Assembly (NCBI GenBank): GCA_024398055.1
Contig: CP073749.1
Span: forward strand, 744,001 to 808,000
DNA from: a bacterium SCSIO 12741
GTDB lineage: Bacteria; Bacteroidota; Bacteroidia; Flavobacteriales_G; Salibacteraceae
Direction: 5' to 3'
Length of the DNA stretch: 64,000 nt
Shown one piece after another: positions 1 through 64,000 of the stretch. A program made the position numbers and the translations under genes. The notes beneath the pieces are model-generated. The model was not told where the DNA came from and made no database searches. It saw only the letters and a program-made list of their open reading frames with translations. Each line of letters starts with the position of its first letter. Within the stretch, counting starts at the first letter, position 1.

Positions 1-2
1 TC

Positions 3-1031
3 GCCATGATGGAAAAAGAAGTGGTTGAAAAAAGAAAGTGGATGAGCCATGAACACTTTCTGGATTTGATGGGAGCTACCAATTTGATTCCCGGACCCAA
101 TTCCACAGAAATGACCATGCATTGCGGTCATGAAAAAGCGGGTTGGCCTGGATTGATCGTAGCCGGATTTTGTTTCATCTTTCCAGCCGTAACGATTACC
201 CTGATCTTTGCTTGGCTCTATGGTGAATATGGAGAGCTGCCAGCTGTGGAGCCCTTCATTTACGGAATCAAGCCCGCCGTCATCGCCATTATTCTTTCGG
301 CAGTATATCGACTGGGCAAAAAGGCCTTAAAATCTACTCAGCTCTATCTACTGGGCGGGTTAACTCTGGTGGTCTGTTTACTTGGGGTCAATGAAATTGC
401 GGCCTTGTTTGGTTGTGGCCTTTTAGGAGTTCTGATCTTTTTGGCTCGGCAGAAAAGTGACAAAGTCGTAGGTATTTTCCCTATTGCTTTAGTGTCCGTC
501 GGTCAAATTGGAAGTCTCTCCGTTTTCTGGACCTTTCTGAAGGTGGGCGCTCTTTTGTACGGAAGTGGCTATGTACTTTTCGCTTACCTGGATGCTGAAT
601 TAGTCTCTCAAGGTTGGTTAACCCGACAACAGCTCATCGACTCGGTGGCTGTAGGCCAGTTTACCCCAGGGCCCGTTCTTTCTACTGCCACTTTTATTGG
701 TTACCAGCTCAATGGATTTACTGGTGCTCTGGCCGCTACCCTTGGAATATTCCTTCCCTCCTTTGTATTTGTAGCCATGCTCAATCCACTTATCAAAAAG
801 ATGCGCCAGCTTAAATGGCTATCCGCTTTTCTGGATGCCGTCAACGCAGCTGCTGTGGCCGTCATTGTGGCCGTTTGCATCGAGATGGGAAAAGAAACCC
901 TCACCGATTGGCGCACCATTGCTATCGCCTTAGTAAGTGCCGGTGTAGTATTTGGCTACAAAAAATTGAACAGTGCCTTCGTTGTTTTGGGTGGGGCTCT
1001 ATTGGGCTGGGGACTTTCTTTTATCGGGTAA
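3..1031 (+). CDS. chrA: Chromate transporter, CHR family (5' end outside window)
   Basis: Inner-membrane permease of the CHR superfamily; characterised members export chromate or related anions. The frame is open to the left edge (an Ala codon at 3-5 precedes the first Met), so the N-terminal few dozen residues are missing. Both CHR halves can be seen: PGPN at visible residues 29-32 and FTPGPV near 220, each followed by a Gly-rich segment and long hydrophobic helices. The visible 341 residues plus the missing part fit the bidomain form of about 390-400 aa. It ends 163 bp before the multicopper oxidase gene, which has its own promoter. Family assignment is firm; the true substrate is not shown by sequence. 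Confidence 0.9.
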   Translation, partial: AMMEKEVVEKRKWMSHEHFLDLMGATNLIPGPNSTEMTMHCGHEKAGWPGLIVAGFCFIFPAVTITLIFAWLYGEYGELPAVEPFIYGIKPAVIAIILSAVYRLGKKALKSTQLYLLGGLTLVVCLLGVNEIAALFGCGLLGVLIFLARQKSDKVVGIFPIALVSVGQIGSLSVFWTFLKVGALLYGSGYVLFAYLDAELVSQGWLTRQQLIDSVAVGQFTPGPVLSTATFIGYQLNGFTGALAATLGIFLPSFVFVAMLNPLIKKMRQLKWLSAFLDAVNAAAVAVIVAVCIEMGKETLTDWRTIAIALVSAGVVFGYKKLNSAFVVLGGALLGWGLSFIG

Positions 1032-1077
1032 ACCCAAGCGTTAGTCAATTATTCTCGAATTCAAGTATTTGTACGCA

Positions 1078-1108
1078 TTGACAATGACTTGATGTTCGGC
1101 TAAATTTG
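1078..1108 (+). promoter_or_regulatory. Bacteroidota-type promoter of the multicopper oxidase gene
   Basis: TTG at 1078-1080, a 20-bp spacer, then TAAATTTG at 1101-1108, matching the -33/-7 pattern (TTG ... TAnnTTTG) of Bacteroidota housekeeping promoters. Transcription would start near 1113, giving a leader of about 80 nt before the ATG at 1195. Confidence 0.55.
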
Positions 1109-1194
1109 AGTATCACGATATCTATTTAACTGCGATTGCATCCCATTCTGGAAAATGTTTCTCTTTTCCGTGCAAACGCCCAATACTTATAACT

Positions 1195-3072
1195 ATGAAA
1201 AACAGTTATTTATCCATTCGGGCATTACTCACAATCATGTTCTGCTTCTTGCTCCTCGGATCCTTTGCCCAATCTCAGAAGTATCAAAATCTTATTCAGG
1301 CCCCTACTCTGATTGACGGGGCAAATGGGACCATCGAAATCGAAGCCCGAAAACACACTACCCATAAATTTAATCCGGCCGATACCTCGGATCACATGCT
1401 TAATGGGACTTCTAATCAAAACGGAATCGAAACCTGGTGTTTTAACCCCAAGGGCGATACAACCATTACTTACTTAGGGCCTACCTTGGTTTGGCACACC
1501 GGTCAAATGACCAACATTCATGTGACCAATAAACTGCCTCAATCTACCACGGCTCACTGGCATGGTGCTGAAGTTCCGGCCAAATGGGACGGCGGGCCTC
1601 ATCAACCCATTCACACAGACTCTACCTGGAAACCCAGCTTTGTAGACCTAGACAGTGCAGCTACCATGTGGTATCACCCACACATTCACGACAACACCTA
1701 CCCTCAGGTGCAGTTTGGCATGTCAGGATTGATCATTTCAAAACAGGCCAGTGATCCTATTGGACCAACTTTACCCAGGACCTACGGTGTGGACGACTAC
1801 CCCTTAGTTTTGGGTGACCAGGGTTTTATTGAGGATACCAGCAACAACACCTGGCATGTGGATACCAACAAAGCCAAACGTCCCTATGGATTGGTCAATG
1901 GACTGGCTTATCCGGTTGTAGAATTACCGGCCCATTTAGTCCGTCTGAGAATACTTAATGGATCCACGCGTAAAGGATTTCAAGTCGCCTTTTCGGATTC
2001 CTTTAGCAGTACCCAAATGTCAGATATGATTGACTTTACACTGATCGCAACGGATGGTGGATATGTCATGAAACCCGACACCTTTAAGACGATGCTTACC
2101 GGACCCGGAGAACGTATTGAGGTTTTATTGGATTTGAAAGGCTACCAGGCAGGTGATTCCCTTTGGTTAAGAAATATGAACATGTGGATGGACACTTCCA
2201 TTATCGGGAGTACTCGCCAAGGGAGCAGTGATCCAACCAAATTTTCACTTAACCTAAAAATCAAAATTATTGCTGATCCTCCGGGATATACTCCAGTGGA
2301 CAACTTCTCCACCTTCACCACTGATTGGGATCCAGGCCTCAAGGATACCATAGGGGTTTCAAGATGGCGTAAAAAAGACTTTGTAGGCCAGAAAAAGAAA
2401 TACGGTGGCAATGGATTTACCATCAACGGTGTCACCTACAAAATGGACTCCATCAACGATACCGTTTGTGTGGGAGCCAAGGAAATCTGGGAGATTCACA
2501 ACAAAACCACTGTATCCCACCCCTTCCACATTCACAAAATCTTTTTCCGGGTATTGAGTGTAGACTCCATGGGCACCTCCATTGATTTGGCGGAACGCGG
2601 ACTTAACGGTCCTAAGGATGATGTACTGATCCATCCGAACTGGAAAATGCGTTTCCTGGCCAAGTTTGATGACTATCCAAACAAAATCACTCACCATCTT
2701 GCCTACATGTACCATTGCCACATCCTCACCCATGAAGACAAAGAAGGCGGAGGAATGATGGCTCAATTCGTCGTTACCGATCAGGGACACTGTGCAGAAC
2801 CCGATAATGTTCCAGAAGTAAAACCTATGCGAACGATGACTTTATTTCCAAACCCTGCTAGAAACCAGTTTTACCTTGAGGGAGCGAGCAAGGAACGGAG
2901 TACTCTAAAAATTTATGATCTCAATGGGCGTTTGATCACCCAAAAAAGTTTGCCCGCGTTTAGTGGTGCAATTTCGATAGGTACTGAGCAATTGAATGCC
3001 GGTTACTATCTCATTGAATGGGATACGGCCGAAGGCTTGGCTACCGAAAAGCTGCTGATGATTGAAGAATAG
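1195..3072 (+). CDS. Multicopper oxidase with T9SS sorting domain
   Basis: Secreted multicopper oxidase of the CotA/bilirubin oxidase/CueO fold, oxidising a phenol or metal substrate and reducing O2 to water. Signal peptide at residues 1-25 (ends SFA). Copper ligands are visible in order: HWHG at 121-124, HPHIH at 161-165, HPFHIH at 442-447 and the H-C-H-x3-H block at 507-513. In relatives the axial Met lies five residues after the last His; here a Lys-Glu-Gly-rich insertion puts Met-Met at 521-522. The last ~80 residues, from LFPNP near 550, are a type IX secretion sorting domain, so the enzyme is probably exported and anchored on the cell surface. A terminator follows, so it is a single-gene unit upstream of MbnP/MbnH-like genes. 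The substrate is unknown. Confidence 0.9.
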   Translation: MKNSYLSIRALLTIMFCFLLLGSFAQSQKYQNLIQAPTLIDGANGTIEIEARKHTTHKFNPADTSDHMLNGTSNQNGIETWCFNPKGDTTITYLGPTLVWHTGQMTNIHVTNKLPQSTTAHWHGAEVPAKWDGGPHQPIHTDSTWKPSFVDLDSAATMWYHPHIHDNTYPQVQFGMSGLIISKQASDPIGPTLPRTYGVDDYPLVLGDQGFIEDTSNNTWHVDTNKAKRPYGLVNGLAYPVVELPAHLVRLRILNGSTRKGFQVAFSDSFSSTQMSDMIDFTLIATDGGYVMKPDTFKTMLTGPGERIEVLLDLKGYQAGDSLWLRNMNMWMDTSIIGSTRQGSSDPTKFSLNLKIKIIADPPGYTPVDNFSTFTTDWDPGLKDTIGVSRWRKKDFVGQKKKYGGNGFTINGVTYKMDSINDTVCVGAKEIWEIHNKTTVSHPFHIHKIFFRVLSVDSMGTSIDLAERGLNGPKDDVLIHPNWKMRFLAKFDDYPNKITHHLAYMYHCHILTHEDKEGGGMMAQFVVTDQGHCAEPDNVPEVKPMRTMTLFPNPARNQFYLEGASKERSTLKIYDLNGRLITQKSLPAFSGAISIGTEQLNAGYYLIEWDTAEGLATEKLLMIEE

Positions 3073-3095
3073 AACTCTATTTTAATCAATAGCCG

Positions 3096-3123
3096 AAAAG
3101 CCCGGAAATTCCGGGCTTTTTTT
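3096..3123 (+). terminator. Rho-independent terminator after the multicopper oxidase
   Basis: Ten-base-pair stem AAAAGCCCGG / CCGGGCTTTT with a 5-nt loop, running into a T tract. It lies 24 bp after the stop codon. Confidence 0.85.
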
Positions 3124-3174
3124 ATGGCCAATACCCCCATTTTCCATGAATTTTAAATTTCGGGTGGATTTCGC

Positions 3175-3182
3175 TATTTTTG
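3175..3182 (+). promoter_or_regulatory. -7 promoter element overlapping the HYC_CC_PP-like start
   Basis: TATTTTTG matches TAnnTTTG. It overlaps the annotated TTG start of the next ORF, so transcription would begin around 3187, close to the in-frame GTG at 3186. No clear TTG lies about 20 bp upstream. Confidence 0.35.
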
Positions 3183-3485
3183 AATGTGCTTAAAACCAGA
3201 GTCATCCGTATTGCTTCTTGGGCATTGTCCATCTACTTTGTTCTAATTTCTCTTGGAGCAGCCTTGGATGTTCATTTTTGTCAGTCCAAGGTGAAAAGCT
3301 TTGCCTTTTACGGAGAGGCCGAGGCCTGTTGTAAAATGGACCCAGCTCTTTCCCCGAAGGCAAACCCGGAAAAAGAACAGGTTTCAAGAGCAAGGTGTTG
3401 CCACAATAAACAAGCACACCTGATTAATGATTTTGAATATCATAGTCAATTGAATTGGGAGCTTCCCCCTTGCAGGTGGAAATAA
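3180..3485 (+). CDS. Small Cys-rich membrane protein, HYC_CC_PP-like
   Basis: A 101-residue protein with one N-terminal hydrophobic segment (residues ~12-30), then a His-x-Cys motif (VHFC), two Cys-Cys pairs (EACC, RCC) and a final PPC. This order matches the HYC_CC_PP family, small Bacteroidota proteins often found beside heavy-metal genes; their biochemical role is not established. The Cys and His residues would lie outside the inner membrane and could bind a thiophilic metal (inference). The start is uncertain: TTG at 3180 sits inside a promoter-like element and GTG at 3186 is an alternative. It lies between the multicopper oxidase and the MbnP-like gene, which supports a metal-linked role. 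Confidence 0.7.
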   Translation: MNVLKTRVIRIASWALSIYFVLISLGAALDVHFCQSKVKSFAFYGEAEACCKMDPALSPKANPEKEQVSRARCCHNKQAHLINDFEYHSQLNWELPPCRWK

Positions 3486-3676
3486 CTCCTATTCTGAATT
3501 TAACGTTACAATCCACTTTTTGCCCTTCTCCACTTTGGAGTTCGGGCAATTCCCCTCCTTGGCTTTTGGATAGACTTCTATCCCGGATCCAGGTTTTTCT
3601 TCTTTAGGAATATCTACCATCAACCAAAACCACCCTCTGCTGCGGCAACCTTATTAAATTCCAAACAAGAAGAATT

Positions 3677-4648
3677 ATGAAAAAAATACTATTTACACTT
3701 ATTTCTCTGGCCTCCTTTTCGGCCTTTGCACAAACTCAAGTCAACTTTGAGTTTCATCACTTTTTGGGAGACGATCCCTTTGCCATCGATCAATCGGCAA
3801 CTACGGCTGCAAACTATGAATTGAACTTCAATCGCCTCGAATTTTACGTGGCCGAAATAGATCTGGTGCACGACGGCGGTCAGGTTACCCGGGTTAAAGA
3901 CATCTACCTTTTAGAAAATGTAAAATCTCGCCAGATTCACAATCTCGGGAGTTTTCCAGTGACTGATCTGGAAGAAGTACGATTTTACATCGGAGTGGAT
4001 TCTGTTGCCAATCACGACGACCCTTTGAAGTATTCTATTGACCACCCCTTGGCTCCTAAAAACCCGTCTATGCATTGGGGATGGAGTTCGGGTTATCGCT
4101 TTGTTGTGATGGAAGGAAAAACCGGTGCTGGTCTATCTCAGATTTATGAGATCCATGCTTTGGGTGATGCCAATTATCACCAAATCGTTATTCCGATGGA
4201 TCGCTCTGCAGAGAATGGAACCTTATCCATCGATGTTGCAGCGGATTATTTGAAAGCGTTTAAAACCGTGGATGTTTCTTCAGGTAAGATTTTACATAGC
4301 AATTTTGGAGAGGCCATTCCTTTTCTAAGGGATTTTGCCGATAACGTTTTCTCCGCATATTCAGCACCGATTACTGGATTGGAGGAAAATCAAGCTGAAA
4401 ACAAAATGGTAGTATACCCTAATCCTGGTAAAAGTGGTGAATCTTCCATTCGCTGGGAGCAGCCTCTTACTTCTACTGTTCAGATTCAGCTACAAGACGC
4501 CTCTGGGCGAATGATTTCAACGCAGATTATCGAGTCTGGAAGTACCGGAATGAATCTTCCTGAGGTAGGTTCTGGTGTCTACTTTATTTCTGTCATTCAA
4601 GAAGGCAAGCCCCTTCAGGTTCAGCGCTGGGTAGTATCTAACGAGTAA
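3677..4648 (+). CDS. MbnP-like copper-binding protein with T9SS sorting domain
   Basis: Secreted 323-residue protein. Signal peptide 1-18 (SAFA then Gln), an MbnP-like beta-sandwich over ~20-225, and a T9SS sorting domain from YPNPG near residue 248 to the end. The family hallmark MHWGW is at residues 132-136, followed by GYRFVVMEG. In characterised MbnP, a Trp is oxidised to kynurenine by the di-haem partner MbnH and helps bind copper; W134 and W136 are the candidates here (inference). The MbnH-like gene starts 13 bp after the stop, so the pair is probably cotranscribed. The C-terminal T9SS domain is unusual for this family as I know it and points to surface display rather than a free periplasmic protein. 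Confidence 0.82.
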   Translation: MKKILFTLISLASFSAFAQTQVNFEFHHFLGDDPFAIDQSATTAANYELNFNRLEFYVAEIDLVHDGGQVTRVKDIYLLENVKSRQIHNLGSFPVTDLEEVRFYIGVDSVANHDDPLKYSIDHPLAPKNPSMHWGWSSGYRFVVMEGKTGAGLSQIYEIHALGDANYHQIVIPMDRSAENGTLSIDVAADYLKAFKTVDVSSGKILHSNFGEAIPFLRDFADNVFSAYSAPITGLEENQAENKMVVYPNPGKSGESSIRWEQPLTSTVQIQLQDASGRMISTQIIESGSTGMNLPEVGSGVYFISVIQEGKPLQVQRWVVSNE

Positions 4649-4661
4649 TCCCGTATTAATC

Positions 4662-5705
4662 ATGCGAAGGCAAGTCATGTATTTGCTTTCAGGATTGTTG
4701 CTGACTCTATTGTTGGGTGCATCCGGATTGCCATCGAACGAAGAAAAAGCCTTTCGGCCCAAACTTCCCATCGGTTTTCCTCCCGTATCCTATCCCGAAG
4801 ACAACGCACACACTCCTGAAAGATGGAAACTGGGAAGACGGTTGTTTTATGATCCTGTCTTGTCCAGAGATAGTTCCATTAGCTGTGGATCCTGTCACCA
4901 TGCGGGCCATGCCTTTAGCGATACCGTTGCACTCAGCCCAGGTGTTGAATCAGCACCTGGCGTGAGAAACGCTCCCACATTAACCAATGTAGCTTATCAC
5001 CCCTACTTTACCCGAGATGGTGGTGTAAAAACTTTAGAAACCCAAATTCTGGTTCCTATTCAGGAACACAACGAGTTCGACTTCAACATTGTGCTCATCG
5101 CAGAACGGTTGTACCGCGATTCTACTTATCAAAGAATGAGTAAACTGGCTTACAATCGCAATCCTGATCCTTATGTTATTTCCCGTGCTATTGCTTGTTT
5201 TGAACGAACCCTGGTCAGTGGAAATAGTCGCTACGATCAATTTCTTCTGAGTGGAAATTCCTCCTTACTTTCTCGGTCTGAACGCAGAGGAATGGAGTTG
5301 TTTTTCTCAGAACGTACCCAGTGTTCAAGTTGCCATAGCGGATTCAACTTTACTTCCTACGAAATCACGAATAATGGTCTCTATCTGCACTACGCCGATA
5401 GTGGACGAAAAAGGCTCACTAACCTGGAGTCAGACCGGGCAACATTTAAGGTACCTACGCTGAGAAACGTAGCCTTAACTGCTCCCTACATGCACGATGG
5501 TTCAATGCCTGACCTCGAATCAGTGGTCGCTCATTATTCAGCAGGAGGAAAAAATCACCCGAATCGTCATCCGCTGATTCGCCCCTTGGATCTGAGCCCA
5601 AAAGAACAACAGGATTTGGTTTCCTTTTTAAGGACCCTTACGGACGAGGAGTTTGTGAATAATCCCCATTTCACGAATCCCTTTACCGCTCTAAATCAAG
5701 ATTAA
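4662..5705 (+). CDS. Di-haem cytochrome c peroxidase / MbnH-like enzyme
   Basis: Periplasmic di-haem protein of the bacterial cytochrome c peroxidase/MauG/MbnH superfamily. N-terminal signal sequence ~1-25, then two c-type haem sites, CGSCH at 75-79 and CSSCH at 221-225, and the conserved MHDG near 277. These enzymes use H2O2 either to take electrons from a small donor (CcpA) or to oxidise a protein side chain (MauG, MbnH). Its position immediately after an MbnP-like gene favours the MbnH role, modifying a Trp of that protein, but the peroxidase role cannot be excluded from sequence. A second di-haem gene starts 2 bp after its stop, so 3677-6823 reads as one operon. Confidence 0.88.
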   Translation: MRRQVMYLLSGLLLTLLLGASGLPSNEEKAFRPKLPIGFPPVSYPEDNAHTPERWKLGRRLFYDPVLSRDSSISCGSCHHAGHAFSDTVALSPGVESAPGVRNAPTLTNVAYHPYFTRDGGVKTLETQILVPIQEHNEFDFNIVLIAERLYRDSTYQRMSKLAYNRNPDPYVISRAIACFERTLVSGNSRYDQFLLSGNSSLLSRSERRGMELFFSERTQCSSCHSGFNFTSYEITNNGLYLHYADSGRKRLTNLESDRATFKVPTLRNVALTAPYMHDGSMPDLESVVAHYSAGGKNHPNRHPLIRPLDLSPKEQQDLVSFLRTLTDEEFVNNPHFTNPFTALNQD

Positions 5706-5707
5706 AA

Positions 5708-6823
5708 ATGAAACTCACATCTTATATAAAACTCGGCCTTCTCCCCTTGCTTGCCGCGGTAGTTATCGCGTCGTGTAAAAAGGACGAACCGGAAACCGAA
5801 ACCGTAACCGAGGTAAAATGGGACACCACAGCCTATGTGCTGAACTATGGAAGCTTTCCTGATCCCCAAATTCCAGCAGATAATTCTTTGACTAAGGCTA
5901 AGGTTTACCTGGGCAGGTTATTGTTTTTCGACAAAAGATTGTCTAACGACCTTACCCTTTCCTGTGCCTCTTGCCACAAACAAGAGGACGCCTTTTCCGA
6001 CATCCGAAAATTTAGCGTGGGAACCGCTGGACTGGAAGGTGGACGACAAGCCATGGCCGTTTTTAATCTGGCCTGGCATAAGAATGGCTTCTTTTGGGAT
6101 GGACGAGCTCCACGGCTTCGCGACCAGGCTTTACTTCCGATTCAGGATCCTCTGGAAATGAATGAAACCCTGGCCAATGTAGTTGCCAAAGTTTCTTCGG
6201 TTAAAACCTACCAGGATCAGTTCAAAAGGGCCTTTGGAAGCGAGGAAGTAACTTCCGAAAAAATCAGTCTTGCCTTGGAGCAATACATGTTTACCCTGGT
6301 TTCCATGAATAGCAAATACGATCAATACCTGGCAGGATCAGCCACACTGACCGATAGCGAAGAAAGAGGCCGTAAATTGTTCTTTGATGAGTTCAATCAA
6401 TTCTTTCCGGATCAATCCGGAGCCGATTGTGCCCATTGCCACTCCGGCCCCAATTTCACCAACGACCAATTCATGAACAACGGCCTCGACAGCGACGCTG
6501 AGTTTGTGGATTTGGGATTGGAAAAGGTAACCGGACTGGCTAGTGATCGTGCGAAGTTCAAAGTTCCTTCTCTCCGCAATATCGATCTCACCCCTCCCTA
6601 CATGCATGACGGACGGTTTGCCACCCTCGAGCAGGCTGTAGATCATTATAACAGTGGAGTCAAACAATCGTCAACTTTGGATGGTGGAATTCAAAATACC
6701 ATTGCCACCGGACTTATGCTCAGTCCACAGGACAAAGCTGATCTCGTGGCTTTTATGAAAACACTAACGGATCAGGAGTTTATTTCGAAATCGGAATACA
6801 GCGATCCTAACAATCCTTTATAA
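5708..6823 (+). CDS. Di-haem cytochrome c peroxidase lipoprotein
   Basis: Second di-haem peroxidase-type protein, 371 aa, with a lipoprotein signal: hydrophobic segment ending VIASC, Cys23 as the lipidation site. Haem sites are CASCH at 86-90 and CAHCH at 241-245, with MHDG before the C-terminal helices. It shares the whole fold with the preceding gene (similar flanks such as DAFSD after the first haem and FTN after the second) but is clearly diverged. It could be a peroxidase protecting the periplasm or a second MbnH-like maturase. It is the last gene of the operon and is followed by a terminator hairpin. Confidence 0.88.
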   Translation: MKLTSYIKLGLLPLLAAVVIASCKKDEPETETVTEVKWDTTAYVLNYGSFPDPQIPADNSLTKAKVYLGRLLFFDKRLSNDLTLSCASCHKQEDAFSDIRKFSVGTAGLEGGRQAMAVFNLAWHKNGFFWDGRAPRLRDQALLPIQDPLEMNETLANVVAKVSSVKTYQDQFKRAFGSEEVTSEKISLALEQYMFTLVSMNSKYDQYLAGSATLTDSEERGRKLFFDEFNQFFPDQSGADCAHCHSGPNFTNDQFMNNGLDSDAEFVDLGLEKVTGLASDRAKFKVPSLRNIDLTPPYMHDGRFATLEQAVDHYNSGVKQSSTLDGGIQNTIATGLMLSPQDKADLVAFMKTLTDQEFISKSEYSDPNNPL

Positions 6824-6832
6824 CCTCCTTGG

Positions 6833-6866
6833 AAAGGGTTCTCAGAAATGGGAACCTTTTCTTTTT
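6833..6866 (+). terminator. Terminator after the di-haem operon
   Basis: Nine-pair stem AAAGGGTTC / GAACCTTTT with one G-T wobble and a 10-nt loop, followed by CTTTTT. It starts 10 bp after the stop of the second peroxidase gene. Confidence 0.65.
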
Positions 6867-7038
6867 CCTTTAACCAATTCTCATTGAATCGTATCATTTT
6901 TTAAGTGCGATTCTATTCATTCCTATCATCCTCGATTATTTCGTCCGTTAATTTGGTTAGTCAAGGAGATTAAAGCATATAACTCATTAACCTTTACTAC
7001 CTTAGAGAGATTGCGATATGGATTAATAATCTTTTGTC

Positions 7039-9450
7039 ATGGTACGCGAAGGGGTCAGGAAACTTCCCCATTCCTTCCGATGGGGAAAACCAATTAACGT
7101 ATGTACTCAGCTTCTTGTGTTTGGAATGCTTTGCTTTGGATCTATTGAGGGAAGCAGCCAAACCACTATCTGGAGTGTAGATTTTGAAACAGGTTATAGC
7201 GATAATGACGCTTCAGCCCAGGACAATAATTCGCCTTCCGGAGCAGATTGGACCAAAAGTGGATCTCCTTCTAACTGGTGGCGTGTTGAAAGCGACAACG
7301 TATTAGCTGGATCACTTTCGATGAGTGGCAGAAACACCGATGCTACCATGACCTGGACTTCAGAATCCATTGATATTTCCGGCTTTTCTAACGTATCCAT
7401 TTCCATCGACATCAAAGAAATTAACTGCGACGATGGTTCCTCTGACCAAATAGAAACTTTCTACAACGTGGGTTCCGGCAATGTGGAATTTGGCGATGGC
7501 AACGGAGACGGTAATTTTAACAATGCCACCAATACCATTGCGGGTCTTTCCGGAAGTTCACTTACGATCACAGTCACCCTCTTCAACAATGGCGGTGGCG
7601 AACGCTGCATTTTCGACAACATTGTAGTCACTGGAGTATCAGAATTGGGTGGTGATGGCCCAGGTGGTGTAGGCGATACAGATGGGAGCGGAAGTTTGAG
7701 CTTATGGTTGGATGCCAATCAAGGGGTAAGTTTAAGTGGAAGCGCTGTAACCCAGTGGAGCGATCAATCCGGTTATGGAAACAACGCTACCCCTCCCGCC
7801 AGTGCCAATAGGCCTTCCTATTCGAGTAGTGCCGTAAATTCTCATCCCTCTATCACCTTTGATGGTAGCAATGACTATTTAACCGCTTCGGATGCCACCA
7901 GCCTGGATTTGACCACCTGGACGATTATTGTGGTAGGAATTGTCAATACCCATAAGAATTACAATGCCTTTGTGGTGAAGGGAGACGATGCGGATGAGAA
8001 CTACGAATTCCTCACCAACTTTCCTTCTACAGGAAACTTCCACTATCCTGTCAAGTACACCACCTCAGCCAGGAGCACAGATTCCGAATCCGGCGAAACC
8101 ATGTCTACCTCGAGCTATGGGGTTTACCAATTGGATTATGATCAGAGCAATTTTCAGTTTTACATCAATGGAGACTTAACCGAAACCGATTCCGAAACCC
8201 GAACGCCACAAACCAATTCTAACAGCCTATACATCTGTAACGAAGAGAGCACGACCGGCAGAAATGCCAATGCCTCTGTAGCCGAAATCATCATTTTTAG
8301 CACTCCCATAAACCAGATTCAACGCCTGCTTATTCACAATGCTATGGCCGCCAAGTATGGGTTTAGTATGGATGCAAACGACCTCTACGATGAAGACAAC
8401 AGCGGCTATGATTTTGATGTGGCCGGGATTGGTCAAGCCAGTGATGGAACGAGTCATCAGGATGGTCAGGGAACCGGCATTGTAAGAGTCAGAAACCCAT
8501 CGGGGTTGGCCAATGGAGAGTATTTCATTTGGGGGCACGATAATGGCGAATTGGATTCTGACGCAGAAACGGATCTCCCGACCGGAATTGAAGCCCGAAT
8601 TGTGCGCACCTGGAGAGCGAGTGAAACCGGTGAAGTGGGAACCTTAACTATATCCTTCGATTTGTCCAGCGTGCCGGGAACCAAAACCACTTCTGACCTT
8701 CGATTACTTATCGACAGGGACAATGACGGCGTTTTTAGTGATGAAACAGAAGGAGGCGGTGGAGTGGTATCTGGAGCAAGCAATACCAGTGGCAGCATCT
8801 ATGAATGGACCGGAATCGATATTGACAACAACGAGCGATTTACCATCGGAACGATTAACTATTCTCAAACCCCACTCCCCATAGAGCTGACCCATTTTCA
8901 AGCTCAGGCTATTCCCGAAGAGGAGGTCATTCGATTGAACTGGGTAACCCAATCCGAAATCAACAACAGTCACTTCATTCTGGAAAAAACAGAAGGAGAT
9001 GGAGAGTTTGCCAGGGTTGGAGAAATTACAGGGCAAGGAACCACATCGGAATCGCACACCTACGAATTCTATGACTACGAACCCTGGACCGGAACGACCT
9101 ACTACCGTCTGACTCAAGTGGATGAAGATGGAAAACAAGCCCACTATCCCTTAGAGGCCGTGGATTATGAATTACCAACGCCTGAAGTGCTTACAGCATT
9201 CCCCAATCCCCTGTCTGCTGGAGAGCGCTTACATATTCAATTTTCTACCCTCGATCATCCAGACCTTCTGGAAATCAAAATTCATGACCAAGCTGGTAAA
9301 GTGGTAGACCTGAGTCAGGACCCTTCCCTGCAACTCAATCCGGGTGAGTTGTCCATTAATCTCCCGTCAAATTTACCTTCAGGCGTTTATGTTACCACCC
9401 TAATTACCGCCCAGCAATATGTGCATTACATCCCCTTGGTCGTTCGATAG
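7039..9450 (+). CDS. LamG-domain secreted surface protein with T9SS tag (paralog 1)
   Basis: 803-residue secreted protein. After an N-terminal hydrophobic export segment (~residues 28-48) comes a jelly-roll-like region (TTIWSVDFETG ... CIFDNIVVTG), then a LamG/concanavalin-type lectin domain starting LSLWLDANQG, ~220-440, a region with FDVAGIGQ and WGHDN, and a C-terminal T9SS sorting domain from FPNPLS near 720. Such architectures are common in gliding Bacteroidota adhesins; no catalytic motif is seen. It is a tandem paralog of the next gene, nearly identical at the start and strongly similar at the end, with a different central LamG region. Ligand unknown. The ATG at 7039 is the first start giving an export signal. 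Confidence 0.8.
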   Translation: MVREGVRKLPHSFRWGKPINVCTQLLVFGMLCFGSIEGSSQTTIWSVDFETGYSDNDASAQDNNSPSGADWTKSGSPSNWWRVESDNVLAGSLSMSGRNTDATMTWTSESIDISGFSNVSISIDIKEINCDDGSSDQIETFYNVGSGNVEFGDGNGDGNFNNATNTIAGLSGSSLTITVTLFNNGGGERCIFDNIVVTGVSELGGDGPGGVGDTDGSGSLSLWLDANQGVSLSGSAVTQWSDQSGYGNNATPPASANRPSYSSSAVNSHPSITFDGSNDYLTASDATSLDLTTWTIIVVGIVNTHKNYNAFVVKGDDADENYEFLTNFPSTGNFHYPVKYTTSARSTDSESGETMSTSSYGVYQLDYDQSNFQFYINGDLTETDSETRTPQTNSNSLYICNEESTTGRNANASVAEIIIFSTPINQIQRLLIHNAMAAKYGFSMDANDLYDEDNSGYDFDVAGIGQASDGTSHQDGQGTGIVRVRNPSGLANGEYFIWGHDNGELDSDAETDLPTGIEARIVRTWRASETGEVGTLTISFDLSSVPGTKTTSDLRLLIDRDNDGVFSDETEGGGGVVSGASNTSGSIYEWTGIDIDNNERFTIGTINYSQTPLPIELTHFQAQAIPEEEVIRLNWVTQSEINNSHFILEKTEGDGEFARVGEITGQGTTSESHTYEFYDYEPWTGTTYYRLTQVDEDGKQAHYPLEAVDYELPTPEVLTAFPNPLSAGERLHIQFSTLDHPDLLEIKIHDQAGKVVDLSQDPSLQLNPGELSINLPSNLPSGVYVTTLITAQQYVHYIPLVVR

Positions 9451-9534
9451 CCCCTCCAGAGTCAATGTTTCAGTCAATAATCGCAGATTTCTGTTGTTTA
9501 CAGGAATTATCTGCACGCATACCTTATCAGCCCT

Positions 9535-9542
9535 TATTTTTG
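9535..9542 (+). promoter_or_regulatory. -7 promoter element before the second LamG paralog
   Basis: TATTTTTG matches TAnnTTTG, 75 bp before the ATG at 9617. No TTG at the expected -33 distance, so the call is tentative. Confidence 0.3.
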
Positions 9543-9616
9543 TCCTCATCTTAAAACGGTCCGGCGAAACACCGGAAATCTCCAGTGGGACCAGTTGAAC
9601 AGAGATAGGAGAGGAT

Positions 9617-12004
9617 ATGAGTAATGCAGCAAATCCATTGGGTTTTTGGCGATCGCCTTTAACTTGGTTGATCGCAATCGGTTTTTTAGCCATGCCCTGC
9701 ACTTCCCTGTACAGTCAAACTACCATTTGGAGCGTAAATTTTGAAACAGGCTACAGCGACAATGACGCCTCAGCCCAGGATAACAATTCCCCTGCAGGTG
9801 CGGATTGGACCAAAAGTGGATCTCCTTCCAACTGGTGGCGTGTAGAAAGCGACAACGCCATATCTGGATCGTTATCGATGAGTGGACGAAATACGGATGC
9901 AACCATGACCTGGACATCCGAATCCATTGACATCTCTGGCTATTCTAACGTATCTATTTCCATTGACCTCGCTGAGGTAAACTGTGACGATGGTTCTTCC
10001 GACCAGATTGAAACCTTTTACAATGTGGGATCTGGAAATGTTGAGTTTGGCGACGGGAATGGGGATGGAAATTTCAATTCAGCAACCAATACCATTGCCG
10101 CCCTTTCCGGGAGTTCATTAACCATTACGGTTACCCTGTTTAACAACGGAGGTGGTGAGCGGTGCATCTTTGACAATATTGTGGTTACCGGAACTGCTTC
10201 CTTGGGCCCTGATGGTCCTGGTGGCGTCGGAAGCACAGATGGAAGTGATGCCCTGGAAGTTTGGTTAAAAGCAGATGACCTGGATGCAGATGGTGATCAA
10301 AGCGACAACCCTTCCAACGGATCCAATGTCTCTACCTGGACCGATCACAGCGGAAATGGAAACAACTACACCAATACAGGGTCAAACCGCCCAACCTACA
10401 GCACAAGTGGAACCTACAATGCGGTAAACTTCAACGCATCAGCCGGAACGGCTCAATACCTAAATGGAGCGTCCTCGGGTTCCTACTCAGATGGGAGCGC
10501 CTTTTTTGCGCACAACACCACCAATGTTAGTGCCAGTCACCTAACTTTTGACAACGGGTCTTACTCTCTTCGCACCGAGCAATGGTCCAATTCTGGAGTG
10601 GTTGGTTTCACCCGATATGGCGTGGCCGACTACACGACTTCCATAAGCAGCCCATTTGGAAGCAATTCCATTTATTCCTTTCACAAGGATGGAAGCTCTT
10701 CCAATATGGACATTCGGGTTAATGACGATACAGAAACCCTGGCCATAGGTTCTTCAGCCGCAGGAATCCCCTACGATCGATTAGGAAAAAACAGCACCAC
10801 AACCGATGAAGCCAGTGGTGACTTTTTTGAGGTTATTCTGTTTAGTCAAGACTTGAATGAAATGCAGATCATACTCATTGACAATTACCTCAGCGCCAAG
10901 TATGGTGGTATCGACATTCCAACAGACATTTACGATGGAGACAACGTGGCGAATGGTAATTTCGATTTTGATGTAGCGGGAATCGGCCAGGCCAGCGATG
11001 GCTCCAACCATTTGGATGCTCAAGGAACGGGGGTTGTTCGGGTTCGAAACGCAAGTAATTTGGGAAATGGTGAATTCTTCGTTTGGGGGCATGACAACAC
11101 TACCTTCAATGCGGACTCTGAAACAGATCTACCCACTGGAATTGAAGCCCGGATTGAACGTACCTGGCGCGTATCCGAAACGGGTGAAGTAGGCACGGTA
11201 ACCCTTTCATTTGACCTAACCGATGTACCAGGCTCAGTCACCACCTCGGACCTAAGATTGCTCATAGATACTGACGGTGACGGCTTTTTTAATGACGAAA
11301 CAGTAGGAACCGGAGGGGTAATTTCAGGAGCTTCCAATACCAGCGGAAACATTTACGAATGGACGGGCATTGATATCGATGATGCTGAGCACTTTACCAT
11401 TGGATCTATTAACATTACCCAGACTCCACTTCCTGTTGAGCTCACCAGCTTCAAAGCCTTATTGGATCAGGAAAACGAATGGGTAGAACTCATCTGGATT
11501 ACTCAAACCGAGATTAACAACGACTATTTTACCCTGGAAAAAACAACTGGCGATGGTGAGTTTACCTGGGTCGGAGAAATTCAGGGACAAGGAACCCACA
11601 ATGGTCAATACGAATACACCTTTATCGACGAAGAGCCCTGGACAGGTATCAGCTATTACCGGTTGACACAAGTAGATGAAGACGGAAAGGAAACGCATTA
11701 TCCCCTGGAGGCGGTTAACTACGAACTACCCACTCCAAAAATCTTGACCGCCTTCCCTAATCCATTAGCCGCTGGAGAGGAATTGACTATTCAGTTCTCC
11801 GGATCTGATTATCCCCAAATAAGGAGCCTTGTACTTCATGATCAGTCGGGAAGGGCAATAGATTTGTCGCATGACCCTTCTCTTCAGGTGGAACCCGGAG
11901 AAGTGTCCTTTGTTCTACCCCACACCCTTCCTACGGGAATTTATGTCGCCACCATGGTCACCGACAACGAGTCTCCCCATTACCTTCCAGTGGTCGTTCG
12001 ATAA
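9617..12004 (+). CDS. LamG-domain secreted surface protein with T9SS tag (paralog 2)
   Basis: 795-residue tandem paralog of the preceding gene, 166 bp downstream. Signal segment ~15-33, then the shared block TTIWSVNFETG ... FDNIVVTG, almost residue-for-residue the same as in paralog 1. The central domain opens ALEVWLKADDLDADGDQ, a LamG variant with an Asp-rich insertion absent from paralog 1. The FDVAGIGQ and WGHDN region and the T9SS domain (FPNPLAAGE) are again closely matched. The pattern suggests a duplication whose central ligand-binding domain diverged or was exchanged while the flanks stayed alike. Probable cell-surface adhesin or carbohydrate-binding protein; no enzyme motif seen. Confidence 0.8.
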   Translation: MSNAANPLGFWRSPLTWLIAIGFLAMPCTSLYSQTTIWSVNFETGYSDNDASAQDNNSPAGADWTKSGSPSNWWRVESDNAISGSLSMSGRNTDATMTWTSESIDISGYSNVSISIDLAEVNCDDGSSDQIETFYNVGSGNVEFGDGNGDGNFNSATNTIAALSGSSLTITVTLFNNGGGERCIFDNIVVTGTASLGPDGPGGVGSTDGSDALEVWLKADDLDADGDQSDNPSNGSNVSTWTDHSGNGNNYTNTGSNRPTYSTSGTYNAVNFNASAGTAQYLNGASSGSYSDGSAFFAHNTTNVSASHLTFDNGSYSLRTEQWSNSGVVGFTRYGVADYTTSISSPFGSNSIYSFHKDGSSSNMDIRVNDDTETLAIGSSAAGIPYDRLGKNSTTTDEASGDFFEVILFSQDLNEMQIILIDNYLSAKYGGIDIPTDIYDGDNVANGNFDFDVAGIGQASDGSNHLDAQGTGVVRVRNASNLGNGEFFVWGHDNTTFNADSETDLPTGIEARIERTWRVSETGEVGTVTLSFDLTDVPGSVTTSDLRLLIDTDGDGFFNDETVGTGGVISGASNTSGNIYEWTGIDIDDAEHFTIGSINITQTPLPVELTSFKALLDQENEWVELIWITQTEINNDYFTLEKTTGDGEFTWVGEIQGQGTHNGQYEYTFIDEEPWTGISYYRLTQVDEDGKETHYPLEAVNYELPTPKILTAFPNPLAAGEELTIQFSGSDYPQIRSLVLHDQSGRAIDLSHDPSLQVEPGEVSFVLPHTLPTGIYVATMVTDNESPHYLPVVVR

Positions 12005-12106
12005 CCGCTGAAAGAGGCCTAATAGTTAGCTTTTTAACTGATAAACATCATTTTACCTTACCGCCTTTAGGGCTAATATTGTTTTCCTATCATACGGGAA
12101 AATCAG

Positions 12107-13279
12107 TTGGTCTATTCAAAGTTTTCAGGTTTACACAGAATTCTGAGCCATGCAATATTGTTTTTTGCACTGGTGCTCCCCCAAGTTCTTTCAGGCCAGG
12201 ACACCATCAGCTGGAAGTCCAAATTGAAATTTGAAGCCGATTTTCGATTTAGGGTAGAACAGGATTGGGATTCGCGGAAGTCAGATGGCAGCTATCGACC
12301 CGATCGCACCCGATTGCGTTACCGTCTTCGAGCAGGATTTACCTTTCACCATAGTAAATACCTTTCCTTCGGTGCACGGCTCAGAACCGGCGCCCCCAAC
12401 AAACAGCAGGACCCGCAACTAACCTTAGGTGAATCATACAAGGAATTCGGAACCCTTCCCATCGGATTTGAAAAAGCCTACCTTTCGTTTAAGAGGTACG
12501 GACTCGAAGTTTGGGCTGGAAAAAACACCTTTCCTTTTGAAAAACAAAACGAGTTGTTTTGGAGTGATAATGTGTTTCCCGAAGGTGTCTTTCTCGGTTA
12601 CCACAAAAAACTCAAGAAAACCCCTGTAGGCAAACTGGGATTGAACTTGGGGCACTTTCTCATATCGGCCAGTGGACGATCTCTGGATCAGGATAATTAC
12701 CTGCAGGGCGCCCAACTTCTTGTACAAGGCCGGAACGACCGCTGGGCTCTATATCCAGGGTTTTACTATTTCAACGATATGCCCAATATTCCAGATGGAT
12801 TTGAAACCTACAGGTTAAACTACCGAATAGCACACTTAGGCGGAATTGTTCAACCTCTGAAAAAAATTCCGCTCAAACTCACAGTTGACGGTTATTACAA
12901 TTTCGAAGATTACCAGGGCTACGACTCCATACCTAATACCCTCTCCGACCAGAAATCAGGGTTCGTTATTGGATTGATCTACGGAAAAGTAAAACACAAA
13001 AAAGATTGGTTGATTCAAGTTACCTATGCCCGTTTGGAACAATATTCCATCGTGGATATTATGGCTCAAAACGATTGGGCCCGATGGGATTATTCAGCCT
13101 ACGGCTCACCGGATGGTCGTTTGACCAACTACCAGGGCATAGAATCTACCGTTTCGTACATGGTGAACGAACGACTAAAACTAACCACCAAGTATTATTG
13201 GGTCAACCAACTGGTGCCCTACGGCACCCATCTTGAAACAAACCAACGCATACGTTTTGATATAGATATCAAGATATAG
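12107..13279 (+). CDS. Putative outer-membrane porin-like beta-barrel
   Basis: 390-residue protein with a signal peptide (~1-29, ending LSGQ) and a mature part rich in alternating aromatic and charged residues, as in 14-18-strand barrels: RLRYRLRAGFTF, YLSFKRYGLEVWAG, LKLTVDGYYNF, LTTKYYWVNQLV. It resembles the putative porin (Porin_5 or OprO-like) group of Bacteroidota, so a passive channel in the outer membrane is likely; the substrate is not evident. The start is a TTG at 12107; no in-frame ATG gives a signal peptide. It lies 102 bp after the second LamG gene and may read through from it, as no terminator is seen between them. Confidence 0.65.
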   Translation: MVYSKFSGLHRILSHAILFFALVLPQVLSGQDTISWKSKLKFEADFRFRVEQDWDSRKSDGSYRPDRTRLRYRLRAGFTFHHSKYLSFGARLRTGAPNKQQDPQLTLGESYKEFGTLPIGFEKAYLSFKRYGLEVWAGKNTFPFEKQNELFWSDNVFPEGVFLGYHKKLKKTPVGKLGLNLGHFLISASGRSLDQDNYLQGAQLLVQGRNDRWALYPGFYYFNDMPNIPDGFETYRLNYRIAHLGGIVQPLKKIPLKLTVDGYYNFEDYQGYDSIPNTLSDQKSGFVIGLIYGKVKHKKDWLIQVTYARLEQYSIVDIMAQNDWARWDYSAYGSPDGRLTNYQGIESTVSYMVNERLKLTTKYYWVNQLVPYGTHLETNQRIRFDIDIKI

Positions 13280-13389
13280 CGGTTCGGGGATCAATAGCTT
13301 CTAAATCCCAAAAGGGTTTGTTTTTCCTCCAAGCGGATTCAGATTTTTTAAGGACGGATAATTTATTCAGAAGATCTTAATTTTAGGCC

Positions 13390-13680
13390 ATGCGGGTCCT
13401 TCAAAAAGAATCCAAAGATTTAAAGCAACTGATTCGGGAAGCCGGATTTGAAGAAGGTGATTTTGAGTGGATAAAACGGCGTGGAAAGCTTCATTTAGTT
13501 CATTCCAAAAGCAAAAGCTCAAAGGCCTACTTCCGCCGCAACGAAACCCGATTAAACGATCAGCTTCAGTGGGAAAAGGTTGTTCTTTACTTTCTCTGGG
13601 AAAACGGAAAACTACAACCCATGGAAGATTGGGACCAATTGCTGGATGCATACCGTAATTGGTTAAAGCATATCCCATAA
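13390..13680 (+). CDS. Small hypothetical protein, 96 aa
   Basis: Unrecognised soluble protein of 96 residues, rich in Lys, Arg, Glu and Trp, without Cys or signal peptide. The sequence is globular-looking (LKQLIREAGFEEGDF, LQWEKVVLYFLWENG, LLDAYRNWLKHIP) and uses the codon style of its neighbours. A 123-codon frame runs antisense to it (13367-13738) but has a much less protein-like composition. It stands alone between the porin and the hydrolase genes. No function is proposed. Confidence 0.5.
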   Translation: MRVLQKESKDLKQLIREAGFEEGDFEWIKRRGKLHLVHSKSKSSKAYFRRNETRLNDQLQWEKVVLYFLWENGKLQPMEDWDQLLDAYRNWLKHIP

Positions 13681-13763
13681 GTCCACAAAAAAGAGTCTTC
13701 AATTGAGTTAGGTCAAAAGGAAAACTTAACCCAATCAAAGCTGGTGCTTAGGCTTGGTTAGTT

Positions 13764-13771
13764 TATTTTTG
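13764..13771 (+). promoter_or_regulatory. -7 promoter element before the hydrolase gene
   Basis: TATTTTTG matches TAnnTTTG, ending 35 bp before the ATG at 13807. No -33 TTG at the usual distance. Confidence 0.35.
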
Positions 13772-13806
13772 ATAGGAGTAGCTTAACAAGAGCACTTCCA
13801 AATATC

Positions 13807-14754
13807 ATGGGATTCTTTATCGCACTTACCCTTTTATTCATTGCCGTTACCGCCTACTTCCTTTATACCCAAGCTCCACTTTTTAGCGGTGATGTTATTC
13901 GAAATGTATCCTTTAAATCGGGCTTTACGCTTGATTTCTACCAGCCTACTAAAAAAGTCCATGTTCGACATCCCGTCATTGTCTTTTACCACGGAGGAGC
14001 CTGGATTACGGGAGCCAAAGAATCAATCAACTTCAGTCGATATAACCGAGCGGTAAATGAGCTGCGGGAAAAAGGTTATGCTATTGTAAGCCCCAATTAC
14101 ACCCTCGCCAGAAATGGTAATTCCCCCTTTCCGAATTGTATCCTGGATGCCTATGAAGCGCTGACTTGGCTGGAGCAAAATGCGGACAAATACCATTTGG
14201 ACCTCAACAATGTAGGCGTATTTGGCGAATCGGCCGGGGCTCATTTGGCTATGGTGGTTGCTTACATTTCACCTGAAGTCTTTCAAGCTTCCACCCATTC
14301 GTTTAAGATTCAATACCTCGTGGATGTTTACGGACCGAACAACCTGAATGGCTTGTACCACATGCAAACCCTCGACAACCTGAATAAACTGCTCAAGAAA
14401 CTTCCTCCTAAACTTCAACGGTCACTGGACTTAAGTACCCGCCTTTTTGGCTTCGATCCCAAAACCGATCCAGATCGGGCGAAGGAAATCATGAATTTGT
14501 ATTCGCCTTACTACTATGTGGAGGAAGACGCCCCGCCTACCCTAATGATTCATGGAAAAAAAGATCAGGTAGTTCCCGTTGATCAATCCACCAACCTTAA
14601 AATCAGACTCGACTCTTTGGGCGTACCTAACGAAATGCACCTGCTCGATGGAACCAACCACGCCTTCATCGGTGCCTCAAATCATCAAAGAGGTCAGGCA
14701 CAAACCTGGATTGTTGACTTTATTGAAAAACGTTATTTGAGTTTTCAATCTTGA
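13807..14754 (+). CDS. Alpha/beta hydrolase (esterase/lipase-like)
   Basis: 315-residue serine hydrolase of the alpha/beta fold, close to the carboxylesterase/BD-FAE group. One N-terminal hydrophobic helix (~1-22) suggests membrane anchoring or export. Motifs in order: oxyanion HGGAW near residue 60, nucleophile elbow GESAG (Ser near 143), Asp in HGKKDQVVP near 253 and His in GTNHAF near 283, a complete triad. It probably hydrolyses ester bonds of small acyl compounds; the substrate cannot be told. The stop codon lies inside an inverted repeat that follows the gene. Confidence 0.85.
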   Translation: MGFFIALTLLFIAVTAYFLYTQAPLFSGDVIRNVSFKSGFTLDFYQPTKKVHVRHPVIVFYHGGAWITGAKESINFSRYNRAVNELREKGYAIVSPNYTLARNGNSPFPNCILDAYEALTWLEQNADKYHLDLNNVGVFGESAGAHLAMVVAYISPEVFQASTHSFKIQYLVDVYGPNNLNGLYHMQTLDNLNKLLKKLPPKLQRSLDLSTRLFGFDPKTDPDRAKEIMNLYSPYYYVEEDAPPTLMIHGKKDQVVPVDQSTNLKIRLDSLGVPNEMHLLDGTNHAFIGASNHQRGQAQTWIVDFIEKRYLSFQS

Positions 14755-14878
14755 ATCTTCAATCTTGAACATTCAATTTCCATCATGTCCCAAACACATT
14801 CCTATCTTGAAGATTCAAGATTCGAGATTCGAGATTGATGATTGATGATTGATGATTGATGATTGATGATTGAAAACT
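14740..14878. repeat. Nested inverted repeats plus (GATTGAT) heptamer tandem repeat
   Basis: An outer perfect 11-bp inverted repeat (AGTTTTCAATC at 14740-14750, GATTGAAAACT at 14868-14878) encloses a second 16-bp one (14747-14762 with 14807-14822). Within it, 14833-14873 holds five copies of GATTGAT plus a partial sixth. The left arm overlaps the stop codon of the hydrolase gene. The structure could act as a 3' hairpin or be a decayed repeat element; the heptamer run should be length-variable. Confidence 0.8.
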
Positions 14879-14932
14879 ACCGTCAGCGATCGTTCCGATA
14901 GCTTTCTGAACTCTAAGTTGGAGATTAGACCA

Positions 14933-15541
14933 CTATTCAGCAATAAACTTGTTCGTTCCCAAAAAAGCTCCAGCGTGAAGAAGATCTAACTTCTCATTGG
15001 GGTCTCTTTCGATATCGTACTTCTTGGCAAATTTCTGGTAGGTTTTAACACTCATCGTTTCCATATCGATCATGTCTTCCATGAATTCGAAGAGAAGCGA
15101 CATAACTTGCTTCTTAACCTCCGGGCTTGCGTCCTCCGCCATAAGAGTTACGAAGCGTTCAAATTCCTGATCGCTGATTTGATTTAAGAACTTCAATCTT
15201 TCAATTTGGCTATCTCTCAGACGAACGTCCTCATCGAACTCTTCCATCTTCTCGAGCTTCTGCATAGCTTCTTCGGTAAGCAGGGATAGTTCTTCAATTT
15301 CTACCCGACACAATTCAATTCCATCTTCCCTTTCTTCCGGAGGCATGTCCGTAACCTGGCTAAATACCTGAAGCATTTGATAGCACTGTTGGTTTACCTG
15401 AAAGGTCATGTTTGCTACTTGCTCATAGTAAGCTTCTGCTTTTTGTGATTTTTCTGCTGTGGGTCCCGATTGGCAGCCAATAAAAGCAACCGCTACGAGA
15501 AGAAACCCAACGAACGACATTGCGGAGATCGAAGACTTCAT
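14933..15541 (-). CDS. Helical lipoprotein, function unknown
   Basis: 202-residue lipoprotein: hydrophobic signal then VAFIGC, with Cys23 as the lipidation site. The mature part is rich in Glu, Met, Leu and Gln, looks almost entirely helical (QVNQQCYQMLQVFSQV, EIEELSLLTEEAMQKLEKMEEF) and carries two further Cys. It resembles no enzyme I recognise. It sits alone, facing away from the large SprB-repeat gene, with 222 bp between their starts. Likely tethered to a membrane on the periplasmic side. Confidence 0.7.
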   Translation of the reverse strand: MKSSISAMSFVGFLLVAVAFIGCQSGPTAEKSQKAEAYYEQVANMTFQVNQQCYQMLQVFSQVTDMPPEEREDGIELCRVEIEELSLLTEEAMQKLEKMEEFDEDVRLRDSQIERLKFLNQISDQEFERFVTLMAEDASPEVKKQVMSLLFEFMEDMIDMETMSVKTYQKFAKKYDIERDPNEKLDLLHAGAFLGTNKFIAE

Positions 15542-15763
15542 GGTTTAGAATTTAGGGGTGAATTAAAGTGTACGTGCAGCCTAAAAAAAGGATTCAGGAG
15601 AAGTTTAAAAAGGCCCGAAAATATATCCTTTCATACACTCAAAACAGCTCTCTATTTACCGATATATGGGGCAAATAATCCAAACGTATAGGCAAGCTTA
15701 ATTTTTACTATCTTTCTGATAGAAAATTATTTACCCCCTCAAACCCCTAAAAAAACAAAGCCT

Positions 15764-18700
15764 ATGGTAAACTTCTACACGCTCAAATTCCCCACATACC
15801 AAACAAAAAAAAACGAGCCAAAACAAGGCAGGTTGACCTGGGTTTCAACCCTGCTCATACCCCTACTTATTCTGATTTATGTAAACCCTGTATCTGCAGG
15901 AATTACCCTCTCTCCAAATTCAAATTTTGAATTCGCTCCTTCTCCAGCCCCAGCATGTAGCCTTACGGTTTCCATGGTCATGGATTCCAGTGTTACCTGT
16001 AAGGGTTCTATCGACGGAGGAGCCACCGCTTCTCCAAGCGGAGGTACTACACCTTATACTTATGCCTGGAGTAATTCGGCCAATACTGCTTCTATCACCG
16101 GTGTGGCCGCTGGCACCTATTACGTAACCATTACCGATAGTGCCAGTTGTTCTGTTGTTGACTCCGTTGTCATTACAGAGCCAACTGCCCTTGTGGCAAC
16201 CGCAGCCGTTAATGCCCATGTCGATTGTTTTGGTGAGTTAACCGGACAGGCCTCCGTATCGGCCACCGGCGGAAGCGCTGCTTCCGCACCAACCAGTCCA
16301 ATTTTGATAACTGAGATCAATGCTGGAACTCCCGATTACATTGAGATCATGAATGTGAGTAGTTCCACGGTTGACGTTACAGGCATGAAAGTAGTTGTGA
16401 GTGACAGCTATACGGCTATCGGCACTGCTAACACCACCACTTGGAACCTGACCGGCACCATGGCTTCGGGTAATATTCAATACCGTGAAGACGTCGGAAC
16501 CACTCACTACTGGGGTAACAACCTCTTCTGGAACAACCCGAGCAACTCCTGGGCAATTATCATTGACTCTACTGGAAAAATTCTCGATGCCATTTTCTGG
16601 GGTTGGGATTCAGCCAGTATTGCCAACTTTTCGATTACCGTATCTGGGAAAACCGTCAATAACTCTGGAAACTATGCCTGGTCAGGAAAAGGATTTGCAG
16701 TTAATCCTGCCTGTAACAACGCCTTTACCCGAGAAGGAAGCGAAGACCACGACGACGTTTCAGACTGGAAATGTAAAACGGGAACAAAAGGAACCAAGAA
16801 TACCGGAATAACCACGCCATTTACCGGAGCATTGACCTATGCCTATTCCTGGAGCAACGGAGACAGTTCCGGGTCCCTATTCAATGTGGCTGCCGGAACC
16901 TATACCGTAACCGTTTCTGATACCCTTGGATGTTCCGATACATCCAGCGTAACCATTACAGGCCCGGCGTCAGGTTTGGTAGCAACAGCTCAAGTGGATT
17001 CCAATGTTTCGTGTAAAGGATTTGCGGATGGAGGAGCCTCCGCCAGTGGAACCGGTGGTTCAGGGATTTATACCTACTCCTGGAGCAACGGAATTAAGAT
17101 TGCCAATTTGGTTAATCTGGATACCGGACAGTACATGGTAACCGTAACGGACACCAATGGATGTACCTCAAGCGATACCATTACCATTACTCAACCTGCC
17201 GGATTTACGGTAAATGTGAATGCGGATAGCAACGTAACAGGCTGCTTCGGGAATCAAAATGGAAAAGCTACCATACAGGCTTCTGGTGGTGTAGGTTCCT
17301 ACAGCTACAAATGGTCTACCGGAGATACCTCCCAAAGTGTGAGCGGATTGGCCGCAGGAACTTATTACGTTACCGTTAATGACAATACCGTTTGTCCGGA
17401 ATGGGACTCTGTAAAAATCACCGAGCCAGATCCCATTCTACTCTCACTCAAAGAAGACTCAGCTGCCAGCTGCTTTGGAACCAGCGATGGAGTAGCATCA
17501 GCCAACTCTTCGGGCGGAACCGGCACACACAGCTACCTCTGGTCGAATAATGATACCAGTAGCTTCGCCAATGGCCTGGCGGCGGGTACGCATTCTGTTA
17601 CTGTTACCGATGCCAACGGATGTACCCTTTCAGACACCATATCGATCACGCAGCCCACGGCTATTCAAAATACGTTTACCATCGATTCCATCATCACCTG
17701 TAATGGATTCAGCAATGGCCAAATTTCTGCCGATCCATCGGGAGGAACTGCAGGATCTGGTGGCACTCTATTGATTACTGAAGCAAGCTCCGATTCTCCA
17801 GATTACATTGAAATTTCCAACGTGGGAAAAAGCACCATTGATCTCACCGGAATTGAAGTGGTTGTGAGTAATAACTACACCAATATTTCCACAGTAAACA
17901 CAACCACCTGGAAGTTAAGTGGAACCATGGCCTCCGGGGCTATCGACTACCGCGAAGATGTAACCACAGGTGGAAAGTACTGGGGCAACAATTTACTTTG
18001 GAATCCGGGAAGCAATTCCTGGGCGATTATTATCGATTCCACAGGTAAAATATTGGATGCCTTATTCTGGGGATGGGACTCAACGAGTATTGCCAATTTC
18101 TCCATTAATATCGGAGGAAAAAGTGTAAGTAATTCAGGCGCCTGGGTAGGAGCTGGAATTAACTCCTCTTGTGCTACCGGAATGACTCGTATAGGATCAG
18201 AAGACCAAAACAACAGTAATGATTGGAGCTGTGTGGCCACTACAAAAGGAACCAAAAACACGGGAATCGTTACGCCCTTTGCCGGAAGTTATGCTTATTC
18301 CTGGAGTCATGGTGACTCGGTTAAAACCATTGATAGCTTGAGTGCAGGCACCTATGTATTGACCATCACAGATAATGAGGGATGTACCTTGGTGGACTCC
18401 ATATCTATTACTCAACCCAGCCCCTTGGTGGCAACAGCCAGTGTGGTTAAAAACGTTTCCTGTTCTGGTGCTAAAGATGGAGAAGTAAGCGCCTCAGGAA
18501 GTGGAGGCACCGGCTCCTATAGCTATGCCTGGTCGAATGGTGGACAAACAGCTTCTCTCAACAAACTTGCTGGTAACAATTACCTGGTAACGGTAACCGA
18601 TAGTTTGGGCTGTGAAGCCATTGACTCAGCCTCTGTTTATGAGCCGGCCCAATTGGTAGTGGGTATCGATTCGATATTCCACCCTGAATGCAACGGTGAT

Positions 18701-19867
18701 AAAACGGGATACATTCGGATGAACCTTTCAGGTGGAACAAGACCCTTTACTTACTCTTGGGGCCATGGCGGAACCGATAGCACGGTAAGTGGACAAGGAC
18801 CCGGAATTTATCTGGTCACTATCACTCATGCCAACGGTTGTACAGATTGGCAGAACTTCCAACTGCTGGTTAAGGACATCACCCATCCAACGGCCATGGG
18901 ACTGGATAAAACATTGTACCTGGATCAAACGGGAAAATCGTCCATTACGATTGCCGATGTGGACAATGGTTCATTTGACAATTGTGGGGTAGCCAATCGC
19001 ACCCTGAGTAAAATGAATTTTTCCTGCCAGGATACAGGACTAAACCGAGTGGCATTTGATGTGTTTGATAGTTCTGGAAATCGAGGAACGGATACCTTAA
19101 ACATCACCGTGTTGGATACCATCACTCCACAATTCGACTTTTGCCCATCCGACACCATGATCTGTAGAAACGATGACAATGGCAACAACTACGTGTATCC
19201 TATTTTCAAAGGTTCGGACAACTGTAGCTTTACCATTACTCAGACTTCCGGTTTAGGAATTGGTCATTTATATCCCAAAGGGGTTACCACCAACACGTAT
19301 GTGATAACCGATGCCTCCGGAAATTCACGAACCTGCTCTTGGGACATCAAAGTTGGCCCCTATCCTAAGGTTGACCTCGGTGCTGACCAGGATATTTGCG
19401 GCGATGAAAAGGTTACTTTGACCGCTCCCGGGAACTCAACGATCATTCGCTGGCAAAATGATGGTTCTTCAGGAACTGAATTCGTTGCTCCCGATCAAGG
19501 TGATGGTCAAATCGTGGTGACTGTGGAAGATAGCCTGTCGGGTTGTATGCGTAGCGATACGGTTATGATCAACTACAGCGCCAATTGCCTAAGCGTGGAT
19601 GAAAAACTGGCTGATGTTTCCACCATTCAATACTATCCAAATCCGAATGATGGAAACTTTACCCTGCAAACGGAAGGTTTGTCCGGTCCGGTCGTGCTGA
19701 CCATTACCGATCTGAATGGTAAAGTCGTTCAAACTCTAAATTGGGAAGAGGGTGCTCAATTGCAGCACATTCCACTTTCCCTGCCAGAAGTTGAGTCCGG
19801 CATGTACCTATTGATACTTCGCGAAAGCAGAGGTCAAGCTGTCCACCGAATTAGCGTACAGCATTAA
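15764..19867 (+). CDS. SprB-repeat surface adhesin with nested lamin-tail domains and T9SS tag
   Basis: 1367-residue secreted protein of the gliding-adhesin type. Signal segment ~25-45. Then eight SprB-type repeats, each with a V.C.G start, a GG turn, Y.WSNG, AGTY.VT.TD and a Cys. Two of them are interrupted right after the GG turn by a lamin-tail (LTD) domain, ~180-355 and ~669-842, the two inserts being close copies (DYIEI..N, GTMASG, SWAIIIDSTGKILDA, FWGWDS). After the last SprB repeat come HYR-like modules (~1030-1190), a PKD-like segment and a T9SS sorting domain from YYPNPNDG near 1290. SprB repeats occur in mobile surface adhesins of gliding Flavobacteria; the partner is unknown. A 15-bp palindrome follows the stop. 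Confidence 0.88.
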   Translation: MVNFYTLKFPTYQTKKNEPKQGRLTWVSTLLIPLLILIYVNPVSAGITLSPNSNFEFAPSPAPACSLTVSMVMDSSVTCKGSIDGGATASPSGGTTPYTYAWSNSANTASITGVAAGTYYVTITDSASCSVVDSVVITEPTALVATAAVNAHVDCFGELTGQASVSATGGSAASAPTSPILITEINAGTPDYIEIMNVSSSTVDVTGMKVVVSDSYTAIGTANTTTWNLTGTMASGNIQYREDVGTTHYWGNNLFWNNPSNSWAIIIDSTGKILDAIFWGWDSASIANFSITVSGKTVNNSGNYAWSGKGFAVNPACNNAFTREGSEDHDDVSDWKCKTGTKGTKNTGITTPFTGALTYAYSWSNGDSSGSLFNVAAGTYTVTVSDTLGCSDTSSVTITGPASGLVATAQVDSNVSCKGFADGGASASGTGGSGIYTYSWSNGIKIANLVNLDTGQYMVTVTDTNGCTSSDTITITQPAGFTVNVNADSNVTGCFGNQNGKATIQASGGVGSYSYKWSTGDTSQSVSGLAAGTYYVTVNDNTVCPEWDSVKITEPDPILLSLKEDSAASCFGTSDGVASANSSGGTGTHSYLWSNNDTSSFANGLAAGTHSVTVTDANGCTLSDTISITQPTAIQNTFTIDSIITCNGFSNGQISADPSGGTAGSGGTLLITEASSDSPDYIEISNVGKSTIDLTGIEVVVSNNYTNISTVNTTTWKLSGTMASGAIDYREDVTTGGKYWGNNLLWNPGSNSWAIIIDSTGKILDALFWGWDSTSIANFSINIGGKSVSNSGAWVGAGINSSCATGMTRIGSEDQNNSNDWSCVATTKGTKNTGIVTPFAGSYAYSWSHGDSVKTIDSLSAGTYVLTITDNEGCTLVDSISITQPSPLVATASVVKNVSCSGAKDGEVSASGSGGTGSYSYAWSNGGQTASLNKLAGNNYLVTVTDSLGCEAIDSASVYEPAQLVVGIDSIFHPECNGDKTGYIRMNLSGGTRPFTYSWGHGGTDSTVSGQGPGIYLVTITHANGCTDWQNFQLLVKDITHPTAMGLDKTLYLDQTGKSSITIADVDNGSFDNCGVANRTLSKMNFSCQDTGLNRVAFDVFDSSGNRGTDTLNITVLDTITPQFDFCPSDTMICRNDDNGNNYVYPIFKGSDNCSFTITQTSGLGIGHLYPKGVTTNTYVITDASGNSRTCSWDIKVGPYPKVDLGADQDICGDEKVTLTAPGNSTIIRWQNDGSSGTEFVAPDQGDGQIVVTVEDSLSGCMRSDTVMINYSANCLSVDEKLADVSTIQYYPNPNDGNFTLQTEGLSGPVVLTITDLNGKVVQTLNWEEGAQLQHIPLSLPEVESGMYLLILRESRGQAVHRISVQH

Positions 19868-19886
19868 AATCTATTCAGGATGAATA

Positions 19887-19901
19887 AGTAGCACTGCTAC
19901 T
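19887..19901. terminator. Palindrome between convergent genes
   Basis: AGTAGCA-C-TGCTACT, a perfect 7-bp inverted repeat with a 1-nt centre, covering the stop codon of the minus-strand gene. There is no strong T tract, so a shared terminator role is only possible. Confidence 0.3.
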
Positions 19902-20826
19902 CAGCATCAGAAACTTCGAGGGGAGAAAATTGCCAAGAAGCCTGCTTTAGGTTAAGGGTAAGTCTCCCCTCTTTTTCTTCTGGATAATGCTGATAGACGG
20001 AAAAAATTCGTTGAGCATCATCAGTTGATTCCAATTCATCAAAAAGTATCCCTTCCAGGCAACTTTCGGTAGCTATCTCCTCGTCCTCCAGAAGCTTACC
20101 TTCAGGATCCAATTTAAGCCTTAAAAAACCCTTTTCCTGGCCTGCACCACAACGTCCCATTACGTGTGAACGAGAGGGGTATTCAAAACTCAACAGCACT
20201 TGTTTTTGCTCCGGTGAATAGGCTTCGAGTTTATAGTTCCAAAACCAGGGCCTGATCTGATTTAAATCAAAAACCACATTGGAGTAGAGGTTCAATTTAT
20301 TTTCGGTGTAGGAAACGGACAGATCTTCACCTTCGAGTCCAATTTTCAACTCCTTTTCTCCATTCTTCCAAACACCTTCGATGGAACCACTGGTTAGCTC
20401 TTCAATCTCCATTTTCTCGTCATATCCCTCCAAGGAGCGAAGTCTGCCTACACTTTCCCAAAAGCGCATCTTTACGGGATCGATAAAATTCAAAACCGTA
20501 TCCCATTTCAACGAATCGGAAAAAACATAAAGCGTAAGGTTTCCATTGTAAATACCACACAGAGGAATTTTGGTTTTTACCCGATCGTAGTAATACCAGC
20601 CAGAAACGGAGTAGATATTCCAGTCCTCCGGAGATAGTTCTTCAAACTGGAGGTGCATCGTAATGGGGTAAGAAGCAATTTTCCCGCTAAACGATTTTTC
20701 CTGAATGTCAGTCGCTACTACCTGAACACGAGGCCTCTGGGCTTCCAGATTACCACATCCGGCCAGGAGAACAAGGGCAAAAAATCCAGTAAAGACGGTG
20801 GATCTAAACATTTTTGGGAGGGTCAT
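19897..20826 (-). CDS. Lipoprotein of unknown function
   Basis: Lipoprotein with signal TVFTGFFALVLLAGC; the Cys follows a classic lipobox. The start is placed at the ATG at 20826 (an ATG at 20811 also works) because the longer frame to 20859 adds an unlikely leader. The mature part is beta-rich with scattered Trp and Tyr (GWYYYDRVKTKIPLCGIYNG) and a few Cys. No recognised family. It lies 43 bp after the HEISH peptidase gene on the same strand and is probably cotranscribed with it, so the two may act on the same outer-membrane or periplasmic substrate (inference). Confidence 0.6.
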   Translation of the reverse strand: MTLPKMFRSTVFTGFFALVLLAGCGNLEAQRPRVQVVATDIQEKSFSGKIASYPITMHLQFEELSPEDWNIYSVSGWYYYDRVKTKIPLCGIYNGNLTLYVFSDSLKWDTVLNFIDPVKMRFWESVGRLRSLEGYDEKMEIEELTSGSIEGVWKNGEKELKIGLEGEDLSVSYTENKLNLYSNVVFDLNQIRPWFWNYKLEAYSPEQKQVLLSFEYPSRSHVMGRCGAGQEKGFLRLKLDPEGKLLEDEEIATESCLEGILFDELESTDDAQRIFSVYQHYPEEKEGRLTLNLKQASWQFSPLEVSDAE

Positions 20827-20869
20827 GACGTGTTGTTTTCGGGCTTCAAAACTAATCAAAGCCCAGGAG

Positions 20870-21670
20870 CTACATCACCTCTTTGGCCGGCATTTGAGTG
20901 TATTGATGGATCAATTCGGAACCAATGGTTGTACCCGATATTTGATCGAGTGAAGCCACCACGTCATCCCGGTTCGAATCCTTTTGCCGGCAGCAATTTA
21001 GGTAGGTTTCAAAGAGTTCGGTAAACCGGATACCCTTTTCTTGCTGAAGCCGCGCATCCCATTTGAGAAACAAACTACAACCGCCCCAGTACATGGCCGG
21101 AAAATTCTTTTGCTCCCTTAATTCCTGGGCCCGGGTGGCCATGGTTTCATCCACCTGGTAATAGGAGCGCATCATTTCCATCTTAGCCTTGTATTTCTCC
21201 AACACCTGCTCTGAGTTCAGAATTTTCATTTCTTCCATCACCTGATACTGCATGAATGAGGCAAATCCTTCGGCAAACCAAGCATCTTTTTCACCTAAAT
21301 AAGGGATAGCGAGGTGGCTTATTTCATGTGGAGCCGTCCAGTCTTCCAAGAATTCCTTTTGAGAGTATCGGGTGTCTACATGAAAGTGGAGCTGCTGTCC
21401 AGGCCATCGCCAGGTATTGGCCCAGGGAACAGGCTCGGAAGAATCGTCCCTTCGGTAGAAATGCACTTGCATGGTAAATGGATAAACTCCAATCCTCTTT
21501 TTTACGGCCTCGTGAGTTTCAAGCACCCAATCCATTAATCTGTTTTTCTCCTCAGCCGTAAAATCATGTTCCCAATGCCATTTTACAGGAACTTTTGTAG
21601 GTTCTTTATACCCGACTAAGAAAACAACCAGGGTGACCAACAAGAGGCTTAAAAGGGTTCCTTTTTTCAT
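20870..21670 (-). CDS. Membrane-anchored gluzincin-type metallopeptidase
   Basis: 266-residue protein beginning MKKGTLLSLLLVTLVVFLVG, an uncleaved anchor or signal. The zinc-peptidase signature is HEISH, followed 20 residues later by WFAEGFASF, giving the third ligand Glu: the HExxH...E arrangement of gluzincins (peptidase MA-like clan). The rest is helical. A role in cutting peptides or proteins outside the cytoplasm follows from the motif; the substrate is unknown. The start at 21670 was chosen because upstream codons encode no signal and overlap the divergent cytochrome gene's promoter region. Pairs with the lipoprotein gene downstream. Confidence 0.72.
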   Translation of the reverse strand: MKKGTLLSLLLVTLVVFLVGYKEPTKVPVKWHWEHDFTAEEKNRLMDWVLETHEAVKKRIGVYPFTMQVHFYRRDDSSEPVPWANTWRWPGQQLHFHVDTRYSQKEFLEDWTAPHEISHLAIPYLGEKDAWFAEGFASFMQYQVMEEMKILNSEQVLEKYKAKMEMMRSYYQVDETMATRAQELREQKNFPAMYWGGCSLFLKWDARLQQEKGIRFTELFETYLNCCRQKDSNRDDVVASLDQISGTTIGSELIHQYTQMPAKEVM

Positions 21671-21796
21671 GTGATTAAAGGTAAAAGAGTTTCTTTTCAG
21701 AGGAATGTCACAATCCCACCATTGGCTCAAAATTAACCATTGAATCGCCGGAATTGTTTTAATTTTCGGAGGCAAATAGTCCGAAAAAAGTGTCGC

Positions 21797-22132
21797 ATGA
21801 AAAAATTAGTTGTTCTCCTTCTCGCTCCCGTTATTCTGGGAAGCTGTTTCTCTGCCAAAGTTTTTACTCCTACTCAAGCTGATGTAGACCGAATCGCTAG
21901 CTCAAATCCAGGCACTACGCTTGAGGATTTGAAAAAGGGGATGAGCCTTTATCAAGCCAATTGTGGAAAATGCCATGCCTTGAAAAAACCTTCGGCACGC
22001 AGCGCTGAGCAATGGAATGAAATTGTGCCACGCATGTCCAAAAAAGTGAATAAAAAGGAAGAAAAGCTTACCGCTGCCGATCAGGAACTGGTGACCCGCT
22101 ACTTGGTGACCATGTGTCAGGTTTCAAAATAG
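21797..22132 (+). CDS. Mono-haem cytochrome c lipoprotein
   Basis: 111-residue lipoprotein: signal ends VILGSC (lipidated Cys), mature part has one c-type haem site CGKCH and a Met-containing C-terminal helix region. Small membrane-bound cytochromes like this pass electrons in the periplasm. The start at 21797 (MKKLVVLLL) is preferred over the longer frame from 21740, whose leader is Arg/Cys-rich and unlike a signal peptide. It is a single gene, divergent from the HEISH peptidase, and its last 65 bp overlap the 3' end of the convergent membrane-protein gene. Confidence 0.8.
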   Translation: MKKLVVLLLAPVILGSCFSAKVFTPTQADVDRIASSNPGTTLEDLKKGMSLYQANCGKCHALKKPSARSAEQWNEIVPRMSKKVNKKEEKLTAADQELVTRYLVTMCQVSK

Positions 22133-22787
22133 ATTGATACTGTTCATCAATCGTAAAAACCAATAACTCGGCACCGGAATCAAATCGAAGTTGGACGGTG
22201 CCTTTTGTGGTCCTCTCTGCCTCCCAGTCGTATGATGGAACCTGATCCAACAGTACTTCTATTTCGCCCGTTTCCAGATTTAGGTAGATAAGTTGCGCGG
22301 TGGTTTCGTAAATCGAATCCCATTTCTGCATCAGGTAACCCTGACGGAAAGGAAAGTGCCAATCGCCATAAAATCCAGATTGCAAAGCTCCAATTTTGGG
22401 CTCTGCCTTGAGTTCATAATACGATGGACCATACTGAATTTCGGCCTCAAATCTCCGATGCAATTGAAACCTCTTTCCGCTGAGCCAAGAGTTCCAAATG
22501 GGAGAAGATCGCGTATTTCTACGAGCGTTCATTGTTCGATAGAGTCCAATGGAAATTATGGAATGAACAATGAGGTATACGCCCACAAGTATGCCTGCCA
22601 CAACCAATAGTGGAAATAGAACAAGGACCAAAAGAATGAGTATCAAGCGAGTCAAGAGCCCGCCTTCTGCTTTTTTCTGGACTTTTTTCAGTAATCGAAT
22701 ATGGACGGAAGTACCCATACGCAGGTAGAAAGTTAGGTTATCTTTTTGATTTAGAGCCATCCCTTTACCTGGAAGGCCAAATCCCAT
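22068..22787 (-). CDS. Hypothetical membrane protein
   Basis: 239-residue protein with one long hydrophobic stretch (~45-75, probably two adjacent helices) between a basic N-terminal part and a C-terminal soluble domain with many aromatic residues (HFPFRQGYLMQKWDSIYE, YLNLETGEIEVLLDQ). The start at ATG 22787 lies 8 bp below the stop of the GNAT gene, with AAGGGA just before it, so the two genes are probably one transcript. The family is not recognised. The 3' end overlaps the convergent cytochrome gene by 65 bp. Confidence 0.55.
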   Translation of the reverse strand: MGFGLPGKGMALNQKDNLTFYLRMGTSVHIRLLKKVQKKAEGGLLTRLILILLVLVLFPLLVVAGILVGVYLIVHSIISIGLYRTMNARRNTRSSPIWNSWLSGKRFQLHRRFEAEIQYGPSYYELKAEPKIGALQSGFYGDWHFPFRQGYLMQKWDSIYETTAQLIYLNLETGEIEVLLDQVPSYDWEAERTTKGTVQLRFDSGAELLVFTIDEQYQSILKPDTWSPSSGSPVPDRQR

Positions 22788-22794
22788 TCCCTTA

Positions 22795-23304
22795 TTAGCC
22801 TTGAAAGAAGCGATTCTTAGGTAACTCATACCTCCTATGGTCTTCTGGTTTTTCTTCTGTTCGTTCAAATCCCAATTGGGCAATCAATTGCTGAGAAGGA
22901 AAATTATCATCTCTTACATAAGCCGTTATGAGATCCAGTCGCAAATCTTCAAATCCGTATTGGATGGCCCGTTTTGCGGCCTTCAGTGTCCAGCCTTGAC
23001 GTCGGAATTTCTTTCTAATCACAAATCCAATTTCTCCCTGATTGTTGGCAAATCCTCGGTAGTAGCCGCAAGTACCTATCAATTCCTCTCCAAGGTACAT
23101 CCCCCAATTCAGAGCTTCACGATTTTGAAAGTTCTCCTGAATCGTTTTGATCAATTCCCCGGCTTGCTCCAGGTTATACTCTGGATTACGATAAAGCGAA
23201 AGCTCATAAAACTGGTCTACCTCTTCCAGGTTCAGCTCCCTCATCGTTAATTCTCCCGAGTGAAGAATGGGGATGGAAGTTGGGAAAAACTGAGGTTCAT
23301 TCAT
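22795..23304 (-). CDS. GNAT-family N-acetyltransferase (RimL-like)
   Basis: 169-residue acetyltransferase of the GNAT fold, RimJ/RimL branch: acceptor start TSIPILHSGELTMREL, central strand GMYLGEELIGTCGYY, acetyl-CoA pyrophosphate loop around IRKKFRRQGW, and the C-terminal LIAQLGFERTEE. It transfers acetyl from acetyl-CoA to an amine; the target (ribosomal protein N-terminus, small molecule) is not evident. The start MNEPQFFPTS at 23304 fits the family; ATG 23334 and the longer frame to 23364 are alternatives. A TATTTTAG sequence lies at 23343-23336, near the -7 consensus. Confidence 0.8.
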   Translation of the reverse strand: MNEPQFFPTSIPILHSGELTMRELNLEEVDQFYELSLYRNPEYNLEQAGELIKTIQENFQNREALNWGMYLGEELIGTCGYYRGFANNQGEIGFVIRKKFRRQGWTLKAAKRAIQYGFEDLRLDLITAYVRDDNFPSQQLIAQLGFERTEEKPEDHRRYELPKNRFFQG

Positions 23305-23547
23305 CTTTTGTGGTTTCAATGGCTCAAAATCCATCCTAAAATAAGTTTTTCCCGCTAACTTCAAGAACGCGACCGCACCCCTGGGGGCCGGTCGCTTACA
23401 TTCGCCAAACCTGGTATAAGACGAATGTCGGTATAACCCTAAAAGCGAAGGTAGATGCCTATTTTCTAAGTCATGGATTGTAATTTGAATTTGGCCCGTG
23501 TGGCAAGGAAACTGGTGTTTCTCATTCGGTATTCGGTATTCGGTTCT

Positions 23548-24183
23548 TTATCGGTCATATCCGTTGTTAACTGCCCAGCGCACCAATCCGGCCAGGTTGT
23601 TAACTCCGATTTTGCGGAAAATTCGAGATCTGTGATTCTCTACGGTCTTATCGCTAATGGAGAGTTTCGCGGCAATCTGTTTGTTGCTCATCTCAAAGCA
23701 GATCAAACGCACGATTTCATGTTCCCGTTCAGACAGACCGGGAAACAATTCATCCGGTTCCTGATCCAGGGTTAAGCCTGCTAACTCATTTTCAATTTCC
23801 GGGGTAAGGTATTTTTTGCCCTTTAGCACCTCTCGAAAAGCTTTGAGCAATTCAGAGTGGGTACTACTCTTCAAAACATAACCACTGGCTCCGTATTTCA
23901 TCATTTGCTTTACCAGACGAATTTCATCGAACTGGGTCATGGCGATGATCTTGACATCCGGGTAACGTTCTTTGATCTTTTGGGTGCAGAGTATACCATT
24001 CATTTCAGGCATTCGAATATCCATCAAAACAATGTCAGGCTGCAAGATCTCCAATAACTCCAGGCACTCTTTTCCATTGGAAGCCTCACCCAAAATAGTT
24101 ACCTCCGGTTCATTGGCCAGCACATTTCGTATGCCTTGCCTAAAAATAGGATGGTCGTCGCACAATAGCAGATTAATGGTCAT
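23548..24183 (-). CDS. NarL/FixJ-family response regulator
   Basis: 211-residue two-component regulator. Receiver domain 1-120 with acidic Asp9-Asp10, phospho-acceptor Asp55 in IVLMDIRMP, Thr in IAMTQF and the conserved Lys in YVLKSS. LuxR-type helix-turn-helix at ~145-205 (LSEREHEIVRLI ... SDKTVENHRSRIFRKIGV). It is the cognate partner of the histidine kinase upstream: the start codon overlaps the kinase stop by 11 bp, so translation is probably coupled. Targets unknown. Confidence 0.92.
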   Translation of the reverse strand: MTINLLLCDDHPIFRQGIRNVLANEPEVTILGEASNGKECLELLEILQPDIVLMDIRMPEMNGILCTQKIKERYPDVKIIAMTQFDEIRLVKQMMKYGASGYVLKSSTHSELLKAFREVLKGKKYLTPEIENELAGLTLDQEPDELFPGLSEREHEIVRLICFEMSNKQIAAKLSISDKTVENHRSRIFRKIGVNNLAGLVRWAVNNGYDR

Positions 24184-25960
24184 TCTTTAAGGGTATTTGA
24201 ATGTGGTAATGTACTCCATGACCCGGCGAAGTCTGGAGCTGAACTTCTCCCTGCACAAATTTCACCCGGCTTCGAATACTGCTAAGCCCAAGTCTATGTT
24301 CCGATTGAAACCAATCTTTCGGAAAGCCCACTCCATCGTCCTTGTAATCCAGCAAAAGATGCGATTCGGTCAAATCCAGTTTTAAGGTAATAGTTTGCGC
24401 CAGGGCATGCTTGTTGGAATTGTGAAAGAGCTCCTGAACAATTCGATAGGTCATCACTTCAATTTCGTTCGAAAATCGCTCGTCGAACTCAACCGATGGA
24501 AAGTGAATTTTGGCATCCATCACTTTGCGTTGTTTATCCACGAAATCGGCTACGGCTTCATACAATCCCAGCTCGATGAGTACGCCTGGCATCATGTTGT
24601 GCGCTACGGCTCTAACTTCTTTCCCGGCCTTGGTTAAAATCTCTTCGGTATTGCCAATCAAATCGAGTTCGGTCAGTTTTCGGATTTCCTCTTCCACCTT
24701 GTGCACCTGTACCCGGGCAATGCTCAATAAGGCTCCAACACTGTCGTGAAGGTCTCGGGCAATACGGCGACGTTCTTCTTCCTGGGCAAATAACATGCTT
24801 TGCAAAGAATACACTTCCTTTTCCTTCTCCAGGCGTTCAATTTCCTTTTGAGCGGCCAGCTCTCTTGAACGGTGTCGCTGGCGGAAATACAGCAACAACA
24901 AGGTGGACACCGCCAAGCCCAACACCGCTAAACCAATACCCAAATTGCGCTGGGTTCGGTGAATTCGTTTTTCGCTTTCCAACTCCACTACCCTGGCCCG
25001 GTTTCTCTCCGACTCATAGCGTACCTGAAGTTCGGCCAATTGTTCGGTATAAAATGCCTGCTGAATACTATCCCGGTAATCGGTGGCGTAATCCAATCGC
25101 TCGAAGGCTTCCTGGTGTTTGTTGTAATCGTAAGCGAGGTACGAAAGACTAACTTGGGACTGATATACCATTTGAGCATTGGGCAATCGTTTGGCCCAGT
25201 TTTCAGCTTGGCTATAGTAGTAAAGTGCGCTGTCGTAATTTCCCAGGCCGTGCCAGGCCGACCCCGAATTAAGTGCAGCGTACATCAGGTAAAAAGTATC
25301 CGCTATTTCAAGGCTCAGTTGATAGGCCTTTTGGTTGTACCTCAAGGAACTATCGGCTTGCCCAAATTGATCAAAAAAGGCTCCATAGGTAACCCACGCC
25401 GCAGCCAAAAACTTTTGTTGACCCGAACGTAGCGCCAAATCGCGAACCGCTGTTATTGACTCCATCAGGGCCGCTGAATCCTTTGCACCAAAAGCCAAAC
25501 TTGCCTTCGATTGCCAAGTTTCTAATAGCAGGATCGTATCCCTGTTTTGCTGGGCTAAAGTCAAGGCCATTTCCAGATTTCCCCGGGCACCATCGCGTTG
25601 ACCGGAAGCCATCATTTGATTGGCCAGGTTAATCCTCAATCGACCCTCCAGGCTGGGGTATCGACTCCCGCAGTTTTTAAAGAAAATTTCGTAGTAATGA
25701 CTGGCACTGTCCTTTTTGCCCATTTCTCCATGAGCTTGCCCGAGCCGAACCCATGTCAGGCATTTTAAAGAATCATTGGTCGCCAGTGGACGGGCTTGAT
25801 GAGCCAGTCTGATTGCTTTGGCCGGCTGAATCTGTTTGTAGTATTCAGCACTATCAAGCAACTGGGATGCGTTGCCCGATTCAGAATCAAAATGATCTGA
25901 TCGACACGCACCCAGAAACCCGAATAAGCATAAGGTTGAGAAGAAAAAAAGGTACCGCAA
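24173..25960 (-). CDS. TPR-containing sensor histidine kinase (HPK7/NarX-like), lipoprotein-type N-terminus
   Basis: 595-residue sensor kinase. The N-terminus has a lipobox-like LFGFLGAC (Cys19), followed by about seven TPR-like helix pairs (~30-300) outside the membrane, a transmembrane helix ~330-355 (LGIGLAVLGLAVSTLLLLYF), a coiled coil, the HisKA_3 dimer domain with RDLHDS (His405) and a HATPase domain with ELFHNSNKH, DDGVGFP and GHGVHY. It autophosphorylates on His405 and passes phosphate to the adjacent NarL-type regulator. If the Cys is lipidated, the sensor would be held by both a lipid and a helix. It starts 2 bp after a 110-aa ORF, which suggests a shared transcript. Confidence 0.9.
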   Translation of the reverse strand: MRYLFFFSTLCLFGFLGACRSDHFDSESGNASQLLDSAEYYKQIQPAKAIRLAHQARPLATNDSLKCLTWVRLGQAHGEMGKKDSASHYYEIFFKNCGSRYPSLEGRLRINLANQMMASGQRDGARGNLEMALTLAQQNRDTILLLETWQSKASLAFGAKDSAALMESITAVRDLALRSGQQKFLAAAWVTYGAFFDQFGQADSSLRYNQKAYQLSLEIADTFYLMYAALNSGSAWHGLGNYDSALYYYSQAENWAKRLPNAQMVYQSQVSLSYLAYDYNKHQEAFERLDYATDYRDSIQQAFYTEQLAELQVRYESERNRARVVELESEKRIHRTQRNLGIGLAVLGLAVSTLLLLYFRQRHRSRELAAQKEIERLEKEKEVYSLQSMLFAQEEERRRIARDLHDSVGALLSIARVQVHKVEEEIRKLTELDLIGNTEEILTKAGKEVRAVAHNMMPGVLIELGLYEAVADFVDKQRKVMDAKIHFPSVEFDERFSNEIEVMTYRIVQELFHNSNKHALAQTITLKLDLTESHLLLDYKDDGVGFPKDWFQSEHRLGLSSIRSRVKFVQGEVQLQTSPGHGVHYHIQIPLKNDH

Positions 25961-25962
25961 AA

Positions 25963-26295
25963 TTAGCCTCCTGCACCTGTTGGAACAGCCGAAGTGGACT
26001 TCTTATGAATCGGTCCGGACGGATGCCCTTCTACAACAACATGAATAGTTATGGTTTGGCCGGCAGATGCCTGAGAAAAAGTAGGACACTCCACCGATAA
26101 GTCTGGGTAAGGAGGTGTATTCGGACCTGCACTATTGACCGTAATGGTTAAGTGATAGTCAGAGCCTGTAGCCGATTCCTCATCGGGTGCTCCCATTACC
26201 CATGGGTGTGAATTAAGATGATCTCCTTCGTGTTCGATTTCAATGTTGATTTCCGGAGATTGAGTGAAATCAAATGTGGGTTCGTAATAACTCAT
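25963..26295 (-). CDS. 110-aa hypothetical protein coupled to the sensor kinase
   Basis: Unrecognised 110-residue protein without signal peptide or membrane helix. It is acidic at the start (EINIEIEHEGDHL), has two beta-type stretches (YHLTITVNSAG, TITIHVVVEGHP) and ends in a Gly/Pro-rich tail. The stop lies 2 bp before the sensor kinase start, and a good promoter is found 35 bp upstream, so it is the first gene of the kinase-regulator operon. It could modulate that system (inference); it might also be an immunoglobulin-like or coiled small domain. Expression is not proven. Confidence 0.5.
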   Translation of the reverse strand: MSYYEPTFDFTQSPEINIEIEHEGDHLNSHPWVMGAPDEESATGSDYHLTITVNSAGPNTPPYPDLSVECPTFSQASAGQTITIHVVVEGHPSGPIHKKSTSAVPTGAGG

Positions 26296-26329
26296 GTTAT
26301 GCTTATTGTTAATTGTTTACTGAGTGCCC

Positions 26330-26360
26330 CGAAAATAGGCTACTCAAGGATTAATTTCAA
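26330..26360 (-). promoter_or_regulatory. Promoter of the 110-aa ORF / TPR kinase / regulator operon
   Basis: On the minus strand, TTG (26360-26358), 20 bp, then TATTTTCG (26337-26330), one base off TAnnTTTG. The spacing equals that of the multicopper oxidase promoter. Transcription would start near 26325, 30 nt before the ATG at 26295. Confidence 0.45.
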
Positions 26361-26419
26361 CCGGAGAAATGATAATTTGAGAACTCGGGTCAATATTATT
26401 GAAGCAAATGCAAGGAGTC

Positions 26420-26440
26420 TTTAGGGGAATTCCCCCTAAA
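26420..26440. promoter_or_regulatory. Palindrome upstream of the kinase operon promoter
   Basis: TTTAGGGG-AATTC-CCCCTAAA, an 8-bp perfect inverted repeat, ~60 bp upstream of the minus-strand promoter at 26330-26360 and 95 bp past the stop of the T9SS gene. Neither strand has a T tract after it, so an operator is as likely as a terminator. Confidence 0.35.
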
Positions 26441-26535
26441 CCATTGAATCCCAATCCGGATCGAATTCAGCTATTTTTATTGAAGTATGAAGGCTGCTTG
26501 CCCGAAGCATAATTCGATTCGAGCAAGAGAAAAAA

Positions 26536-27651
26536 TTAATGCCGTATCTGCACTTTACGCATGACCATCGGCTGGTCAGCATGTCCTTGAAGCAGGAGCA
26601 AATAGACCCCATCAGGCACTTCTGAAACGTTGACCTGAATTTGGCCCGCCTCCGTTTTCTGGATCAACACCAGTTCACCGGATGTACTAATCAGTTGAAT
26701 CTGCTGCACCGAGTGACTCTGGGAAGAAATGGTCAATTGATCGGATACAGGATTAGGAAACACCTCAATACCCCGAGATGAAATCGATTCCGCCGTACCT
26801 AATTCATTGGCGGGAGGAGCTACTAGAAAATTCACAAAGTCCTCGGGCAATTCATTGGAGTCGAGGGTAACTTCAGCACACATAAAGTTGGCCGCGGCAT
26901 TGCTGCTCCACCAGCGAAAAGTAACCTCACTGGTATCGTAGTTAACCGAATCGGTAAAGGCCAGAATCAAGGGAGTAAAAGGTTGCCAGGACCCGTTCAT
27001 GTAAGCATCGCTGGACACCTTGGTTACCGTAACGGTTCTTTGCCTCAAAGCCGGAAAAGTTCCCTGTGGTAATTTAAGGTCTCCCCAGGCATCAATCTCG
27101 TTTTTGACCTTGATAAAAATCTTGTTTCGAATGGAATCAATTCGGGGATGTGGCCCAAGGCTATCCGGGTCTACCCCGAGAAATTCGATTTGGGCACCGG
27201 CATTAATATCAGACTCGAAAGTAGAGCCAAAGGTTACCGGAAATTGCATGAACCGAAAGGCGTAGTTCACTTCGGGTAACTGTGGAGCTCCATTTTCATA
27301 TTCCACAATTCCCACAACATCCAGCCCCACAGCCGATCGCTTAAAGAAAATATGACTGCTATCTTCCAGATCGTTCAGAACAAAAGTGGCCGTTGGAAAA
27401 TGGGAAGACAAAGGTGCAGTAGAAGGCGATTGTAGAAGGGCCGTATCCAATTCCTGACTCTCCAATGAGGTAAAGTCCCATACCTGATTTCCAGCCGCAC
27501 TCCCCAAGCTCAATGAGCTACCATGGGTGGTATCTTCAGCCATGTAGACGTAATCGCCCAATTTGGCAATGTGATCAATCGTGAGGGTTATTTGTGCGAA
27601 GGTTGTGGTAGTTAACAAAACGGAGGTTAAAAGGAGTAGCCACTTTTTCAT
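26536..27651 (-). CDS. Secreted T9SS-tagged protein, function unknown
   Basis: 371-residue protein: signal peptide 1-19 (TTTFA then Gln), a ~270-residue beta-rich domain with no recognised enzyme motif (TFESDINAGAQIEFLG, KNEIDAWGDLKLPQGTFPALR, VTFRWWSSNAAANFMCAEV) and a C-terminal T9SS sorting domain from VFPNPVSD near 298. The pattern 'LPQGTFPALR' followed by a description of curve-like strands is shared by many uncharacterised Bacteroidota secreted proteins. It is a single gene with no close partner. Confidence 0.78.
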   Translation of the reverse strand: MKKWLLLLTSVLLTTTTFAQITLTIDHIAKLGDYVYMAEDTTHGSSLSLGSAAGNQVWDFTSLESQELDTALLQSPSTAPLSSHFPTATFVLNDLEDSSHIFFKRSAVGLDVVGIVEYENGAPQLPEVNYAFRFMQFPVTFGSTFESDINAGAQIEFLGVDPDSLGPHPRIDSIRNKIFIKVKNEIDAWGDLKLPQGTFPALRQRTVTVTKVSSDAYMNGSWQPFTPLILAFTDSVNYDTSEVTFRWWSSNAAANFMCAEVTLDSNELPEDFVNFLVAPPANELGTAESISSRGIEVFPNPVSDQLTISSQSHSVQQIQLISTSGELVLIQKTEAGQIQVNVSEVPDGVYLLLLQGHADQPMVMRKVQIRH

Positions 27652-27704
27652 ATTCGAGCTTTTTGATTGGATTAAAAGTACCGGTTTTAGTCCGAAATAA
27701 AAAA

Positions 27705-27747
27705 AGAAACCCTCGTCAGCACAGTACTTTGGCCAACGAGGGTTTTA
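27705..27747 (-). terminator. Terminator of the YceI gene
   Basis: Ten-pair stem AAACCCTCGT (27707-27716) with ACGAGGGTTT (27736-27745); read on the minus strand it runs into a long T tract. It lies 24-62 bp past the YceI stop. Confidence 0.8.
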
Positions 27748-27768
27748 CTTTTTTGGTGATATCGAATC

Positions 27769-28413
27769 TTACTTCGCTACAGCCAATTGAATGTTGAGAA
27801 CAACATCGTCTGACAATACCATTTCTTGAACAGGCATGTCGAACATAACGTCATAGTCTTTACGATTGAACGTAAGGCTTCCTGTAGCCGTACCGTTTTC
27901 AGCATTGAATACTACGTCCTTTACGGTCGCTGCATTGGACTTACCGCGAATCGTTAAGGTTCCCATGATTTCGGTATTTCCTTCATTGGCTCCGGTAATC
28001 TCGAAGCTTGCTGTTGGGTTATTGGCCACATCAAAGAAATCAGGAGAAGACAAGTGTCCTACCAATTTCTCAGGAGTTTGGTCCTTAGAGGCATCGTAGT
28101 TCTCATCCGTTGCCGCCATGGAGGCCATGTCTACGGTAAAAGAACCGCCTGTAATGTTGTTTCCTTCGGTCACCAGTGAGCCTTCTGTCAAGTTAATCGT
28201 TCCCGAGTGACTGTACATACCCATCATGGTACCTTCCCAGTTGACAACACTGGTAGCCAGGTCAATCGAATGGGTCATCTTTTCTGCCGGTGCCGAAGCT
28301 TCCGGAGCTTGAGTTTCTGGAGTTTCAGGTTGCTTTGGGGCTTCTCCTCCACCACAGGAGCTCATAAAAACTCCCAGGCTCAAAGCCGCTGCCATAAATG
28401 TGATGCGTTTCAT
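27769..28413 (-). CDS. YceI-family lipoprotein
   Basis: 214-residue lipoprotein with signal ending FMSSC and a Pro/Glu/Ala linker, then a YceI (lipocalin-like) domain: IDLATSVVNWEG, HSGTINLTEGSL, FDVANNPTASFEITG, GTLTIRGKSNAATV, NRKDYDV. YceI barrels bind long isoprenoid or fatty-amide chains. The start at ATG 28413 (MKRITFMAAALS) gives a normal lipoprotein signal; the longer frame to 28464 does not. Single gene; a TAATTTG sequence upstream on the minus strand may be its -7 box. A role in periplasmic quinone or lipid handling is inference. Confidence 0.88.
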   Translation of the reverse strand: MKRITFMAAALSLGVFMSSCGGGEAPKQPETPETQAPEASAPAEKMTHSIDLATSVVNWEGTMMGMYSHSGTINLTEGSLVTEGNNITGGSFTVDMASMAATDENYDASKDQTPEKLVGHLSSPDFFDVANNPTASFEITGANEGNTEIMGTLTIRGKSNAATVKDVVFNAENGTATGSLTFNRKDYDVMFDMPVQEMVLSDDVVLNIQLAVAK

Positions 28414-28564
28414 TGTGTATAATTTTTCGAATGAATCAACCAAATTACCAGAATTAGTGGACATAGCAGCCCATTTTGACTAAAAAAGATGTACCTACAT
28501 CAATTTATTTTAAGAATCCGCTCATAATTGGTCTTACAGGGGCAAAAAAAGATAGCCCCAAATT

Positions 28565-30766
28565 GTGTATTTTGTATTCGTGCAACTGCCTCTAACCAGG
28601 ATCCATCTTTTAACCCTATTGCTATCAAGTCTTTTGAGCCTGTCACTTGGTGCTCAAACGGATTACCGCTTCTTCCTCCAAAGCGCCCACTATACCACCG
28701 AAAATGGTCTCTTGAGCAACGAATGTTACTGGGTTCATTCAGATTATCACGGTCATATTTGGATCGCCTCAGACAACGGTTTGGTTCGTTTTGATGGTCA
28801 AAAATTTCACCGGTATCGCTCGATTGATTCTCAACCCATACCGGTAATTCTTGGAGGATATGAGTCAGCAGATAGCAACCTTTATCTCTTTAACTACCAC
28901 AACCGGGTGTATCGATACGAAAGGTCGAGTGATCAGTTTCATGAAATGCCCTTCTCTGACGAGCTCAGTCAAAAGTTGAAAGGGATGGTGGCTTTAACCT
29001 TTCATGTGGAGCGGGATACCTTTTGGATGCAGACCCGTAACATCTCTGCTCGAATCGTTCCGGAAGAAGGAGATTGGCAAATCACCTTAGGTCCCGTTTT
29101 TCGAGCCAACGACCCTAAAAAATTGCTTCGATTATCCCAAAAGGAGCGAGCACTTTTCCTTAAGCGAATCGTTGACCGGCAGCATACTGATTTAGGCAAC
29201 ATGCCCTCTCCAAAGATCATCAACGACGTTTTAATCAAGGCTCTCTTCCATGTTCGCCATGAAGGAAAAATCTGGACTTTCTTTAAACGGGGCATTGCCA
29301 TCATAGATCCACAAACCCTGGATATCGATACGCTCTACCCTCCCTTCACTCCAACCATGGGCTATTATCAAGACTCCAACGATCTTTTCGTATGTACCGA
29401 AGATCATGGATTGTGGCAAGTTTCATTGTCCTCGTCTGAATCCTTCCAAGGCCGCCAGCTCACCCCAGACGATTTCATCACCGGAGTTACACGAGACCCG
29501 CATGGAGGTTTCTGGTATTGCTCACTGAGAAGAGGTTTGTTTTATTCACCCGATTTAAGGGTCAATAAATCCCCTGAATTTTCTGCTGGAATAAATGCCA
29601 TCATTTCCCAGGGCAAGCGCCACTTTGTATGTCAGCAAGGCGGCCATATCGTGCTCTATGCAAAAGAAGACGGTCAATTAATCTACAAAAAGAACTTCTA
29701 TCAAGAACAGTACATTCGGGTCCACATCCCAGTGGACTCTACCTATTTTATCAACCTTTATGGACCGGAAAAACATCTTTATGCCATTCGTGAAGATCGC
29801 TTTGAAATGATTGATCAAATGCCCAGAGCCAATGAATACTTCTGGGACATGGTAGACGGAAAGCCTCAACGAAGGTTAGCCAAAGACGTAACTTTTTCGT
29901 TAAGCACGGTCCCCAGATCCAACAAGGTAAACTCAACCCGCATTCGGCTAAAAATGGACCAGGGAACCTTCTTCGCTACCAACTTTAGAAACCTAAAGTT
30001 TCAGCCCAATGACAGTACCGGCTTGGTCAATATCGGTCGATTAAATGGCTTCTCTGAAATCGATGCACGGGGCATCAAAGAGATTGGTAAAGATTCGGTG
30101 GTAGTGGTAACCAAACGAAATGGAGTTTTGCTATTTCACCAGTTGGAACTTATTGATCAGTTCTTCTTAAATGATGGAGATCATCCGGAGGCTTGTTTCG
30201 ATCTTGAAATCATCTCCAACCAACTTCTCATCGCCGGAGCCAGCGGCTTGTACCTGATCGAGGACTTTGCCAGACCGACTCGAAAAATAAAACGGCTTTT
30301 TTACCAATTTGGACTTTCCCCCATGCGGGTCAATTCCATCTTCGAAAAAGGCGAACTCATTCTTTTTCGAACCGATCAAAGCCTTTATTACTTCCCGACA
30401 TCCTTGCTCCAGGATCCCGAAATAGTTTACCCGCTGCGCATGGATCAACGAGGCGAACAATCGCTTCAAACCTTGATCAATAATCCGCATCCCAAAGCCA
30501 ACTCCCTGGAACTTTCGGTTAATGCCTACAACCTGATCAATGGTCCTAAAACCTGGTATCGATACAGGTTGTATGAAGAATCTGAACCACCTGAACCCTG
30601 GACGGAAACACAAACTCCCGATTTGCGTTTTCCTTCGTTAGCACCAGGCACCTACATCCTCAAAATTCAAACCCTCAACAGCAGTGGTGAATGGGAAGAA
30701 AGAGGAAGCATTCTCCGAACCTTCACCATTCCTCCCCCTTTTGGAAGTCTCTGCCTTTTATTCTAA
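28565..30766 (+). CDS. Sensor: two-component propeller and Y_Y_Y domains (first half of a frameshifted kinase)
   Basis: 733-codon frame encoding the extracytoplasmic sensor half of a hybrid-like kinase. Signal peptide, then a ~600-residue beta-propeller with Reg_prop-like repeats (WIASDNGLVRFDG, TEDHGLWQVS, DPHGGFWYCSLRRGLFYSPD), then a Y_Y_Y domain (~640-725: WYRYRLYEESEPPEPW ... PGTYILKIQTLNSSGEW). It breaks after FTIPPPF, where family members enter a membrane helix; that helix is found in the -1 frame. The start is uncertain: GTG 28565 lies in a promoter-like TATTTTG region and GTG 28580 is an alternative. With a -1 shift it would join the next entry to form a 985-aa protein. Confidence 0.8.
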   Translation: MYFVFVQLPLTRIHLLTLLLSSLLSLSLGAQTDYRFFLQSAHYTTENGLLSNECYWVHSDYHGHIWIASDNGLVRFDGQKFHRYRSIDSQPIPVILGGYESADSNLYLFNYHNRVYRYERSSDQFHEMPFSDELSQKLKGMVALTFHVERDTFWMQTRNISARIVPEEGDWQITLGPVFRANDPKKLLRLSQKERALFLKRIVDRQHTDLGNMPSPKIINDVLIKALFHVRHEGKIWTFFKRGIAIIDPQTLDIDTLYPPFTPTMGYYQDSNDLFVCTEDHGLWQVSLSSSESFQGRQLTPDDFITGVTRDPHGGFWYCSLRRGLFYSPDLRVNKSPEFSAGINAIISQGKRHFVCQQGGHIVLYAKEDGQLIYKKNFYQEQYIRVHIPVDSTYFINLYGPEKHLYAIREDRFEMIDQMPRANEYFWDMVDGKPQRRLAKDVTFSLSTVPRSNKVNSTRIRLKMDQGTFFATNFRNLKFQPNDSTGLVNIGRLNGFSEIDARGIKEIGKDSVVVVTKRNGVLLFHQLELIDQFFLNDGDHPEACFDLEIISNQLLIAGASGLYLIEDFARPTRKIKRLFYQFGLSPMRVNSIFEKGELILFRTDQSLYYFPTSLLQDPEIVYPLRMDQRGEQSLQTLINNPHPKANSLELSVNAYNLINGPKTWYRYRLYEESEPPEPWTETQTPDLRFPSLAPGTYILKIQTLNSSGEWEERGSILRTFTIPPPFGSLCLLF
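30736..30742 (+). other. Slippery heptamer CCCTTTT at the kinase frame change
   Basis: In the upstream frame the bases read C CCT TTT, the X-XXY-YYZ form that allows tandem -1 slippage (Pro CCT to CCC, Phe TTT to TTT). The -1 frame then continues TGG AAG TCT into the membrane helix and kinase. It could equally be a lost base in a C5T4 run. Confidence 0.55.
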
Positions 30767-31521
30767 TGATGGTTCTCCTTGCAGGTGCCCTCATGTCGGG
30801 CGGTGTTTATTTAAACTACCGAAGAAAAAGGAACTTAAGCAACCTAAAAACCTCGCTCATGGAATTGGAGTTTCGCTCCTTGGGCACGCAACTCAATCCG
30901 CATTTTGTGAACAACGCCTTAAATTCTGCTTCTGCTCAAATTGCCAAAAAGGATTTGAAAACGGGCCTCATTTACCTCAGTAATTTTGGAAAGCTGATGC
31001 GAACTATTTTCAACAATTCGGCCGTTTCTGTTATATCCCTGGAAGATGAACTGGATGCGATAAGGCAGTACCTCAACCTGGAAAAAATCAGGTTAAAAGA
31101 CCGCATCGAATACTCTATCGAAATTGACCCGGCAGTGGATACTTTTGAGCATTTGGTTCCCTCCCTCTTTCTCCAGCCTTTGGTGGAAAATGCCATTTGG
31201 CACGGAATTCTACCCGGTCACGAATCCGGCAAAGTGGTCATCAAAGTTCACCCAAAAGACCAGGGTATCGAGATTCAGATCCGAGACAACGGCGTTGGTT
31301 TTCTCAACAAGAGCAAAAGCCTCACCTTTCAGGAATCCAGAGAAACCAAGGACAAACATCGCCATAGCCTTGAAGTGGTACAGCAACGGCTCAAGCTGAT
31401 GGAAAAGGTATACAAAACCCGTTTTCATTTAGAAATTCGGGAATTGGAGCCGAATAGCCCTCGACCCGGAACGCTTTTGTCTATTTTCATTTCAGAAATT
31501 CCCGCTAATCAATTAACTTAG
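30742..31521 (+). CDS. LytS-type histidine kinase (second half, -1 frame)
   Basis: Kinase half continuing the sensor protein in the -1 frame: FWKSLPFILMMVLLAGALMSGGVYL is the membrane helix, followed by a His_kinase (LytS/YehU) domain with the phospho-acceptor motif QLNPHFVNNAL (His at 30901), the N box PLVENAIWHG and the ATP-lid RDNGVGF. It ends SIFISEIPANQLT. No strong independent start: ATGs at 30691 and 30766 exist but the first precedes the helix in a nonsense leader. The LytTR regulator starts 41 bp after its stop and is the expected phospho-partner. Boundaries assume the frameshift; without it, translation from ATG 30766 would give a kinase lacking the sensor. Confidence 0.75.
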   Translation, partial: WKSLPFILMMVLLAGALMSGGVYLNYRRKRNLSNLKTSLMELEFRSLGTQLNPHFVNNALNSASAQIAKKDLKTGLIYLSNFGKLMRTIFNNSAVSVISLEDELDAIRQYLNLEKIRLKDRIEYSIEIDPAVDTFEHLVPSLFLQPLVENAIWHGILPGHESGKVVIKVHPKDQGIEIQIRDNGVGFLNKSKSLTFQESRETKDKHRHSLEVVQQRLKLMEKVYKTRFHLEIRELEPNSPRPGTLLSIFISEIPANQLT

Positions 31522-31562
31522 TGGTTTAGCCATAGCTCATTAACCCTAATTAAACTCTACCC

Positions 31563-32312
31563 TTGCGCACTGTAATTGTGGATGATGAACAGGAAGCTCG
31601 AGAAGCTCTTCATCAAATGCTCCAACTCTTTTGTCCGGAAATAAAGATCGTAGGAATGGCCTCGAACCTCCCCGAATCTTTGGATCTTATCTCCACCCAA
31701 AAACCAGAATTGGTCTTTCTGGATATTGATCTGGGTGGTCATTCCGGGTTTGATCTGCTGCAGAAATTGAAAGTGCGGAACTTTCAAACGGTTTTTGTTA
31801 CGGCTTTTGACCAATATGCGATTCAGGCGATTCGGATAAACGCCTTAGACTATATCATGAAACCCATTAATCCAGACGATCTCATTCAGGCCGTAAAGAA
31901 GGCCGGTGATCTAAAAACAGCGCCTTCAGACCAGGCCTACGAAAGTCTTTTGGAGTCGCGTAGAAAAGGGGAATTTGATAAAATTGGTGTCTCTACTTCG
32001 CAGGGCATTAGTTTCATTGAATTGAACAAAATCATCCGACTCGAATCGGAAGATAACTACACCCACATTCATTTGGATGGCGAGAATCCACTACTGATTA
32101 GCAAAACCATTAAGTCTTTTGAAGAGATCCTACCGAAGGATAGATTTATCCGCTGTCACCAAAGTCATATCGTGCACCTTTCCTTTGTGCGGGGGTACAA
32201 ACGCATTGACGGCGGAACGTTAGAGGTAGTTGGAAACCCAAATGTTCCCGTTTCAAGATCGAGACGTAAACTGGTTCAGGATATTCTTACCCGATATTTC
32301 CCCTCGGTTTAA
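31563..32312 (+). CDS. LytTR-family response regulator
   Basis: 249-residue regulator: receiver 1-120 with VDDEQE, phospho-acceptor Asp54 (FLDIDLGG), Thr in VTAFD and Lys in MKPIN; then a LytTR DNA-binding domain ~140-245 (SEDNYTHIHLDG, ISKTIKSFEEILP, FIRCHQSHIVH, VSRSRR). It starts with TTG, as no ATG is available, 41 bp after the LytS-type kinase with which it forms the pair. Its last 26 bp overlap the convergent YwqK-like gene. Confidence 0.88.
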   Translation: MRTVIVDDEQEAREALHQMLQLFCPEIKIVGMASNLPESLDLISTQKPELVFLDIDLGGHSGFDLLQKLKVRNFQTVFVTAFDQYAIQAIRINALDYIMKPINPDDLIQAVKKAGDLKTAPSDQAYESLLESRRKGEFDKIGVSTSQGISFIELNKIIRLESEDNYTHIHLDGENPLLISKTIKSFEEILPKDRFIRCHQSHIVHLSFVRGYKRIDGGTLEVVGNPNVPVSRSRRKLVQDILTRYFPSV

Positions 32313-33039
32313 GTTGGGCATTGGTTCCTTCATCCGATTTGGAAGTACTTATTTTTCGGCCATTCTCCCAATTCTCCACTCGAATTAGTTGACCTTTTTC
32401 GTCGTACACATGGCTGGCACCATGCTGCTTTCCATCTTTGTATTCCTTGTCGCGAAATACCTGGCCATTGCGGTAATATTCCACCGACTTTTCCTGCACG
32501 TAACGATCCAATAGAATTTCACGCAATCGAATTTCTCCAGATTCGTAATATTCCACATAACTACCCGAGTTGTTGCCCTCGGTAAACGCTTTATTCGGAT
32601 CGAACCGTAGGCTGCCGGGTTTGGAGTCACTGGTATGTACCGATAGATTCGTGTAGTTTTCCGAGTGGTTGTACAGGGTCAACTTTGAGCGTACGGTTCC
32701 CGACTTGTAGTAGGTGTATTCCTTGTAATAAACCAGGGTATCGTTGCGGTGGTATTCTTCGATTTTTACACGGCCATTTTTATCGTATACATAATTGGCT
32801 CCGTGAAGTTTACCATCCTTGAATAGCGTTTCGCTCCGCAATTCTCCATTTTTGAAATAATCGAGATAGGCCCCGTCGAGATTGCCGTTTTTGATGACCC
32901 ACTTGCTCCGAACCGTTCCATTCTTGTATCGGAGTTTGTGTTCGCCCTCAGGCATGTCTTTAAACATTTGGTTGATTGGATTCTGCGCCATGGTGACTTG
33001 CACGCATAGACACAACAGCACTAGTACTAGTGTTTTCAT
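32287..33039 (-). CDS. MORN-like repeat protein (YwqK family)
   Basis: 250-residue exported protein, signal MKTLVLVLLCLCVQVTMAQ, followed by about eight MORN-like variant repeats of the YwqK type: Y.NG..RS....KNG.LDG, YFKNGELRSETLF, DGKLHGANYVYDKNGRV, YYRNGQVFRDKEYKDGKQHG. Proteins like this are labelled antitoxin in some databases by homology only; no toxin gene is seen here. The repeats usually form a surface that binds other proteins or lipids. The start is at 33039, the first Met of the signal. It ends 26 bp inside the convergent LytTR gene. Confidence 0.75.
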   Translation of the reverse strand: MKTLVLVLLCLCVQVTMAQNPINQMFKDMPEGEHKLRYKNGTVRSKWVIKNGNLDGAYLDYFKNGELRSETLFKDGKLHGANYVYDKNGRVKIEEYHRNDTLVYYKEYTYYKSGTVRSKLTLYNHSENYTNLSVHTSDSKPGSLRFDPNKAFTEGNNSGSYVEYYESGEIRLREILLDRYVQEKSVEYYRNGQVFRDKEYKDGKQHGASHVYDEKGQLIRVENWENGRKISTSKSDEGTNAQLKPRGNIG

Positions 33040-33070
33040 AATCTTCCTCCCTATAAGCACATTACCCTCA

Positions 33071-33172
33071 ATGGGTCAGGGTTTCTACGAAGAAAGATTA
33101 AAAAAGTTCATTCCTAAACTATCTTTAGAACAAGATATCCTCAATGAATATTGGAAAACCTTCAGAAAATGA
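33071..33172 (+). CDS. Possible 33-aa peptide or gene remnant
   Basis: Short frame reading MGQGFYEERLKKFIPKLS then LEQDILNEYWKTFRK, with a protein-like amphipathic helix. It lies in a 150-bp gap with no clear promoter. It may be the tail of a decayed gene. Low confidence. Confidence 0.2.
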   Translation: MGQGFYEERLKKFIPKLSLEQDILNEYWKTFRK

Positions 33173-33209
33173 GCCAAGTACAGCCTAATAAAGCACCCCA
33201 AATCCGGCT

Positions 33210-33725
33210 TTAATTGGCCTCTTGACCTTCCCAAATTTCGAGCTTATTGATCCATTTTCCGACCATCCAAAGAGGGATTATTCCGAACAATCCGAAAGAA
33301 CAATCCACCAATTTCCAGAAAAAGGGGATTCCCCGCATCCCGCCTAAGAAAAAGGCCGTTGGCACAATGAGTACACAGGCAATCATACCGAATTGAATCA
33401 ACCACTTGTTGCGCACCGGATCCTTGATGAGGCCATAAAATGCAATGGCAATAACAATATGCCCAAAGGCCAACCAATCAAAACCATAGAATAGAAACTG
33501 GTAGTGCTCATCAGCATGGTTGATGCCCTCAGATACTTCAGCTAAAAACTCGTGCAAAGGCATCCAAAAGGAAGCCGAAAAAGTAGTGGGGTTAAAAATG
33601 CTGAGTAGCAGGTCCATTTCCCATTTTACAGGAATGGCAGTTACCCCACTTAGTACTAGAAAAAAGATAAATATCCAGGTCCAGATTCGGATCCGTTTCT
33701 TCAGAGCGGTGGTTTTGTCAGTCAT
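33210..33725 (-). CDS. Four-helix membrane protein of unknown function
   Basis: 171-residue inner-membrane protein with four hydrophobic segments (~15-33, ~83-103, ~113-131, ~140-160). The loop between helices 1 and 2 carries conserved-looking HEFLAEVSEGINHADEHYQFL and acidic/His residues. No family recognised beyond a widespread Bacteroidota hypothetical type. Single gene. Confidence 0.6.
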   Translation of the reverse strand: MTDKTTALKKRIRIWTWIFIFFLVLSGVTAIPVKWEMDLLLSIFNPTTFSASFWMPLHEFLAEVSEGINHADEHYQFLFYGFDWLAFGHIVIAIAFYGLIKDPVRNKWLIQFGMIACVLIVPTAFFLGGMRGIPFFWKLVDCSFGLFGIIPLWMVGKWINKLEIWEGQEAN

Positions 33726-33872
33726 ATTTAGAAGTATTGCTTAGGGATTGGAAAGTTCAATAAAATTTGCTGATTGATTAACTCTCGATGCAAGAATATC
33801 AATGCCCTATTTAAGGAAGCCTCGAATCACCAGTAATTCTCTATCATTGTTGGCGAAGGAAATAGCCAAACC

Positions 33873-34340
33873 ATGAATGAATCCAGAACCTATCAAATTG
33901 AAAGGCTTGCCGGAGAGGGCAGCACCAAAAAGTTGTTAGAAGTTCTTAGTGAAACTTATACTCAGGAAGAAATGGATATGGCCCTTTGCAACGCCTTGGC
34001 CTATTCCCGGATTGAAACGTGCGAACAACTAATTTCAATGGGAGCTGATATAAGCTGGGGAAATCACAACGGAGTTTATTATGCAGTGCACAACGATGAG
34101 ATTGACGGCTTAATGTATTCCATTTCCAAAGGAGTTGACCTGAACACCGAAAACGGAATGATCTTGAATACTGCTGTTATGACGGCAACGAATACCAAAA
34201 ACAACTCGATGGTTAAGTGGATTTTGGAAAGTGGAGGAGATCCGAAATTGTTATCCCAAGACTCCCTAAACACGGTAGAGAAATTTGGTAATGAAGAATT
34301 AAAAACCATCATACGGCGATTCCTCGATCATCAAGGCTAA
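33873..34340 (+). CDS. Ankyrin-repeat-like small protein
   Basis: 155-residue soluble protein built of helix pairs with ankyrin-like turns: CEQLISMGADISWGNHNGVYYAVHN, DGLMYSISKGVDLNTENGMILNTAV, MVKWILESGGDPKLLS. About three to four repeats. Ankyrin folds mediate protein contacts. The next gene begins 5 bp after the stop, so the two are probably one transcript; they may act together, but neither partner nor process is known. Confidence 0.65.
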   Translation: MNESRTYQIERLAGEGSTKKLLEVLSETYTQEEMDMALCNALAYSRIETCEQLISMGADISWGNHNGVYYAVHNDEIDGLMYSISKGVDLNTENGMILNTAVMTATNTKNNSMVKWILESGGDPKLLSQDSLNTVEKFGNEELKTIIRRFLDHQG

Positions 34341-34345
34341 AACGA

Positions 34346-34768
34346 ATGGGAATAACCATCCACAAAATACTCGATCAAAAAGACCAGTTTGCCTATGCTG
34401 AATTGACGCACGGAACCGAGCGATTTAAGGCTCATGTGTGGAATGAAAAAGAGGATCTCGAAAAACAGATTGGAATAGAAAACCTCCTGGTTGAATTAAA
34501 CTACGATCGACTGCTAAGCCTAAAGCTTATTGAAGGTTTTCAGGACAAAGACTCCTACATCCGAAGAATCGACCAGCACTATCAAATAAGGGGACGGGTA
34601 ATTCAGATTATGAAAACAGAAACGGACACCTTGATCGATATCTACCTACAGACCGGACCAGACTTTATCTCTATACTCCAATCGCAAATTGGGAACCTAA
34701 ACTTGGACAAAGAGCAAGGAGTAGAACTGGAAATCACGGAGTTAAAATTCTTTCCAAGTCATTACTAA
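34346..34768 (+). CDS. Hypothetical protein coupled to the ankyrin-like gene
   Basis: 140-residue acidic soluble protein (GITIHKILDQKDQFAYAEL, GRVIQIMKTETDTLIDIYLQ) with mostly beta-strand character, reminiscent of an OB-fold-like or anticodon-binding strand pattern. No recognised family, no signal peptide. Follows the ankyrin-like gene by 5 bp. Confidence 0.55.
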   Translation: MGITIHKILDQKDQFAYAELTHGTERFKAHVWNEKEDLEKQIGIENLLVELNYDRLLSLKLIEGFQDKDSYIRRIDQHYQIRGRVIQIMKTETDTLIDIYLQTGPDFISILQSQIGNLNLDKEQGVELEITELKFFPSHY

Positions 34769-34823
34769 ATCAAGGTTAGCCCAAATTTTTTTCAAGTTTA
34801 CTTCTTACAATTCGGCATTTTGA

Positions 34824-35357
34824 ATGATTTTCGTAACTGATCAACGAAGTTTTTCAGAACCATTCATGACCGAGGAACAGCACCTATTGTGGACCAGAAT
34901 TCAGGATTTCGAAATCGATGATATCGAATCGGATTTCACCTTTACGGATCGATTAGCCCGGGAAAACGATTGGAGTATGGAATACTCGGTTCGCACCATT
35001 CACGAATACAAGAAATTCCTCTTCCTGATTTGTATTGCCAAGCACCCACTCACTCCTTCTGATCAAGTGGATCAGGTTTGGCACCTGCATTTGTTATACA
35101 CCCATTCCTACTGGATTGATTTGTGTAAAAACACCTTGAACCGGGATATTCATCACGGCCCCACCAAAGGCGGTCAGCAAGAAAAAGACAAGTTCAAAGA
35201 TTGGTATGGGGAAACCAAACGCTTTTACCAGCAAGTGTTCGAAGAACCTTACCCAGAAGACATTTGGCCACGAAGTGAAGTGCGATTTGGCGAACTTCGT
35301 TTTACCCGGGTAAACCGGCATAGAAATTGGGTGATTCCCAAACCAAAATTCAAATAA
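34824..35357 (+). CDS. GRDP-like (glycine-rich-domain-protein-like) protein
   Basis: 177-residue protein with the signature of the GRDP-like/DUF1399 group: YKKFLFLICIAKHP, PSDQVDQVWHLHLLYT, a conserved Cys (IDLCKNTL) and a His-His-Gly-Pro motif. The His-rich stretch could bind a metal. The start at ATG 34824 is open to revision, ATG 34866 also fitting. The next gene starts 3 bp after the stop, a clear translational pair whose product carries a Cys-Gly tail. In some bacteria GRDP-like genes lie beside TIGR04222-type Gly/Cys-tailed proteins, which supports the pairing (recollection, not checked). Biochemical role unknown. Confidence 0.65.
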   Translation: MIFVTDQRSFSEPFMTEEQHLLWTRIQDFEIDDIESDFTFTDRLARENDWSMEYSVRTIHEYKKFLFLICIAKHPLTPSDQVDQVWHLHLLYTHSYWIDLCKNTLNRDIHHGPTKGGQQEKDKFKDWYGETKRFYQQVFEEPYPEDIWPRSEVRFGELRFTRVNRHRNWVIPKPKFK

Positions 35358-35360
35358 CCA

Positions 35361-36161
35361 ATGGAGATACTCTCAAAACTAACCCCTGCCGAGACTCACT
35401 TGATTCTTAACACCAAGGATACCAAGCTGAAGCACCTCATGAAATACACCTTCATGGATTTATTGCTCAAAAAGGTTTTGCAAACCAAAATGGAAAGAAG
35501 ACAGAGCAGCCACCCACGCTCCAAGGTCAGAATCCACGACTACGTGATTAGAGGGGTCAATTTTGAGAATTATGAGGCTCAACCTCATGAAATGATCTTT
35601 CTGAGCCCTTATGCTAAAAGCAAAACCTTGAAAATTTTGATTCGCAACCTCATTACCATGGGGGTCCAGAATTCGGAAGGAGGCCAAAGGTATATCCAAA
35701 ACTATGTCCTTAAATCATCCAACCTTGATAGGTACTTTAAAAGAGGCTTCTTCCACAAGATGTTTGCCTCGATCAAGCTTTCTGAGGAAGGACAAAAGGT
35801 ACAGGCCGAAATCAAGTCCACCCTCGCCCGATTAGAGAAAGAGCTCCCTGAAGCCATTCGTGATGATGAGAAAAAGGCCATGGAGATTATTACGGCTATT
35901 CATGGTCATGTTTTCCTTCTTGAAAATGTAGATATAGACCTACTGAAAGAAATCGACGAACATTTTATTGCCGAATTCGGTCGAAGAAAGCACGCCTATG
36001 TTAATGATTGTGCTGGCTGGTTGGCCTTTAGTGCTCACGACAGTACATTTGATGAAGCTTATAACTCAGCTGCCTTTTATGACGGCGGAGCCAGTGTAGG
36101 AGGCGGTTGCAGTGCCTGTTCCGGATGTGGAGGTTGTGGCGGCTGCGGAGGATGCGGCTAA
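35361..36161 (+). CDS. Protein with C-terminal Cys-Gly tail, paired with the GRDP-like gene
   Basis: 266-residue protein, mostly helical and charged (LARLEKELPEAIRDDEKKAMEI, EHFIAEFGRRKHAYVNDCAGWL), with no signal peptide or membrane helix. It ends in GGGCSACSGCGGCGGCGGCG, six Cys spaced by two or three residues. Such a tail is a hallmark of TIGR04222-type membrane proteins, but those carry a membrane segment; here none is seen, so this is a related or different soluble form. The tail could bind metal, be a disulfide or thioether substrate, or anchor the protein. It follows the GRDP-like gene by 3 bp. Confidence 0.6.
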   Translation: MEILSKLTPAETHLILNTKDTKLKHLMKYTFMDLLLKKVLQTKMERRQSSHPRSKVRIHDYVIRGVNFENYEAQPHEMIFLSPYAKSKTLKILIRNLITMGVQNSEGGQRYIQNYVLKSSNLDRYFKRGFFHKMFASIKLSEEGQKVQAEIKSTLARLEKELPEAIRDDEKKAMEIITAIHGHVFLLENVDIDLLKEIDEHFIAEFGRRKHAYVNDCAGWLAFSAHDSTFDEAYNSAAFYDGGASVGGGCSACSGCGGCGGCGGCG

Positions 36162-36176
36162 AAAGAGACAAACGAA

Positions 36177-36206
36177 AGGGAGCCTTCAAAAAATAGAAGA
36201 CTCCCT
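36177..36206. terminator. Hairpin between convergent genes
   Basis: AGGGAG pairs with CTCCCT and CTTC with GAAG, one mismatch between, loop ~8 nt; lies 15 bp after the Cys-Gly gene stop. T-rich on the minus strand only. Confidence 0.4.
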
Positions 36207-36304
36207 CAAACCCTACAAGTTCCCGACGAATATCTTTTTGACCAACGGGATCTCAATACCAGAATCATCCATACCATTGAGCTAAACAGGACATGCAACA
36301 AAGG

Positions 36305-36343
36305 TCTGATCTCAACAGATCAGATCACGGTATCAAATGATAC
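36305..36343. repeat. Two adjacent perfect inverted repeats after the crp gene
   Basis: TCTGATC-TCAACA-GATCAGA at 36305-36324 and GTATCA-AA-TGATAC at 36330-36343, starting 15 bp beyond the stop of the minus-strand Crp/Fnr gene. The first is followed on the minus strand by CCTTTTG and could be a weak terminator. Confidence 0.5.
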
Positions 36344-36357
36344 AGAGATGAAAAAAG

Positions 36358-36987
36358 TTACAGAAGCTCGATGGCTGCCCGGTGCAATTTTACCCGGCCA
36401 TTCATTTCAAACTGTTTCAGGATACGCGAAACAACCACCCGGGTGGTTCCGATTTCATTGGCCAACTGCTGGTGTGAAATGGGAATCATAGACTCCCCTT
36501 TTTCCTCTTGCTGAGTTCTTAAGTAGTTCATTACCCGTTTGTCGACATGGCTAAAGGCAACGCTTTCAAAAGCGTCCAGCAATTCGTCGTAACGGTTACG
36601 AAAGGTTTGAATCACAAACTTGTTCCAGGAGGGATATTTGCGCTGCCATTCGGTTATAAAATTGGTCGGAATAGCAAGAATTTCAACCTTTGAAGAAGCT
36701 ACGGCTTGAGAAGGACTCTCGTGATTAAAAAAACAAGCTGATAGCGACATCATACAGGTTTCCCCGGGACGCACATAATAGAGCAATATTTCTCGATCCT
36801 CGCGCGACTGAAACACTCGAATTTGTCCGGTCAAAACAATGGGTAGAACCTTTACGTATTGCCCTTCTCGAACAATGGTTTCTCCCTTTTCAAACGACAA
36901 CACTTTTCCTTGTGCAACCACTTCTTCCCGAAGATCGGGCTCTAAAATGAACTGCGCCTTTCGAAATATTTCTTGGGTATCGAGCAT
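36358..36987 (-). CDS. Crp/Fnr-family transcriptional regulator (paralog 1)
   Basis: 209-residue regulator: cyclic-nucleotide-binding-like beta-roll (~20-120: EGQYVKVLPIVLTGQIRVF ... REILLYYVRPGETCMMS), dimer helix, and an HTH_Crp domain ~150-205 (SHQQLANEIGTTRVVVSRILKQFE). The effector pocket lacks clear cAMP residues, but a Cys in ETCMMS is shared with the second Crp/Fnr gene of this window. It would sense redox state or a small ligand (inference). No operon partner. Confidence 0.88.
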   Translation of the reverse strand: MLDTQEIFRKAQFILEPDLREEVVAQGKVLSFEKGETIVREGQYVKVLPIVLTGQIRVFQSREDREILLYYVRPGETCMMSLSACFFNHESPSQAVASSKVEILAIPTNFITEWQRKYPSWNKFVIQTFRNRYDELLDAFESVAFSHVDKRVMNYLRTQQEEKGESMIPISHQQLANEIGTTRVVVSRILKQFEMNGRVKLHRAAIELL

Positions 36988-37026
36988 GGTTTCCAGGCTG
37001 AATTTCGATCTGGAAACAAAAATGCG

Positions 37027-37761
37027 CTATTTCGTCGAATCCTTGCTCTTCTTTTTGAAGGGCAGGCTATTGATTAGCAAGACTTGAAGTTGAGTTCTTC
37101 CCCGATCCTGAATCACATTTTGGTACATCACTCCAGCCTCCAACTTGAGGTTGGGAGTCAATTGATATCCAGCAGCCGTATAGGTCCGCATCCGATCCAT
37201 TTCAAAAGATGGAGAGGTCACAAAAATTTCATTGTAAGCCGAAAAATAGAGGCATCCTTTTTCAAGTTTAGGCTTGGTGATAGCCGCTCTGAACTGAAGG
37301 AAGTAACGCAACCGATATTTCAAGGTACTCTGGGCATTGATAAATCGCTGCTCAAAGCGAAACCGGTGATTCAGGTAGAAGCGTCCAAACTTTTGCTTGG
37401 TAAAAAACTGCTGGTAGATTCGGTGTTCATCATCCTTGGATTTCTGATCCTTTATTTCTCGCATAGGATCGGTGTAATTTTCCGAGTGAATATATCCGTA
37501 TCCCAAAGAAAGGGCGTTGTTGTTTTCGGAAAGATCGTAGCTAATAGCCGTTCTCAGCAGGAGCTGTTCAATGTCGCCCATCATTTGATAATCCCGGTAC
37601 TGTACTTCATTCCACCAATGCCATCTTCCCTGGATGCGCTGATCTCCCATGTACATGTACCAAGCTCCCAGATCGGATTTCTGAGACCATCCTTGTATTC
37701 CAAACGCAATTAGAGCCAGGGTAATGATGCCCTTATGCCAGTTTTTAATCCCCATTTTCAA
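37027..37761 (-). CDS. DUF2490 family protein (outer-membrane barrel-like)
   Basis: 244-residue exported protein (signal ~1-26, ending GWSQ). The mature part has the pattern of DUF2490 beta-barrels: GRWHWWNEVQYRDY, LLRTAISYDL, ALSLGYGYIHSENY, FYLNHRFRFEQRF, LEAGVMYQNVIQDRGR. Function unknown; such proteins are often beside TonB receptors, as here, where the receptor gene ends 44 bp upstream. A TATTTTTG on the minus strand (37782-37775) inside that gap could give it its own promoter. Confidence 0.75.
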   Translation of the reverse strand: MKMGIKNWHKGIITLALIAFGIQGWSQKSDLGAWYMYMGDQRIQGRWHWWNEVQYRDYQMMGDIEQLLLRTAISYDLSENNNALSLGYGYIHSENYTDPMREIKDQKSKDDEHRIYQQFFTKQKFGRFYLNHRFRFEQRFINAQSTLKYRLRYFLQFRAAITKPKLEKGCLYFSAYNEIFVTSPSFEMDRMRTYTAAGYQLTPNLKLEAGVMYQNVIQDRGRTQLQVLLINSLPFKKKSKDSTK

Positions 37762-37774
37762 GTCTGTTTGACCG

Positions 37775-37782
37775 CAAAAATA
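37775..37782 (-). promoter_or_regulatory. -7 promoter element before the DUF2490 gene
   Basis: TATTTTTG on the minus strand in the 44-bp gap after the TonB receptor gene, 14 bp before the ATG; -33 box not evident. Confidence 0.3.
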
Positions 37783-37805
37783 GGTACGAAAAATCCAAAT
37801 TGCTG

Positions 37806-40238
37806 TTAAAACTCGAGAATCACACCGATGGTGGGCAATACAGTTCCGGTGGTGTTAGGAACTTGCTCCATATCATAGACCTGTTGCTCGTAAGGGTCAT
37901 CAGGATTGAGTACAATGAAGTTTCCGTTATCATCCTGCCTTGGATAAAGGAAGTCCTGATCTTCGGCTTGGAAGTTGAGAATATTTTGAATGTCCAGGTA
38001 AAGGTTTAAGGACCATTTTTTGAAGTTGAAGGTCTTGTCTACCCGAATGTCCAATTGATTGAACGAAGCCAAACGCTGCGAGTTGATTTGCTGGTAATCC
38101 AATACACCGGATGGATTGATATCGTAGTTTACCCGTAGAGAGGATTCGGGAAACTTGTAAGGCGTATAAGGTCGTCCGTGAACGTATCTCCAACGGGCAC
38201 CAGCTTCCCATTTCTTTTTGAACTTCTTTCCGGCTGTCAAGCTCACCAAATGCTCCGAGTCCCACGAAGATGGAGCGTAAGCTCCTCCGGCATTGGTAAA
38301 CTCGCTTCTCACCCAGGTGTAGGAAAGAATACCGTAAAATCCTTTATACAACTTCTGCTGGGCCAATACTTCAATTCCGTATGCCCGGCCTTCTGAGGTA
38401 GAAATCACCCGTTCGTTACCCACTACGCCAAAGTCAGCTCCGATATTGGCCAGGCTAATTCCTTTGTTCACGGAAAGCGGATATTGGTTGTATTTTTTGT
38501 AAAAACCTTCTACCGTGATTTTGGCCGTTTTGCGAGGCCTCCACTCTACTCCACCATTCAAATGATCGGCATAGATGTATTTTAATCCGGTGGACTGATT
38601 GATGAATTCGTTGCCCTGGCGATAACCCAATATGGTATAGGCTGGAAGCTGGTAGAATCGTCCTGCTGCCAAGTTGATGGACCAGTTCGTTGTCAAATCA
38701 AAAGAAGCACTGGCTCGTGGAGAAAACTGTTCCAATGGATTTTCCATGGCACTGCTGTAGTCGTTTCCATCCACTCTAATTCCAGCTGAAATACGCAATC
38801 TACTTTCCAATAATCGCTTACTTACCTGAACGAAGGCACCATATTTATTCATTTCCAAATTCGACTGAAAATCTACCGTATCTACCCGTGAAGGGCCTAA
38901 CCCACTTCCAGGAATCACCACCCGGTTGTAGGTGCTGTTGTTGTACTTAGCGTATTCATAGTTTACGCCATAGGACAATTTCCAGCCATTGAGTCGAGTA
39001 GTATTTTCAAAGCGGAATTTGTTTTCGATTTCCTGCGAACGGTAATTAAGGATTAGGTTGTCTTCACTACTGTCGTCGTTGTCCTGGTATTTGGTCGATT
39101 CATTGTTGAGCATATTCCGACTCACTACGATCGTTTGAAAACTGTTTGCACCAAAATGCTTGTACACCGCTCCTATAGCGTAATTCCATTGCTCATTAAC
39201 TGGAATATTGGCCAGAATATATTGTTGCTGGCGGGTTTCGTTTGCATCGGTGTTTAGTTTGAACTTATCCAGAGCTCCTATGCTCACCAGGGAGATTTCA
39301 TTCTTCTGGTTGATTTTGTATTTCAGCTTGGTTTGGTAATCGTAATAGGTAGGTAGAAAAGGTAAATCCAGGGCACTAAATAGAAACTGAAGGTAGGATT
39401 GCCTGACCGAAAACACGAAGGTCATTTTCTTGCTTAGGGGGCCGTCGAGCGTAAGACCCAAATCCGAAGAACCCAGGGTAACCTTACCCCGAAGTTTATC
39501 CGCATTACCGTCCAATTGCTTGAAGGTTAGTAAAGAACTCATCATGTTGCCCCGACTTGCCGGAAAAGCTCCCGACTGAAAATCCACTTCTCGAATCAGG
39601 TTTACGTTGATAATACCTACCGGTCCGCCCGAAGCACCTTGCGTTTGAAAGTGATTGATGTTTGGCACTTCAATTTCATCCAGGTAAAACCGGTTCTCAT
39701 TGGGAGCACCACCCCGAATAATAATATCGTTTCGAAAAGCGGGCGTTGAGGCCACACCCGGAAAAGACTGAATCACCTTGGATACATCCCGGTTCGCCCC
39801 TGCGGCCCGTTCAATCTCCGTTACCCCAATCGTCTGCATCGAAAGTGGGCTTTCTTCCGTTCGATTAAAGGGGTTCGCTTCTACCACCACTTCCTTCATC
39901 TGCTGGGCGGTCTTTTCCATCTTGATGTCAAAATTGACCGTTCGACCTGAAAAGATCTGGATATCCGGACTAATGACAGAACGGTATCCCAACACCGATA
40001 CTTTTAATCGAATGAACCCCGGTTGAATGCCTTCAATTAGGTACTCTCCGTTGATGTTGGTCGTCGTTCCCTTGGTAGTACCATCAATGATGATGTTGGC
40101 AAAGGGTAGGGGTTCATTGCTGATATCATCCGTGAGTACACCACGAACACCTCCGGTACCGGCATCACCAGCCTGCAGCACTCCGGAGATTCCCAGAACA
40201 ATAAACATTATCCAACTCAAGCGAGCAAAAAGCATCAT
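37806..40238 (-). CDS. TonB-dependent receptor (CarboxypepD_reg type)
   Basis: 810-residue outer-membrane receptor. Signal (ending GVLQAG), a CarboxypepD_reg-like domain ~27-105 (GGVRGVLTDDISNEPLPFANI), a plug domain ~115-230 (RDVSKVIQSFPGVAS, DIIIRGGAPNENRFYLDEIEVPN) and a 22-strand barrel ending PTIGVILEF, the terminal aromatic typical of barrels. It imports a ligand using TonB energy; no SusD partner is next to it, so it is probably not a polysaccharide system. The start at 40238 (MMLFARLSW) is preferred over the longer frame to 40283. Substrate unknown. Confidence 0.92.
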   Translation of the reverse strand: MMLFARLSWIMFIVLGISGVLQAGDAGTGGVRGVLTDDISNEPLPFANIIIDGTTKGTTTNINGEYLIEGIQPGFIRLKVSVLGYRSVISPDIQIFSGRTVNFDIKMEKTAQQMKEVVVEANPFNRTEESPLSMQTIGVTEIERAAGANRDVSKVIQSFPGVASTPAFRNDIIIRGGAPNENRFYLDEIEVPNINHFQTQGASGGPVGIINVNLIREVDFQSGAFPASRGNMMSSLLTFKQLDGNADKLRGKVTLGSSDLGLTLDGPLSKKMTFVFSVRQSYLQFLFSALDLPFLPTYYDYQTKLKYKINQKNEISLVSIGALDKFKLNTDANETRQQQYILANIPVNEQWNYAIGAVYKHFGANSFQTIVVSRNMLNNESTKYQDNDDSSEDNLILNYRSQEIENKFRFENTTRLNGWKLSYGVNYEYAKYNNSTYNRVVIPGSGLGPSRVDTVDFQSNLEMNKYGAFVQVSKRLLESRLRISAGIRVDGNDYSSAMENPLEQFSPRASASFDLTTNWSINLAAGRFYQLPAYTILGYRQGNEFINQSTGLKYIYADHLNGGVEWRPRKTAKITVEGFYKKYNQYPLSVNKGISLANIGADFGVVGNERVISTSEGRAYGIEVLAQQKLYKGFYGILSYTWVRSEFTNAGGAYAPSSWDSEHLVSLTAGKKFKKKWEAGARWRYVHGRPYTPYKFPESSLRVNYDINPSGVLDYQQINSQRLASFNQLDIRVDKTFNFKKWSLNLYLDIQNILNFQAEDQDFLYPRQDDNGNFIVLNPDDPYEQQVYDMEQVPNTTGTVLPTIGVILEF

Positions 40239-40583
40239 TTTTCGTCTCTTTAGGTTTTCATGGAAAGAACCAACCGATACCAATAAGGTTCAAACAAGCA
40301 TCCACAAAATTCTCAATAGGGAAAGTTAATCAAGTAATCCATGAATGGCCTACCCATCGAACAAAACAAACTTAAATAACTGACTTACAATGAAATTCAA
40401 AAATTATCACTACCTTCAAATCTTGATTAGATGATTTTAAAATCTATCAACAAACCTTAAACAAAATCCACATCATGGCTCAAAGCCACACCCTACATGT
40501 GGGATTGAATTCTCTCCTGGATTCAGCCTGTAAGTCTTGGTTGAGTCCTTCACTTTTATTAATCTTTCTAAACCTTTTCAACT
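40239..40583. other. Intergenic region between divergent TonB receptor and Cys-rich gene
   Basis: A 345-bp AT-rich gap. On the minus strand TAAGTTTG (40374-40367) is a good -7 box for the TonB receptor gene, with a leader of ~125 nt. A 12-bp palindrome GATTTTAAAATC lies at 40433-40444. No box was found for the plus-strand gene and no RNA gene is seen. Confidence 0.35.
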
Positions 40584-40988
40584 ATGAAAAAGCTTGTTAT
40601 GCTGCTTGCCCTGGTGTCCTTTGGGTACACCGCCGTTAGTCAAACCATTGTAAACGTTCGCAACATGAGCAACTGTACCGTTGGGTATGAGCTCGACATC
40701 CTGGATGCCAATTGTAATGTACTTGGAACCTTAACCGGGTCGGTTAATTCTTGTTCCACCAGTTCAGTCAATATTGGTACGCAATCCAAATATCGCCTGA
40801 GAACTACTTTCACAGGACCCTGGAGTAATTACGTGAGTAACTATTCTTCTTGCCCCACCAATGCTTGTGAAACTGTGGGCGGTTCTTGTGCAGCAAGTTC
40901 CGGAGCCAGTTTTAATTACGTGGGTACAAACTGGTATGTGGTTTGGCATCAAGCGGCTTGTGCAACGAGCATCTCGCCTTGCTACTAA
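40584..40988 (+). CDS. Secreted Cys-rich protein, function unknown
   Basis: 134-residue protein: signal ~1-20 (GYTAVSQ), then ~114 residues with eight Cys, suitable for disulfide bonds, few charged residues and many Ser/Thr/Asn. The first half reads like a small beta-domain (TVGYELDILDANCNVLGTLTG). No T9SS tag. A terminator follows. Not recognised; it could be a secreted small adhesin-like or toxin-like protein, but nothing supports a specific role. Confidence 0.6.
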   Translation: MKKLVMLLALVSFGYTAVSQTIVNVRNMSNCTVGYELDILDANCNVLGTLTGSVNSCSTSSVNIGTQSKYRLRTTFTGPWSNYVSNYSSCPTNACETVGGSCAASSGASFNYVGTNWYVVWHQAACATSISPCY

Positions 40989-41024
40989 GATGAACCATCA
41001 TCATTCCAGTGACCTACACTGGGG

Positions 41025-41046
41025 AAGGGGCAATGCCCCTTTTTTT
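41025..41046 (+). terminator. Terminator after the Cys-rich gene
   Basis: Stem AAGGGGC / GCCCCTT with AAT loop and seven T, 37 bp past the stop. It falls inside the longest possible frame of the AraC gene, arguing for a later start there. Confidence 0.85.
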
Positions 41047-41113
41047 ATGCTTTAAAGATTGCTGCCGTCATGCTGAATTTCAATTAACCTTAATTTTACC
41101 CTCCCTTACTGCT

Positions 41114-41968
41114 TTGACACGCGATTACATCCATATCAACGATTTTATCATTCTGGTAGAAGAAGCGCAGGCCAATACTGTGGAAGTGGATATCTGTGGC
41201 TTTGAAGAACCACTCATTGCCGTTGCCTTTTACGGATCGGGGAATGTGGATCTGGCTGTAAAGTATGGGCAGAAAACCAAGAACTTTAAACACACCAAGG
41301 GGCTGGCTCTTTCTTTCTATGCGGATGATCAGGTAAGTTTCGAACACACCATTTCTGAGCACAAAAATTTGGAGTGTATTGTAATCGCAACGGCCTTGCG
41401 ACACTTGGACAAACTACCGAATCAGGAAGGAGAAATCTTTAAAGAATTGCTCCAGGAATTGGTGCAGCCCAAGGATCATTATGTAGAAGGGCCGAGCTTT
41501 TTCATGACTCCGGAAATGCAGCGTATTCTGGATGCCTTGTTTGCCAACCAGTATTCCGGAAAAACCAAAATGATGTTTTTCAGAAGCCAGATTACGGCGC
41601 TACTCTCCCACTTCTTTGGGCAGTTGGCGTTGATGCATGATTCCAGGGCTCAAACCGATCATCGTGATAAGCTCAATGAGGCCCGGGATATTTTGCTTGC
41701 TAACCTGGACAACCCGCCATCTCTTTCTGAACTTTCCCGACAAATTGGGCTCAACACGTCCAAACTCAAAAAGGAATTTAAAGCGGTATTTGGAGAGCCT
41801 GTTTTTAAATACCTCCACAACGAAAGACTGTCCACAGCCCACAAACTCATCAGCGAACAAAAAGCAACCGTACAGGAGGCCGCCTGGCAAGTGGGTTATG
41901 ATAGCCTGAGTTCCTTCTCCAACGCTTTCTCCAAAAAATTCGGATACCGACCCAGCCAAATCAAGTAG
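41114..41968 (+). CDS. AraC-family transcriptional regulator
   Basis: 284-residue regulator with a C-terminal AraC helix-turn-helix pair (~190-284: LSELSRQIGLNTSKLKKEFKAVFG, VQEAAWQVGYDSLSSFSNAFSKKFGYRPSQIK). The N-terminal domain (~1-170) is not a clear cupin match. The longest frame starts at 41009 but crosses a terminator, so TTG at 41114 is preferred. It heads a unit with a haem protein, a DUF1772 protein and an NmrA-type protein, and probably controls it. Confidence 0.85.
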   Translation: MTRDYIHINDFIILVEEAQANTVEVDICGFEEPLIAVAFYGSGNVDLAVKYGQKTKNFKHTKGLALSFYADDQVSFEHTISEHKNLECIVIATALRHLDKLPNQEGEIFKELLQELVQPKDHYVEGPSFFMTPEMQRILDALFANQYSGKTKMMFFRSQITALLSHFFGQLALMHDSRAQTDHRDKLNEARDILLANLDNPPSLSELSRQIGLNTSKLKKEFKAVFGEPVFKYLHNERLSTAHKLISEQKATVQEAAWQVGYDSLSSFSNAFSKKFGYRPSQIK

Positions 41969-42063
41969 TGCACTTTTGGAACAAATCGTTCTTCCGCTCG
42001 AATAAATGATTCAAGACGGACCGCTTGACCTTTGCTTCATCAAATTTTTAAAACGAAAACGCG

Positions 42064-42414
42064 ATGATGGCAATTGGAACCATTCTCTTAAGTATAGGGC
42101 TCTTAGTTGGAAAAGGCCCCGTTACCTTTCAACAACCCTCTGGGCCTTCCACTCAGAAGGATCATTACGATTTTTCTTTACCACTGACCTATAAGGAACG
42201 TGCCTTCCAAATCCTGGATACCAAGTGCAACGTGTGCCACCGCAGGCAAAACAAAAAGCGAGTATTTACTCCCGATAACATGTCCCCTTGGGCCCAGGAC
42301 ATTTATGAGCAGGTATTTGAAAAAAGGAGAATGCCTCGTGGAAACCGCATCAAGCTTACTCAAAGCGAATACGACGATTTACTAACGTGGATCAACTCCA
42401 CTCCCAAATTTTAA
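42064..42414 (+). CDS. Small haem-binding (cytochrome c-like) protein
   Basis: 116-residue protein with an N-terminal membrane or signal segment (IGTILLSIGLLVG) and one c-type haem motif CNVCH, followed by MPRGN and a C-terminal helix (QSEYDDLLTWI), a layout seen in short cytochrome-like proteins. Ends 3 bp before the DUF1772 gene, so probably translated from the same mRNA. A periplasmic electron carrier is likely. Confidence 0.75.
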   Translation: MMAIGTILLSIGLLVGKGPVTFQQPSGPSTQKDHYDFSLPLTYKERAFQILDTKCNVCHRRQNKKRVFTPDNMSPWAQDIYEQVFEKRRMPRGNRIKLTQSEYDDLLTWINSTPKF

Positions 42415-42417
42415 AAC

Positions 42418-42912
42418 ATGGAACTCTCATTCAAAACCCTCAGCTTATTGCTTGGCATCATTCTAACCGGATTAACAGCCGGCTTATGCTACACCTGGTC
42501 AAATGCTATAACCCCAGGAATTGGAAGTCTTGATGATCACACTTTTCTAAAATCTTTTCAGGCCATGAACCGGGCGATTATCAATCCCAGTTTTATACTC
42601 GTTTTTTTTGGCCCAGTCATTCTTCTCTTTCTAAACGCCTATTGGTTTAGGAACACCAGCCCCATCACCTTTTGGTCCTTTTTGATCGCCGCCTTGGTTT
42701 TCTTCATAGGTGTAAGCGTGGTCACTGTTTCGAAAAATGTCCCGCTCAACGAAATCCTCGACAGGAGCATTCTGGAAGTGATGAGTAAACAAGAGCTGGC
42801 CCAGCTCAGAAAGACCTTTGAAGAGCCCTGGAACCGCTGGCATTGGATACGCACCCTAAGCTCTATCGCCTCACTTATTCTGCTGCTTATGGGCAGCTTC
42901 AATCTGAAATAA
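42418..42912 (+). CDS. DUF1772 (anthrone-oxygenase-like) membrane protein
   Basis: 164-residue protein with four hydrophobic helices and the DUF1772 pattern: LTAGLCYTWSNAITPGIG, FQAMNRAIINPSF, VTVSKNVPLNEIL, RKTFEEPWNRWHWIRT. Fungal relatives oxidise anthrones; bacterial members are uncharacterised. Here it lies between a haem protein and an NAD(P)-binding protein, so a redox role on a small aromatic is possible (inference). Confidence 0.82.
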   Translation: MELSFKTLSLLLGIILTGLTAGLCYTWSNAITPGIGSLDDHTFLKSFQAMNRAIINPSFILVFFGPVILLFLNAYWFRNTSPITFWSFLIAALVFFIGVSVVTVSKNVPLNEILDRSILEVMSKQELAQLRKTFEEPWNRWHWIRTLSSIASLILLLMGSFNLK

Positions 42913-42964
42913 AACAACCCGATCGCCTTACGATCAAAATCATTAATACTTAAAAAATAGAGAC

Positions 42965-43795
42965 ATGAAAACAGAGAACATCTTAGTACTTGGTGGAACC
43001 GGAAAAACCGGGCGCAGAATCGTCGATTTGTTAACTCAAAAAGGACATAATGTGCGCATTGGTTCCCGAAGCAACCAACCTTCATTTGATTGGCATCAAC
43101 CCGAAGAATGGACTCATGCCTTGGAAGGAATGGACCAGGTATACATCACCTATCAACCCGACCTGGCCGTGCCGGGAGCCCTTCAAGCGATTGAGCAATT
43201 GGTCAAAGAAGCCCAAAAAACGGGTATTCAAAAATTAGTTTTACTCTCTGGAAAAGGAGAGCGCGAAGCCGAACTTTGCGAACAAGTTGTTATCCACTCG
43301 GGATTGGATTATACGATCGTGAGGGCCAGCTGGTTTAACCAGAATTTTAGTGAAAGCTTTTTGGTAGATCCCATTTTGGATGGTTTCGTTGCCCTCCCTC
43401 AGTCCGAAGTTCAAATTCCCTTTGTAGACGCCGATGATATTGCCGAAGTTGCGGTCAAAGCACTCTTGGAAGAAACACATAGTGGAAAAATCTATCAACT
43501 GACCGGACCTCGATCACTAACCTTTAAAGAGGCCATCTACGAAATCGCCGAGGCCAGCAATCGAGCCATCACCTTTGTGCCAATTACCGTGGAAGAATAT
43601 GGAGAAGGAATGCGCCAAGCTCAGCTACCCGAAGATTTTATCTGGTTGATTGAATACCTCTTTCGTGAAGTGCTGGGGAATCCTAAAAACTCAGAAATCA
43701 CCCAGGATGTGGAAAAGGTTCTTGGTCGCCCGGCGATCGATTTTAGCCAATATGTCCAGAGGACTGCCCAAACCGGAGTTTGGACCGTTGCCTAA
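42965..43795 (+). CDS. NAD(P)-binding NmrA-type (atypical SDR) protein
   Basis: 276-residue Rossmann protein: nucleotide loop VLGGTGKTGRRIVDLL near residue 8, GSRSNQPSF, the atypical SDR strands (LVLLSGKGEREAELCEQVVIHSGLDYTIVRASWFNQNF), and a C-terminal substrate region. Belongs to the NmrA/ergot-alkaloid (YesF-like) branch, a redox sensor or reductase. It is 52 bp after the DUF1772 gene and ends the unit headed by the AraC gene. Confidence 0.88.
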   Translation: MKTENILVLGGTGKTGRRIVDLLTQKGHNVRIGSRSNQPSFDWHQPEEWTHALEGMDQVYITYQPDLAVPGALQAIEQLVKEAQKTGIQKLVLLSGKGEREAELCEQVVIHSGLDYTIVRASWFNQNFSESFLVDPILDGFVALPQSEVQIPFVDADDIAEVAVKALLEETHSGKIYQLTGPRSLTFKEAIYEIAEASNRAITFVPITVEEYGEGMRQAQLPEDFIWLIEYLFREVLGNPKNSEITQDVEKVLGRPAIDFSQYVQRTAQTGVWTVA

Positions 43796-44056
43796 GTAAC
43801 TATGGATCGAGCAATGGTTTCCTCAAGAACAGAATCAGCATTTCGCGTAAGGCCCATTCTGGAAGTGAACATTCCCAAATCTCTTAAGAAGCTTCTTTTT
43901 TATGCCGTCCGAAATGGCCTTCGAACCTTTTTCCGCTATTGACTCTGCCTGTGGGAAAGCCCCTTTCCGATATTTTTCGGGGAGGGGTTTGCTTGTTTTC
44001 CATAGTAGGTCCACTTGGGTAGTGCAATTCACAACATCCTTACCCTAAAAAGTAAA
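43796..44056. other. Gene-free stretch before the T9SS propeller-like gene
   Basis: Holds an imperfect inverted repeat around 43951-43993 (AAAGCCCCTTTCC with GGGGAGGGGTTT). A 65-codon minus-strand frame here has poor composition and is not annotated. Nothing else is seen. Confidence 0.3.
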
Positions 44057-44078
44057 AAAGCGGACCGAAGTCCGCTTT
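44057..44078 (-). terminator. Terminator of the 1005-aa T9SS gene
   Basis: Stem AAAGCGGAC / GTCCGCTTT, loop CGAA; on the minus strand it is followed by a T tract. 24 bp past the stop. Confidence 0.85.
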
Positions 44079-44101
44079 CTCATCATGTTTTTGATTTTAG
44101 A

Positions 44102-47100
44102 TTACTCGATAATTAAAGGAGTAGTTTCAAACAAACTTCCTTCATTTTCTTTCCAGCTTATCAAATAAGTACCTGGCGTAAGTTCACCAAGCGACAACTG
44201 ATTAGCCTGAAGTCCAGGGGCATCCAAGATGATACGTCCTGAAAGGTCCAAAATTTTCACGTCCAGGACAGGTCTGGTAAATGAAACTTGATTGGTAGCT
44301 GGATTCGGATAAACCTGAATCGGGTCTTTTTGTAATTCATCACCTGAGCCATAAACCACGTCCAACCACTCATCATCATCAGCGGAAACTTTTTCACGAC
44401 CAGTAGGAACTCCGGTCGCACTACAATCGAACAGTTGTACGCAAAGATCAGTTTTGCCAATGCTGTATCCTGATTCGGACACATCCGGGTTATTTTCCTC
44501 CCAATTGTAAATACTCTCCTCAATCGGATCTTGATACATGTGAATGGTCAGCGGTACATCGCATAATGTTTGAGTTTGAGATGTACCAACGGAATCAGAA
44601 TTAATGACAAAAGGCTTACGGGTTGATCCAGTGGCCCCAGTTAGTCCGGTTATGGTATATCCTCTATCAGGAGATTGCCACACGCCTAACCCTACGTTTT
44701 TTGCATCCATATCGTACTCTACCGAGAAAACCAAAGAGCTCCACAGTGGATCTAAAGCGAATAAATGAGTACGTTCCAATCCTGAAGAGCTCAAACGAGT
44801 CTTACCGGTAACAACGGTTTCACCTCGATCATTTATGGTCAAGTTGTGCAACAACATCATTTCAGATACATCCTTGGCTACCATTAGATGGTTGATCAAG
44901 TTTCCAGTTGAGCTTAGTCTTACGATTAATCCATGACGAAAAGTGGCATTAGTTCCAGAACCAGTGTGATCACTCGTGCGACCAACAACAATGAACTCTC
45001 CACTCGCAGTCTCCTTAATCGCTGTGAAAAAAGTATTACTTCTTTCGGATGAAGGTCCATTGAGGTTATAAACACCTCCGGCTAAGGTTCGTCTGAACTT
45101 ATGAGCCCATTGAACATTGTAGCTATTGTCCATTTTAATGACCAAACCAGCATGGTAGTCATAATTGTGTCCGGTATTTCCAACGATCACAAATCCACCA
45201 TCTGATGTTGGCTCGACATCACGCATGTATTCCCAGTTTCTTGTGGCTTTACCTAACTGACGAAAAGCTAATAGTGAGCCTGTGCTATCAGCTACAAGAG
45301 TAAAGAAATCATGTACCTGACCTGAATACTCATGGCCGTTGTAAAAACCAACCATGGCAATATCTCCATTGTTCAGTTCAACAGCATTAGTACTCAAGAC
45401 ATGGTTGCTGATTTCATAAACCTGAAACCACTTCACAGAGCCATCACGATTTAAACGAAGCAAGAATGGTTTTTTCTTTGTACTTCCGTAGCTTAGGGTA
45501 GTACCACTAACAATATAACCGTCCGCACATTTTTTCACTGAAGTACCACGATCTTGATTGGAACCACCATATCGATTAGTCCAAATTACACGTCCTGAGT
45601 CGGCGGCCAAAGACACATAAATGTCACCGCTATTATCCTGGCTCGTCGCAACGGTAATTACTCGTTGAACCGGAGTAGGAAGACCTGTTTCCCGATCTGG
45701 AATTGAATCCACAAAGTAGTCTGATTCCTTTCTTCTAAAATGAGGGTAATTTTGGGTATTGTGCTGGTGGATATTCATGTATTCAATGAATTGATCATTG
45801 GGATAACAATCAACATGAATGGTGATGGAATCTAAAGCGGAGCAATGGCAGTCCGAAACGGAATAATAGATCACGTGATCACCTGGTCCTGCTACATTAG
45901 GATCGAATTGAGTACCGGTTACACCCACACCTGAAAAAGTACCTCCAGAAGGAAACCCGGAAAGATTGATAGGCGCAGAACTCCAAGAAGTGGAATAGCT
46001 CTCAGCCTGAACCATTGCAGAAAGCATACAAGTATCAATTGTTGCTGTAAAGCCCAAAAGATTGGTGTCAATCGGGTTAATACTATTCAGAGGGCCAACC
46101 ATGGTGTCATGAAACTGGCCTCCAATGTTAAATGTATTTGTTCCCGTAATTTCCATCGCATAGGCTTCAACATGTTCTGCGCCTCCATTAAATGTATAAC
46201 TGCCCAAATAGGTTCCATCCGGGTGGTAGCGGTACAGCCATAGCTTGCCTGTAAACCTTCCAGAACGGTAGGTACCTGCTCCTACAGGGTAACCACAGCC
46301 ATCAATTTCGACGTCATACCCTATGCAGGCAGAGCCAGGAAAGTAACTTTCATCAAGCCATTCAACACCGCTCAAATCTGCTTTTACCTTGGCCATGAAC
46401 ATCGCCTGGCTGGAACTATAAACCACTTTATTTCCCATTTTTAATGAATCCAAAAAGGTTCCAGTCACATAAAAATGAGATCCGCTTAGCGCAATTCCAT
46501 GACCTTCCCCAAAACCTGAACCTCCACTCGTAGCGGATAATTGAGCAATGAGAGTTCCACTTGGATTGTACTTATTCATTAAAAGGGCGTCTGAGGCTCT
46601 TCGCCCAACAACTACGGGATTGTCGCTAGGGTCCAACTCCAAATCATACCCTTCTGCCAGGGGTAAGTATTTATGCCATTGATATACTCCCGAAGAATTA
46701 AGCTTAACCAGCAGTAAACCTTCATTGGCATATCTGTACTTTTTTGAAGGATTAAATATGATAGAATCCAAAACCTCACCCACAAAATAAACATCTCCAG
46801 AAGCGGCCTGTTCTATATCCCAAACATTGGTATATGTGCTATCGCCATTGATCCGAATAAAGGTCTGCCAGGAAGGCCCGCGAATGATTAAGGTATCGTA
46901 ATTCCATATTCCACCTTCAATATTCCCTCCACCAGACATAGATTCAACAGCGGTCCATTGGTCGGCGGGGTCTGGATTGACGGTCCCAATACCAGCATTT
47001 GTGTACGTCCCCGCCATGTCTAAGACAAGATGATTTCCGTACCCTCCTTGTAAACTAATTTGTGCCTGAATTGGCCCCATCAGGAATCCAACCCAGACTA

Positions 47101-47119
47101 ATAAAAAGATTTTTTTCAT
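44102..47119 (-). CDS. Large secreted propeller-like protein with T9SS tag
   Basis: 1005-residue protein: signal 1-20 (ending PIQAQ), a ~360-residue beta-propeller-like first part with repeats such as G..LLVKLNSSG.., FYVTGTFLDSLK, a bridge with SDCHCSALDSITIHVDC, and a second propeller-like half (~480-850: RYGGSNQDRGTSVKKCADGYIVSGTT, TSDGGFVIVGNTGHNYDYHAGLVIKMD). The C-terminus is a T9SS sorting domain (VYPNPATNQ). Similar repeats (delta-60/SBBP type) occur in Bacteroidota surface proteins; ligand unknown. Single gene with a strong terminator. Confidence 0.8.
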   Translation of the reverse strand: MKKIFLLVWVGFLMGPIQAQISLQGGYGNHLVLDMAGTYTNAGIGTVNPDPADQWTAVESMSGGGNIEGGIWNYDTLIIRGPSWQTFIRINGDSTYTNVWDIEQAASGDVYFVGEVLDSIIFNPSKKYRYANEGLLLVKLNSSGVYQWHKYLPLAEGYDLELDPSDNPVVVGRRASDALLMNKYNPSGTLIAQLSATSGGSGFGEGHGIALSGSHFYVTGTFLDSLKMGNKVVYSSSQAMFMAKVKADLSGVEWLDESYFPGSACIGYDVEIDGCGYPVGAGTYRSGRFTGKLWLYRYHPDGTYLGSYTFNGGAEHVEAYAMEITGTNTFNIGGQFHDTMVGPLNSINPIDTNLLGFTATIDTCMLSAMVQAESYSTSWSSAPINLSGFPSGGTFSGVGVTGTQFDPNVAGPGDHVIYYSVSDCHCSALDSITIHVDCYPNDQFIEYMNIHQHNTQNYPHFRRKESDYFVDSIPDRETGLPTPVQRVITVATSQDNSGDIYVSLAADSGRVIWTNRYGGSNQDRGTSVKKCADGYIVSGTTLSYGSTKKKPFLLRLNRDGSVKWFQVYEISNHVLSTNAVELNNGDIAMVGFYNGHEYSGQVHDFFTLVADSTGSLLAFRQLGKATRNWEYMRDVEPTSDGGFVIVGNTGHNYDYHAGLVIKMDNSYNVQWAHKFRRTLAGGVYNLNGPSSERSNTFFTAIKETASGEFIVVGRTSDHTGSGTNATFRHGLIVRLSSTGNLINHLMVAKDVSEMMLLHNLTINDRGETVVTGKTRLSSSGLERTHLFALDPLWSSLVFSVEYDMDAKNVGLGVWQSPDRGYTITGLTGATGSTRKPFVINSDSVGTSQTQTLCDVPLTIHMYQDPIEESIYNWEENNPDVSESGYSIGKTDLCVQLFDCSATGVPTGREKVSADDDEWLDVVYGSGDELQKDPIQVYPNPATNQVSFTRPVLDVKILDLSGRIILDAPGLQANQLSLGELTPGTYLISWKENEGSLFETTPLIIE

Positions 47120-47417
47120 CGATCGATAAGTTTAAGTTAAGTGCCTACTTCTTCTATGGGTTTTTCGGCTCATACCCAAACCAAAAGTGAATGCCCATAG
47201 GTTAGGATAAAACACCTGATTTGAATCCGGTAGTAGTACTGAAGAATTTGGTACTATTGAATTTGAACTTGGTCATGGTCCAATTCGGTCAAATATCAGG
47301 AATGGCTAAACTATCCTTTCAATTTTTGGGATTTGTGGTTTGGGATCAACCTATTGTAGTCTCATATTGCCCAAGAGAGGGGGCAAGGTTCTTTCGAAAC
47401 TCACAGCTCAGGATGAT
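47120..47417. other. Intergenic region upstream of the 1005-aa gene
   Basis: 298 bp without a credible gene. A plus-strand frame of 87 codons here has poor composition. No promoter consensus is clear. Confidence 0.3.
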
Positions 47418-47993
47418 TTACCTCCTCCCAGCAGCTCTCCGTTTCATCCTCGCTACTCGCCCTGCTTCCATCTTAATGGCATAGCGATCGACTAATTCAC
47501 ACTCCCAGCGTTTGGCAATTTTTTGGGTAAGTTCCAAGGCTTGAGAATAATCGAAATAGGTCTGAATCAAAATCACTTTTTTCAATTTGCTGGAGCGCAG
47601 ATAAATTCCATACTGATCATAACTTTTGCGGTAGGTATTTCCTCCATTCCACGAATTTAGTGGAGAGACTACCCTTCCCTTAACCACATTATCAGACAAA
47701 ACCACAGAATCCATGTCGGACTTGGTCCACCTTTGGGTTTTACCAAACGGAACCACCCAAAAAACGATGGGTTTTAACTCCATTCTTCCTTTGGACAAAT
47801 AGAAGGTGGTGTGATGAGAATAAGTTAAGGCTCCCAAAAGAACGATTGCCACGAAAATCACGAAGGCAAGAAGTTGATTCGATAGAAATACCCAAGGACC
47901 AAAAATCAGGATGAAGACCATGCAAATCTTGATTACCCAAACGACTTGGCGGGAGCGAGTTTCTCCATTTTTTAATTGGATGGTATCAATCAA
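47418..47993 (-). CDS. Small membrane protein, PH-domain-like
   Basis: 191-residue protein with two adjacent N-terminal helices (~18-55) and a C-terminal soluble domain with alternating strands (GRMELKPIVFWVVPFGKT, GIYLRSSKLKKVILIQTYFDYSQ) like the bacterial PH-like (YdbS/bPH) fold. The C-terminus is Arg-rich. Function unknown. It is divergent from the next gene. Confidence 0.55.
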   Translation of the reverse strand: MIDTIQLKNGETRSRQVVWVIKICMVFILIFGPWVFLSNQLLAFVIFVAIVLLGALTYSHHTTFYLSKGRMELKPIVFWVVPFGKTQRWTKSDMDSVVLSDNVVKGRVVSPLNSWNGGNTYRKSYDQYGIYLRSSKLKKVILIQTYFDYSQALELTQKIAKRWECELVDRYAIKMEAGRVARMKRRAAGRR

Positions 47994-48113
47994 GGCAGGG
48001 AAATTTCTGGAAAGTCATCAACGAATTTACCTCCCTTTTTTCAATACCAAATCCTTCGAAAGATCAACGGCACAATCCTTTGATAAAATCGAGAATTTCG
48101 CTCTATACTATCT

Positions 48114-48171
48114 CCATCTAAAACTGTCCGACAAGGAGTTTACCCTAATATCGAAAAGCCTTAATGTGCCT
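48114..48171. repeat. Copy A of a ~60-bp diverged duplicate
   Basis: Matches copy B at 48830-48891: ACAAGGAGTTT/CCAAGGAGTTA, then TAAT.TCGAAAAGCCTT in both. Lies ~100 bp before the next gene. Copies read KLSDKEFTLISKSL and KLSPKELTIISKSL in one frame, so it may be a coding remnant. Confidence 0.6.
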
Positions 48172-48270
48172 GGCTCATGAGCGAAGTGAGTAATCCTCAT
48201 TCAGTACCGCCGAAAAAACAAATCCCATACAATTCAAAAGTCTCGGCTTCGTTTACTCCAAAAATCGACC

Positions 48271-48789
48271 GTGATTCGTACCCTCCTGTTATTCATGCTA
48301 CTCTCCTACCTTCCTACCGTTTATGGCCAAACCGATAGCACTAAAAAGTCTAACCCCTTTGAACGGATTTTTGGTGCCTGCGCACCGAGAGACAGCTTTT
48401 CCATGTCTTTGACTAACGGTCATACCATTATCTATTCAAGAGCAGACACCGTTGTTCGTTGTGTGAAGGACAATGGAAAGATTAAATGGGAAACCAGTTT
48501 GAAGGGAACCGGGAATAACCTGGCTGGCATCATCAGGCAGGACGTGCTAAGGCTGGATCGATTTGTACTTAAACCCTATGATCTTCAACTCTGGCCATGC
48601 CAAAGTAGAAACTATATTTTACTCGACTCCAAACGCGGTCGAGTTTTAGTACTTTCAGGAGTTGAGCTGGATGATTTCATCAAAAAAAGAGTTAACCGGC
48701 AGGACGTGAAAATTCTTCAGGCTAAAAAGGAGGATCGAAAAATTCGGAACAAGCAAGATTATCAGGAATGGAAGCGGTTAACCCGATGA
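48271..48789 (+). CDS. Small secreted protein, function unknown
   Basis: 172-residue exported protein with signal MIRTLLLFMLLSYLPTVYGQ (GTG start), a middle part with three Cys (FGACAPRDSF, DTVVRCV, WPCQSR) and a C-terminal basic coiled-helix tail (KKEDRKIRNKQDYQEWKRL). No recognised domain. It stands alone between two copies of the ~60-bp repeat. Confidence 0.55.
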   Translation: MIRTLLLFMLLSYLPTVYGQTDSTKKSNPFERIFGACAPRDSFSMSLTNGHTIIYSRADTVVRCVKDNGKIKWETSLKGTGNNLAGIIRQDVLRLDRFVLKPYDLQLWPCQSRNYILLDSKRGRVLVLSGVELDDFIKKRVNRQDVKILQAKKEDRKIRNKQDYQEWKRLTR

Positions 48790-48829
48790 ACCAAAATATA
48801 TCTTTTCGACGCCCATTTTTAAGCTAAAC

Positions 48830-48900
48830 CATCTCCTCCAAAAATTGTCTCCCAAGGAGTTAACAATAATTTCGAAAAGCCTTTATTTTTGCCGGTCTGG
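48830..48900. repeat. Copy B of the ~60-bp duplicate, with promoter-like boxes
   Basis: Diverged copy of 48114-48171. It contains TATTTTTG (48884-48891) followed, 24 bp later, by TACTTTTG (48908-48915); both end in TTTTGCCGG. Lies just before the peroxiredoxin gene. Confidence 0.6.
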
Positions 48901-48915
48901 TAAAGTTTACTTTTG
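48884..48915 (+). promoter_or_regulatory. Two -7-like boxes upstream of peroxiredoxin
   Basis: TATTTTTG at 48884-48891 and TACTTTTG at 48908-48915, both TAnnTTTG, 24 bp apart and both followed by CCGG. Either could drive the gene starting at 48960. No -33 TTG at ~20 bp. Confidence 0.4.
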
Positions 48916-48959
48916 CCGGGAAATATTGCACACATCTTAAATTCAAAAACAAGATAATT

Positions 48960-49592
48960 ATGTCAGTTTTAGTTGGAAAAAAAGCTCCCTCATTTTCAGA
49001 GACCGCTGTAGCTAACGGTGGAGAAGTGATCAATGACTTTTCTCTGGATCAATACATTGGAAAAAGCCACGTTTTGTTCTTTTTCTACCCAAAAGATTTC
49101 ACCTTCGTTTGTCCTACCGAATTGCACGCTTTTAACGCTGCTTTGGATCAGTTTAAGCAACGTGGTGTTGAAGTAGTAGCTTGCTCTACTGACACTGCTG
49201 AGTCTCACTGGGGATGGTTGCAAATGCCCAAAAGCCAAGGTGGTATTCAAGGTGTAAACTACCCTATCGTTGCCGATACTACAAAAACCATTTCTGCTAA
49301 CTACGGTGTTTTGGCCGGAGACTACGATTTGGATGAGCAAGGTAACTTGATCGCTACTGGACCAATGATCGCTTTCCGTGGATTGTTCTTAATCGACAAA
49401 AACGGAGTTGTTCAGCACCAAGTAGTAAACAACTTCCCATTAGGAAGAAGCGTTGGTGAAGCTCTTCGTATGGTTGATGCTTTGTTGCACTTCGAAGAAA
49501 ACGGTGAAGTTTGTCCTGCTGACTGGAACCAGGGTGACGACGCTATGAAAGACACTCACGAAGGAGTTGCTGATTATTTGGCTGCTCACTAA
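48960..49592 (+). CDS. 2-Cys peroxiredoxin (AhpC/Prx1 type)
   Basis: 210-residue thiol peroxidase reducing H2O2 and organic hydroperoxides. Peroxidatic Cys51 in FTFVCPTE and resolving Cys185 in GEVCPADW, the typical 2-Cys pair; GGLGP-type loop and the C-terminal YLAAH tail are consistent. Cytoplasmic. Strongly biased codons (Ala GCT, Thr ACT, Val GTT/GTA) point to high expression. Single gene with its own promoter region and a terminator downstream. Confidence 0.95.
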   Translation: MSVLVGKKAPSFSETAVANGGEVINDFSLDQYIGKSHVLFFFYPKDFTFVCPTELHAFNAALDQFKQRGVEVVACSTDTAESHWGWLQMPKSQGGIQGVNYPIVADTTKTISANYGVLAGDYDLDEQGNLIATGPMIAFRGLFLIDKNGVVQHQVVNNFPLGRSVGEALRMVDALLHFEENGEVCPADWNQGDDAMKDTHEGVADYLAAH

Positions 49593-49614
49593 GAGTTGAA
49601 ATAAACACATAAGG

Positions 49615-49655
49615 AAAGCGGTTTGTTCCATACCTGGGACAGCCGCTTTTTTATT
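49615..49655 (+). terminator. Terminator after peroxiredoxin
   Basis: Stem AAAGCGG ... CCGCTTT with an inner TGTTCC/GGGACA extension and a final run of T. Confidence 0.85.
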
Positions 49656-49690
49656 TGGCACAATTTATTCAGACGCTTCCCGTATAACTG

Positions 49691-49698
49691 TATTTTTG
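49691..49698 (+). promoter_or_regulatory. -7 box 4 bp before the T9SS plug gene start
   Basis: TATTTTTG; the predicted start of transcription falls on or next to the ATG at 49703, so the mRNA may be leaderless. Confidence 0.45.
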
Positions 49699-49702
49699 AT
49701 CC

Positions 49703-51022
49703 ATGCGCTACCTGCTACTCGTACTTGTTTTTCTGAGTATTCAACCCGCCGGAATGGCCCAGGACGAAGTGCCTGATTATGTATCTGCTCCAAGACCTGA
49801 AAACCGCAACCGGGTATACGACGACGATATCCACACCGTTCAATTGGTGAGAAACAACGGTTACCTCAACGACCCCATCATTCGCCTGGGCAGAAGAGAA
49901 ACCTTAAGCCTCCTTTTTGACGACTTCAGCATGGAGGTTCGCGACATCAATTACCGGATAATCCATTGCGATGCGAATTGGGAAACCAGCGATGTGGATT
50001 TTTGGGAATATGCCGATGGCATGGAAGAAGGCTACGACAACCAATACGAGTTTTCACGGGCGATGAACCAACGCTACATCCATTACAGAATCACCTTCCC
50101 GAATGAGGAAATGCAAATCAAAGCTTCGGGCAACTACATCATTCAGGTATACCGCGATGGTGACCCAACGAAAATGATGATAACGCGGAGGTTTATGGTG
50201 GTAGAAGACCGGGTTAGACTGCAGGTAAATGTGGGTAAAGCATTTGATCCGGCCCTGCGTTTTCAAAAACAGGAAGTAGATGTAATTATCGACCACCCGG
50301 GTTATCCTATTTACAATCCTTCGCAGGATGTGCATTTAGTGATCCTCCAAAACCAACGCTGGGACAATGCCATTACCGATCTCAAACCCATTTTCATAGA
50401 AGCTGATCGATTACGCTATGATTACGAGGAAGAGAACACCTTTTTTGCGGGAAATGAGTACCGCTTTTTCGACATTCGAAATTTTAATCTGCGCTCCGAA
50501 AACGTCGAAGGATCCATTAAGCGACCGGATACCATTCACATCTTCATGGATAAGGTAAAACCCCGTATTCAGCATACGGTGATCAATTCCCGGCAGAACA
50601 TTTTTGGCAATCAAATCATTGGGCAAACGGAGCATGAAGCTGGTTCGCACCTCGATGCCGATTATGCCATGGTCTATTTCTATTTGTTACAAGACTATCC
50701 TACTCCGAATACAGACTACTACATTTTTGGCGGACTATCTGATTATGAGCACGGTGATCGCTATAAAATGCGGTACAATGAAGTCAAAAAACGTTATGAA
50801 AGACCGTTGTACCTCAAGCAGGGTTTTTACAATTGGCTGTTTCACTCCGTTAAAAAAGGGGGAGACAAAGTCGGGGATCTTCGCCCAGTAGAAGGAAGTT
50901 TTTCTGAAACCAAAAATGAATACACCGTTTTGGTGTATCACCGCCGTCCGGGAGACGAATTCGACCGTTTAGTCGGTCTGAAAACAGTAATTTTTCCCGT
51001 TGACGTTATCAAGAAAGACTGA
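49703..51022 (+). CDS. T9SS plug protein (DUF5103 family)
   Basis: 439-residue exported protein: signal 1-19 (PAGMAQ), then the DUF5103 fold (DDIHTVQLVRNNGYLNDPII, CDANWETSDVDFWEY, FPNEEMQIKASGNYII, FFDIRNFNLRSENV, YFYLLQDYP, FYNWLFHSVKKGG). In Flavobacterium johnsoniae this family is the Plug that closes the periplasmic side of the SprA translocon of the type IX secretion system. It lies upstream of apaG and 11-13 kb or more from most T9SS cargo genes in the window. The gene is a true T9SS component, in contrast with the many cargo genes. Confidence 0.85.
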   Translation: MRYLLLVLVFLSIQPAGMAQDEVPDYVSAPRPENRNRVYDDDIHTVQLVRNNGYLNDPIIRLGRRETLSLLFDDFSMEVRDINYRIIHCDANWETSDVDFWEYADGMEEGYDNQYEFSRAMNQRYIHYRITFPNEEMQIKASGNYIIQVYRDGDPTKMMITRRFMVVEDRVRLQVNVGKAFDPALRFQKQEVDVIIDHPGYPIYNPSQDVHLVILQNQRWDNAITDLKPIFIEADRLRYDYEEENTFFAGNEYRFFDIRNFNLRSENVEGSIKRPDTIHIFMDKVKPRIQHTVINSRQNIFGNQIIGQTEHEAGSHLDADYAMVYFYLLQDYPTPNTDYYIFGGLSDYEHGDRYKMRYNEVKKRYERPLYLKQGFYNWLFHSVKKGGDKVGDLRPVEGSFSETKNEYTVLVYHRRPGDEFDRLVGLKTVIFPVDVIKKD

Positions 51023-51067
51023 TATTAATCCGTATATTTACGGTAGCATCATCGTTAAAAAGTAATT

Positions 51068-51454
51068 GTGATTTCGTTAACAACATCAGGAATTAAGGTA
51101 GACGTTAAGTCCTATTACCTGGAGAAAAACAGTGAGCCCGAATCGGGGCAATTTCTGTTTGCCTACGATATCAGTATTACTAACCACAACGATTTTTCAG
51201 TTCAGCTTTTAAAACGCCATTGGATCATTTACGACAGTTTGTTTCCCAAGCGGGAAGTTCGTGGCAATGGGGTTATTGGTGAACAACCCATTTTGACTCC
51301 GGGCGAATGCTATCGTTACCAATCCTACTGCGACTTACACAGCAGCATGGGATGGATGGAAGGCTCCTACCTTTTTCGCAAGGAAGAATACCAGCACTTG
51401 ATGGAAGTAAACATCCCCAGATTTGAGCTAATACTGCCCAATAAACTGAACTAA
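51068..51454 (+). CDS. apaG: ApaG
   Basis: 128-residue beta-sandwich protein of the ApaG family (FN3-like), fitting the usual ~125 aa: IKVDVKSYYLEKNSEP, AYDISITNHNDF, LKRHWIIYD, EVRGNGVIGEQPILTPGECYRY, MEGSYLFR. Often annotated as Co2+/Mg2+ efflux protein; its exact role is not settled. GTG start, 45 bp after the T9SS plug gene. Confidence 0.92.
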   Translation: MISLTTSGIKVDVKSYYLEKNSEPESGQFLFAYDISITNHNDFSVQLLKRHWIIYDSLFPKREVRGNGVIGEQPILTPGECYRYQSYCDLHSSMGWMEGSYLFRKEEYQHLMEVNIPRFELILPNKLN

Positions 51455-51507
51455 GCATTTAACTCTTTTTGCCGATCCCGGCAAGCCATTCCCCCCTCAT
51501 TTTTACC

Positions 51508-51515
51508 TAAATTTG
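51508..51515 (+). promoter_or_regulatory. -7 promoter box of pruA
   Basis: TAAATTTG, 36 bp before ATG 51552. The longer frame that would start at TTG 51513 lies inside the box, so the later ATG is preferred. Confidence 0.5.
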
Positions 51516-51551
51516 CAGGCGTTTTTACAAGCATATTTAAATCGAAAGAAG

Positions 51552-53177
51552 ATGCCAAAAGGAATTTACAACATCCCCTTCCCCGACAACGAGCCGGTAA
51601 AGGGTTATGCTCCAGGTTCGCCTGAGAAAGAATCATTGTTGGCCACTTACCAGGAGCTGTACAACAGCCAGGTAGATGTGCCCATGTACATTGGATCTGA
51701 AAAAGTATATACCGATAATAAATTGACCCTTAGCCCTCCTCATGAGCACGCTCACACGTTGGGAACGGCGAATATGGGTGATGCCAGCCACGTTGAAAAA
51801 GCCATTGATGCTGCTTTGGCTGCTCGCGAAGAATGGGCTGCCCTATCATGGGAACACCGTGCTGCGATTTTCCTTAAGGCTGCTGACCTTTTGGCCGGAC
51901 CTTTCCGCGATAGAATGAATGCTGCCACGATGTTGGCTCAGTCGAAAAATGCCATGCAAGCCGAGATCGACGCGGCCTGTGAGTTGATCGACTTCTTTAA
52001 GTTCAACGCTTTGTATATGCAACAAGTGTATGCTGAGCAACCTGAGTCTCAACCGGGCATGTGGAACCGCTTGGAGTACCGTCCGTTGGAAGGATTCGTA
52101 TTTGCCATCACTCCATTTAACTTTACTTCCATTGCTGCAAACTTGCCTGCAGCTCCTGCCATGATGGGTAACACTGTGGTATGGAAGCCTGCTGATAGCC
52201 AGATCTACTCTGCTCAGGTAATTATGGAGCTTTTCGAAGCTGCTGGACTTCCAGCTGGAGTAATCAATATGGTTACTGTAGACGGTCCTACCGCTGGCGA
52301 TATCGTATTTAAACACCGCGATTTTGCAGGCCTTCACTTTACCGGATCTACCGGAGTATTCCGTCACCTTTGGAAGGAAATCGGAAACAACCTGGAAACT
52401 TACCGCTCTTACCCACGTATCGTAGGTGAAACTGGTGGTAAAGACTTCATCATGGTTCACCCATCAGCTCCTGTTGCTGAAGTAGCTACCGCTATCTCTC
52501 GTGGAGCATTCGAATTCCAAGGGCAAAAATGTTCTGCTGCATCTCGTGTTTACCTGCCAAAATCTTTGGCCGCTGATGTAATTGAGCGAGTTAAGCAGGA
52601 TGTAAATTCCTTTAAAATGGGAACCCCAGATGACTTTAGCAACTTCGTGAACGCCGTGATCGATGAGCGTGCCTTTGACAAAATCAGCGGGTACATCGAC
52701 TACATTAAAGCTGCGGATGACGCTGAAATCGTTGCTGGTGGTGGTTACGATAAATCTACAGGGTACTTTATTGAACCCACTGTAGTAGTTACTGATAACC
52801 CAAAGTTCAGAACCATGTGTGAAGAGATCTTTGGTCCAGTGGTAACCATTTACACTTACGAAGATGCTGACTTTGAAGCTACTTTGGACGTGTTGGACAA
52901 CACTTCTGAATACGCTTTGACCGGAGCTATTATGGCTACGGATCGTTACGCGATTGATTTGGCTACCAAAAAGCTGGTTAATGCTGCTGGTAACTTCTAC
53001 ATTAATGACAAGCCTACCGGAGCTGTAGTTGGACAACAGCCTTTCGGTGGAGCTCGTGGATCTGGAACCAATGACAAAGCGGGAGCTTACATGAACCTGC
53101 TTCGTTGGGTATCTCCAAGAACGATCAAGGAGACCTTTGTTCCTCCAACAGATTACCGCTACCCTTTCTTAGGATAA
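51552..53177 (+). CDS. pruA: 1-pyrroline-5-carboxylate dehydrogenase
   Basis: 541-residue aldehyde dehydrogenase that oxidises glutamate semialdehyde to glutamate with NAD+, the second step of proline degradation. Motifs: FTPFNFTSI, the NAD-fold FTGSTGVF, catalytic Glu in VGETGGKDF and Cys327 in QGQKCSAASR; QPFGGARGSGTNDKAG near the end is characteristic of PruA. Codon use is strongly biased (GCT, ACT, GTA), like peroxiredoxin, suggesting high expression. The proline dehydrogenase (PutA N-terminal part) is not in this window. Terminator follows. Confidence 0.95.
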   Translation: MPKGIYNIPFPDNEPVKGYAPGSPEKESLLATYQELYNSQVDVPMYIGSEKVYTDNKLTLSPPHEHAHTLGTANMGDASHVEKAIDAALAAREEWAALSWEHRAAIFLKAADLLAGPFRDRMNAATMLAQSKNAMQAEIDAACELIDFFKFNALYMQQVYAEQPESQPGMWNRLEYRPLEGFVFAITPFNFTSIAANLPAAPAMMGNTVVWKPADSQIYSAQVIMELFEAAGLPAGVINMVTVDGPTAGDIVFKHRDFAGLHFTGSTGVFRHLWKEIGNNLETYRSYPRIVGETGGKDFIMVHPSAPVAEVATAISRGAFEFQGQKCSAASRVYLPKSLAADVIERVKQDVNSFKMGTPDDFSNFVNAVIDERAFDKISGYIDYIKAADDAEIVAGGGYDKSTGYFIEPTVVVTDNPKFRTMCEEIFGPVVTIYTYEDADFEATLDVLDNTSEYALTGAIMATDRYAIDLATKKLVNAAGNFYINDKPTGAVVGQQPFGGARGSGTNDKAGAYMNLLRWVSPRTIKETFVPPTDYRYPFLG

Positions 53178-53193
53178 GTTGATATAACTGAAT

Positions 53194-53229
53194 AAAAAAA
53201 GCCCCGATCTAATTTCGGGGCTTTTTTGT
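53194..53229 (+). terminator. Terminator after pruA
   Basis: Stem AAAAAAGCCCCGA / TCGGGGCTTTTTT with ~8-nt loop. Confidence 0.9.
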
Positions 53230-53454
53230 TTAATGCTGATTGAAGGTGGGTGTTCCCACTCCCCGCAACAAGCCATATCAGTAGAACCAACTGTTGATTC
53301 AATTCTTTTCATTGTCATTTTGGAAAAGAGACTTCCGAAAGGTCATCTCCATCGCTCGATCCAAGGTATGACATAGACTATGCCTTTGTTAATTGATGAT
53401 TAAAGGTATGAATTCTCAGCTAAAGTGGAAATCGGAATAGTTTGGGCCAAAAAA
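53230..53454. other. Gene-free region between pruA and DUF2892 terminators
   Basis: 225 bp with no credible frame or RNA. No structure of note. Confidence 0.3.
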
Positions 53455-53480
53455 AAGCGGCCTTCTTGCCGAGGCCGCTT
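53455..53480 (-). terminator. Terminator of the DUF2892 gene
   Basis: Stem AAGCGGCC / GGCCGCTT, loop 10 nt, T tract on the minus strand. 63 bp past the stop. Confidence 0.8.
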
Positions 53481-53543
53481 CACCCATCGGGGTTATCAGA
53501 TATCAAGTATCTGATCTCTCTCCCTACTTAAACTTTTGACGCC

Positions 53544-53759
53544 CTATTTTTTCTGAGGAGCTACAGAACAGGTTTTGATTCCAAAAAGGGTATACAAGGG
53601 GCAAAAACTAACCAAGCTCGTTAGCAGAAATACTCCACCCAAAACCATCAATACGATACCTACCATAGGCGGCACCAACTCCATAAAGTACAAGACAGCG
53701 GCTACTGCAGCGATGATCACCCGGATCACTCGATCTGCTGTTCCCATATTCTTTTTCAT
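53544..53759 (-). CDS. DUF2892 (YgaP-like membrane) protein
   Basis: 71-residue protein: two membrane helices (~14-29 and ~31-50) with the DUF2892 pattern GTADRVIRVIIAAVAAVLYF and SFCPLYTLFGIKTC. The same domain forms the membrane part of the YgaP sulfurtransferase. The two Cys near the C-terminus may carry thiols. Preceded on the same strand by a small ORF (11 bp away), so both may share a transcript from the box at 53887-53880. Confidence 0.82.
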   Translation of the reverse strand: MKKNMGTADRVIRVIIAAVAAVLYFMELVPPMVGIVLMVLGGVFLLTSLVSFCPLYTLFGIKTCSVAPQKK

Positions 53760-53770
53760 TCTTATTCGGT

Positions 53771-53875
53771 TTAACTATTAGTCCACAATTGATGTCCTAA
53801 AAAAGTCATCAGGGTAACTAACGCCAGGCAAGTAAAGCAAGCGAACAAAAACCGGGTGACCTTTTTTTGGAACAT
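53771..53875 (-). CDS. Possible 34-aa membrane peptide upstream of DUF2892
   Basis: Short frame reading MFQKKVTRFLFACFTCLAL then VTLMTFLGHQLWTNS: a basic start, a single hydrophobic helix and two Cys. Its stop is 11 bp before the DUF2892 start. A TAGCTTTG box ends 5 bp before its ATG, and a GTGA-N6-TCAC palindrome lies 35 bp upstream of it. Conservation is not checked. Confidence 0.45.
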   Translation of the reverse strand: MFQKKVTRFLFACFTCLALVTLMTFLGHQLWTNS

Positions 53876-53879
53876 GAAA

Positions 53880-53887
53880 CAAAGCTA
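53880..53887 (-). promoter_or_regulatory. -7 box of the small ORF/DUF2892 unit
   Basis: TAGCTTTG (minus strand), matching TAnnTTTG. Predicted start of transcription near 53875, the A of the small ORF ATG. Confidence 0.45.
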
Positions 53888-53909
53888 TGGGGCCCAGAAG
53901 GGCTGTGCA

Positions 53910-53923
53910 GTGACCGCGGTCAC
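53910..53923. promoter_or_regulatory. 14-bp palindrome with Crp-like half-sites
   Basis: GTGACCGCGGTCAC, a perfect palindrome of the form GTGA-N6-TCAC, matching the core of Crp-type sites. It lies 23 bp upstream of the -7 box at 53887-53880, i.e. at the -33 region of that promoter. Two Crp/Fnr genes are in the window. Confidence 0.5.
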
Positions 53924-54088
53924 CACCAGTCATTAGAACCTCAAAAAAATCGGATTCAAAAAACGGGTAGGGAATAAAAATGGAGTCCTGAGGAAAGTAA
54001 TTCAGGTCGCTGGAAATGGATTATTTACTGCGGGGATAAATCCTTTCAGCAGCTGATTTTGGTTGGTTTATCTGGTGCCCGATTTCGC
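53924..54088. other. Gene-free region before the S74-type gene
   Basis: 165 bp of the 405-bp gap between the small ORF start and the next gene; no frame or RNA found. Confidence 0.25.
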
Positions 54089-54096
54089 TAGATTTG
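54089..54096 (+). promoter_or_regulatory. -7 box of the S74-type gene
   Basis: TAGATTTG, with a TTG 23 bp upstream (54063-54065). ~65-nt leader to ATG 54165. Confidence 0.4.
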
Positions 54097-54164
54097 AGAT
54101 ACCCTTAACATCAAAAACCTAAACGAAAACAATTCAATTTTTAACCCTTACAATCTTATTACTT

Positions 54165-54815
54165 ATGAAAACCCTATTAACCTTTGCTATTGCTCTTGCG
54201 GCATTCAACTTCTCTTATGCTCAAAACACTTTTCCGTCTTCGGGTAATGTTGGAATCGGAACGACCAGCCCTCAAGCTGATTTGGATATCCGCGGTGGTG
54301 GAATTATTCTGGGCGGAACTCAGAAGCACATCATCCACACTCAAAACTGGGTACCCAATGCAGACGCCTTGATTTTTGCCCACAAAATTTCAGGAAGCTG
54401 GGATTGGAACAACTCTTTGTCTTTCAAAACGGATGGTATGCTTCAAAAGAATGCCAGCTCCGATAATTTAAAGGCCATTGTAGTTAGAAATACAGCCACC
54501 CCAGGTAATCACTTTGAAACGTTCCGCGTAATGGGAAATGGAAAAGTATTCGCAACCGAAGTTGAAGTATTGTTAGCCAATCAGTTTCCTGACTATGTGT
54601 TTGAAGACAAGTACGAATTGATGACCTTGTCTGACTTGCGCACTTACATCGATGAAAACCAGCACCTACCCAATGTTCCTTCCGCCGAAGAAGTTGGAGA
54701 AGGAATGGAAGTAGGTGAAATGGTTCGCCTGCAAATGGAAAAAATCGAAGAGCTTACTCTTTACATTCTTCAGCTTCAAGAGCAAATTGATGAGTTGAAA
54801 AAGAACCAGAAGTAA
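54165..54815 (+). CDS. Secreted tail-fibre/S74-like protein
   Basis: 216-residue protein: signal 1-19 (NFSYAQ), a GNVGIGTTSPQADLDI motif (the entry to trimeric fibre-like repeats in Bacteroidota), and a C-terminal region VLLANQFPDYVFEDKYELM ... LRTYIDENQHLPNVPSAEEV followed by a coiled coil. This end is like the peptidase S74/chaperone region, but the catalytic Ser-Lys dyad is not evident. Likely surface-exposed, forming trimers. It lies 75 bp before the serine protease gene, no terminator between, possibly one unit. Confidence 0.75.
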   Translation: MKTLLTFAIALAAFNFSYAQNTFPSSGNVGIGTTSPQADLDIRGGGIILGGTQKHIIHTQNWVPNADALIFAHKISGSWDWNNSLSFKTDGMLQKNASSDNLKAIVVRNTATPGNHFETFRVMGNGKVFATEVEVLLANQFPDYVFEDKYELMTLSDLRTYIDENQHLPNVPSAEEVGEGMEVGEMVRLQMEKIEELTLYILQLQEQIDELKKNQK

Positions 54816-54890
54816 TATCCAGGTTTTAGATCCTGACTTATGGCCGAGATCCATTGGCCATCATTCATTTCTTAACAAACACCTAAAACC

Positions 54891-56936
54891 ATGAAAGCGA
54901 AATTACTTCTGCTGCTATTCGTTAGCAGCCTATTCTGGATGGATATCCAGGCTCAATCCAATGCGAATCAGGCATTGGTCCAACAAACGGAACGACTGGC
55001 TCCTCAACGGGCTTTTCAAGTGCCTGCACAAGACGTAGATGCCTTCCGCCAACGAATCGTTCAAGATGCCTCCAAACCTCTGGTAGGATCTTCGGTGGAT
55101 CTGGCTTTCAATTTTGATAACTACGAAGTTCAGTTCGACGAACAAACCGGTGAAAGCTATCGCCTTTTGGCCATCGATTTGGAAAATCCCGAACTCTATT
55201 CAGTGGTCATCCTCTATTTTGAAGAGTTTGATCTGCAAGGGTCTGATCAACTTTCGATTGTAACCGGAAATGGTACGGAAAGTGAATTTGTGAAAACCTT
55301 CAATTTCCGTCACAACCAGGATAAGGGCGTGTATGCCTTGGGTTTTATCCCAATTTCAAGCGATCGAATTTACCTGAAGCTCACGGGTAATGCCCCTAAA
55401 GTATCCCTGGAAAGACTGGGCTATATCTTTAAAGATGATGTGGTTGGCGTGCCCGGTTGGGGTTCCTTGAACAGTTCCCTGGGATGTATTCGTCCTGAGA
55501 ACGTAAACTGTCCTCAATACAGCTACTGGTGCGATGAGAAAAGATCGGTTTTCAAAATGTGTATGACCGACAACAATGGGGATACCTGGATTTGCTCGGG
55601 AGCATTGGTTACCAATGAACGCGCCGATGGATTTCCGTACGCACTTACTGCACATCATTGTATTGATGATGGAATTCGAAACGAGCTGACTATTTACATG
55701 TTCAATTACGAAAGCCCTAATTGCAACAACATCAATGGCCCCATCACCGAAACCGTTTCGGGTTCTGTGCTTTTGAATGACAACCACAAATCGGACTATG
55801 CCATTCTTCGATTAACGGATGACATTCCCAAGGACTACAACGTTTTCTATGCCGGCTGGACCAACGACGAGTTCTCCGGATCGAACGACAACCCTACTTG
55901 GGGAGCTGGAATTCACCATCCGAATGGAGACATTAAAAAGATGATGACCTTCAACAAAAAACTTCGGAAGCGCTACGTAAAAATTGGCGGCGACTGGAGA
56001 TACACCTGGCGTGTAAAGATCGACCAGGGAGGTCTAGAAGGTGGCTCTTCAGGATCTCCTTTATTCCAGGGCAACAAACAATTGATTGGTCAATTGTCAG
56101 GTGGACAGGAAGACAAAGCCTGCGAGAAAAAGTACTACGGTCGCTTCCACCGCAGCTGGCACCACTACGGTTTATCCTGGATTTTGAATCCGAACGGAGA
56201 CCACAGCGGTTCTTACAAGCACTACATCAAATCCATGAGCGGGTTTGATCCTTGTGTGCCCAATTACAATTTCACCAATGCCCATGATTTGCACACCAGT
56301 GCCAACGTGACTTTCCTAAACTATGCGGGAACCGCACCACGTCGATACAATGGAGTTTATGTAACGTCCGGAAGCATCACGGCTTCTCAAAATGTAGAGA
56401 TTCAGCCCAACACTTATGTAGAGTTTGATGCTGGAACCCGAGTCATTTTAAAACCTGGATTTCACGCCGAGGCACGGAGTCACTTTCTGGCCCACGTGGG
56501 AGGTTGTGAACCTGAATGCGGAAGAAGTGAAGGGGCTTATAAAACCGCTCCATCTATCGGAGAAGACGTGAACGCCTACGAAGGTGAAGTGCTACAACTC
56601 GAAGAAGATCTTCCCCAAGAATTGGACGATGGAGAGTTTGAGTACTTTGATTACGAACTGGAAGAACCCGTTTCCTACGAACCGATTGAACTCGAAGATC
56701 GGGTGAGTATCTTCCCAAATCCGGCGGCTACTACCTATACAATCGACTATGACGGTACCGATCTGGAGCGGATTGAAATCTATTCAAGCAACGGCATTCT
56801 GATCCAAATCCTGGAGGCTTTGGAAGGACAACAGCAGTATCCTGTTATCATTGAGACTGAGACCAGTTTCCATGTTGTTCACATCATCACCCAACAAGGG
56901 GTTGTGATTCAACAAGTGGGAATTGCCCGTCAATAA
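54891..56936 (+). CDS. Secreted trypsin-like serine protease with T9SS tag
   Basis: 681-residue protease. Signal 1-21 (DIQAQ), a propeptide-like part (~22-210), a chymotrypsin-fold domain (~215-450) with a complete triad: His256 in TAHHC, Asp302 in KSDYAIL and Ser387 in GGSSGSP. The motif set resembles lysyl endopeptidase (API-like). A 3-coathanger-like stack follows (VTSGSITASQNVEIQPNTYVEF, ~490-540) and an acidic linker, then a T9SS sorting domain (IFPNPAAT). Probably secreted or surface-bound, digesting proteins outside the cell. Confidence 0.88.
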   Translation: MKAKLLLLLFVSSLFWMDIQAQSNANQALVQQTERLAPQRAFQVPAQDVDAFRQRIVQDASKPLVGSSVDLAFNFDNYEVQFDEQTGESYRLLAIDLENPELYSVVILYFEEFDLQGSDQLSIVTGNGTESEFVKTFNFRHNQDKGVYALGFIPISSDRIYLKLTGNAPKVSLERLGYIFKDDVVGVPGWGSLNSSLGCIRPENVNCPQYSYWCDEKRSVFKMCMTDNNGDTWICSGALVTNERADGFPYALTAHHCIDDGIRNELTIYMFNYESPNCNNINGPITETVSGSVLLNDNHKSDYAILRLTDDIPKDYNVFYAGWTNDEFSGSNDNPTWGAGIHHPNGDIKKMMTFNKKLRKRYVKIGGDWRYTWRVKIDQGGLEGGSSGSPLFQGNKQLIGQLSGGQEDKACEKKYYGRFHRSWHHYGLSWILNPNGDHSGSYKHYIKSMSGFDPCVPNYNFTNAHDLHTSANVTFLNYAGTAPRRYNGVYVTSGSITASQNVEIQPNTYVEFDAGTRVILKPGFHAEARSHFLAHVGGCEPECGRSEGAYKTAPSIGEDVNAYEGEVLQLEEDLPQELDDGEFEYFDYELEEPVSYEPIELEDRVSIFPNPAATTYTIDYDGTDLERIEIYSSNGILIQILEALEGQQQYPVIIETETSFHVVHIITQQGVVIQQVGIARQ

Positions 56937-56958
56937 GCTTAATTAGATAACTCAGCGG

Positions 56959-56991
56959 AAAAGGCGCTCTCGATTGGGGGCGCCTTTTTTT
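56959..56991 (+). terminator. Terminator after the serine protease
   Basis: Stem AAAAGGCGC / GCGCCTTTT with loop TCTCGATTGGGG and T7. It abuts the stop of the convergent Crp/Fnr gene. Confidence 0.85.
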
Positions 56992-57622
56992 ATGGGTTAG
57001 AAACAAGATGAACAGCAATTCCTTGTTTGGACTGGCTCACCTTTCCCTCCGATTCCAGTTTTTTAATTACCCGGGTAATTACCTCCCGAGCAGTACCCAA
57101 TTCTTGAGCCATTTGCACATGCGACATTTTTAAAACATCCTGTCCGGTCACTTTGGACTTGGCCAGCAAATAATCGTAAAGCCGCTGATCCATTTTGTGG
57201 AAAAGGACATGGTGAATAGTATCCAGCAATTCAGCATACCGCAAGTTGTATTGCTCATAGAACAATTGATTGAGGGAAGGATAGCTCTTCAACCAACCCG
57301 GCAACACATCTACGGGAAGCAAGAGTAATTTAGTTGGCTCTTCGGTTACTGCAAAAACCCGGCTGGGTTCATTTTTTAAGCTGGCCGAAAAAGACATGAC
57401 GCAGCTCTGAGCCGGCTCGATGTAGTAGAGCAGCAACTCCCGATCATCAAACCTGGAAAACACCTTGACTAAACCTTCCAGTACAATGGGCAGCACCTTC
57501 ACATATTGGCTCTCTCTTAAGATTTCTGTTTCAGCCGGGAACTCTTGAATAACCGCCTTGTCTTTTAGTTGATCAATCAAATCCGGGCCGAGAAACGATA
57601 GGGTCTTTTCAAAGGGTATCAT
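56990..57622 (-). CDS. Crp/Fnr-family transcriptional regulator (paralog 2)
   Basis: 210-residue regulator, paralog of the gene at 36358: ESQYVKVLPIVLEGLVKVF, RELLLYYIEPAQSCVMS and the HTH (SHVQMAQELGTAREVITRVIKKLE). The Cys in QSCVMS is shared by both, a candidate redox switch (inference). ATG 57622 is preferred over the TTG at 57634. It is convergent with the serine protease gene and next to divIC in the opposite direction. Its targets are unknown; the Crp-like palindrome at 53910-53923 is a candidate. Confidence 0.88.
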   Translation of the reverse strand: MIPFEKTLSFLGPDLIDQLKDKAVIQEFPAETEILRESQYVKVLPIVLEGLVKVFSRFDDRELLLYYIEPAQSCVMSFSASLKNEPSRVFAVTEEPTKLLLLPVDVLPGWLKSYPSLNQLFYEQYNLRYAELLDTIHHVLFHKMDQRLYDYLLAKSKVTGQDVLKMSHVQMAQELGTAREVITRVIKKLESEGKVSQSKQGIAVHLVSNP

Positions 57623-57745
57623 ACGTCGTCGCAAAAACGTAAAAGTATCAAATCCGACGGTGCTATGCTGGTAAATTCATCCTTGTTAACCCGGCAGTGT
57701 TGGAAAACTCATTCAACCATCGGTCGATTTTTCCTCCACCCTGGG

Positions 57746-57753
57746 TAGTTTTG
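57746..57753 (+). promoter_or_regulatory. -7 box at the divIC start
   Basis: TAGTTTTG, 5 bp before ATG 57759. Transcription would start near 57758, giving a leaderless or near-leaderless mRNA. Confidence 0.45.
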
Positions 57754-57758
57754 TAACC

Positions 57759-58073
57759 ATGATCAAAAAGGTCAAAGAATTGTGGAACAAATGCCCGCGT
57801 TGGATCAGGAATAAATATACCCTGACGGCGGTGATCTTTTTCTTCTACATGTTGTTTTTTGATCAAAACGACCTCATCAGCCAGGCTCAGTTGCGTATGG
57901 AGCTTGAAGAACTGGAAGACAACAAAGCCTACTTTAAGGTACAAATTGAAGAAACCCGGGAAGATCTTAACGATCTGTTGACCAACGATGAAAACCTCGA
58001 AAAATTCGCCCGGGAAAAGTACCTAATGAAAATGGACAACGAGGAAATCTTCGTAATCGTCGAAGAGGAATAG
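57759..58073 (+). CDS. Septum formation initiator (FtsB/DivIC-like)
   Basis: 104-residue bitopic division protein: short cytoplasmic start, one membrane helix (~25-38, LTAVIFFFYMLFF), a coiled coil (LRMELEELEDNKAYFKVQIEE) and the family end NLEKFAREKYLMKMDNEEIFVIV. Part of the FtsB-FtsL-FtsQ divisome link. It precedes the methylmalonyl-CoA mutase genes by 55 bp. Confidence 0.88.
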   Translation: MIKKVKELWNKCPRWIRNKYTLTAVIFFFYMLFFDQNDLISQAQLRMELEELEDNKAYFKVQIEETREDLNDLLTNDENLEKFAREKYLMKMDNEEIFVIVEEE

Positions 58074-58101
58074 GCTAAGCCTCGATTACCCGCCAATTAT
58101 T

Positions 58102-58109
58102 TACTTTTG
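58102..58109 (+). promoter_or_regulatory. -7 box of the methylmalonyl-CoA mutase genes
   Basis: TACTTTTG, 19 bp before ATG 58129; -33 box unclear. Confidence 0.4.
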
Positions 58110-58128
58110 GAGCTCCAGAAAATGCTCT

Positions 58129-59568
58129 ATGAATAAGGACCGTTTCTTTCATGAATTTCCACCCGTATCCAAAGAAGATTGGGTAGCGAAAATTCAAAAA
58201 GACCTCAAAGGAAAACCCTACGAATCATTACAACATCAAGACCTGGAAGGAGATCAGCTTGATCCGGTCTGGCACGCCTCTGATCGAAAGGATTGGACCC
58301 AGCCGAATATTCCGGAACGCGATTCGATCACTCCCTGGATGATCAATGAACAAATTCAGGTGCAAGAAGGTAATCCGGAAGAAGCCAATCGCCAGGCTTT
58401 GGATGCCCTTTCTCATGGAGCGAATAGCATCACCTTTGCGTTCTCCAGCGAAAAGAAATCGGACTGGGAAGGCGCCTTAAAAGACATTCTGCCGCAATAC
58501 GTTCATTTAGGCTTTGCGGCTCCCCAAAAATCACTTCAATTAGGTGAGCACCTCCAGGCGGTACTTCCAGCTGAAGCTCGGGAACAATTTTCCATGCATT
58601 TGGAAAACGACCCCATTGGAGTAGCCCTTGAAAATGGAAACTGGCAACAGAGTTCCGGACAAGACCTGGTGAGTATCCTGGAAACCGAAGATTCCTTGAT
58701 TACCACTTTCCCTAAACTTCGGGTGGCCACCGTAAGGGGAGAATTATACCACAACGCTGGTGCCGATGCGGCTACCGAATTAGCTGCATCCTTAGCTACC
58801 TGCCATGAATATTTGTTGGTGCTTACAGAATCTGGATTGGAAGCGTCTCAAGCCGCCAATCACATTTCGATACGACTGGCCAGCGGAACGGACTACTTCA
58901 AAGAGTTGGCCAAGTTTAGAGCCATGAGAATGCTTTGGAACCGATTGGTTCAAGCCTATGATCCAAAAGCTTTTACAGGACATATACAGGCCGTTACTTC
59001 GCAATTTTTCAGTACAGTGTACGATCCCTACAACAACATGCTTCGTGGAACCACACAGGCTATGTCTGCCATCTTAGGTGGCGCTGATTTACTGCGAATT
59101 CTACCCTTTAATACCGCCTGGAAAGAAGGCGATCATTTTGCCCGAAGAATTGCCCGGAACACACAACTGCTTATGCAGGAAGAAGCTCACCTGGGTAAGG
59201 TAACCGATCCCGCATCAGGATCCTACTACCTGGAACACTTGACCCGCGAACTGGCCCAAGAAGCCTGGAAACAATTTCAAGAAATGGAAGCTCAGGGAGG
59301 AATCATCTCCCTGATTGAATCGGGGCAATTGCAGGAAAAAATCCACACCCAGGCCCAGGAAAAGATCGCTAAAGCCGACAGTGATGAATGGCCCGTATTA
59401 GGAGTAAACCTCTACCCCAACGATCAGGAAAAGATGATTGATGAGATTCAGGAGACTGAATTCACAGATGAACCTATAGAGCCAGCCTTTACCCCGCTCC
59501 AGTCCATTCGATTGGTGGGAGAAAAAGAAATGCAACGATTGTCGGATGAATTAAACAGTGCGGAATGA
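58129..59568 (+). CDS. mutA: Methylmalonyl-CoA mutase small subunit
   Basis: 479-residue subunit of the heterodimeric, cobalamin-dependent enzyme that interconverts methylmalonyl-CoA and succinyl-CoA. It has the mutase TIM-barrel signatures ([69 protein letters not shown]) but lacks the C-terminal cobalamin domain, as is usual in this non-catalytic partner of Bacteroidota. The stop overlaps the start of mutB (ATGA), so translation is coupled. Confidence 0.93.
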
Positions 59569-61700
59569 TTAGAAAGGATTTTAGCCAAATCGATTGGACG
59601 GATCAGGACGCCCAACAATCGCCAGAAGGAAAGAACGAGAACTGGAATACTCCGGAAGGAATTGCAGTAAAAAGCCGGTACGACGAATCGGATTTGGAAA
59701 AGGTGGAACACACTGGTTTCGTTGCCGGATTAGCCCCATACCTGAGAGGTCCTTATTCCAGCATGTACGCTTCACGTCCCTGGACCATCCGTCAGTACGC
59801 CGGATTTAGTACAGCTGAAGAATCCAATGCTTTTTACCGCCGAAACCTGGCAGCCGGGCAAAAAGGGCTTTCTGTAGCCTTCGACCTGGCCACGCACCGA
59901 GGATACGATTCTGACCACCCCCGTGTTGTGGGAGATGTAGGAATGGCCGGTGTAGCCATTGACTCGGTTTTGGATATGAAGATCCTCTTCGATCAGATTC
60001 CCCTGGATAAAATGTCTGTATCGATGACCATGAACGGAGCTGTTATTCCGATTATGGCTTTTTACATAGTTACGGCAGAAGAGCAAGGTGTTTCTCCCGA
60101 GCAACTTTCGGGAACCATCCAAAACGATATTTTGAAAGAATTTATGGTGCGCAACACCTACATCTATCCACCAGCCCCATCGATGCGCATCATCTCCGAT
60201 ATTTTTAAGTACACCTCCCAGCACATGCCGCGGTTTAACTCGATAAGTATTTCGGGTTACCACATGCAAGAAGCGGGCGCCACCTGTGATATTGAGCTGG
60301 CCTATACCCTGGCCGATGGATTAGAATATGTAAGATCCGGAATCGCAGCCGGGTTGAAGATCGATGACTTTGCTCCTCGTCTTTCCTTTTTCTGGGCAAT
60401 TGGCATGAACCACTTTATGGAAATTGCCAAAATGCGCGCTGCTCGTATGCTTTGGGCAAAGTTGATCAAACAGTTCAACCCTGAGAACCCAAAGTCGATG
60501 GCTCTGAGAACACATTGCCAAACTTCGGGTTGGAGTTTGACAGAACAGGATCCCTTTAACAACGTGGGTCGTACGGCTATTGAAGCTATGGCTGCAGGAT
60601 TGGGAGGAACACAATCTTTGCATACCAACGCACTGGATGAGGCGATTGCACTGCCTACTGATTTCTCAGCAAGAATTGCACGAAATACTCAGATTTACCT
60701 ACAAAAGGAAACCGGCATTTGCCGTACAATCGATCCGTGGGCTGGATCGGCTTATGTGGAGTCCTTGACTCAGGATTTGGTCCAAAAAGCCTGGGAACAC
60801 ATTCAGGAAATTGAAGGGCTGGGCGGAATGGCCAAAGCCATCGAAACAGGACTACCCAAGCTCAGAATTGAGGAGGCAGCTGCCCGCAAACAAGCTCGTA
60901 TCGACTCCCGCCAAGACGTAATTGTGGGAGTGAATCAATACCAAACCGAGGAACAATCAGACATTGACATTCTGGAGGTAGACAACACCAAAGTGCGTCA
61001 GTCTCAAGTGGAGCGGTTGGAAAAAATGCGGGCCGAAAGAAATGAAGAAGCGGTTCAAGCCGCCTTGAAGGAATTGACCCGAATGGCAGAAACCGGAGAG
61101 GGCAACTTGCTCGCTCAAGCCGTTATCTGTGCTCGTGAGCGTGCTTCTCTGGGTGAAATATCTGACGCTATGGAGGTTTCCTTTGGTCGATACAAAGCCG
61201 TTACTCAGTCCGTATCTGGAGTTTATTATGCCGAAGCCATGCAAGACAAAGATTTTATAGAAGCTCGAAATAAGGCGGATGAATTTGCCGAATTAGATGG
61301 TCGTCGACCTCGAATCATGGTTGCTAAAATGGGTCAGGATGGACACGATCGTGGAGCTAAGGTAATTGCCACCTCTTTTGCCGATATCGGATTTGATGTG
61401 GACATTGGACCTCTTTTCCAAACTCCTGAAGAAGCCGCTCGTCAGGCTCTTGAAAATGACGTACACATTCTGGGAGTATCCAGTTTGGCTGGCGGACACA
61501 AAACCCTGGTTCCTCAGGTGATTGATGAACTGAAAAAACACGGACGAGAGGATATTTTGGTCATTGCCGGAGGAGTGATTCCTCCCCCTGACTACGACCA
61601 CCTTTTTGAAGCCGGAGTAGCCGGTGTATTTGGCCCTGGAACTCGAATTCCTTTGGCGGCTAAAGAAATTCTTGAATTGTTGATTGAAGCGTATAAATAA
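59565..61700 (+). CDS. mutB: Methylmalonyl-CoA mutase large subunit
   Basis: 711-residue catalytic subunit: substrate barrel 1-560 ([76 protein letters not shown]) and a cobalamin-binding domain ~575-711 with DGHDRGAK; His594 is the cobalt ligand. It works with MutA in propionate/branched-chain catabolism or succinyl-CoA supply. The epimerase and MeaB chaperone genes are not in the window. Confidence 0.95.
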
Positions 61701-61706
61701 GAAGAC

Positions 61707-62039
61707 ATGTTTGGATTAGGAGGATTTAAAGAGAAGTTGGAAGAGGCCAAAGCAAAAGCTGAGGAAACCAAACAACGCATGAACACGGTTTACGTGGAAG
61801 GTAAATCGCAAAGTATAGTAACGGTTATTTCTACAGCCAATAGCGAGATTAAAGACGTGCAATTTTCGGATGAAATTCGCGAAATGGATCCGGAAGAACT
61901 GGCCGATCACGTGATCAATGCTACGAATAAGGCTTTGCAAAAAGCCAAAAACGTGTACGAAGCAGAAATGGCTGCTGTGGCCCAAGACGCCATGCCCAAC
62001 ATTCCCGGAATGCCCGGAATGAAGGACTTGTTCAAATAG
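61707..62039 (+). CDS. YbaB/EbfC-family nucleoid-associated protein
   Basis: 110-residue DNA-binding protein of the YbaB/EbfC family: a long N-terminal helix (FKEKLEEAKAKAEETKQRM), the beta-hairpin VEGKSQSIVTVIS, and the helix HVINATNKALQKAKNV, with a short Gly-Met-Pro tail. It binds DNA as a dimer with little sequence specificity. 6 bp after mutB, so probably in the same transcript. Confidence 0.85.
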   Translation: MFGLGGFKEKLEEAKAKAEETKQRMNTVYVEGKSQSIVTVISTANSEIKDVQFSDEIREMDPEELADHVINATNKALQKAKNVYEAEMAAVAQDAMPNIPGMPGMKDLFK

Positions 62040-62058
62040 ACTTATTCCTTAAAAACCA

Positions 62059-62823
62059 ATGCTCGAACTACTTTCCAACCCGGACACTTACATTGCCTTG
62101 CTTACCCTCACCTTTCTCGAAATTGTGCTGGGGGTAGACAATATCATTTTCATATCCATATTAGCCAACAAACTTCCTGAAGAGAAGCGGGCACGAACAC
62201 GGAATACAGGTCTATTTCTGGCCTTGTTCTTCCGTATTGGATTGCTCTTTGGTATTACCTGGATCATTGGGTTTTCAGAACCTCTATTTGCCGTATTCGA
62301 TCATGCTGTGAGCGGGCGGGATTTGATCCTACTTGCAGGTGGCCTCTTTCTGATTGCTAAGAGTACCAGTGAAATTCACCACAAAATGGAAGGCATTGAA
62401 CACGAAAGCACGGAAAGTTCGGGCAAAGCGGTATCGGTGCCTTCGGTAATCCTTCAGGTAGTGGCCATGGATATCATATTTTCTTTTGACTCCATTCTGA
62501 CAGCTGTTGGGCTTACTCAACAAATTGCCATTATGATTACTGCGGTGGTTATTGCTCTGATCATTATGATGACGTTCGCCGGAAAGATTGGCAACTTTAT
62601 CAGCAAGCACCCGACGCTGGAGGTACTGGCCTTGTCCTTTTTGATCCTTATCGGTTTTATGCTGGTTCTGGATGCAGGTGGAGTTCATGTCCCCAAGGGA
62701 TACATCTATTTTGCGGTATTCTTCTCCCTAATTGTTGAGGTGATGAATATGCAGATTCGAAAAAGAAGCCGGGAAAAGGTTGCCCTCAAGAGGAAGTGGA
62801 AAGATCCTAATAAGACTCAATAG
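62059..62823 (+). CDS. TerC-family membrane protein
   Basis: 254-residue inner-membrane protein with about seven helices and the TerC pattern (LEIVLGVDNIIFISILANKLP, LLAGGLFLIAKSTSEIHHKMEG, FDSILTAVGL). TerC relatives are linked to tellurite resistance and, in some cases, manganese or calcium export. The acidic GVDN and FSFDS segments are the probable ion path. 19 bp after the YbaB-like gene, last of the mutA-mutB-ybaB-terC series. Confidence 0.9.
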   Translation: MLELLSNPDTYIALLTLTFLEIVLGVDNIIFISILANKLPEEKRARTRNTGLFLALFFRIGLLFGITWIIGFSEPLFAVFDHAVSGRDLILLAGGLFLIAKSTSEIHHKMEGIEHESTESSGKAVSVPSVILQVVAMDIIFSFDSILTAVGLTQQIAIMITAVVIALIIMMTFAGKIGNFISKHPTLEVLALSFLILIGFMLVLDAGGVHVPKGYIYFAVFFSLIVEVMNMQIRKRSREKVALKRKWKDPNKTQ

Positions 62824-62840
62824 AAAACTGAGCGCAGCTT

Positions 62841-64000
62841 TTAGAAGCGGTAGATTAAACCGGCACGAATACCCATGAAGTGGGTTGTCTGCTTGTTTAG
62901 AGTGGAATCGAATGAACGTAGGCCATAACGCAATTGAGGTTCCAATCTCAACTTAACTCCTGGAGATAGTTCGTAATCCAGATTTGCCCCCAAAAGTGCA
63001 TTAACCTGTCCAATGGGAGAAACCACAGTTTTGTTCATGCTTCTCTCTTGATCGTGGCTATACAAATTCAACTTGTGGCGATTAACCAAATTGGCTGACA
63101 ATCCAGTGGAGAAATAAAGCTTCCAATTGCCATTACCAAAGCCGTAACGAAGAATAAGAGGAATTTCCACAAAACTCTGAGAGAACTCGGTACGAACCGT
63201 ATCGTCTCTTTGGGAGTATAATGTTTGAGTGCTTTTTCTGGGCGAATAAGAAGATGTTGGATCGCTGGAAGGATCACTACCTCCATTCACCTCTACCCAC
63301 TCGGTATGGGTTATTTCATTACGAAATACGTTTTCCACCACCGTAGTTGAAACACCTGTCCAACGGTGGTAATGAATTCCTGTTTCCACTTCAAAATTTC
63401 GTCCCAGCTGCAAACCTCCTTGAACTCCAACGGCAAAGCCGGTAGTTGGCAAATAAGTAATCGAACGGGCTGAGGACTTGTCGAGGTTTTTATGAAAATG
63501 AAAACTCTCTTTCTGAACCAAACTGGCGTAGTGCGGATGATCCACCCAGGAATCAAAGGCAACACTTCCGCCCACAAACCACTGACTTCTTTTAGCCACT
63601 GGATCTGGGTAATCGGATTTCTCAAAAGGGTTGAAACCACTCAAGGAAGAGGTCAATCCACTTTGAGCAAAACCACTAAATGGCTTAGCGGGTAAAGAAG
63701 CTAACTCATTGGAAGAAGATTCAACCTCGGTCATCTCCGGCGACCAGTTGGTCCCTTGCTCAGAAGAAGAAGCTTGAGCAAGATATTGTTGAACGGCTCC
63801 TACCTGAGCCATCTGATCGGAAGAATATCTCTGCGGCTCTTGTGTCAGACCAGAAGCTTCTGATAAACTGGCAATGAGGTTGGAAGTATTTTCCTGATGG
63901 GCTCTTGAATAGCTTTCATCGAGCTGATGATCGGAAAGTGCTTGCTTGATTTTACCTTGAAGATTTCGGTGGTAATCCCGCATAAAATCCTTCCTTGCTT
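62841..64000 (-). CDS. Outer-membrane beta-barrel protein (start outside window)
   Basis: Minus-strand gene running off the right edge; the frame stays open past the ATG at 63983. Visible part: a Ser/Gln-rich helical region (~1-130) and a barrel-like C-terminal domain (QWFVGGSVAFDSWVDHP, GFAVGVQGGLQLGRNFEVETGIHYHRW, EIPLILRYGFGNGNWKLYFSTGLSANLV, RAGLIYRF), ending in Phe. This layout resembles Bacteroidota PorT/OmpA-N-like barrel proteins with a cytoplasmic or periplasmic leader, often beside sigma factors. No membrane anchor is visible, so it must lie upstream. Confidence 0.7.
   Translation of the reverse strand, partial: ARKDFMRDYHRNLQGKIKQALSDHQLDESYSRAHQENTSNLIASLSEASGLTQEPQRYSSDQMAQVGAVQQYLAQASSSEQGTNWSPEMTEVESSSNELASLPAKPFSGFAQSGLTSSLSGFNPFEKSDYPDPVAKRSQWFVGGSVAFDSWVDHPHYASLVQKESFHFHKNLDKSSARSITYLPTTGFAVGVQGGLQLGRNFEVETGIHYHRWTGVSTTVVENVFRNEITHTEWVEVNGGSDPSSDPTSSYSPRKSTQTLYSQRDDTVRTEFSQSFVEIPLILRYGFGNGNWKLYFSTGLSANLVNRHKLNLYSHDQERSMNKTVVSPIGQVNALLGANLDYELSPGVKLRLEPQLRYGLRSFDSTLNKQTTHFMGIRAGLIYRF

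Follow-up and report, generated by a model that had tools for sequence, protein, structure and literature searches.

A T9SS-tagged MbnP-family protein and two MbnH-like di-haem enzymes: a candidate surface copper-binding protein with its putative maturation pair in a Bacteroidota bacterium

The genome of a Bacteroidota bacterium encodes, at positions 3677-6823 of the window (the whole stretch of 64,000 nucleotides that was analysed; positions from its ORF list), a trio consisting of an MbnP-family gene and two di-haem genes, referred to here as alpha and beta. Considering the sequence comparisons and the structural model together, we regard it as probable that the trio provides a surface copper-binding protein and its maturation enzymes, Trp134 of the former being converted to kynurenine by the alpha/beta pair. 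In the mechanism proposed, the MbnP protein would be displayed at the surface through the T9SS and bind copper, its W134 would be oxidised to kynurenine by alpha and beta using peroxide chemistry, and H160 and H207 would ligate the copper. Alpha, whose inter-haem Trp is replaced by Arg, would be the more constant partner, and beta, a predicted lipoprotein that keeps the Trp, would be a second enzyme that often has a signal resembling those for surface export. The features of the locus are as follows.

1195..3072, + strand: T9SS-tagged, CueO-like multicopper oxidase, a neighbour (Pfam Cu-oxidase_2, Cu-oxidase_3 and Por_Secre_tail above cut-offs)
~3095..3121, + strand: terminator-like hairpin with T run at the boundary of the oxidase and the downstream gene (found by eye; fold -18.4 kcal/mol)
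3180..3485, + strand: Cys/His-rich gene of the HYC_CC_PP family, TTG start as called (NF047658, 37 bits, cut-off 28)
3677..4648, + strand: T9SS-tagged MbnP-family protein, 323 aa (PF20243; AF2 model; match to 7l6g)
4076..4078, + strand: codon of W134, the predicted kynurenine site (alignment with 7l6g; conservation in untagged MbnPs)
4082-4084, + strand: codon of W136
4154..4156, + strand: codon of H160, a predicted copper ligand (conservation; alignment with 7l6g)
4295..4297, + strand: codon of H207, the predicted second copper ligand (conservation)
4412..4636, + strand: T9SS type A C-terminal sorting domain of MbnP, residues 246-320 (TIGR04183)
4662..5705, + strand: di-haem enzyme alpha, 347 aa, R118 codon at 5013-5015 (CCP_MauG; alpha clade)
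5708..6823, + strand: di-haem enzyme beta, 371 aa, W130 codon at 6095-6097, codons of C23-K-K-D-E at 5774-5788 (CCP_MauG; beta clade)
6831..6862, + strand: terminator-like hairpin 3' of the MbnP-alpha-beta unit (14-pair stem, T run; -19.1 kcal/mol)

In the window sequence the intergenic gaps are 13 bp between MbnP and alpha and 2 bp between alpha and beta, and the coordinates of the trio, described in the earlier note as an MHWGW-bearing ORF followed by two closely spaced di-haem genes, are confirmed. The same note had placed the MbnP gene downstream of a multicopper oxidase; this position is correct. The hairpin at ~3095-3121 separates the oxidase from the downstream genes, so that the oxidase is probably transcribed separately, outside the MbnP operon. 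A single operon of oxidase and MbnP was rejected on account of this hairpin and because, of 81 loci (the window plus the best 80 of 350 matches), just 5 have an oxidase of this cluster. The terminator scanner did not list this hairpin, its one entry there being another site that overlaps it on the - strand; within the window, terminator-like sites (7 against 6.8 in shuffles) and promoter-like sites (10 against 9.7 in shuffles) were not enriched, and no Rfam families were found. The top NCBIfam model of the oxidase is CueO (NF008205), yet the score lies below its cut-off (246.8 of 525). The HYC_CC_PP gene sits between the oxidase and the MbnP gene.

The copper setting suggested in the earlier note is borne out by the neighbourhoods of MbnP genes at large. 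Copper genes account for 97 of 447 ORFs near tagged MbnPs (50 of 79 loci) as against 5 of 492 ORFs near untagged ones (4 of 60 loci), a comparison that is biased towards the tagged side by profiles made from tagged-MbnP neighbours and that draws on 70 untagged proteins, to which the genome containing the window contributes five. Near the tagged MbnPs of relatives, the figure is 19 of 105 ORFs, against the same 5 of 492. The enrichment is not sharply confined to the trio, because the rate is still raised at distances of at least 5 kb (27 of 249 ORFs). The HYC_CC_PP neighbour cluster is represented in 38 of 81 loci, the window counted, and two further copies above cut-off are found in a CusABC-like cluster of the window's own genome.

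Membership of the first protein of the trio in the MbnP family, as claimed earlier, is upheld by both sequence and fold. It scores 106.8 bits with Pfam PF20243 (cut-off 27, E 1.7e-30) and lies below the cut-off of the equivalog TIGR04052 (44.5 of 140 bits). Its AF2 model (pLDDT 93.9) matches the solved MbnP of M. trichosporium, 7l6g, with Z 17.2 at 2.8 A over 201 aligned residues, at 19% identity. A sequence search of the tagged protein against solved structures returned T9SS tails and chance-level matches only. MopE and CorA entries are absent among the sequence and fold matches listed for MbnP, and the copper site is argued from 7l6g alone.

Residues 1-18 form a likely signal peptide (assigned by eye), and the tail, reported earlier as a T9SS tag, scores above the cut-offs of Por_Secre_tail (32.8 bits, cut-off 27) and TIGR04183 (37.9 bits, cut-off 23). 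Among the fold matches of the model are PorZ and the tail of NucA in complex with T9SS components, and the window's own genome encodes SprA (2489 bits). The protein thus has the sorting domain of a T9SS type A substrate, in a genome that encodes SprA, and is predicted to be displayed on the cell surface via the T9SS.

Profile alignment with 7l6g (E 0.0013) pairs W134, within the MHWGW motif at residues 132-136, with the first Trp of WxW (GMAWNWQAG), and H160 with the His of WMVHVGSTG; the Trp alignment asked for in the earlier note thus comes out in favour of W134, where Trp is retained in 69 of 71 untagged MbnPs. Because a single pattern, MHWGW[ATS][SAN]G, defines the 80 named loci (it gave 350 matches, of which these are the best), conservation of residues 132-136 among them is built in, and the unbiased samples are the 71 untagged MbnPs and 18 Pfam-found tagged MbnPs of relatives, all 18 of which keep these residues. 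A tagged MbnP from the phylum sample (L212) has MYWGW in place of MHWGW, and one MHWGW protein (L207) is without a tail call; tail calls outside the window follow the author's own rule. No di-haem gene lies within 3.5 kb of the two untagged MbnPs lacking W134, and the same holds for 22 of the 69 that have it; a link between the two losses would rest on two proteins and is given no evidential weight. Among tagged MbnPs, His occupies the H160 position in 94 of 96 and the H207 position in all 96; among the 71 untagged ones, the H160 position is His in 68, and the H207 position is His in 41 and Met in 25. MbnP, in the work of Manesis 2021, reportedly uses Met where the trio's MbnP has H207.

Other histidines distinguish the tagged proteins: H65 is present in 94 of 96 of these and is outside the commonest residues in untagged MbnPs, and H28 is present in 88 of 96 as against just 17 of 71. 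Such a distribution would fit a protein that forms no kynurenine and holds copper by H28, H65, H133, H160 and H207, the di-haem proteins donating electrons for the reduction of Cu(II) at the surface. The loss from alpha of the Trp that, in the available part of PMC6405878, is tied to protein oxidation in MauG points the same way. We nevertheless consider this explanation improbable, given the retention of W134 in untagged MbnPs and the correspondence of the fold and of the first WxW Trp with 7l6g.

Both di-haem proteins belong to the broad CCP_MauG family (158.6 and 192.9 bits, cut-off 25.6). The MbnH model TIGR04039 scores 283.8 bits for alpha and 253.7 for beta, both below 362.85, and is still the top NCBIfam model for each, TIGR03791 scoring lower for both. 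The first PDB match of alpha as well as of beta is 6e1c, which we take to be MbnH (its database title is 'Di-heme enzyme'). Active-site columns were set by alignment to the solved canonical enzymes and 6e1c, at the level of sequence and not of coordinates. In the window, alpha has CXXCH at 75 and 221 with R118, E138 and Y292, and beta has CXXCH at 86 and 241 with W130, E150 and Y314. The inter-haem Trp is found in 0 of 64 alphas, mostly replaced by Arg, and in 64 of 64 betas; the pocket Glu is common to all 64 of each, and Tyr stands at the position of the axial Met in 64 of 64 alphas and 61 of 64 betas (three gaps). The distal His of canonical peroxidases is found in 0 of 83 alphas and 0 of 77 betas (one beta gapped).

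Support for the beta clade is 1.0 in FastTree and 99.7/100 in IQ-TREE, and five solved canonical peroxidases are split from alpha and beta at 98.9/100. The placement of MbnH differs between the trees, being on the beta side in FastTree (0.444) and on the Trp-less side in IQ-TREE (85.5/79); supports for alpha, beta and MbnH were read from the trees as built, not re-rooted. The alphas of L211 (G099) and L212 (G081), which lie farthest out, were classed from their position and from the profile that they match better; the class of the alpha-like enzyme of G015 is unsettled. The phylogeny called for in the earlier note, in which neither protein groups with canonical peroxidases, and the sequence features support an MbnH-like assignment of alpha and beta. 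That they might be canonical cytochrome c peroxidases lying beside an unrelated secreted protein is what a generic annotation would say, CCP_MauG being one broad Pfam family; with the split in the tree, the missing distal His, the change of axial Met to Tyr and the presence of di-haem genes in tandem at 64 of the 80 named loci (those best among 350 matches), such an identity was rejected as very improbable indeed.

The earlier note had considered two di-haem enzymes for one substrate to be unusual, which does not hold for this T9SS-tagged branch: at least two lie directly downstream of MbnP in 64 of the 80 named loci (again the best 80 of 350 matches), and two enzymes accompany 7 of 18 tagged MbnPs of relatives (six with both downstream, and L093 with one on each side). 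Another 4 of these 18 have no directly downstream di-haem gene, and in the phylum sample two enzymes are found in 3 of 7 loci, not counting a repeat of L196, the trio-bearing locus of Edaphocola flava; a second enzyme is hence rarer outside the named loci. Distinct pairs comprise one alpha and one beta in 64 of 64 cases, and redundant copies of MbnH were rejected on this basis. From these counts L157, L158 and L199 were dropped as repeats, in other order, of L111, L105 and L084, and L108, L132, L150 and L188 were excluded for a missing or short member. In three more pairs outside the tree (L208, L209 and L210), one member scores as alpha-like and the other as beta-like.

Amongst 25 chosen genomes (those with single-enzyme loci, 11 with a match to the tagged-MbnP profile, the window's genome and one more), alpha is present in all 25 and beta in 17, so that alpha occurs without beta in eight and beta without alpha in none. 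On this survey, for which the genomes were picked on purpose and the enzymes classed through gaps in bit score, alpha is the more constant partner of MbnP, and beta is present in many, not all, genomes. Because alpha occurs alone in eight of these genomes, one enzyme may suffice for MbnP, and it is conceivable, though we favour it less, that one di-haem enzyme modifies MbnP while the other acts as a peroxidase at the surface, clearing peroxide or recycling electrons, and is retained in the operon as a protection in copper stress. Burkholderia BthA, also without the inter-haem Trp, turns over peroxide according to the available part of PMC6405878. The constant pairing of alpha with beta, whose genes are close or overlapping in the genome, suggests joint action instead, and both enzymes lack the canonical distal His.

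T9SS substrates pass through the periplasm before export, and the earlier note had seen a compartment question in the maturation of a surface protein. By the author's own rule, all 64 betas and 54 of 64 alphas are predicted lipoproteins; the window's alpha has no lipobox Cys, and its beta is a predicted lipoprotein with CKKDE. At least two acidic residues at +2 to +6 occur in 50 of 64 betas versus 18 of 64 alphas, and in the 54 pairs where both members are lipoproteins beta has more acidic residues in 30 and fewer in 4 (p 1.4e-5). These differences, and the fit of the window's beta to the optimal Capnocytophaga surface signal, C-X-K-(D/E)2, given in the available text of PMC5080379, would be expected if alpha acted in the periplasm before T9SS export and beta on the surface after it. 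The exact signal is, however, present in just 18 of 64 betas, while 4 of 64 alphas have it too, and it is a Capnocytophaga consensus that may not be that of the host lineage, as signals in Bacteroides and Flavobacterium differ according to the same text. With 54 of 64 alphas also lipoproteins, a clean periplasm/surface division is weakened and we hold it to be unlikely. A related proposal, that the Trp-less alpha is the core Trp-modifying enzyme of an entire surface-copper-protein branch, oxidising protein Trp by way of two haems that have Arg and not Trp between them, and beta a second-stage surface enzyme, with maturation shared by the two enzymes across the outer membrane, appears unlikely. 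The compartment puzzle itself is softened, because, in the available part of PMC3912023, CorA is at the cell surface and its partner CorB apparently mainly periplasmic, and SACCP is located on the surface together with MopE.

Our preferred reading, a surface copper protein matured by alpha and beta, can be compared with known systems. The trio resembles MbnP/MbnH of M. trichosporium OB3b (7l6g; 6e1c) in the MbnP fold, the WxW motif, the His at the H160 position and a MauG-superfamily di-haem partner that lacks the distal His and carries Tyr at the axial-Met column; it differs in the T9SS tail, in having two partners and not one, in an alpha without inter-haem Trp, and in copper-efflux neighbours where OB3b has methanobactin genes. 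MopE/SACCP of Methylococcus capsulatus and CorA/CorB of Methylomicrobium album are described, in the available parts of PMC3912023, PMC3423442 and PMC3621798, as surface copper proteins using kynurenine and two His; the trio would share with them a kynurenine-two-His surface copper protein beside a di-haem gene, whereas those systems have one di-haem partner and are copper-repressed, and these parts mention no T9SS tail for MopE or CorA, unlike the trio's MbnP.

As portrayed in the available sections of PMC6405878, BthA has its inter-haem Trp replaced (Ser257) and a second haem with Tyr-His ligation, and forms the bis-Fe(IV) state without that Trp. Alpha is alike in the replaced Trp and the predicted Tyr-His second haem; BthA is described there for peroxide turnover with no protein substrate, whereas alpha adjoins MbnP and usually a Trp-bearing paralogue. 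MauG, in the same sections, has a Tyr-His second haem and oxidises Trp of its protein partner remotely, for which the inter-haem Trp is needed; alpha and beta are similar in the Tyr at the axial-Met column (MauG itself being outside the alignment), and alpha has no equivalent of Trp93.

A literature search short of subscription papers found nothing on T9SS-tagged MbnPs, and we do not claim their absence from print. The alpha line has lost the inter-haem Trp, is otherwise intact at those active-site residues that were checked, and lies beside MbnP, without beta in 8 of the 25 chosen genomes; it therefore makes the need for this residue in the modification of a protein substrate directly testable. 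If the proposed chemistry is true, kynurenine copper sites would extend to copper-efflux-linked T9SS surface proteins of Bacteroidota, and two di-haem paralogues would be paired in a fixed way with one substrate.

The ORF list of the window agrees with the gene set that the earlier note had read from the sequence, namely an MbnP-like protein, two di-haem genes and a copper oxidase, while Pfam/NCBIfam searches add an HYC_CC_PP protein that was absent from its list:

1195-3072, CueO-like multicopper oxidase with a T9SS tail
about 3095-3121, hairpin (-18.4 kcal/mol), 3' of the oxidase gene
3180-3485, HYC_CC_PP protein
3677-4648, + strand, MbnP-domain protein with a T9SS tail
4662-5705, + strand, CCP_MauG di-haem protein (alpha)
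5708-6823, + strand, CCP_MauG di-haem protein (beta)
6831-6862, hairpin, 3' of the last di-haem gene

Only 13 bp separate MbnP from the first di-haem gene and 2 bp the two di-haem genes. Because of the hairpin that follows it, the oxidase gene is probably transcribed separately from those downstream; terminator-like sites as a class showed no excess over shuffles (7 vs 6.8). The genome, a single contig of 5.1 Mb, also encodes SprA. Directly 5' of the oxidase gene lies a chromate efflux transporter (6-1031; TIGR00937, 279.7 bits), and 7039-9450 and 9617-12004 encode tandem paralogues of ~800 residues with closely similar N-terminal regions, the first of which has, besides a LamG-like domain, a tail resembling those of T9SS substrates that scores marginally below the Pfam cut-off.

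An AlphaFold2 model of the mature window MbnP, run with 81 relatives, reached a pLDDT of 93.9. Among the matches listed, the one standing clear of the others for the MbnP domain was Methylosinus trichosporium MbnP (7l6g; Foldseek E 1.9e-7; Z 17.2, 2.8 A over 201 residues, 19% identity), and the tail matched T9SS sorting domains (e.g. PorZ, NucA) amid many FN3-like domains. Aligned to 7l6g (E 0.0013), a profile built from both tagged and untagged MbnPs (with and without the T9SS tail) pairs W134 with the first Trp of GMAWNWQAG, and the His in WMVHVGSTG with H160. In the M. trichosporium protein the first Trp of WxW is reportedly converted to kynurenine, and copper is bound by a His and a Met (Manesis and others, 2021). 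The W134 position is Trp in 96/96 distinct tagged and 69/71 untagged MbnPs, and that of H160 is His in 94/96 and 68/71, respectively. At position 207 every one of the 96 tagged proteins has His, as do 41 of the 71 untagged, a further 25 of which have Met; H65 (94/96) and H28 (88/96) are nearly invariant in the tagged branch. Conservation of MHWGW is partly built in, since the pattern used to find the named loci contains it; the motif is also present in 18/18 tagged MbnPs of relatives collected independently by Pfam.

The earlier note had regarded two di-haem enzymes as unusual, whereas in the tagged branch two genes are common. Among the named loci (the best 80 of 350 matches to the search pattern; a Bacteroidota group is named for 79, e.g. 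Saprospiraceae, Cryomorphaceae, Chitinophagales), at least two di-haem genes lie directly downstream on the same strand in 64, one in 14 (4 at a contig end) and none in 2 (one at a contig end). Both gaps are below 100 bp in all 64 two-enzyme loci, with medians of 4.5 and 0. The share is lower in relatives, 7 of 18 tagged MbnPs, including one flanked on both sides. At E 1e-20 the tagged profile matched 10 of the 118 genomes of a phylum sample, that of the window included, some of them weakly.

The peculiarity is not the number of enzymes, it is the fixed pairing of a Trp-less with a Trp-containing type. FastTree resolved 216 sequences into a beta clade (77 tips, support 1.0) and an alpha clade (83 tips, 0.972), supported at 99.7/100 and 93/99 by IQ-TREE on 98 sequences. 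Each of 64 distinct pairs comprises one alpha and one beta, in the order alpha-beta in 56 and reversed in 8; at L208, L209 and L210 (the last with its MbnP in between), three pairs not included in the tree each score as one alpha-like and one beta-like. The inter-haem position is Trp in 64/64 betas (W130 in the window) and in 0/64 alphas (Arg 60, Thr 2, Ser 1, Lys 1). The pocket Glu is kept in both types. The distal His of canonical peroxidases occurs in 0/83 alphas and 0/77 betas (one gapped), and their Met position is Tyr in 64/64 alphas and 61/64 betas (3 gaps). According to PMC6405878, BthA and MauG both have Tyr-His ligation, and the inter-haem Trp is required in MauG and missing from BthA. 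Five solved canonical peroxidases and one own-genome protein form a separate group (98.9/100). The placement of MbnH differs by tree, on the beta side in FastTree (0.444) and with the Trp-less group in IQ-TREE (85.5/79). Untagged MbnPs, too, have further Trp-less enzymes beside them, with Lys, Arg, Phe, Met or another residue at the inter-haem position, and a Trp-less plus Trp pair occurs at three untagged loci (L076, L087, L098). Overall, the finding of the earlier note is real, with support exceeding what its author could know.

Genomes with one-enzyme loci were searched for the missing type. For alpha-only loci in seven genomes, a true beta was found elsewhere in two (632 and 648 bits) and none in five (best 395). 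For beta-only loci, 6/6 genomes have an alpha or alpha-like match of at least 434 bits; that of genome G015 is a Trp-less enzyme whose position beside alpha is weakly supported (60.2/49). Eleven further genomes, each with a profile match to tagged MbnP, gave both types in eight; three (G141, G099, G081) are without a true beta, their best beta-profile match being 392 vs at least 486 for true betas. All 25 distinct genomes, a chosen rather than random set that includes the window's, carry an alpha and 17 of them carry a beta; the most distant alphas (G099, G081) were classed by position and profile preference.

The window's genome holds six MbnPs at four loci, the window itself being one of these. 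L007 has one MbnP with one Trp-containing enzyme. At L008:5914-9739 (5084913-5088738) three tandem MbnPs of MHWGW, MGWSW and MGWPW types precede a single gene for a Trp-less di-haem enzyme, whose inter-haem residue is Phe, an MbnP/enzyme ratio opposite to that of the window. L009:7270-8139 (about 2.1 Mb) encodes a degenerate MbnP that has lost W134, H160 and H207, with no di-haem gene in its vicinity; a TonB-type receptor is found about 4 kb away, and about 7 kb away an HYC_CC_PP-like gene that scores under the model cut-off. An untagged subfamily with the motif WPxxMGGGYHF retains W134 with the second Trp substituted; it has a Trp-containing di-haem neighbour at L074, L078, L081, L088, L091, L092, L100 and L121, but none within 3.5 kb at L086, L094 and L115.

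For a copper census, ORFs of at least 80 residues within 4.5 kb, excluding MbnP and di-haem genes, were compared with profiles for HYC_CC_PP, HMBD, CusA, CusB, CopA, HMA, AraC-type, outer-membrane efflux and multicopper oxidase proteins. Around tagged MbnPs (window and named loci, best 80 of 350) 97/447 ORFs matched, in 50/79 loci, and at least 5 kb out 27/249 did. In relatives and the window's genome, untagged MbnPs gave 5/492 ORFs in 4/60 loci; tagged MbnPs of the same relatives gave 19/105 in 9/15. Pfam was consistent on cluster representatives (HMBD, ACR_tran, P-type ATPase with HMA, AraC helix-turn-helix, CusB-type, Cu-oxidase, HMA, OEP), with no match for HYC_CC_PP and no HMA match in the AraC protein. 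The window's genome carries a further cluster, labelled by profile:

612240-621605, AraC-type, HMA, HYC, CusA, CusC, CusB, HYC

Lying 3' of it, a protein is 36.7% identical to a T9SS-tagged neighbour of tagged MbnPs elsewhere. In this copper efflux locus (L216, G000:C1:612240-622500) HYC_CC_PP genes flank the CusABC-like genes on both sides; HYC_CC_PP tracks copper genes in these data. At L085:7000-12500, and similarly at L107, L116 and L179, a tagged MbnP lies near a row of T9SS-tagged protein, cupredoxin-like protein and T9SS-tagged multicopper oxidase, a surface copper cluster larger than the window's.

PMC3912023 places CorA at the cell surface, CorB apparently mainly in the periplasm, and SACCP on the surface together with MopE; there is therefore a precedent for surface kynurenine copper proteins. 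Beta is a predicted lipoprotein in 64/64 pairs and alpha in 54/64, the window alpha being without the lipoprotein Cys. At least two acidic residues follow the Cys in 50 betas and 18 alphas of the 64 pairs, and in a paired comparison (n=54) beta was the more acidic in 30 and alpha in 4 (p 1.4e-5). The window beta (C-K-K-D-E) matches the optimal surface signal of Capnocytophaga as given in PMC5080379. Together these sequence signals suggest that beta may act outside and alpha inside, although most alphas (54/64) are predicted lipoproteins as well.
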